Source: a virus
Virus record (IMG/VR): IMGVR_UViG_3300007541_006778
Span: 1 to 22,157 of that record
DNA length: 22,157 nt
Strand: one strand, 5' to 3'
The notes beneath the pieces were generated by a model. That model searched no databases and had not been told where the DNA came from. It saw only the letters and a program-made list of their open reading frames with translations. How positions within the stretch are numbered: the first letter of the stretch is position 1; each line of letters opens with the position of its first letter. The translations under genes and the position numbers were made by a program. Positions 1 through 22,157 of this stretch are shown piece by piece.

Positions 1-90
1 ATGGCTGAGTCTGGCCAGGTTGATCCTATGGAGCAGGAAGACTTCACTAACTTGCTTGATTCTTTCCAGATCTTTGCGCTTTCCGTTTAA
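1..90 (+). CDS. Short or 5'-partial hypothetical protein (29 codons visible)
   Basis: An open frame runs from the first base of the window to TAA at 88-90. The window happens to begin with ATG, so this may be a complete 29-residue peptide or the 3' end of a longer gene lying outside. The visible peptide is acidic at first (MAESGQVDPMEQEDF) and ends in a hydrophobic stretch (FQIFALSV). No domain is recognisable. The next gene starts two bases after the stop, which fits the tight operon packing of this region. Function is unknown. Confidence 0.45.
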   Translation: MAESGQVDPMEQEDFTNLLDSFQIFALSV

Positions 91-92
91 GT

Positions 93-299
93 ATGAAACA
101 GTCAAGTAACTTACTGCGCGAATTATCACGCACAATTGACCTATGGACACTGCTACATGATGCTGAACAACTTGTTATCAACAACGAGTATTTGCATCCG
201 CGTATGTATCAACGTCTCACCGATCTGATGAAGATTGCAGAGACTTACCAGAACGCAATCGAACACCAACTAGAACAACTCTCTGAGTGTGAACCCTGA
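93..299 (+). CDS. Small hypothetical protein, helical (68 aa)
   Basis: ATG start two bases after the preceding TAA; the stop TGA at 297-299 overlaps the next ATG (TGATG), suggesting translational coupling. The 68-residue product looks wholly alpha-helical, with leucine- and glutamate-rich heptad-like segments (LLRELSRTIDLWTLLHDAEQ; YQNAIEHQLEQLSE). There is no signal peptide, membrane segment or catalytic motif. Its size and position match the many small early-gene products of cyanophages, which often act on host enzymes, but no function can be assigned from sequence. Confidence 0.7.
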   Translation: MKQSSNLLRELSRTIDLWTLLHDAEQLVINNEYLHPRMYQRLTDLMKIAETYQNAIEHQLEQLSECEP

Positions 300-508
300 T
301 GTACAACCCCAACACCATCTCAAGCTTTCACAAAGATCAACTACTCGCAACGATCAGTAACTACATGCAATCGGAGATGCGACAGCATCTGATGCGCGAG
401 TGTCCTGCTGCATACAACGCACTGTGTGGCAGAATCGTGATAACCTCACAGGTAGCAGACACAGGGAAGCCTGTGATCGAGCGCCCCACTATTGAATGGG
501 AGGATTGA
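299..508 (+). CDS. Small hypothetical protein (69 aa)
   Basis: The start ATG shares its A with the stop codon of the upstream gene, so the two are probably co-translated. The product has a helical N-terminal part (QLLATISNYMQSEMRQHLM), then a segment with two cysteines (ECPAAYNALCG), then a beta-prone part (RIVITSQVADTGKPVIERP) and an acidic end (EWED). No known family is recognised. The two cysteines are 8 residues apart and do not form an obvious zinc motif. The 40-base gap downstream contains nothing notable. Confidence 0.7.
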   Translation: MYNPNTISSFHKDQLLATISNYMQSEMRQHLMRECPAAYNALCGRIVITSQVADTGKPVIERPTIEWED

Positions 509-548
509 ACGAACTAGCTAACATGAATTCAGCTCACAAATCATTCAA

Positions 549-779
549 ATGTCTTTCATGAATCACATGCCTTACGATCTCTACCGTTTGGATTACCACA
601 GCCTTTCGTATCACGCTCTCGCACGGTTTAAGCAAGTTATCTACAGCGACAACACAATCCCCGCCGACATTATTGAGAAGATTGAGGATGAAATTATCCC
701 TGCCCTCGAATACATCGAAGGTTGGGAACCTTCCGACGCTGACATTCAAGCTCACATCGAATCACGAGGCATGTTCTAA
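549..779 (+). CDS. Small acidic hypothetical protein (76 aa)
   Basis: Starts at ATG 549, with in-frame ATGs also at codons 4 and 7, and ends with TAA overlapping the next start (TAATG). The product is tyrosine-rich at the N-terminus (YDLYRLDYHSLSYHALARF) and acidic afterwards (IIEKIEDEIIPALEYIEGWEP). Most likely it is a soluble helical protein. It ends in RGMF. A 73-aa open frame on the opposite strand over 534-755 is judged a shadow. Function is unknown; context is the small-gene operon. Confidence 0.65.
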   Translation: MSFMNHMPYDLYRLDYHSLSYHALARFKQVIYSDNTIPADIIEKIEDEIIPALEYIEGWEPSDADIQAHIESRGMF

Positions 780-973
780 TGATCGAACTTACTCAAATTG
801 ATGAATACGGAGCACACTATTGCACCGAGACATTTCTAACTGTGGATGACGCAAGGGATGCTCTGAATCAGATGGAGTGTGCCCTTGAAGATGCTATCTC
901 TGCGACACAATCGTACAGATTGCAGGATCTCATCAACCAACTTAAAGAACAAATCGAAGAACACGAGTCATGA
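779..973 (+). CDS. Small acidic hypothetical protein (64 aa)
   Basis: The ATG overlaps the preceding stop by one base and the TGA at 971-973 overlaps the ATG of the next gene (ATGA), so three genes here read as one translational chain. The N-terminal half (TETFLTVDDARDALNQME) resembles in layout the N-terminal half of the next gene product (LETVDEFDSRKEANATLHEY), hinting at a common small fold, though the similarity is weak. The C-terminal half is a glutamine/glutamate-rich helix ending in EQIEEHES. No function is assigned. Confidence 0.65.
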   Translation: MIELTQIDEYGAHYCTETFLTVDDARDALNQMECALEDAISATQSYRLQDLINQLKEQIEEHES

Positions 974-1137
974 CCTACTTCATCAACCGCCGATCAATCA
1001 ATCACAACTACTTAGAAACTGTGGATGAATTTGACTCTCGTAAGGAGGCTAATGCCACGCTGCATGAGTACCAAATCTGTGATTACTCGGCTGAGTATTA
1101 CATCAGCTCACGCTGCTGCAAAGCCTGGCGCGAATGA
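970..1137 (+). CDS. Very small hypothetical protein with YYISSRCCKAWRE tail (55 aa)
   Basis: ATG at 970 overlaps the upstream TGA (ATGA) and the TGA at 1135-1137 overlaps an ATG at 1134. The 55-residue frame begins MTYFINRRSINHNYLETVDEF and ends YYISSRCCKAWRE. From memory, tails of the type Y-[YW]-[IL]-S-x-R-x-[CT]-K-x-W recur in small proteins of cyanophages and other phages, where a short beta-alpha-beta unit ends in this motif; this is recall and not a search result. It is short enough to be dropped by a length-filtered gene finder. The coupled start and stop make it a convincing gene. Function is unknown. Confidence 0.65.
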   Translation: MTYFINRRSINHNYLETVDEFDSRKEANATLHEYQICDYSAEYYISSRCCKAWRE

Positions 1138-1352
1138 TTAACTTTATGTGCTCAACAGTAACTTGTGTGCAGATGCTTACAGGTGTCTCTCCTAATTACA
1201 TACACAATTCCAATAGTTACGTTGCTCTAACTCAATCTGGAACTGTTATCTGCCGTAGAGCGAGCGTTCAATACTCTTGTCTCAACGCACGCAGAGCTTC
1301 ATCGAGCGCAAATTCAGGTGTGCGTCCTTCGATCACTGGCTTTTTCGATTGA
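1134..1352 (+). CDS. Doubtful small ORF overlapping the convergent minus-strand gene (72 aa)
   Basis: The ATG overlaps the stop of the 55-residue gene in the ATGA manner used throughout this operon, which argues for translation. However, the last 28 codons (from about 1268) are antisense to the C-terminal coding part of the minus-strand gene, and the peptide there (RRASSSANSGVRP) looks like an antisense shadow of an Ala/Leu/Glu/Arg-rich helix. The first 44 residues (MINFMCSTVTCVQMLTGVSP...) are Cys/Thr/Ser-rich and match no family. It may be a real gene with a tail that invades its neighbour, or simply non-coding spacer. Confidence 0.3.
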   Translation: MINFMCSTVTCVQMLTGVSPNYIHNSNSYVALTQSGTVICRRASVQYSCLNARRASSSANSGVRPSITGFFD

Positions 1353-1621
1353 TAGCCAACGTAGATAGAAGGATCAAATCCAGCAGAAGCTCTCACCGTA
1401 AATGGTGAATCAGCGGGCTGGATCTCAACTTGACCGTACGGAGTTATGGTCACTCGCCCTGTTGCATCCTCAATCGCACCTTTTAGTAAGAGGTTCTTAA
1501 GTGTTTCTAACTCATCAGGAAGCGTGGCATCTCCCGCCATGCGTATGCCTGCCTGAATCAATTGATTAGAAACGTCCACAAATTTACTCAGTCCTTTCAA
1601 CAGTTTAAGCCATGCGTACAA
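1268..1621 (-). CDS. Hypothetical protein on the minus strand (117 aa)
   Basis: The reading frame is closed by a stop just upstream of TTG at 1621, so TTG 1621 (giving MYAWLKLLKGLSKF) or ATG 1540 are the possible starts. The first adds a plausible amphipathic helix and is chosen. The product continues with a helical half (VSNQLIQAGIRMAGDATLP; LETLKNLLLKGAIEDA) and then a beta-rich half (GRVTITPYGQVEIQPADSP). It ends ALDEALRALRQEY. It reads as a well-composed soluble protein but matches no family known to me. It is one of only two complete minus-strand genes here. With the TTG start, its 5' end overlaps the 5' end of the plus-strand gene at 1612 by 10 bp. Confidence 0.6.
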   Translation of the reverse strand: MYAWLKLLKGLSKFVDVSNQLIQAGIRMAGDATLPDELETLKNLLLKGAIEDATGRVTITPYGQVEIQPADSPFTVRASAGFDPSIYVGYQSKKPVIEGRTPEFALDEALRALRQEY

Positions 1622-1977
1622 TCGAAAAGAAGATGCTTTCAGCTCTCATCGAGCGCAAAGACTTCCGACTAGACAACACCAAAGTTCAGTGTGTTTTCTA
1701 CCCTCATCCCGTTGATGAAACCGACTACATCATCGACCGCTGCTATGTCTATCTTCACGACAATCTGATCGCAACAATCGAACCAGACAAAGTAACAGTG
1801 AATAACTGTGGCTATCGAACAGCTACCACGAAGTCGCGGTTACATGTAATCTTGCGCGAATTTTGCGGCTCCTGCCTCTCACAAAACAATTTTGAATGGT
1901 ATCTGTCCACACCTAACGATGTGATTCACATGCAAGACGCGAAAGATTATGAGGTAGCTCGAGTGCCTATGTTCTGA
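1612..1977 (+). CDS. Conserved phage/cyanobacterial small protein, TTKSRL family (121 aa)
   Basis: ATG preceded by CC. The sequence starts MRTIEKKMLSALIERKDF and contains NTKVQCVF, VYLHDNLIATI, YRTATTKSRLHVIL and NFEWYLST. From memory, small proteins with the order 'MRTIE-x-[KQ]-M ... NT-x-V ... VYLHG-x-x-IA ... T-x-TTKSR[LI]NAL ... W[YF][IL]' recur in phages and plasmids of many bacteria, including cyanobacteria, with no known function. The layout suggests a mixed alpha/beta fold: an N-terminal helix, three strands, the TTKSRL helix and a final strand. The stop overlaps a following ATG (TGATG). Family membership is recall, not a database hit. Confidence 0.8.
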   Translation: MRTIEKKMLSALIERKDFRLDNTKVQCVFYPHPVDETDYIIDRCYVYLHDNLIATIEPDKVTVNNCGYRTATTKSRLHVILREFCGSCLSQNNFEWYLSTPNDVIHMQDAKDYEVARVPMF

Positions 1978-2102
1978 TGCCAACAGATTCCTGTCATCAT
2001 CCGCAACAAGCCATGTGCGGCTGGATAAGTCAGCTAAACTCGCGTCACGCGGTCTCCTTCGATGTACCCAATCACTCTGACAATCAAAGCACAAATCAGT
2101 GA
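1977..2102 (+). CDS. Possible tiny ORF coupled by TGATG overlap (41 aa)
   Basis: ATG at 1977 overlaps the TGA of the preceding gene, and the frame stays open for 41 codons to TGA 2100-2102. The product (MPTDSCHHPQQAMCGWISQL...) is His/Gln/Ser-rich with two cysteines. It overlaps the next gene (start 2062) by 41 bases in another frame. The coupled start favours it; the unremarkable composition and large overlap argue against. If it is not a gene, 1978-2061 is an 84-base spacer with only a weak 5-bp inverted repeat (CCGCA/TGCGG). Confidence 0.25.
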   Translation: MPTDSCHHPQQAMCGWISQLNSRHAVSFDVPNHSDNQSTNQ

Positions 2103-2250
2103 CAAAGAGATCGTGTACCAGAACCTTTCTCCTGGAACACTCTTGAGTGTCGTAAAAGGTTCTAAAAGCAAACCAGCCAAAGAACTAATCAACCGATTAC
2201 TACCAGTTTTAGAGGATTTAGCTGACCCCGCAAAAGCTCCCAAACACTGA
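2062..2250 (+). CDS. Small hypothetical protein (62 aa)
   Basis: ATG start giving MYPITLTIKAQISDKE. The product has a beta-prone N-terminal half and a helical C-terminal half (AKELINRLLPVLEDLADPA) ending in basic residues (KAPKH). No family is recognised. It overlaps the doubtful 41-residue frame upstream, and the next gene starts 10 bases after its stop. A 69-aa open frame on the opposite strand (2034-2243) is considered a shadow, since the plus-strand frame fits the operon direction. Confidence 0.6.
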   Translation: MYPITLTIKAQISDKEIVYQNLSPGTLLSVVKGSKSKPAKELINRLLPVLEDLADPAKAPKH

Positions 2251-2260
2251 GAATCTCACA

Positions 2261-2482
2261 ATGAACGGAGGATTAGGCCTTGGAAGTAATCAGAGAAACA
2301 CTATTCTCGCGATGATTTCAAATGGGCTTGATGAGCCCTACATACTGAGAAACACTATTCGTAATCGACTTGTTGCTGATTCCCTTGAAAACAAGGGTAT
2401 CTGCACGATTGTCTTATCAAAGACGAAGATTTCCCTCTATCCTCAGAAGGAACACTCTGTCTTTGAGGTACTGAGCAGATGA
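2261..2482 (+). CDS. Small hypothetical protein with an internal duplicated motif (73 aa)
   Basis: ATG start; the stop overlaps the next ATG by four bases (ATGA). The protein has two RNTI motifs 18 residues apart (QRNTI and LRNTI), encoded by identical 14-base DNA segments at 2293-2306 and 2347-2360. The N-terminus is glycine-rich (MNGGLGLGSNQ). The second half is beta-prone (GICTIVLSKTKISLYP). It might be a small degenerate helix-turn-helix or nucleic-acid-binding protein, but nothing is diagnostic. Function unknown. Confidence 0.6.
   Translation: MNGGLGLGSNQRNTILAMISNGLDEPYILRNTIRNRLVADSLENKGICTIVLSKTKISLYPQKEHSVFEVLSR
2293..2360 (+). repeat. Direct repeat, 14 bp, two copies 54 bp apart
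   Basis: GAGAAACACTATTC occurs at 2293-2306 and again at 2347-2360. The period of 54 bases equals 18 codons, so both copies are read in the same frame and encode RNTI. This could be a remnant of an internal duplication. Confidence 0.75.
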
Positions 2483-2694
2483 CAAAGAACACTTATTTCA
2501 CACACAGTGAGATGTTGCTCATCCATGAAGCTTTAGTGCAAAACCTAGAGCGTTACCGTCACCTGATCGAAAGTGCCCCCACGCAGGGATCGGACGATAT
2601 CGCGATCCTGAAGAAGAAGCTTGAGTTCAAGCTCAGCGACTTACAAACCCTGAACCAAAGGGTACAAAGCTATCTCTTAACACAGCTCCCATGA
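2479..2694 (+). CDS. Small helical protein, first of a tandem paralogous pair (71 aa)
   Basis: ATGA overlaps at both ends (with the genes before and after). The sequence pattern is T-H-S-E-M-L-L-I-H-E-A-L-V-x-N-L near the N-terminus and L-Q-T-L-N-Q-R-V-Q-S-Y-L near the C-terminus. The following gene product shows the same order of features (N-N-S-E-L-S-L-L-H-R-S-V-Y-N-S-L ... L-V-D-L-S-F-R-L-Q-S-Y-L) at the same spacing, so the two are probably a tandem duplication. The prediction is two antiparallel helices with a basic central segment (KKKLEFK). No enzymatic motif is present; function unknown. Confidence 0.7.
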   Translation: MTKNTYFTHSEMLLIHEALVQNLERYRHLIESAPTQGSDDIAILKKKLEFKLSDLQTLNQRVQSYLLTQLP

Positions 2695-2888
2695 AAACTA
2701 ACTTCAACAACAGTGAACTCTCTCTGTTGCACAGATCTGTGTACAACTCATTGAAACACCATTACGACAAGCTAACAGAAACTCTCTCCAATTCCCGTAG
2801 AAAAGCCTTAGAGAAAGAGGTTAAAGACCTCGTAGATCTGAGCTTTCGCCTGCAGTCTTACTTGTATTCCACCCCTGAAGACAAATGA
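2691..2888 (+). CDS. Small helical protein, second of a tandem paralogous pair (65 aa)
   Basis: Starts by ATGA overlap with its paralogue and ends by ATGA overlap with the next gene. It keeps the NSELSLLH ... NSLKHHYDKL ... LVDLSFRLQSYL framework of the upstream gene but is six residues shorter, with a different basic middle (SRRKALEKEVKDL). The conserved S-E-x-x-L-[IL]-H and [RV]-[LV]-Q-S-Y-L ends suggest a helical hairpin that may self-associate or pair with its paralogue. That is inference. No function is known. Confidence 0.7.
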   Translation: MKTNFNNSELSLLHRSVYNSLKHHYDKLTETLSNSRRKALEKEVKDLVDLSFRLQSYLYSTPEDK

Positions 2889-3115
2889 AACGATCTGCAC
2901 GTTTTGTAGAGCTCCTTCTTCCGTTCTCCTGTGGTTTTGCGGCGTGTGTTTGGTACATGTCCCACGCGCAACAGGTTGTGAACGCAACTCAGATCAAAGA
3001 GTGTCGGCAAGTTCCTTCTTATCGGAAGCTTGTAAGCATAAACTCAACGGTCGGGTTGGTTAGTTATTGTCTCCCACTCGCTGCTTTGCACCCTGAGTCT
3101 GGTTTGCCGGACTAG
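2885..3115 (+). CDS. Small membrane-anchored or exported protein (76 aa)
   Basis: Coupled to the previous gene by an ATGA overlap. The N-terminus looks like a signal peptide or single membrane anchor: basic MKRSAR, then a hydrophobic core (FVELLLPFSCGFAACVWYM), then SHAQQ, where a signal peptidase site (SHA-QQ) is possible. The remaining ~45 residues contain two cysteines (KECRQ; SYCLP) and a second moderately hydrophobic stretch (VGLVSYCLPLAAL). It is the only candidate envelope protein in the early small-gene block. A lysis- or superinfection-related role is possible but unsupported. Confidence 0.6.
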   Translation: MKRSARFVELLLPFSCGFAACVWYMSHAQQVVNATQIKECRQVPSYRKLVSINSTVGLVSYCLPLAALHPESGLPD

Positions 3116-3127
3116 ATAAACATTTTC

Positions 3128-3451
3128 ATGAAGCTTTCGAATCGTCTCCTTCCTTTTACTCTGTTTAATGACCGCGAGGTATCTTGCACAACGCTCACAG
3201 TGTTTTTAATTGTGGCTGAACATGAAGAGTTCGGAGGTATCGCACAAGCAGACCTAACGAAACACATCTCCATCTCAAAAGCGGCTGTTACCCGTAACTG
3301 CAGGCTGCTAGCGGGTAAAACCGAAAAGGGAAAAGGAGGGATGCACCTGATCAAACAGGAGGCTCATCCCTTCAATGCCTCAGCTGCGTGGCTTTCTCTT
3401 ACAGAGGACGGGCGCAGGATGTACAACCAACTTACGGACGGATTACAATGA
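3128..3451 (+). CDS. MarR-like winged-helix DNA-binding protein (107 aa)
   Basis: The order of elements matches a small winged helix-turn-helix of the MarR/ArsR type: helix LTVFLIVAEHEE (23-34), HTH from about 38 to 60 (IAQADLTKHISISKAAVTR with recognition helix SKAAVTRNCRLL), a wing spanning about 70-90 (GGMHLIKQEAHP...AWLSL), and the usual LTEDGRRMYNQL closing helix. No effector-binding or dimerisation extension is visible, so it is a minimal version. It probably binds DNA as a transcription regulator, perhaps of this operon or of the promoter near 4155, which lies 0.7 kb downstream. An 80-aa frame on the opposite strand is a shadow. Confidence 0.7.
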   Translation: MKLSNRLLPFTLFNDREVSCTTLTVFLIVAEHEEFGGIAQADLTKHISISKAAVTRNCRLLAGKTEKGKGGMHLIKQEAHPFNASAAWLSLTEDGRRMYNQLTDGLQ

Positions 3452-3469
3452 CGCAGCTTCGACTAAACC

Positions 3470-3985
3470 TTGATAGTTCCTGATCACGAGATTGCAAAGC
3501 TCTGTCGGGATGGGATGATCACCCCGTTCGAGAGTTATCTCCTCAATCCAGCCAGCTTAGATGTAAGGCTTGGTAACCAAATCAAAGTCGAAGCAGTAGA
3601 GACAGGAGATCTAATCCCTGTTGACATTAGTGACCGGACAAAGGAGAAACCTTACCGCCTTCACCCAGGAGAATTTATCCTCGCGCATACGTTAGAGGTA
3701 TTTAATGTACCTGATGACATCTGCGGTCAATTCGCATTAAAGAGTTCACTCGCACGAACAGGTTTTGAACATCTACTGGCTGGTTGGATAGACCCTGGGT
3801 TTAACAATTCGGTATTAACTCTTGAGTTAACTAACGCAAGAACCTTTAAATCTGTTCCTCTCTGGCCCGGTATGCGTGTCGGACAAATCATTTGGATGAA
3901 GATGACCTCAAGACCAGACGTTAGTTACAGAGACTGCGGTCGCTATAACAACGATCTGACAGTAACCTCGTGTAAAGGCCTGTAG
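3470..3985 (+). CDS. dcd: dCTP deaminase (171 aa)
   Basis: This enzyme deaminates dCTP to dUTP in the cytoplasm, feeding thymidylate synthesis for phage DNA. Family signatures are clear: LLNPASLDVRLG (24-35), LHPGEFILAHTLE (64-76), KSSLARTG (91-98) and AGWIDPGF (104-111) followed by LTLEL (116-120). By alignment from memory to E. coli Dcd, S92, R96 and E119 correspond to catalytic Ser111, Arg115 and Glu138, so it should be active. Whether it also has dUTPase activity (bifunctional DCD-DUT) is not decidable. A stop lies just upstream in frame, so TTG 3470 is the first possible start, and it gives MIVPDHEIAKL, the usual N-terminus of this family. It is the last gene before a terminator. Confidence 0.92.
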   Translation: MIVPDHEIAKLCRDGMITPFESYLLNPASLDVRLGNQIKVEAVETGDLIPVDISDRTKEKPYRLHPGEFILAHTLEVFNVPDDICGQFALKSSLARTGFEHLLAGWIDPGFNNSVLTLELTNARTFKSVPLWPGMRVGQIIWMKMTSRPDVSYRDCGRYNNDLTVTSCKGL

Positions 3986-4012
3986 AAAAAGAGGCTCACC
4001 GAGCCTTCTTTT
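3986..4012 (+). terminator. Intrinsic terminator after dcd
   Basis: The hairpin core is GGCTC (3993-3997), loop ACC, GAGCC (4001-4005). It is extended outward by A/T pairs and one bulged T (AAAAGA...TTCTTTT) and ends in a T-rich tract. It starts immediately after the dcd stop codon. The A-rich 5' arm and T-rich 3' arm would also give a partial terminator on the opposite strand. Confidence 0.8.
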
Positions 4013-4101
4013 AACTATCAGACAAATCAATTTAAACAACACTAACTACGCGACAAACAGTTGTAAGTTCTAAGTAGTAAAAGTATTTATTCTTTAAAAA
4101 G
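4013..4101. other. AT-rich non-coding segment between two transcription units
   Basis: About 90 bases rich in A and T between the dcd terminator and the control region of the next operon (for example ATTTATTCTTTAAAAAG at about 4085-4101). No open frame, DnaA-box-like motif or iterated repeat is visible. It could act as an UP-like element or a melting site, but nothing proves this. Confidence 0.4.
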
Positions 4102-4113
4102 TTGACAAAGACA

Positions 4114-4153
4114 CCCCTTGTGTGCTCATCAGACACAACCAAGATACAAGGGG
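4114..4153. repeat. Inverted repeat overlapping the promoter approach
   Basis: CCCCTTGT at 4114-4121 is perfectly inverted as ACAAGGGG at 4146-4153, with 24 bases between. A second, nested inverted repeat (TGTGT 4119-4123 / ACACA 4133-4137) competes with it. The right arm ends one base before the -35 box at 4155, which is a sensible position for an operator. It could also be a weak transcript hairpin from an upstream promoter. Confidence 0.55.
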
Positions 4154-4154
4154 C

Positions 4155-4183
4155 TTGACAAGGCCCTTTAGAGCATGTATCTT
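4155..4183 (+). promoter_or_regulatory. Sigma70-type promoter for the DUF3150/MoxR/VWA operon
   Basis: A perfect -35 box TTGACA (4155-4160), a 17-base spacer and a -10 box TATCTT (4178-4183, four of six consensus bases). The start of transcription is expected near 4190, about 43 bases before the first gene. It follows a terminator and precedes a seven-gene colinear block. An upstream TTGACA at 4102-4107 has no matching -10 box and is probably not a promoter by itself. Confidence 0.65.
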
Positions 4184-4190
4184 AGTCAGA

Positions 4191-4213
4191 GCGACACAGG
4201 GCGACCTGTGCGC
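4191..4213 (+). promoter_or_regulatory. 5'-terminal mRNA hairpin with GNRA tetraloop
   Basis: GCG (4191-4193), one bulged A, CACAGG (4195-4200), loop GCGA, CCTGTG (4205-4210), CGC (4211-4213): nine base pairs with a single bulge and a GNRA tetraloop. It begins within one or two bases of the predicted transcription start and ends 19 bases before the ATG at 4233. A hairpin at the extreme 5' end is a known way of protecting mRNA from 5'-dependent decay; that role here is inferred. Confidence 0.6.
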
Positions 4214-4232
4214 CCATTAACCTCACAACACC

Positions 4233-4658
4233 ATGAACAAGCAATCGATCCCAAAGCTGGTAGATCAAGCCAAGCTTTCCGCGTCACTCTTCGATGAATG
4301 CGACACGGCTTTAACCGAACTAAACGAGGCTTTCGGAACTCCCTACGAGGCCAGCCGCAAAAATCTGACAAATGATCTGATCGTTGCGGAGAAGGCAGGG
4401 ATAGATCTCAGTGTCTTCCAGGGAGAGGAATCTCTGTTCAAGTTCCCCGACTTTCGTACAAACATTCAGGTACGCATCACGCGTGTGCCCACAAGGCATG
4501 ACAAGATCGAAAAGATTGACACAAAGATCACTCGGCTCGAGAACGAGCTCAAGCTTCTCAAAGCAGAACGCAAATTACTTGTTCAGCGTTTGCTTTCGGA
4601 CGGTGTAGTAGATCTACTCACCGACAAAATCGTAACTGCTTTCACCCGCATTAAGTAA
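4233..4658 (+). CDS. Hypothetical coiled-coil protein (141 aa)
   Basis: First gene after the promoter, with ATG preceded by CC. The first ~75 residues are a mixed helical domain (IPKLVDQAKLSASLFDEC; LTNDLIVAEKAGIDLSVF). Residues about 90-118 form a strongly heptad-like basic/acidic helix (IEKIDTKITRLENELKLL then KAERKLLVQRLL), probably a coiled coil. No catalytic motif is present. Because it leads the operon containing the DUF3150-like, MoxR and VWA genes and lies two bases before the DUF3150-like gene, it may be a partner or adaptor of that set, but this is inference. A second frame (4411-4608) within it is a shadow. Confidence 0.7.
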   Translation: MNKQSIPKLVDQAKLSASLFDECDTALTELNEAFGTPYEASRKNLTNDLIVAEKAGIDLSVFQGEESLFKFPDFRTNIQVRITRVPTRHDKIEKIDTKITRLENELKLLKAERKLLVQRLLSDGVVDLLTDKIVTAFTRIK

Positions 4659-4660
4659 CC

Positions 4661-5878
4661 ATGAACAACCTCTTCCTTCTTCACTGTGCTGTCTCTGCTA
4701 AAGTCCGCCAGAGCGCAACAATCCACTTTAACGACCTAAAGCTTCCTAGCGAAGTTGTGGACACTCTGAAAGAGAGGCGTGCTATTTCGATTCGCCCTAC
4801 TCTGTCCCTGAAGCTGAAAGAGTTTCTTACAAACATTCGAATGCAGCAGCGTTATCTGTATGACGAATGCTGTATTCATAAAGGAGACATTCACTTTCTC
4901 CACGCTGACTTCTTTCAAGAGGCAAAGACGCGTATCGATTTGATCCGTCAGATGGCACGTCAGTACAACGACGAGCTCTGGGAACTGTGGGCAGAGGAAT
5001 TCGAGACGTGGACTAACTCAGTTACTAATGTTCTCGAGCCAATCTTCGAACATGATCCCGAGGGTTTCGAAATCGCTAAGGAAGCTTACCTAAGGTTGTT
5101 TCCATCGCGGGAACAATTTAAAGATCCTATTGACGTTTTTGTTGTAGGCCCTAACCCTGTCTACATGGAGGAAGCACAGGATGTAGGTGACCACCCATTC
5201 GCTGAGGAGATTACTAAAAGTGCCACGGTCAACACGAGGGAAGTGTTCGAAGCAGCGAGAGGAGGTGCGGCAGACAGGGCGATGCTCAAAGCCTCTGAGC
5301 TTTTAGACGATCTTGATGCTCGCAATGCGGTAACAGTCAGCGACCGCCAAACAGGAACAGCCAAGCGGCGGGGAACTTGGGAAAAGACGGCTCAAGAACT
5401 GATCTTGATTTCTACTTATTGCCCCGACTTTAAAAATCTTTCTCTGCTAGCAGAGAAACTCCTGAGCGTAGGCAAAGAACTTAGCCAGGGAAAGGAAGGT
5501 CTAGCTATCAAACAACGTAGCAAAATCTTAAAGAGGTATGAACAGGTAAAAGGGGAGATCAGAAAGGAGATGGAAGTTATTGTGGCTTCTAAAGATTCGA
5601 GCGAAGGTTACGAGGCTCTGAAGAAATCTCTATCTTTGTCTAACTCTTATAAAGACCTGATGGAGCAAATGAAGGGAGCCCAATCCCTTGAAGAACTTGA
5701 AAAGCTTCAAGCCACTATGCAATCAGAAGCACAGATCTTTGAACACCGTGCCCGACAACTAAATAAAGTTTATGAGAAACAAACAGAGATAATCAAAGCT
5801 TCTTCAGTAACACTAGATGAAATCATCGAAGAGGTAAAAGACCTCAAAGTGGAAGGTCTTGAAGATGTCGACTTCTGA
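4661..5878 (+). CDS. DUF3150-like coiled-coil protein (405 aa)
   Basis: Starts two bases after the previous stop (CC-ATG). The N-terminal ~150 residues have the look of the DUF3150 family: a beta-prone start (LFLLHCAVSAKVRQSATI), then long helices around R-x-x-RYLYDECC...GDIHFL and a FF-x-x-A...I-x-L-I...W region (WELWAEEFETW). The C-terminal half is a long coiled coil (about 275-395, e.g. SLEELEKLQATMQSEAQIFE) with an acidic end LEDVDF. DUF3150 genes are, from memory, often found next to CobS/MoxR-type ATPase and VWA genes in phages and bacteria, and that is the arrangement here. It may act as a substrate adaptor or scaffold. Family assignment is moderate; function is unknown. Confidence 0.6.
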   Translation: MNNLFLLHCAVSAKVRQSATIHFNDLKLPSEVVDTLKERRAISIRPTLSLKLKEFLTNIRMQQRYLYDECCIHKGDIHFLHADFFQEAKTRIDLIRQMARQYNDELWELWAEEFETWTNSVTNVLEPIFEHDPEGFEIAKEAYLRLFPSREQFKDPIDVFVVGPNPVYMEEAQDVGDHPFAEEITKSATVNTREVFEAARGGAADRAMLKASELLDDLDARNAVTVSDRQTGTAKRRGTWEKTAQELILISTYCPDFKNLSLLAEKLLSVGKELSQGKEGLAIKQRSKILKRYEQVKGEIRKEMEVIVASKDSSEGYEALKKSLSLSNSYKDLMEQMKGAQSLEELEKLQATMQSEAQIFEHRARQLNKVYEKQTEIIKASSVTLDEIIEEVKDLKVEGLEDVDF

Positions 5879-5897
5879 ACCAAATACGAAAACAATC

Positions 5898-6002
5898 ATG
5901 AAGCGTATTTACTTACTTCAAGTAAACAAAAGCCTTGAGGGACCTTTCAAGGCAAAGAAGAAGATCAACCTACTCTCACTCTTCCTGAATCTCTTCAACT
6001 GA
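5898..6002 (+). CDS. Very small basic protein between DUF3150-like and MoxR genes (34 aa)
   Basis: An open frame from ATG 5898 to TGA 6000-6002, two bases before the MoxR start. The product has a basic centre (FKAKKKINLL) and a hydrophobic end (LLSLFLNLFN), so it could be a membrane-associated or amphipathic peptide, or simply a translated leader that couples translation to the MoxR gene. It fills an otherwise empty 126-base gap and reads in the operon direction. Its small size makes it uncertain. Confidence 0.4.
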   Translation: MKRIYLLQVNKSLEGPFKAKKKINLLSLFLNLFN

Positions 6003-6004
6003 AA

Positions 6005-7189
6005 ATGAACGACACACTCTTCACGAATCTCCAATCTTTTCGAGCCTCTCTGAACACTGTCTTTCTAGAGCGAGAAGAGATTATCGATGGTCTACTGGCC
6101 TCGGTAATTACAAAGCAGAACGCTTTCCTGTTCGGCGTACCGGGAACCGGTAAGTCAGAACTGGTGAAGGCAGTTTCAAATGGTTTTAATGGTTCTAAGT
6201 TCTTTGGTTACCTACTATCGCCCACAACAGATCCAAGCGAATTGTTCGGTCCTGTTGCTGTGAGTCGCCTACTGAAGGATGAATACCATCGTGATGTAGA
6301 GGGCTACTTGCCCTCATGTAACATCGCGTTTCTTGACGAGTTGTTCCGAGGTTCTTCGGCTGTTCTCAACTCCCTGCTCACCATTTTGAATGAGAGGGTC
6401 TTTAACAACGGAAAACTGGTTGTAGAAACACCTATCCAATCGATAGTGGCAGCAACCAACAGTTTTCCGCAGGAAGAAGCACTGCAAGCTTTCTGCGATC
6501 GTTTCCTATTTAGACCGACAGTAGATCTACTGAAGAATCCGGTTTCTAAGAGGAAGCTCGATCAGTGGACGCTAAACATTCAGAAACGACCTTCTGTGGA
6601 ATCGTCTCTAACCTACGAATGTTTGGTTCAACTACAGAAAGCTGTTGAAGAAGTAGAGCCCAGCGAAGACTTCCTAGATTCTTTCAGTCAAGTACTCGAT
6701 CTCCTATCTGCTCGGGGAATCACAATCAGTGATCGACGGAGGGTTCAGGTTCTCAAATTTATGCGTGGCTGGGCACTCGTTAAAGGAGATGACCGCATTT
6801 ATCCAGAGCATCTATACGGATCCTTTACACATATGGTGTACAGAACGCCGGATGATCTCGTGGTTATTGACGAGGTTTTGAAGCAGGCTGTGCCCACAGT
6901 GGATAAGCTCACGTCCGACATTAAGAGGGCAATGAGTGGTCTAATGACTAAGTACCATTCAATGCACAGCAGAGAAGCTAAGTCTATTGAAGACATTTCT
7001 AGGTTCGTAGCCGAGCTCAAGAAGCTGCATACAGACCTTAGTAAGCTCTCTAACGCTCTAACCAAGATTATGGAGGACGGGCAATACAGAATGACGATCA
7101 CACAACGGAGCGATGCGACAAAGCTGAGTCAGCAGATCGATTCGAACCTACAAACAATCGCTAAATCTATTAACGAGATTGCATCATGA
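6005..7189 (+). CDS. MoxR/RavA-type AAA+ ATPase (394 aa)
   Basis: An ATP-driven remodelling protein of the MoxR class. Visible motifs: Walker A GVPGTGKS (44-51, K50), Walker B IAFLDE (107-112) followed by LNSLLTILNER, sensor 1 AATN (149-152), the arginine-finger region CDRF (R166), and a sensor-2-like SDRRR (242-246). The first ~270 residues cover the ATPase and lid; the C-terminal ~120 are helical (LKKLHTDLSKLSNALTKI), possibly for partner contact. RavA and its relatives form hexamers that work with VWA proteins to load metals or remodel complexes, and the next gene is a VWA protein overlapping by four bases (ATGA). The substrate in a phage-infected cell is unknown. Confidence 0.88.
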   Translation: MNDTLFTNLQSFRASLNTVFLEREEIIDGLLASVITKQNAFLFGVPGTGKSELVKAVSNGFNGSKFFGYLLSPTTDPSELFGPVAVSRLLKDEYHRDVEGYLPSCNIAFLDELFRGSSAVLNSLLTILNERVFNNGKLVVETPIQSIVAATNSFPQEEALQAFCDRFLFRPTVDLLKNPVSKRKLDQWTLNIQKRPSVESSLTYECLVQLQKAVEEVEPSEDFLDSFSQVLDLLSARGITISDRRRVQVLKFMRGWALVKGDDRIYPEHLYGSFTHMVYRTPDDLVVIDEVLKQAVPTVDKLTSDIKRAMSGLMTKYHSMHSREAKSIEDISRFVAELKKLHTDLSKLSNALTKIMEDGQYRMTITQRSDATKLSQQIDSNLQTIAKSINEIAS

Positions 7190-8739
7190 CTGAGCAGTTT
7201 GTAACTCACAGAGAGTTTATCCGCTTAACCGAAAGCGAGCCTCTGGTCCTGGCGGTATCGGCGCTAGCAGACTTCCTATGGGAAGACTTCGTGCGAGACA
7301 GCCGCCCATGCGTTAAGTATCTTGCAGATCACTACAACATAAAGCAGCTGTCTAGATTCGGGAAAGAACTGTTTGACTACCTATACAACGGTAGTGCAGT
7401 AACACCCTTAGTAAGCATAGATGAAGTAGAAGAGTACTTTCGTGCTCAACAAAATGGACTGAACCCAGAGATGCCCAAAGGTTACAAACCAGAATCAGCT
7501 TTCTGGTTGGGTCTGTTCGCAGACATTTGTGACGCTCCTGTTTGGCCACAGGTGGTAGCCAACTGTGTGGGCAATCAATTCAACAGTGGTAATAATGCTG
7601 TAAACATTCTGAACGAGCTGAGTGAAGTAATACAGAAAGAAATCGACTCAGACAGTCTATCAATAGAAAGTCTGACAGAAGGGGCAGATAAGCTACAGCA
7701 AATTAGAGAAGACTACCTGAAGGCCAAGAAAGCAGGTGACAACGAGAAAGCAGCCAAGCTTCGGCAGGAAGGTAAGCAGCTAGCAAAACAAATAGAACAA
7801 TCCCTTCAAAAAAGTCGTCAGCAACTGCAACCCTCCACCGCTGCAGCGGTAGAGAAAGCAAAGCAAAAGTCAGATGATATGGAAAAGGCAATGATGTCTC
7901 TCGCTGGAGACGAGAAAGGAAAAGGTCAAAAAGGTATGGATCTCGATGAGAAACGAAAGCTCGCAGCAAAGCTCAGCAAGAACAGCAAGCTCCGTCAGCT
8001 AGCGCGACGGTTGGGAGCCCTTCGACGAGCTTGGAATGACAGGAAGCGAGCCAGAAGAAGCGCTGCGAACTACAGCGATATCGTCGGGGCACGGTTTTCG
8101 GACGCGATCACACAAGCGTTCCCGGCAGAGATAGCAATTGCAGGAACAGAAGAGGGCAAAGCACTCTTCCTTCTGAAGTACTCTCAGAAAACTCTGTTGA
8201 CGAAAGACTATGAGGCAAAAATAAAGGAGCTGGACAGGGGTCCTCTGGTTATGTACATCGATATCTCGGGCTCGATGGCAGGTGACAGCGAGATCTGGTC
8301 AAAAGCAATCGCCTTTGTTGTCACAGAGGAGTGCTTAAAAAGTAACCGCAAGGTTCAGATAAACCTTTTCGATACTGAAGTGCAGGACAGTATCGTCTTA
8401 ACACCAGGCTCGGCAAACAACGAAAGTTTGATCGACTTCGTTATGTCTTGGATAACAAAGGGCGGAACTTCTTTCGTTTCTGTGATTAACCACGCGCTCA
8501 CCAAGGCTGATATTGACGACAAAGCAGACATCCTCCTGATCACCGATGGTTGCGCTCAGGTTCCTGAGGCCTTTATTAAAAGACTAAATAACTTTAAACA
8601 AGAGCAAGGTATTACATGGAACTCTTTCTGCATAGGAAAGGCATCTGAAGTACTGAGTTCATTTAGTGACATAGTTCAGATCGTAGACACAGAGAATGAC
8701 CCAGAGTGCTCTGATCTATTCCAAACTGTACTAAGTTAA
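7186..8739 (+). CDS. VWA (MIDAS) protein, partner of the MoxR ATPase (517 aa)
   Basis: Starts within the MoxR stop codon (ATGA), so the two are co-translated. The N-terminal ~150 residues are a helical domain. Residues about 160-290 are charged and coiled-coil-like, rich in K, E, Q, R and A (KLRQEGKQLAKQIEQSLQK), ending in a very basic patch (RRAWNDRKRARRS, 280-292). The C-terminal VWA domain has an intact metal-ion-dependent adhesion site: D-I-S-G-S (359-363), the threonine in GGTSF (T428) and ITDG (452-455). This layout matches CobT/ViaA-like partners of MoxR ATPases. The protein should be cytoplasmic, as there is no signal peptide or anchor. Confidence 0.87.
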   Translation: MTEQFVTHREFIRLTESEPLVLAVSALADFLWEDFVRDSRPCVKYLADHYNIKQLSRFGKELFDYLYNGSAVTPLVSIDEVEEYFRAQQNGLNPEMPKGYKPESAFWLGLFADICDAPVWPQVVANCVGNQFNSGNNAVNILNELSEVIQKEIDSDSLSIESLTEGADKLQQIREDYLKAKKAGDNEKAAKLRQEGKQLAKQIEQSLQKSRQQLQPSTAAAVEKAKQKSDDMEKAMMSLAGDEKGKGQKGMDLDEKRKLAAKLSKNSKLRQLARRLGALRRAWNDRKRARRSAANYSDIVGARFSDAITQAFPAEIAIAGTEEGKALFLLKYSQKTLLTKDYEAKIKELDRGPLVMYIDISGSMAGDSEIWSKAIAFVVTEECLKSNRKVQINLFDTEVQDSIVLTPGSANNESLIDFVMSWITKGGTSFVSVINHALTKADIDDKADILLITDGCAQVPEAFIKRLNNFKQEQGITWNSFCIGKASEVLSSFSDIVQIVDTENDPECSDLFQTVLS

Positions 8740-8769
8740 GTTACAACATACACATGATAAGAAGCAAAC

Positions 8770-8801
8770 GTGGGCTATCTTCCTTCTGAGATAGTCCGCA
8801 C
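8770..8801 (+). promoter_or_regulatory. Hairpin before the small-gene pair at 8809
   Basis: GTG-GG-CTATCT (8770-8780) pairs with AGATAG-t-CC-g-CAC (8789-8801): eleven base pairs with two single-base bulges on the 3' arm, and loop TCCTTCTG. No T-tract follows, so it is not a standard terminator. It ends seven bases before the ATG at 8809, where it could occlude or regulate initiation, or mark an RNA-processing site between the VWA gene and the next pair. Confidence 0.45.
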
Positions 8802-8808
8802 TGCCTAA

Positions 8809-9027
8809 ATGAAAGAAGAAATTAAAGAGATAAAGGATCTCGTTGATAAATACCACCCTTCCGCTAAGGAGGAGTGGGCAGACGCGTTTGATCCGGAGGG
8901 AATCGAGACGATAATAAAAGGAAACAGTAAGCCTCAGATAGGGGACCTAAGAGTCACCAGCCAAGGGATTCAGTTCTGCAATAAAGTCATTAACGGTAAG
9001 GCTTACTGGAGTGACTTAAACATATGA
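8809..9027 (+). CDS. Small hypothetical protein (72 aa)
   Basis: ATG start after a hairpin-containing 69-base gap. The stop overlaps the next gene by four bases (ATGA). The N-terminal third is a charged helix (MKEEIKEIKDLVDKYHPSAKEEW), followed by DPEGIETIIKG and a short beta-prone end (IGDLRVTSQGIQFCNKVI). No family is recognised. Together with the next gene it forms a coupled pair that may or may not belong to the VWA transcription unit, as no terminator separates them. Confidence 0.65.
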   Translation: MKEEIKEIKDLVDKYHPSAKEEWADAFDPEGIETIIKGNSKPQIGDLRVTSQGIQFCNKVINGKAYWSDLNI

Positions 9028-9467
9028 ACAAAAGAAATACCTTAGCCGCAGACATAGAAAAACTATCTAAGCTATATAACCCTGAGGTAGCAAGATTAGA
9101 TTTAGATAACTGGATATTTAACGTATTAAACCAGACGTATAGAAACAAGGCTGAGAAAGAACTGTTCCGACTTCAATTCAAAGGTGCTTCGATTCTTTAT
9201 GTACCTTCCATAGAGACCTTCAACCTATGCAAGACCATCGAAACTAAAAGCAGCACAAAGGTTGAAGAAGTAAGCCTGGACCTAGGCGTATACCTTGATT
9301 TTCACTACGGGATACGATCATTGGTGGATGCTCGAGCAACGCTAACGTTCAGTGAGTTTGACTTCGAACTGATGGCACTCCAAATAGCTGAAGCAATAGA
9401 GAAATGGATAATCCAAGGGGAGACCGGCCAAAGTAAACAACAACAGAACAAACAGAAGGCAATGTGA
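9024..9467 (+). CDS. Hypothetical protein (147 aa)
   Basis: Coupled to the gene before it by ATGA. The product is mixed: an N-terminal helical part (ADIEKLSKLYNPEVARLDL), a central beta-rich part (LFRLQFKGASILYVPSIETF), and a helix near the C-terminus (FELMALQIAEAIEKWII). It ends with a Gln/Lys-rich tail (QSKQQQNKQKAM) that is probably disordered and basic. It may bind nucleic acid or a protein partner. No family is recognised. A 38-base spacer follows before a candidate promoter. Confidence 0.65.
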   Translation: MNKRNTLAADIEKLSKLYNPEVARLDLDNWIFNVLNQTYRNKAEKELFRLQFKGASILYVPSIETFNLCKTIETKSSTKVEEVSLDLGVYLDFHYGIRSLVDARATLTFSEFDFELMALQIAEAIEKWIIQGETGQSKQQQNKQKAM

Positions 9468-9505
9468 ACGAACTGTGATCCAAACCTTAAGATAACCTTT
9501 AAGGC

Positions 9506-9534
9506 TTGCACTCACCAGAATTGCTCACTACATT
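9506..9534 (+). promoter_or_regulatory. Weak candidate promoter for the gene at 9557
   Basis: TTGCAC (9506-9511), 17 bases, TACATT (9529-9534), giving a start near 9541 and a 16-base leader before ATG 9557. Each box matches consensus only partly. Support comes from position: the downstream gene has its own strong terminator and seems to be an independent unit. A 6-bp inverted repeat (CCTTAA 9485-9490 / TTAAGG 9499-9504) lies directly upstream. Confidence 0.3.
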
Positions 9535-9556
9535 GGACGGGTCTTCCATACCAGAC

Positions 9557-10375
9557 ATGAATTTCGAATTCACACTTCACGGCGTAGACATCTCAAAAAG
9601 TGAGCTTGGCGTAATGCTTGAGACCACAGGGGTCAAGCCTGTGATCAAAATCGAAGTAGAGCGCTACTTACCGAACAAACTCATCGACGCTTCCAAACTG
9701 TTTGCTTTAAGCATCGAAAAGCAGAGCCCAGAGCTGGCTGCGTTGGCTGCGAAGCTGGCAATCAAAGGCAAGACTCTAAAGAAAACGAAAGTCGCTCGCC
9801 TTCATAAGAAAGCCATGCGGCTCACCGATCTCGAGACGACTCCCATCAACGTGGAGGAAGCAATCGAAAAGATCACAACCAGCGAAGCTCTCCGGCATAT
9901 CGGCGCAGCAACAATTCTGTCGACACTCCAAAAGAGTGGAGGCGAAAAAATGACCCTGCGCCAAATCGCAACCCGAGCAGTCAACCGTCTCGCTTTCAGC
10001 GGAGAAGTTGGCGCCGACTCTGCTTGCTTCCGAGGCTTCCGTTCAGATTCTGAAGGCAACTACAAAGCAGTAGTACAAGGTCAAGACGTTAGTCGCGAAG
10101 ACTGTTACCACGCGTCGCCAATGTATACGGCACTGCGAGAAGGTTCTCAAACCTTGCGCCAGTGGGGGTTGATCAACGCCGAGGAGATTGTGACCTTTGG
10201 TTCGGAAGAGAAGAACCTGGACACTAACAGCCAGCAACTGCGCAGGACTGTTTACAAGATTTCGCTGAGCCCACGCGGGATCGAAATGGTGAACAAGTGG
10301 GGCGATCTGTCCCAGTATGTAAGCTACCGCTGGAGTCAGCGCGTCCGTTCGAAAAGCAAGATGATGCTTGCCTGA
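9557..10375 (+). CDS. Probable winged-helix DNA-binding protein, own transcription unit (272 aa)
   Basis: ATG 9557 is chosen because a promoter-like pair lies just upstream; TTG 9506 would add 17 residues. The N-terminal ~120 residues are mixed, with a basic helical stretch (KTLKKTKVARLHKKAMRL). The C-terminal half reads like a winged helix: helices LRHIGAATILSTLQK and MTLRQIATRAVNRL, then LREGSQTLRQWGLI as recognition helix, then a wing and VYKISLSPRGIEMVNKW, a closing pattern common in wHTH proteins. Codons here (many ATC, CTC, GAA, CGC) look more biased than in the AT-richer polymerase gene, suggesting strong expression. A very strong terminator follows. Family unknown; the DNA-binding role is inferred. 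Confidence 0.7.
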   Translation: MNFEFTLHGVDISKSELGVMLETTGVKPVIKIEVERYLPNKLIDASKLFALSIEKQSPELAALAAKLAIKGKTLKKTKVARLHKKAMRLTDLETTPINVEEAIEKITTSEALRHIGAATILSTLQKSGGEKMTLRQIATRAVNRLAFSGEVGADSACFRGFRSDSEGNYKAVVQGQDVSREDCYHASPMYTALREGSQTLRQWGLINAEEIVTFGSEEKNLDTNSQQLRRTVYKISLSPRGIEMVNKWGDLSQYVSYRWSQRVRSKSKMMLA

Positions 10376-10393
10376 AACCTGTCCTAAGATGTC

Positions 10394-10421
10394 GGCGCTC
10401 CTTAGGGGCGCCATTTTTTTT
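10394..10421 (+). terminator. Strong intrinsic terminator
   Basis: GGCGCTCC (10394-10401), loop TTA, GGGGCGCC (10405-10412): an 8-bp GC-rich stem with one G-T wobble, followed by A and eight T (10414-10421). It isolates the upstream gene from the DNA polymerase gene, whose ATG lies seven bases further on, so polymerase expression would depend on read-through or on a promoter inside the upstream gene. Confidence 0.95.
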
Positions 10422-10427
10422 ACTTCC

Positions 10428-12326
10428 ATGAAAGTCTCTTACATCACAACAGAAACACAGCTACAAGAAGCACTCAAAGAACTCGAACCTGTATCCAAGA
10501 TCTGCTTGGACTATGAGACCACGGGGTTGGATGCTCGCATTGCAAAACCTCGTCTCCTCCAGATCTGTGATACCAACCAAGACGAAGCCAACAATCGTAC
10601 GGTTTACGTATTCGATTTATTTAAGGTGTCAGCTGTACCTGAGCTCAAGAAGTTTATAGAGAGTAGAGAAATGCTTATAGGGCATAACCTAAACTTTGAT
10701 CTACAGTTCAACCTGAAGCAAGGTATAGACTTCAAAGGAAAACTATTTGATACGTTTATAGCTGAACGATGCTTACGTGCAGGGTTTAAGGAAAAGAAGA
10801 TAGCGCCTAAGACGAAAAAACCTTACTTTGCTGATATCAGCTGTTCGCTAAAAGCAGTCGTTAGCAGAAGGTTGGACATTGAACTTGATAAGGAAATGCA
10901 AGTGTCTGACTGGAGTAAGGACGCATTGGATATAGAGCAAATCGAGTACGCAGCTAAGGACGTGGATATACTCCCGTTCGTGGCAGCCTCGCAGCTAGCA
11001 GAGTTAAAGGAGGAGGGCTTGCTGGATATTTACTCACTCGAGTCAAAGTGCATACGACCAGTAGCCTTAATGTGTAGCAAGGGGTTTAACGTAGACATAA
11101 ACAAACTGCAAGAACTGAGAAACAGAATAGTAATAAAGTTAGACGAGATGACTAAGAATTTCTGTGAGCAGCTTGACAACAATTTGCCAGATGAGCTAAA
11201 ACTACCTCGAACACCAGAGGGGAACATCTCGATTGGAAAACGACCCAAAAAGGATTTCAACCCAGGATCAAATACTCAGTGTGTTAAGGCATTCAAAGAA
11301 CTCCGAATCGCTTTACCTGTTGATGGAGTTACAGGCAAACCAACGCTTAATCAAGTCGCCCTCTCGGAATTCGACAGCGACGACCCTTTACTAAACCTCT
11401 ACAGGAAACGCGTCAAAATCGAAACAGAGCTGGAACACGTAGAAAAACTAATCACGAACATAAACCCAATAACACACAGAATACATAGCGGTTATAACCA
11501 ATATGGAGCTAACAGCGGAAGATTCACTTCGTCTGGAGCAAAGAAAGTAAGCAGCACAAAACAAAAAACTGAATTCGGTGTAAACATTCAGCAGGTGCCA
11601 CGAGCGGCAGAATTTAGAGGTTGTTTTGTACCGGGAGAAGGCAAGAGTTTCGTAATTTGTGACTTCTCGCAAATTGAATTAAGACTGGGAGCGGAGCTTA
11701 TAAACATCCCGCAAATGATCGAAGCATTTCAAAAAGGCTTTGATCTTCACACAGTTACAGCAAGTCTGATCTATAAGGTAAGTGTCGACGAAGTTAAGAA
11801 GGATCAGAGACAAGATGGTAAGACATTGAACTTCGCATTGCTATATGGAATGGGTTATAGAAAATATAAAACATATGCAGCACAGTCAGGTAAGTTGATT
11901 ACGTTATCTGAGGCGAAGATAGCTCACACCGCGTTCCACAACGCTTATCCTCGCTTACGCCAATGGCACCGGGAACGAGCTGCTATGGTCGAAGACGGTT
12001 GGTGCTATGTAAGGACACCTTTGGGACGCAGGCGCTTGCTTTCGTATGACGACGCTCAGATGATGGCCTGCGCAAACACACTGATACAAGGAGCAGGCGC
12101 AGACATCCTGAAGTTATCCATCGCAAACTTGAGCGAATACTTAAACGAGGAGTGCTCTCTGATTGCCTGTGTCCACGACGAAATTGTGCTCGAGGTTGAT
12201 AAAGACAAAGCAGAGCAGTACAAGGACATACTTGAGGACTGTATGGATCGAGCGGCAAAAACAGTCTTAAAAAAGGTTCCCTCTAAAGCGGATGCTCAAG
12301 TGGGCAACAGCTGGGCTGACAAGTAA
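10428..12326 (+). CDS. polA: Family A DNA polymerase with 3'-5' exonuclease (632 aa)
   Basis: Replicative phage polymerase of the T7 gp5/Pol I type. Exonuclease motifs: LDYETTGLD (D28, E30), GHNLNFD (D91), YAAKD (Y174, D178), i.e. an intact DEDDy site for proofreading. Polymerase motifs: A DFSQIELRL (D412), B KTLNFALLYG (K465, with F469 at the position of E. coli Phe762), C CVHDEIVLE (H583-D584-E585). There is no N-terminal 5'-3' nuclease domain, so the protein is shorter than bacterial Pol I. ATG 10428 is chosen; a TTG at 10368 in the same frame would place the preceding terminator inside the coding region. Phe at the O-helix site suggests discrimination against dideoxynucleotides. Confidence 0.96.
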   Translation: MKVSYITTETQLQEALKELEPVSKICLDYETTGLDARIAKPRLLQICDTNQDEANNRTVYVFDLFKVSAVPELKKFIESREMLIGHNLNFDLQFNLKQGIDFKGKLFDTFIAERCLRAGFKEKKIAPKTKKPYFADISCSLKAVVSRRLDIELDKEMQVSDWSKDALDIEQIEYAAKDVDILPFVAASQLAELKEEGLLDIYSLESKCIRPVALMCSKGFNVDINKLQELRNRIVIKLDEMTKNFCEQLDNNLPDELKLPRTPEGNISIGKRPKKDFNPGSNTQCVKAFKELRIALPVDGVTGKPTLNQVALSEFDSDDPLLNLYRKRVKIETELEHVEKLITNINPITHRIHSGYNQYGANSGRFTSSGAKKVSSTKQKTEFGVNIQQVPRAAEFRGCFVPGEGKSFVICDFSQIELRLGAELINIPQMIEAFQKGFDLHTVTASLIYKVSVDEVKKDQRQDGKTLNFALLYGMGYRKYKTYAAQSGKLITLSEAKIAHTAFHNAYPRLRQWHRERAAMVEDGWCYVRTPLGRRRLLSYDDAQMMACANTLIQGAGADILKLSIANLSEYLNEECSLIACVHDEIVLEVDKDKAEQYKDILEDCMDRAAKTVLKKVPSKADAQVGNSWADK

Positions 12327-12377
12327 AAGTCTTCCGCTATAGTGGCACCCAAAGCCGTGAATAACTTCCACAGAAGC

Positions 12378-12899
12378 ATGGAAATTCTTGAGTTTACAAA
12401 GGAAGCAACTAAACCTATTTTCGCTGCCAAATGCGGGGAGGGTTACGTAGGTTGCGTTAAAACAGATGATTTTGTTTGTTTTACTGTCGAAGTGTATGAA
12501 TCAGCATTAGCAGCTGCAAATAAAGCTCGATCTTTAAAGAAATCCATCGAATCTAAACACCCTGTAGAAGCTAAAGAAAAAAATAAAACGTTAGCTATTG
12601 TAAAAACTTCTAGCAAGAAGCAGAAAAAGAAAGTAACTTGTGTTAACAAGCTTTACTCGTTAACGGAAACTCAGGCCATGCCTCTCCTCAGCTTCAAAGA
12701 GGTGTGGGTAATAACAAGAGGTGATAAGTTCGTCTCTGATTGCATCAACAAAGAAAAGAAAGAACTCTGTGTATATACAAATAAACAGGAAAAAGCCAAG
12801 ATCTTCGAGTGTCACGAAGAAGCTAAATTGATGATGCGTACATTAAAAGGTACTGTTGGACCTGGTTTTGATCTGCTACGATTTTTTATAAGGCAGTAA
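12378..12899 (+). CDS. Hypothetical lysine-rich protein (173 aa)
   Basis: ATG 12378 is used; GTG 12342 in the same frame would add 12 residues. The protein seems to have two similar halves: IFAAKCGEGYVGCVKTDDFVCFTVEVYESALAAA and KEVWVITRGDKFVSDCINKEK then LCVYTNKQEKAKIF. Each is a short beta-meander followed by a helix, joined by a lysine-rich linker (KTSSKKQKKK). Such a duplicated beta-beta-alpha pattern suggests a small domain repeated twice. Calculated charge is strongly positive, so nucleic-acid binding is possible. It lies 51 bases after the polymerase gene and is probably co-transcribed. No family is recognised. Confidence 0.65.
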   Translation: MEILEFTKEATKPIFAAKCGEGYVGCVKTDDFVCFTVEVYESALAAANKARSLKKSIESKHPVEAKEKNKTLAIVKTSSKKQKKKVTCVNKLYSLTETQAMPLLSFKEVWVITRGDKFVSDCINKEKKELCVYTNKQEKAKIFECHEEAKLMMRTLKGTVGPGFDLLRFFIRQ

Positions 12900-12920
12900 G
12901 AACACGTAGCTACCTCTGAC

Positions 12921-13157
12921 ATGGCCACGCGATTTGCAGGAGATCTATTCAACATCGCCTATGACGATAGCGGGGATGTAGAAAGCTCTGTCTTAATGAG
13001 TAAGTTTCCCGAGTTAAGGAACGTAGGCTCCTTCCCTGCGTCCACTAAGCCCTCATTGGCTGACTTCTTCGCGAAGAAAACCTATGATAATCCTCAGTTA
13101 ACTGGTGGCGGCTTCGCACCCAAACCTTTTGGCGGGTTTAAAGTATCTGGATACTGA
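12921..13157 (+). CDS. Small Gly/Phe-rich protein upstream of the repeat protein (78 aa)
   Basis: ATG start. The N-terminal half has an acidic segment (YDDSGDVESSV); the second half is rich in Gly, Pro, Phe and Lys (GGGFAPKPFGGFKVSGY), probably disordered. This composition, shared with the next gene product, resembles that of minor virion or scaffolding-type proteins rather than enzymes. It ends in the double stop TGATAA. No family is recognised, and a structural role is only a guess from composition and neighbourhood. Confidence 0.6.
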   Translation: MATRFAGDLFNIAYDDSGDVESSVLMSKFPELRNVGSFPASTKPSLADFFAKKTYDNPQLTGGGFAPKPFGGFKVSGY

Positions 13158-13161
13158 TAAT

Positions 13162-13182
13162 CCCTTATACTTAAATTAAGGG
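13162..13182. promoter_or_regulatory. Hairpin with an embedded -10-like box
   Basis: CCCTTA (13162-13167) pairs with TAAGGG (13177-13182) around an AT-rich loop. The sequence TATACT (13166-13171) inside it matches five of six bases of a -10 box, 24 bases before the ATG at 13195, but no -35 box is found at the right distance. It could be a phage promoter with a non-sigma70 upstream element, or only a weak hairpin. Confidence 0.3.
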
Positions 13183-13194
13183 CTCCTCTGAAGC

Positions 13195-14355
13195 ATGACG
13201 GTTTCCACTGGCGGTACGACAACCGTAACTGACTACGTTAAGCCGAATAGCAAGTACGCTCCGATCCTCAAAGCGGGTAAGAAATTCGGTTTAGATCTAG
13301 CAGGTTTATTTGAAGACGAAGAATTTACTGGCGGTCTAGAAGGCTTAGGTCTTGTTCCCACAGTGGGGCAAAAAGCCCTGTTAAAAGGGCGTGGAGCTGC
13401 GTTGTCTTTTAGAGCACCAAAAGAGCCGACACGTATTTCGGAGTTTAAACTCGAGCCGGCTTCCACGGGTAGTTCGACGGTAGCCGCTACTCCTGCGCCG
13501 GCACCAGCACCGGCAGCGGCTCAAGCTTCAGCACCCCCGCCGCTTCTGCAAGCGATGGAGGAAGAATTAAAAACCTATTACGGAAACGTCGGCACTCTCA
13601 CCCCCTCTGATATCGGCAACTTTGGTATCGGTAAGAAAGATTACGAAGCAGCGATTGCGTCAGGTTACGATCCCAAGTCGATTAAGGATTATTTAGAAGC
13701 CAATATCGGAAGGGTCCAGGTTGGTAAGGGTCTTGCTGAACAACTCGGAATTAAGTGGCAGCCGAGTCCACAGGGTTCAGGGGCTTTCAGCATTAATACT
13801 ACGGACTACGATCCGAGTGCCTTTGGTGGTAAAAACTTCGGTCCTGAGGATATCAACTATCTCGCAACACAGGGGATCAGCCCTGGCGATATGGCCAAGA
13901 TTGCACAAGCGGCAGCTTCACGGGGCGCAGGCATCTCGAGTGCCGCAGCTCAGTATCTCGGTATTCCACAGGTGGCAGCAGGGGCCGGTGTGCCCGCAGC
14001 AACAGGAGGAGGCGCTTCTCAAGATGTGATTAACCAGAACGTCAAGGAAGCCTTCAGCAGCAATCAACAAGTTTCGGCAGCCACGCCGACAGCGAGCCAA
14101 GCCCGCTCGGCTGGTTACTCGGCTGGTGACGTGGGACGAAGCTACAACGCAGCCTCTGTTGGAGGGGCGAACTTCGGTCCGAAGGACGTTGCCGCTCTAT
14201 CTAACGCTGGTTATAGCGCAAGCCAAATCTCTAAAATCGCATCCTCCAGCGGGGCGAGAGTTACACCCGGAGCTAAGCAAGCTATGTCACAGGTCAAAAG
14301 TGGCGGTAGCAGCGGTCGTTTCTCTGCGCTTGCAGCAAGGGCTAGCCGTCGCTAG
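13195..14355 (+). CDS. Ala/Gly/Pro-rich protein with repeated NFGxxD modules (386 aa)
   Basis: After a Thr/Gly-rich start and a short globular-looking region (20-90) comes an Ala-Pro linker (97-117). Three modules of about 41-45 residues follow: 142-186 (NFGIGKKDYEAAIASGYDP...), 214-257 (NFGPEDINYLATQGISPGD...) and 326-366 (NFGPKDVAALSNAGYSASQ...), with a partial copy near 299-320. The shared pattern is N-F-G-x-x-D-[VIY]-x-x-L/A-x-x-x-G-[YI]-[SD]-x-x-x-[IM]. Each module looks like a two-helix unit. The C-terminus is basic (ARASRR). A virion or DNA-associated structural role is plausible for a phage; no enzyme motif is present. A terminator follows. Several other-frame ORFs inside are shadows caused by the biased composition. 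Confidence 0.75.
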   Translation: MTVSTGGTTTVTDYVKPNSKYAPILKAGKKFGLDLAGLFEDEEFTGGLEGLGLVPTVGQKALLKGRGAALSFRAPKEPTRISEFKLEPASTGSSTVAATPAPAPAPAAAQASAPPPLLQAMEEELKTYYGNVGTLTPSDIGNFGIGKKDYEAAIASGYDPKSIKDYLEANIGRVQVGKGLAEQLGIKWQPSPQGSGAFSINTTDYDPSAFGGKNFGPEDINYLATQGISPGDMAKIAQAAASRGAGISSAAAQYLGIPQVAAGAGVPAATGGGASQDVINQNVKEAFSSNQQVSAATPTASQARSAGYSAGDVGRSYNAASVGGANFGPKDVAALSNAGYSASQISKIASSSGARVTPGAKQAMSQVKSGGSSGRFSALAARASRR

Positions 14356-14376
14356 AACCTCAACTAAAAGCAGACT

Positions 14377-14402
14377 AAGCTGGGGCACACCCAGCTTTTT
14401 TT
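14377..14402 (+). terminator. Intrinsic terminator after the repeat protein gene
   Basis: AAGCTGGG (14377-14384), loop GCACA, CCCAGCTT (14390-14397), with a run of seven T (14396-14402). The T-run is directly followed by the GTG start of the next gene, leaving no leader. Confidence 0.93.
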
Positions 14403-14984
14403 GTGGAAACACAGGACTACACGCTACAAATAGTAAAAAACAAATATCAACTGTTGCTAGCGATTAACTCAATAGACGCTGCCCACGCGCAGGCGCAAGC
14501 TTGCGACATAGCCAGAGCACTAAAAGCGGATAAATTTCATTTAACTTACGCAAAGACAGAAGATACAGACATAAGCAATATGTTTAAAAGGTTGGCATTC
14601 AGCGAGTTCTCATATAAAGAGTGTGCTCTATGGGAGGGAAAGCTCACGGCAAAGGCGCCTGTCTTCTACACGTTAGGAGAACGCTACTATGTGCGTACTG
14701 TAATATTAGACTACTTAGACGTACATAGAGACAACTACGTGCGCCCGTCTTGTGGGTGTCACCTGTGTATAAATCCGCTACACAACTCATTTAAAAGCAC
14801 GAAGGCTTCAAAAATAACTGGCGCGGAAACGAAACTGGCGCTAGCCTTTGCCAGCCAAGGCACCTCTGTAACGGAGATTGCTAAGGCACTAAAGGTCCAC
14901 CGTTCAACCATCTACAGAATCCTCAAACATGAACGTTTTTATCCTCGGTCTGAGAGTGACAAGCGAGGCACTCGAGGACGATAA
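14403..14984 (+). CDS. HNH-like zinc domain plus C-terminal helix-turn-helix protein (193 aa)
   Basis: GTG start abutting the terminator; TTG 14454 is an alternative. Residues about 73-135 follow the HNH_3 layout (CALWEG...YYVRTVILDYL...VRPSCGCHLCINPLH): the C-x-x-C-x-N-P-x-H half is present (C119, C122, N124, H127). The usual HR of the first strand is VR here, and the His expected before the first cysteine (R-H-x-C) is Pro (R-P-S-C), so nuclease activity is doubtful. Residues 143-177 form a resolvase-like HTH (LAFASQGTSVTEIAKALKV, HRSTIYRIL). Such two-part proteins are usually homing-type nucleases; this one may act as a DNA-binding regulator. Its 3' end overlaps the SSB gene by 56 bases. 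Confidence 0.7.
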   Translation: METQDYTLQIVKNKYQLLLAINSIDAAHAQAQACDIARALKADKFHLTYAKTEDTDISNMFKRLAFSEFSYKECALWEGKLTAKAPVFYTLGERYYVRTVILDYLDVHRDNYVRPSCGCHLCINPLHNSFKSTKASKITGAETKLALAFASQGTSVTEIAKALKVHRSTIYRILKHERFYPRSESDKRGTRGR

Positions 14985-15576
14985 AGGAATTGTAAATGTC
15001 CTTTGCGAATCGCTGCCTTCTAGTGAGAAGAGGGTGGCAACAAAGACCCAACTCTCAATGCCCAAAGACCACTACGTAGGGAAACTCTTAAAAGGGCTAA
15101 AAGAGCAAGACAACGTACTGGCCTTAGGTCCTACGCGGGCAACGGTTGACGGTGTACTGCAAATGCAACCGATTTTGATTGTGAACCAGGAGAACTGGGA
15201 AGACCTACTGGCAGTGAACCTTTTCGTAGCCACGGGTGGGCTTGGGCCTAAGACCGAGGAAACTCAGCTAGATGACGTGACTGTAACCAACCGTTCGTTG
15301 GCATGGCAGAACGAAGAAGGCGAGACAAACTGGTTCAAGCTGACCGCTTGGGACAAACTCTCAAGCCAGCTTGCCGAATTGTCACCAGGTACACCTACTA
15401 TCGCAGTGGGTAGGGTGTCTACAAGCGAAAAAGAAGATAAGCGCTACATTAACTACGGGGTAGACAAAGTTCTTTACCTTCCCAAGGGCACCCGGACCGC
15501 TCCTAAAAAAGCGGCTGATCCTGATAAGGGTCGTGTATCCACGGCTGCTCTCGGCTCTCTCGACTTCCAATTCTGA
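14929..15576 (+). CDS. ssb: Single-stranded DNA-binding protein with two OB-fold-like halves (215 aa)
   Basis: The C-terminal half (about 94-185) matches the bacterial SSB OB-fold: VNLFVATGGLG, VTVTNRSLAWQNEEGETNW, FKLTAWDKLSSQLAEL, and GTPTIAVGRVSTSEKEDKRY. The N-terminal half (1-90) looks like a second, diverged OB-like unit (VFILGLRVTSEAL; RVATKTQLSMP; LLKGLKEQDNVLALGP). The protein ends with a linker and GSLDFQF, reminiscent of the acidic-Phe tail by which SSBs recruit partners. It coats single-stranded DNA during replication and recombination. The ATG 14929 lies inside the upstream gene; no better start is seen. The gene is co-directional with the next one, 14 bases away. Confidence 0.8.
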   Translation: MNVFILGLRVTSEALEDDKGIVNVLCESLPSSEKRVATKTQLSMPKDHYVGKLLKGLKEQDNVLALGPTRATVDGVLQMQPILIVNQENWEDLLAVNLFVATGGLGPKTEETQLDDVTVTNRSLAWQNEEGETNWFKLTAWDKLSSQLAELSPGTPTIAVGRVSTSEKEDKRYINYGVDKVLYLPKGTRTAPKKAADPDKGRVSTAALGSLDFQF

Positions 15577-15590
15577 TTTAGGTAACTCCA

Positions 15591-16412
15591 ATGGTGTTCA
15601 TCGCAGGTAAGTTTTCGGCTGATGAGATTCTCTGTCAGATTCCGCCGCACACACTTCGCATCGATCTTCAGGCGCGTCGCTGGAAATCCGATAGTGATCC
15701 AGATTCCGCGATCACAGATGCCAACGATAATGGTATCCCGATCGAGTTTGTTTTACTCGGATTCACCCCTTACTTCGGGAATCTCGGTATGCGAACGCAT
15801 GAAGAGTTTATTCGTATTGCTTACATTGGGGTTAGCCCTAACCATCGTTTACTACCTCCCCGGTGTGTATCTACGAGTATCATCTCTGGTAAATCGAGTC
15901 AAAAGAACTTTATCTCCTACTTCCAAAACCTCTACAACAACCGCATCAACGTGGCGGAAATAGTCACGTCAACTAAGTTCGTCACCAAGAGCTTTAACGA
16001 GCGTGATCCTCATACCGGCGCTGATGGTGCCAAGATTAACTTTAATGCAGTTGAGTTTCGGGATCGCCCCGCAAAGGGTGATGAAGAAACTAAACTCATT
16101 GAGGATATTTTGAAATGGCTTGAAAACGATCGAGGAGAGCTGGTATCAGCTGCATTACGTTCTAATATCTCCGGCAGCAATCTGGTTGAGCTTCCTTTGG
16201 GAGTCGACCACTCGGAGATTAAAGAAGCTTTCATCGAAGCTAACCCTAAGCGTCTCGAAGCTTCTGGACTCGGCTCTCTCCCTCCATCCGCTGCGACCGC
16301 TGGGAAACCTGCTGACGAAAACGAACCACCTAACCCTAAGAAAGCTTCAGGAGCTAAGGAGTTGTCTGAAGAACAAAAAGAAGCTTTAAAAGCAGCAGGA
16401 CTAGACTTCTGA
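15591..16412 (+). CDS. Hypothetical protein encoded next to SSB, SSB-like tail (273 aa)
   Basis: ATG 15 bases after the SSB stop, in the same unit and before a shared terminator, which suggests a joint role in DNA replication or recombination. The N-terminal ~180 residues are a mixed fold with beta-prone segments (TLRIDLQARRWKSD; IPIEFVLLGFTPYFG; FIRIAYIGVSPNHR) and S-x-K-x-F motifs (VTSTKFVTKSF), perhaps another OB-like domain. Residues about 225-258 are a Pro/Ala/Ser linker. The end is acidic-helical: ELSEEQKEALKAAGLDF, close in style to the SSB tail. No family is securely recognised; single-strand-binding or annealing accessory function is an inference from context. Confidence 0.72.
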   Translation: MVFIAGKFSADEILCQIPPHTLRIDLQARRWKSDSDPDSAITDANDNGIPIEFVLLGFTPYFGNLGMRTHEEFIRIAYIGVSPNHRLLPPRCVSTSIISGKSSQKNFISYFQNLYNNRINVAEIVTSTKFVTKSFNERDPHTGADGAKINFNAVEFRDRPAKGDEETKLIEDILKWLENDRGELVSAALRSNISGSNLVELPLGVDHSEIKEAFIEANPKRLEASGLGSLPPSAATAGKPADENEPPNPKKASGAKELSEEQKEALKAAGLDF

Positions 16413-16440
16413 GCTAGCATTAAAGAGTGAAGGTCGAGTA

Positions 16441-16468
16441 GAGGGTGTACACACACCCTCTTTTTTTT
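16441..16468 (+). terminator. Strong intrinsic terminator between convergent genes
   Basis: GAGGGTGT (16441-16448), loop ACAC, ACACCCTC (16453-16460), then eight T (16461-16468). It ends the SSB unit. The stop codon of the minus-strand nblA-like gene is at 16470-16472, so the terminator lies exactly between the two convergent genes. On the minus strand no T-run follows the hairpin. Confidence 0.95.
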
Positions 16469-16469
16469 G

Positions 16470-16706
16470 TCATCGCTTTAATAGGTCATCTATAGCAGGC
16501 AACGGCATTTGATTCACTAAACACCACTGAGTTAATTTTGAAAACAATCTGCCGCGAACGAGGTAGTTGGCATGAGTCAGGTCTAGGATCTCAAGCAACT
16601 CCTTTTTATCGAGCTTGGCTGCTTTCTTCATGAACTGCAGGTGAAGGAACTCCTGCTCCAATCCCATAAACTCCTTTAGACGTTTTAGACTACTCTCATT
16701 ATCCAT
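16470..16706 (-). CDS. nblA: NblA-like phycobilisome degradation adaptor (78 aa)
   Basis: NblA proteins bind phycobilisome subunits and direct them to Clp proteolysis; some freshwater cyanophages carry the gene. The core from residue 16 (L-E-Q-E-F...F, 16-25; L32; E36; L41; V50-R51; L58) lines up without gaps with cyanobacterial NblA as I remember it: L-E-Q-x-F-x4-F, a central L at the same spacing, V-R, then a closing L. Two helices are predicted with a short turn at about 31-34, as in NblA. It is longer than the usual ~60 residues, with 15 extra residues at the N-terminus and ~17 at the C-terminus. ATG 16706 shares two bases with the divergent ATG at 16705. Identification is by eye, without a database search. 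Confidence 0.65.
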   Translation of the reverse strand: MDNESSLKRLKEFMGLEQEFLHLQFMKKAAKLDKKELLEILDLTHANYLVRGRLFSKLTQWCLVNQMPLPAIDDLLKR

Positions 16707-17229
16707 GAAGTTCTACCAAGTTCCTAGATTCATTTTTAATCCTATCGCATCCGAAGGCATTTGCGAAGGGAGTTGCTTACTTCCTACAGATTGGGAGGGT
16801 AGTTTAGAGAAGGAAATAAGAGTATACGGGAAGGATGACATAACCTCAAATAAGATAGAAGCCAATATTACAGACCCTGATTGGTGGTACGCAAATAAAG
16901 GAAAAGTGGACTGGGTAATCGCTATTACCCAGGGTTCGGAATACACTGAATGGATACTGGATTACGGATTAGATACCGCAAATAAGGGGCTCTGTATCCT
17001 GGACCGAATAACCTTCCTTGAGCCCACACGGAAACGGGAGGGCTTCCTAGATAATAGCTGTTTAACAAACCTAAAAATTTTGTCTCCGCGACCAGCTTTT
17101 CGTGCGGATGGTAATCAATCAAAGGACTCTGTGACTTCTGCATGGTTTGTATTCCGAAAAGCAGGAGCCGCTCGGGTTAATACAAAAGTCGATTTCGAAG
17201 TAGGGTGGGACCGCCCTAAAAGAACTTGA
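16705..17229 (+). CDS. Degenerate DNA adenine-methyltransferase-like protein (174 aa)
   Basis: The C-terminal two thirds follow the pattern of small phage DNA methyltransferases: a D-P-x-x-W, VDWVI, then ITFLEPTRKREGFL, LKILSPRPAF, and SVTSAWFVFRKAG at the end. In active members VDWVI leads into the catalytic N-P-P-[FY]; here it reads VDWVIAITQGSEY, so the catalytic motif is gone. The SAM-binding stretch expected near the N-terminus (G-x-G type) appears as NPIASEGICEG, only partly conserved. The protein may be an inactive fold reused for DNA binding or host-methylase interference, or an unrelated protein with similar strands. The start ATG overlaps the divergent nblA-like start; two bases separate its end from the next gene. 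Confidence 0.55.
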   Translation: MKFYQVPRFIFNPIASEGICEGSCLLPTDWEGSLEKEIRVYGKDDITSNKIEANITDPDWWYANKGKVDWVIAITQGSEYTEWILDYGLDTANKGLCILDRITFLEPTRKREGFLDNSCLTNLKILSPRPAFRADGNQSKDSVTSAWFVFRKAGAARVNTKVDFEVGWDRPKRT

Positions 17230-17230
17230 A

Positions 17231-17545
17231 ATGAAAGGACGCATGGAGACCCTGCTACAGCAGATCATATTAAACTTAGAAAAACAAAACAGTAAGCTAG
17301 ATAAAATAACAGGTCTCTTAACAGCAGATCAACTCATGAATGAGTGTGTTGATCAGCATGGCAAAGCAAGAGCACCAGAAGAATGCGCCAGCATAGTAGT
17401 TGAATCCTTTTCCGCTGGCCTGTGCTTGATGGGAGAGTTGGATCAAAGAACGCGAGACTATAAATATCAGAAGGATGAATTTTTCATAGATGAAGATGAT
17501 GAAGATGAGGAACTTGGGCCTGATATGTCCGTTAGCTCGTTTTAA
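17231..17545 (+). CDS. Small protein with highly acidic C-terminus (104 aa)
   Basis: ATG two bases after the previous stop. The N-terminal ~35 residues are a heptad-like helix (LLQQIILNLEKQNSKLDKI), the middle contains a short helical domain with cysteines (NECVDQ, ECASIV, GLCLMG), and the end is extremely acidic (FFIDEDDEDEELGPDMS) before a final VSSF. The acidic tail could mimic DNA or serve as a binding tail for replication partners, like SSB tails, although this is unproven. It sits directly upstream of the exonuclease gene. No known family. Confidence 0.68.
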   Translation: MKGRMETLLQQIILNLEKQNSKLDKITGLLTADQLMNECVDQHGKARAPEECASIVVESFSAGLCLMGELDQRTRDYKYQKDEFFIDEDDEDEELGPDMSVSSF

Positions 17546-17569
17546 ACTGAAAAATAGATAGAGTAAATT

Positions 17570-18349
17570 GTGTCAGACACTCGGGTAACTATAAATGGTC
17601 TAAGGCACTACCTCTGCGATGGTGTGCCTAAACCGCTGCCTTCAGTCACCTCAATCCTTAGTGCCACGCAGTCAGAAGAGACTCAGAGAAAGCTTGCGAA
17701 CTGGAATAAGCTAAACCCCGGCGTAGCTGATGAGGCTGCCACAAGGGGGACCTGGATCCATAACAGCGTTGAGAACTATTTAAAAGGTTTACGTGTAATT
17801 CCTCCTCAACAGTACGAACCTTACTGGCGGGGAATGCCTGAACTTTTAGATTCCTTACTGGGAAACGCTCGGGTTCTGTGGTCTGAGAAACCCTTTAATC
17901 AACCAAAATGGTCTAAGTATGTAGGTGACGACGGAGTAGGTCGTATACATTACTATGACTCAAAGACAGGTTACGGGTATGCAGGATGCTGTGACCTTAT
18001 CTATATGAATGAAAACGCTGAGATAGTACTAGCCGACTTCAAAACAAGCAACGGACCTTACTCGGCACGCTTCCCCAAGAAGGATCAAAATATTGATGAT
18101 AGGACTCGAAAGGCTTTAATATCAGGGGTTTTCAAAACTAAAAAAACAAGACTACAGCTAGCTGCTTATAAAGCAGCCGCTGAATTATGTCTAGGTATAA
18201 AAATTTCAAAGACTCAAATAATAGTAACAACAGCAATAGAAGAGTTCGATACGCAGATATTTACGTTCGGAGAGAATGAAATAGAGAGCGACAGTAAGGC
18301 CTGGTTTGAGACAGTCAAGCAATTCTACGAAATGCAGAACTCGCCGTAG
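17570..18349 (+). CDS. PD-(D/E)XK exonuclease, RecB/MGME1-like (259 aa)
   Basis: GTG start (17570) giving MSDTRVTINGLRHYL; no ATG is suitably placed. The nuclease core is clear: PSVTSIL (24-30), RGTWIHNSVENYL with H64 and E68, YAGCCDLIY (G139, D142), VLADFKTS with the D156-x-K158 catalytic pair, and RLQLAAYKAA (Q195, Y199). This order (H-x3-E, G-x-x-D, D-x-K, Q-x3-Y) is that of RecB-type phage exonucleases and the mitochondrial MGME1 family, which process DNA ends in replication or recombination. Being next to the primase-helicase supports such a role; it could also help degrade host DNA. Active-site residues look complete. Confidence 0.87.
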   Translation: MSDTRVTINGLRHYLCDGVPKPLPSVTSILSATQSEETQRKLANWNKLNPGVADEAATRGTWIHNSVENYLKGLRVIPPQQYEPYWRGMPELLDSLLGNARVLWSEKPFNQPKWSKYVGDDGVGRIHYYDSKTGYGYAGCCDLIYMNENAEIVLADFKTSNGPYSARFPKKDQNIDDRTRKALISGVFKTKKTRLQLAAYKAAAELCLGIKISKTQIIVTTAIEEFDTQIFTFGENEIESDSKAWFETVKQFYEMQNSP

Positions 18350-18366
18350 AATTAAGGCCCCGACTG

Positions 18367-18383
18367 AAGAGAAGACCTCTCTT
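18367..18383 (+). promoter_or_regulatory. Weak hairpin in the gap before the primase-helicase gene
   Basis: AAGAGA (18367-18372), loop AGACC, TCTCTT (18378-18383), followed at some distance by a T-rich stretch (GTTTTCTTTCT). It may be a weak terminator or a leader hairpin in the 96-base gap 18350-18445. Nothing else is clear in that gap. Confidence 0.3.
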
Positions 18384-18445
18384 AAGGTTTTCTTTCTGCA
18401 GAATACAGGGCACATAGGGCATACTGGGTACCTCGACAACACTCC

Positions 18446-21217
18446 ATGAACTTCATTTGCTCCATCAACAAAAAAGTCGTCAATTTCTTAAATGAGACTA
18501 CAGGAAAGATTGGACCAGGAGGGAATTTTCAGGCATTTAATGAGAATTGGAAGTCTGCGCGTCTTACTACGACGCAAATAGCAGAGGAAGTAGCAAAGAG
18601 GCACGGTTTATGTGCCTGGCATCTTGTAGAAGGTAAAAGACAGAAGAATAATACAGGATTAATACAAGCGGGCTTGATAATCATAGACATTGATAACCAA
18701 GCGGACGGTAAGGATGAGAATGGCAACAAAATACAAAAGCAAGAACTTACAGCAGATGAAGCTTTCGAACTAGAGATCTGCAAAAAATACCTTTCTCTTG
18801 CATATGACTCTCCATCCACGACGCCAACGTGGCCTAGGTTTAGGCTTGTTTTCTGTTTAGAAAAACCCATCCTTGATCCAGGGTTTTACCAGTGGTTCAC
18901 TAGAGAGATTTGCAGAAGTATCCCAGGCTCAGACATACGAGCAACCCAGTGCCCAAATCTTTTTTACGGATCAAAAAATGAAGAAGGTATTTTAAAGATT
19001 ACAGATAAGTTTATACCTGCACACAAAATAGATGAAGCATATGCTCACTACATAACACTGCCTCAATCCATCGAGAGCGAAAGTCAAGACGGAGAAGAGA
19101 TATTAAAGAAAGTAGAAACGAAGGCTGACGGTTTAGTTTTCCTCAAACTTGTATCTCAGAAAGTACGTGGCGTTCTAGCGGGGGATGAGGTAGATGATCG
19201 CAGCTCGACCATGGCTGCTGTTCTTAAAGAATTGATTGGTTGGAGCAACTGGCTACAGGAACGTGGAATAAGCACAGACGTGTCCCCCTTGACAGTGGCA
19301 CATAATGCGTTCTATGCTATTTACGACTACCCCCCAGACCTCGATGGTAAATTTTCCCGGATCTTAGGCTCGATCCAAACTCCTCAAGAGCTGCAGCCTG
19401 CAGTAGCCCTAGCTTCTGAACACGGCGAGGTAGCCGTCTGGAAGAAAGTCAAAGCTCAAAACAAAGAGCTTTTCGAACAAAAAGCAACCGAGGAAGAGAA
19501 AAAAATCCTCGGTGCAGCAAGAGCAAAACCAGCCAACTCGGTTCTAACTCTTGAAGATTTTAATCTTGACATCCCTAGTCAAGAGATCACATCAACAACA
19601 TCAACATCAACATCAACAAATCAAATGACTACACCGCAATCTCCCACGCAGTTAATCAACCTTCAGCGGAACAGCGGACAGAATCGACAGTTCTCAGAGA
19701 ATGATGTAGCAGATATTATTGTAAGCCGCGAAGGAGATAACTTCTTATACGATAGCAATCTAGATCAGTTTTACACCTATGACGAAGATGAGGGTATTTG
19801 GTACCTTCAAGACGAACAGCATATAAAAAAGAGAATCGTTCGAGCTTTAGATAGCTTTGTTAGCGCTGGGGTTCTCCCTCGCTACACCGCATCCACGGTT
19901 AGTAGCGTCTTCGCTATCTTAAAAGCCAAGCTTCTGCGGTCGATTGAAGGTGGAAGGAAAAGTATTTGGGGAGCCGGAAGAAAGTTTATTCCTTTCAAGA
20001 ACGGTGTATTAGATACCGAAACTCTAGATTTTCACGTCGATAACCAGAAAGAGCTTTATCTGCGCAGCCGACTCTCCTATGAATTCGATTCAGAGGCTCG
20101 TTGTCCTGAGTTCCTGAAGTGGATTAACAAAAGCTTAGACACGGGACAATCACTCCTAATTCAAGCCTTTGCTCGAGCAATCCTTACGGGATATACATCC
20201 GGAGAGCGATTCCTCCATTTAGTCGGGCCTGGCGGAACCGGCAAATCGACAATGCAGCAACTGATGATCGCGTTGGCCGGTTACCACGCGACGCACACAA
20301 GTAGCTTAGAGATCATCGAAGAAAACAGGTTTGAGTCATACAACCTAATTGGTAAAAAGCTTCTGCTTCTTACAGACGAATCAAACTATAACAAACGTAT
20401 GGATGTACTCAAGAAAATCACATCCGCCTCAGACACCTTAAGGGCAGAGAGAAAATACGGAAAAGAAATCATTACATTTAAACCAGAGTGTTTGGTGTGT
20501 ATTGCTAGTAACGAACACATCTCATCCAACGACAGCAGCAGCGGTTTAGAGCGCCGTCGTCTGACAATCGTTATGGATAAAGTTGTCCCTCCGAGCGAAA
20601 GAAGAGAGTTAATTAGTGTTTACGAGGATCGTATCGATGGTGTCTTTGCAGATGAAATGAGCGGTATCGTGACTTGGGCCTTAGATCTGGGCTTCGATAA
20701 GATGCGAGATGTACTCGCTAATCCTGTAAAGCACGTACCTTCTATAGCCAAAACGAACATTGAAGCACTTCTGTTCAATAATCAATTCGTTAGCTGGCTG
20801 GCTGAATGTTGCCTCTACGCTCCTAATTCAGCCACAGTGGTTGGCCGTGGCGCTTCGAAGCCCTCTACAGACGAATCAGAGAGAGGACTCTATGTTAAGG
20901 ATGCCTACCAAGAACTTTATGCGAGCTATGCAAACTTCTGCAAAGCCTGTGGTTACAAAGCAGCTGCTAAACCGCGCTTTGTGGAGCGCACGAGAGAAGC
21001 TCTAGTTAACATACTCAAACTGCCAAACTGCGGTAGTATCACTATGAAAGCAGGGATGCCTGCGATCGCGGGTCTACGCCTTAAGGCATTCGATCTACAA
21101 ACAGATAGAGCGTCGTACGGTCCAGACCGCCTGCCAAGCCCTGTGGAATTTGCTCAAAACCCTGATCTAGAGCTCTGGAAAACAGCTTTTGAAAAAAATG
21201 ATGGCCAACAAACTTAA
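18446..21217 (+). CDS. Primase-helicase: AEP-like primase fused to SF3 (D5-type) helicase (923 aa)
   Basis: N-terminal domain (1-200): primase-like, with LIIIDIDNQ (D81, D83), RFRLVFCLEKP (131-141) and ATQCPNLFYGS (166-176), as in archaeo-eukaryotic-type phage primases. A middle helical region leads to a Ser/Thr linker (381-402). Then comes a D5_N-like segment (FKNGVLDTETLDFH; LSYEFD) and an SF3 helicase: Walker A GPGGTGKS (594-601, K600), Walker B LLLLTDES (D644, E645), motif C CLVCIASNEH (N689) and arginine finger region LERRR (701-705). The protein would prime and unwind DNA at the phage origin, working with the polymerase and SSB encoded here. The gene end overlaps the next start by 20 bases. 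Confidence 0.92.
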   Translation: MNFICSINKKVVNFLNETTGKIGPGGNFQAFNENWKSARLTTTQIAEEVAKRHGLCAWHLVEGKRQKNNTGLIQAGLIIIDIDNQADGKDENGNKIQKQELTADEAFELEICKKYLSLAYDSPSTTPTWPRFRLVFCLEKPILDPGFYQWFTREICRSIPGSDIRATQCPNLFYGSKNEEGILKITDKFIPAHKIDEAYAHYITLPQSIESESQDGEEILKKVETKADGLVFLKLVSQKVRGVLAGDEVDDRSSTMAAVLKELIGWSNWLQERGISTDVSPLTVAHNAFYAIYDYPPDLDGKFSRILGSIQTPQELQPAVALASEHGEVAVWKKVKAQNKELFEQKATEEEKKILGAARAKPANSVLTLEDFNLDIPSQEITSTTSTSTSTNQMTTPQSPTQLINLQRNSGQNRQFSENDVADIIVSREGDNFLYDSNLDQFYTYDEDEGIWYLQDEQHIKKRIVRALDSFVSAGVLPRYTASTVSSVFAILKAKLLRSIEGGRKSIWGAGRKFIPFKNGVLDTETLDFHVDNQKELYLRSRLSYEFDSEARCPEFLKWINKSLDTGQSLLIQAFARAILTGYTSGERFLHLVGPGGTGKSTMQQLMIALAGYHATHTSSLEIIEENRFESYNLIGKKLLLLTDESNYNKRMDVLKKITSASDTLRAERKYGKEIITFKPECLVCIASNEHISSNDSSSGLERRRLTIVMDKVVPPSERRELISVYEDRIDGVFADEMSGIVTWALDLGFDKMRDVLANPVKHVPSIAKTNIEALLFNNQFVSWLAECCLYAPNSATVVGRGASKPSTDESERGLYVKDAYQELYASYANFCKACGYKAAAKPRFVERTREALVNILKLPNCGSITMKAGMPAIAGLRLKAFDLQTDRASYGPDRLPSPVEFAQNPDLELWKTAFEKNDGQQT
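19591..19617 (+). repeat. Hexanucleotide microsatellite (ATCAAC) in the primase-helicase linker
   Basis: ATCAAC at 19591-19596, a 3-base interruption, then three perfect tandem copies at 19600-19617. It encodes the repeated Thr-Ser linker (TSTTSTSTST region) between the primase and helicase domains. Gain or loss of a unit stays in frame and would change linker length by two residues. Confidence 0.85.
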
Positions 21218-21776
21218 AGCAATTCCACTCGCAATTATCTGCGGTACTGGAATCAGCATTGCGACCCTCGTAATGGCTCCCCAGTACGTTGGGGCGCCTC
21301 TAGCCTTCACGGCTGGTGTATTCGGAGGCGCTGCCACAGTCGCTGAACGTAGGCTTAGGGTTCAGGTAACTCAGGAACAACAGGCACGAGTCACGGCTGT
21401 CTTCAGTGTCCTCTACGAAAAAAACAGGGGCATCATCGACCCTGCAGAGTTATCTTTCCTAGCCAATATCCCTGGAGATAGAGCGTACGCTTTTCTACTT
21501 GCCCTGGCCGAGCAAACCAACGGACAAAGAATCGACACGAAAACAGGTCTGGGATCAGGCTCTGTCTTTAGCTTCGCCCACAGTGCAAATGCTTTAGAGC
21601 AGCTAACGAAGAATGCTACGAACTGGGCTCAAGCACAGACGAAGCAACTTGAACAACAGTTAGAAGCACAACAACAGATAATCTCCTTAATGCAGCTCAA
21701 AGAGCAGCAACAAACAATAAAAGCCGCTCAGTTTACACAGGAGGTACAGGAAGACCCGTGGAAGAATCAGCGATGA
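21198..21776 (+). CDS. Membrane-anchored coiled-coil protein with possible winged-helix middle (192 aa)
   Basis: ATG 21198 (or 21201) is preferred to an upstream TTG; it lies inside the primase-helicase 3' end. Two hydrophobic segments follow (about 10-29, IPLAIICGTGISIATLVMAP; 34-50, APLAFTAGVFGGAATV), so the N-terminus should sit in the membrane as a hairpin. Residues about 60-135 resemble a small winged helix (VTAVFSVLYEKNRG, PAELSFLANIPGDRAYAFLL, a glycine turn, SVFSFAHS). The C-terminal ~50 residues are a Gln-rich coiled coil (KQLEQQLEAQQQIISLMQL). A membrane-tethered DNA-organising protein for phage replication is a reasonable guess from its overlap with the primase gene. No family is recognised. 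Confidence 0.65.
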   Translation: MMANKLKAIPLAIICGTGISIATLVMAPQYVGAPLAFTAGVFGGAATVAERRLRVQVTQEQQARVTAVFSVLYEKNRGIIDPAELSFLANIPGDRAYAFLLALAEQTNGQRIDTKTGLGSGSVFSFAHSANALEQLTKNATNWAQAQTKQLEQQLEAQQQIISLMQLKEQQQTIKAAQFTQEVQEDPWKNQR

Positions 21777-22033
21777 CTGAGTTTTCACCTGCTGCCCAGG
21801 CTGTACTGACCGCTTTTGGTAAGTACCCGTTACATGGCGATCACATCGCCAACACTTTGATGCACGGCGCTCTCCCTGCCGCAATTAGAGAGATCGCGGC
21901 CAAATACTCCTACGAAGTTCACGGTGAAGGCTGGTACGAGCTGGTGGTGGATGCCGCCGACCTTTATGCGCTTGCTGATGAGTTAGAGGGTGTCAAATAC
22001 GGCACTTATCGCTGTGAGCTGCAAGCTCAGTAG
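21773..22033 (+). CDS. Small conserved-looking hypothetical protein (86 aa)
   Basis: ATG 21773 overlaps the previous stop (ATGA), matching the coupling style of the region; GTG 21758 would add five residues. The product begins MTEFSPAAQAVLTAFG and has a mostly helical N-terminal half (IREIAAKYSYEV at about 44-55) followed by a C-terminal region ending in ADLYALADELEGV and a Tyr/Cys/Gln tail. From memory, small proteins of the MT-E-F-S-P-A-A-Q-A-V-L type are common in cyanobacteria and their phages, without a known function. A convergent gene begins nine bases after its stop. Confidence 0.72.
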   Translation: MTEFSPAAQAVLTAFGKYPLHGDHIANTLMHGALPAAIREIAAKYSYEVHGEGWYELVVDAADLYALADELEGVKYGTYRCELQAQ

Positions 22034-22050
22034 TCACCTTCGCTACTGAG
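22026..22050. terminator. Perfect inverted repeat spanning both convergent stop codons
   Basis: CTCAGTAG (22026-22033) is perfectly inverted as CTACTGAG (22043-22050), with a 9-base loop. Each arm contains the TAG stop of one of the two convergent genes, so the hairpin is symmetric for both transcripts. There is no T-run on either side, so it may work as a weak bidirectional terminator or as a 3'-end stabiliser. Confidence 0.6.
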
Positions 22051-22157
22051 GTAAATAACGAATGAAATCCCAACCAGAGAGGGAGGGATCCTCAGACTCT
22101 TTCACAGCTTTTATCACAACCGGAAGCTCACGGGCCAATCGATAGCCGATTGAGCGA
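22043..22157 (-). CDS. 3' end of a minus-strand gene running out of the window (37 codons visible)
   Basis: On the minus strand a frame open from the window edge ends at TAG (22043-22045). The visible peptide has a well-formed helical part (SIGYRLARELPVVIKAVKE), an acidic-proline turn (SEDPSLSGW) and ends DFIRYLPQ, which reads like a genuine C-terminus. It is convergent with the gene at 21773, nine bases apart, and shares a symmetric hairpin with it. The start lies outside the window. Family unknown. Confidence 0.55.
   Translation of the reverse strand, partial: RSIGYRLARELPVVIKAVKESEDPSLSGWDFIRYLPQ

Follow-up and report, generated by a model that had tools for sequence, protein, structure and literature searches.

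A diverged NblA-type gene in the replication module of phages related to cyanophage S-EIV1

Cyanobacteria use NblA to deliver their light-harvesting antennae to a protease, and phage-borne nblA genes have reportedly been known since Ma-LMM01 (2008). An earlier note on a virus record of 22,157 bases, probably a fragment and hereafter called the window, pointed to a 78-residue minus-strand ORF resembling NblA. This locus raises the questions of whether so short an ORF is a genuine gene, whether it belongs to the NblA family despite its unusual ends, and what its product might do in the host.

The ORF is present exactly at 16706..16470 (Table 1). An in-frame TAG is found three codons upstream of its ATG, and M1 is therefore the earliest possible start. 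Its clear neighbours, all on the plus strand, form a replication module that encompasses genes for a dCTP deaminase, a MoxR/vWA pair, a family A DNA polymerase, an SSB-like protein, two proteins of unknown function (273 and 174 residues), an exonuclease and a primase. The polymerase, SSB-like, exonuclease and primase genes surround nblA-a, in agreement with the replication setting described in the earlier note. Terminator-like hairpins similar to that of the plus-strand operon are present in 18 of 45 distinct relatives. The pair made up of a MoxR-type AAA ATPase gene followed by a vWA protein gene (6005-8739, plus strand) is kept in the long relatives.

Table 1. Coordinates of nblA-a, its parts, its surroundings and related loci (window positions unless a locus is named)
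Feature	Position	Strand	Description	Evidence
nblA-like gene (NblA-a)	16470..16706	-	78 aa, ATG start, divergent NblA family member	ORF; Pfam (window member subthreshold, relatives over cut-off); purifying selection
NblA-homologous helical hairpin	16521..16661	-	residues 16-62, LEQxF-x4-F and signature ANYL[IV]RG	Pfam (16-58), AlphaFold2, hhalign (13-62)
Extra N-terminal helix	16668..16700	-	residues 3-13, family-conserved, absent from aligned cyanobacterial NblA	family alignment, AlphaFold2
C-terminal extension	16473..16520	-	residues 63-78, conserved LPxxxxLL in place of the canonical HQWxL end	
CATG	16704..16707		overlapping start codons of nblA-a (-) and the next gene (+)	
Intrinsic terminator of plus-strand operon	16440..16461	+	9-bp stem and T-run, just beyond the nblA-a 3' end	
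Left neighbour	15591..16412	+	273 aa, without Pfam match, syntenic anchor	
Right neighbour	16705..17229	+	174 aa, without Pfam match, begins in the shared CATG	
Empty-site loci	L059, L063, L069-L071, L074, L246-L257, L299			
NblA-b in G015	L101:1630-1869	-	GLTLEDDFTLTR...FVCRERAYKSVM	

Because the score of the single sequence is insufficient by itself (see below), we collected syntenic relatives using the left neighbour as an anchor. This protein is encoded by 355 viral contigs, the best 80 of which were retained, and a minus-strand ORF occupies the equivalent place in 74 of those 80. The family alignment comprises 42 distinct NblA-a proteins that share 31-59% identity with the window protein, with M1, E17, L32, Y48, L49 and R51 being invariant. 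The median dN/dS ratio is 0.24 for the 26 pairs with usable synonymous divergence, showing that nblA-a is under purifying selection. The CATG overlap of start codons is found without exception in the first set (75 complete copies) and in 73 of 74 copies of a second, which shares part of its members with the first; as many contigs are near-copies of one another, these counts are not independent, and the first set corresponds to 46 distinct nucleotide sequences. The ORF is a real, conserved protein-coding gene, its conservation and the selection acting on it ruling out a non-coding reading. A later start at M14, which is preceded by AAAGGAG, was also considered and rejected, since M1 and the region of the N-terminal helix are conserved in all relatives; the N-terminal extension does not result from a wrong start codon.

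The Pfam NblA profile (PF04485) matches residues 16-58 of the window protein without gaps (profile positions 4-46), which bears out the gapless alignment proposed earlier, with a score of 15.3 bits (E=0.029) for a cut-off of 25 bits. NblA is the sole Pfam family given for this protein at E values up to 10; nothing was found for it in PHROGs or NCBIfam, and a tblastn search against named phages gave no match. Its relatives match NblA far more strongly. Among the 42 distinct proteins, 38 match the Pfam profile, with a best E value of 1.6e-10, and no other Pfam family is matched by more than 4 of them. In a scan of whole records, 9 of 16 exceed the NblA cut-off, the best score (35.8 bits) being at the same locus. 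The NblA identity put forward in the earlier note is thus supported at the level of the family, which exceeds the cut-off, while the window protein scored on its own remains below it. The window protein is 59% identical to L020 and 36% identical to a strong Pfam match in relative G015. A tblastn search with another relative (L079) retrieved the nblA genes of Ma-LMM01 and MaMV phages as its best named-phage matches, albeit weak ones (E=0.2-1).

Comparisons independent of the Pfam profile point in the same direction. When the family profile was run against all PDB sequences, the first four matches were the four solved NblA structures, with E=1.6e-4 for 1ojh and E=0.24-0.57 for the other three. 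Genome-contig searches for host homologues with two proteins yielded nothing, and host NblA sequences were therefore taken from plasmid records, giving an alignment of seven cyanobacterial plasmid proteins and the Ma-LMM01 phage NblA. With hhalign, the family aligns to these over 50 gapless columns with 96.5% probability (E=1e-9). An NblA HMM built from the same eight, mainly cyanobacterial plasmid, proteins was run on every ORF of the window and of seven phage genomes, and its four highest-scoring matches were NblA-a proteins (24.8-37.8 bits). The G015 relative reached 37.8 bits, and the highest score among 39,760 shuffled decoys was 11.3 bits; the window protein is absent from the matches of this HMM at E values up to 10. 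As judged from these profile comparisons, homology of the gene family to NblA is well supported. The window protein is one of its more diverged members, whose assignment to NblA is transitive, through its relatives.

An AlphaFold2 single-chain model computed with the family alignment has a pLDDT of 87, reaching about 90-95 in the greater part of the core. It contains helices at residues 3-13, 16-29 and 34-64 and a short one at 72-76, with a loop at 30-33. According to this monomer model, the hairpin formed by helices 16-29 and 34-64 corresponds to NblA, consistent with the two-helix hairpin fold expected of an NblA, with helix 3-13 and the tail as conserved additions. The terminal extensions that the earlier note had singled out as unusual are indeed both conserved; the N-terminal helix is lacking in the aligned cyanobacterial NblA proteins, and the C-terminal extension takes the place of their HQWxL end. 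Foldseek and VIA-align searches with the monomer model retrieved no NblA structure, these methods being weak for short all-helical monomers.

In published work, ClpC binding is attributed to a motif close to the N-terminal end of NblA, and phycobiliprotein binding to one close to the C-terminal end (PMC4103541). The LEQxF region is strongly conserved across the 42 members (L16 in 90%, E17 in 100%, Q18 in 88%, F20 in 90% and F25 in 98%), and the window protein has all five residues. NblA-a shares with cyanobacterial NblA (PF04485; 1ojh, 2q8v, 2qdo and 3cs5) the helix 1 that bears this motif, the loop, a helix 2 with an Arg residue, and, in most relatives, a Lys residue. In contrast, the cyanobacterial proteins have neither the extra N-terminal helix nor the tail of NblA-a, they harbour a Tyr and the C-terminal HQWxL, and they lack the ANYL[IV]RG signature specific to helix 2 of the family. 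Of Y48, L49 and R51, only the Arg occurs in the compared cyanobacterial proteins, in four of eight. The canonical Tyr is replaced throughout the family (0%), the Lys is found in 62% of members and the C-terminal Trp is gone; most members have a C-terminal LPxFGDLL. Relative to the canonical sequence, the window protein has Leu for R23, Lys for D27 and Gln for K60, and no Trp near its C-terminal end. In light of these altered C-terminal residues, we lowered the claim of a classical NblA and filed the window gene as a putative diverged member. The alignment indicates that the docking motif is kept and the cargo end altered. A clear division into a kept N-terminal and a lost C-terminal half was nevertheless rejected, as simple column counts give no clear asymmetry (7/25 versus 6/25).

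Which phages carry this gene, and which host do they infect? Six long relatives of 66-86 kb have proteins of 371 and 507 residues that are 69% and 54% identical, respectively, to those of the Synechococcus phage S-EIV1, and further virion and replication genes are common to them at lower identity. The nearest counterpart of the window primase is the S-EIV1 enzyme (31%), and that of the window polymerase is found in Pseudanabaena phages (27%). In G015, the homologue of the window exonuclease shares 39% identity with the S-EIV1 exonuclease. Since virion genes are common to the lineage and S-EIV1, a cyanobacterial host is very probable, in line with the cyanophage inference of the earlier note. 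Searches for psbA and hli as host markers found neither in ten relatives, and hli in S-EIV1 only, where an hli-like match is located at 13753-13911 (KJ410740.1). Shared gene content suggests a large, mostly uncultured lineage of S-EIV1-related cyanophages with nblA-a at a fixed locus. S-EIV1 belongs to the same broad lineage, with homologous virion, primase and exonuclease genes, but it does not have nblA-a. It harbours a single NblA-like ORF, which is of a different type and scores below the cut-off: AHV82245.1 (L095; KJ410740.1, 73902-74222; 17.4 bits), annotated as hypothetical and adjoining a lysozyme gene. The S-EIV1 ORF for the 371-residue protein, which is 69% identical to its G015 counterpart (L095; KJ410740.1, about 60895-62010, plus strand), has been annotated as two genes, a short one on the plus strand and another on the opposite strand, and it probably represents a misannotated virion protein.

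A second NblA-like gene, nblA-b, was identified in this lineage. It is a small ORF located 27-31 kb downstream of nblA-a on the same strand in all six long genomes. NblA-b is encoded by 28 viral contigs, and orthologues are present in G001, G002, G006, G009, G010, G016-G020 and G025. Its resemblance to NblA is weaker: 14 of 17 members match the Pfam profile at E values up to 1 (best E=4.7e-4), 1ojh is the sole match in the PDB profile search (E=0.1), hhalign against cyanobacterial NblA gives 31%, and with the plasmid-based HMM NblA-b scores under the best decoy. Structure prediction yields a hairpin of modest confidence (pLDDT 69). The NblA-a and NblA-b profiles detect each other weakly. On the basis of these similarities we describe NblA-b as NblA-like and do not call it NblA.

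In 13 contigs, the same two flanking genes are separated by 83-84 bases without nblA-a, and the terminator-like hairpin is kept. In the tree, the empty-site contigs from the first set group together in a single clade with full support. With midpoint rooting, on which the direction of change rests because S-EIV1 is too distant an outgroup to root the tree, this clade is nested among carriers, which argues for loss of nblA-a. Its nearest sampled carriers (L019, L023 and L025) have the LEQ motif worn to LELDL, a sequence feature that hints at decay of the gene before its loss. An eroded motif, GLELDL, is found in carriers L019, L021, L023 and L025, and the long records with the LELDL form (G003 and G004) gave no Pfam NblA match.

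What might NblA-a do during infection? We consider it probable, at roughly two chances in three, that its product is a viral NblA-type adaptor that would lead the host ClpCP protease to phycobilisomes. The protein would dimerize like known NblA proteins, dock on the host ClpC chaperone through its conserved LEQxF end and hold phycobilisome rod proteins with its helix 2 and tail. Degradation of the antenna by ClpCP would free amino acids and lower excitation pressure. The location of nblA-a on the opposite strand, its start embedded in the next gene and the plus-strand terminator past its 3' end suggest that it may be expressed apart from the replication operon. Heterologous expression of tested phage NblA proteins leads to phycobilin loss according to PMC9602691 (citing Nadel 2019, Gao 2012 and Ou 2015), and such proteins are also described as promoting degradation and phycobilin loss in PMC5780444. 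By analogy with these proteins, antenna dismantling by NblA-a in the course of infection, as proposed in the earlier note, is a reasonable inference.

The main rival to this reading, to which we attach a clearly smaller likelihood, is that the protein is a ClpC adaptor of the NblA fold that acts on another substrate. The docking end would be kept, but helix 2 and the C-tail would recognize some other host protein, such as one with a regulatory or defence role. The invariant helix 2 residues of the family indicate that the substrate may differ, the tail has a conserved sequence of its own, and the canonical Tyr, the Trp and, in the window member, the Lys are lost; moreover, each of the six long genomes encodes NblA-b, a protein that would be superfluous if it shared a single target with NblA-a. 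However, relatives at the same locus score up to 35.8 bits against NblA, more than 60% of family members retain Lys60 and Arg23, and tested phage NblA proteins act on phycobilisomes as reported in PMC9602691. A more specific proposal, which is speculative and rather unlikely, is that the lineage has two separately evolving NblA-fold adaptors, the one in the window having been adjusted, at helix 2 and in the tail, to a substrate that differs from the classical phycobilisome rods or is additional to them. If this were true, a viral adaptor would reprogram host ClpC.

The joint presence of nblA-a and nblA-b on the same strand in the six long genomes, the matches of both to Pfam NblA over the hairpin and the weak mutual detection of their profiles could also fit an obligate heterodimer like NblA1/NblA2 of Synechocystis, a precedent known to us from the title of Baier 2014, as cited in PMC7966870. 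We regard this as improbable, as G020 (L299) has an empty nblA-a site and keeps nblA-b at 33345-33560, which shows that the two genes are separable, and as NblA-b is weakly NblA-like. Many other cyanophages maintain host photosynthesis, and a dominant-negative NblA that blocks host NblA, thereby preserving the antenna during infection, would agree with a hairpin that is kept while some canonical residues are lost. Tested phage NblA proteins, however, promote degradation according to PMC9602691 and PMC5780444, and we consider this reading even less probable. The poorest candidate is a chance resemblance of an unrelated short helical-hairpin protein: the subthreshold score of the single sequence and the Foldseek search without structural match would be compatible with it, but the family-level Pfam, PDB-sequence, hhalign and decoy tests point only to NblA.

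The NblA proteins of the freshwater cyanophages Ma-LMM01, MaMV-DC and PaV-LD are likewise phage-borne. The NblA-a family profile matches Ma-LMM01 nblA over residues 14-60 (E=0.006). Nevertheless, the NblA proteins of LMM01 and PaV-LD are much closer to the canonical family than NblA-a, with 45-52 bits against the Pfam profile, and LMM01 nblA adjoins nrdA on the same strand, whereas nblA-a runs against the replication module in which it is embedded and its start codon overlaps that of its neighbour. Phage NblA proteins were previously known from a few freshwater isolates, and distant homologues have been reported from marine cyanophages of the T7-like and T4-like types (Nadel 2019, as cited in PMC9602691). 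A photosynthesis-gene survey gives hli and ptoX, not nblA, for the S-EIV1 genus-level group G238 (PMC5332604, Table 2), and we found no report of nblA in the S-EIV1-related group in the openly readable literature. What appears to be new here is the lineage, the family-specific helix 2 (ANYLIRG) with the conserved C-tail, the weaker second NblA-like gene and the clean empty-site clade. A recognisable but structurally extended NblA occupies one set position throughout a lineage that is related to S-EIV1 and whose anchor gene occurs in hundreds of contigs. Related phages with and without nblA-a at the same site provide a natural comparison, making it testable what advantage a phage NblA brings to the virus and whether its absence tracks a change of host antenna.

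The NblA-like proteins of marine cyanopodoviruses and cyanomyoviruses, including ORF237 of S-SCSM1, are distant homologues identified by sensitive prediction, according to the account of Nadel 2019 in PMC9602691. S-SCSM1, S-TIM5, Syn5 and S-RIP1 gave no Pfam NblA match in the same kind of scan that the NblA-a family passes, and searches of these marine phages with the NblA-a family yielded no clear match, the only one being a frameshifted stretch of S-RIP1 (E=0.0017). This unannotated stretch (NC_020867.1, 34809-34919; L169:1010-1120) has two NblA-like halves in different frames, LTIEQDLKMRQ... and ...ITIFLALQRQNF, and may be an nblA-like gene of a cyanopodovirus that is interrupted by a frameshift or a sequencing error.
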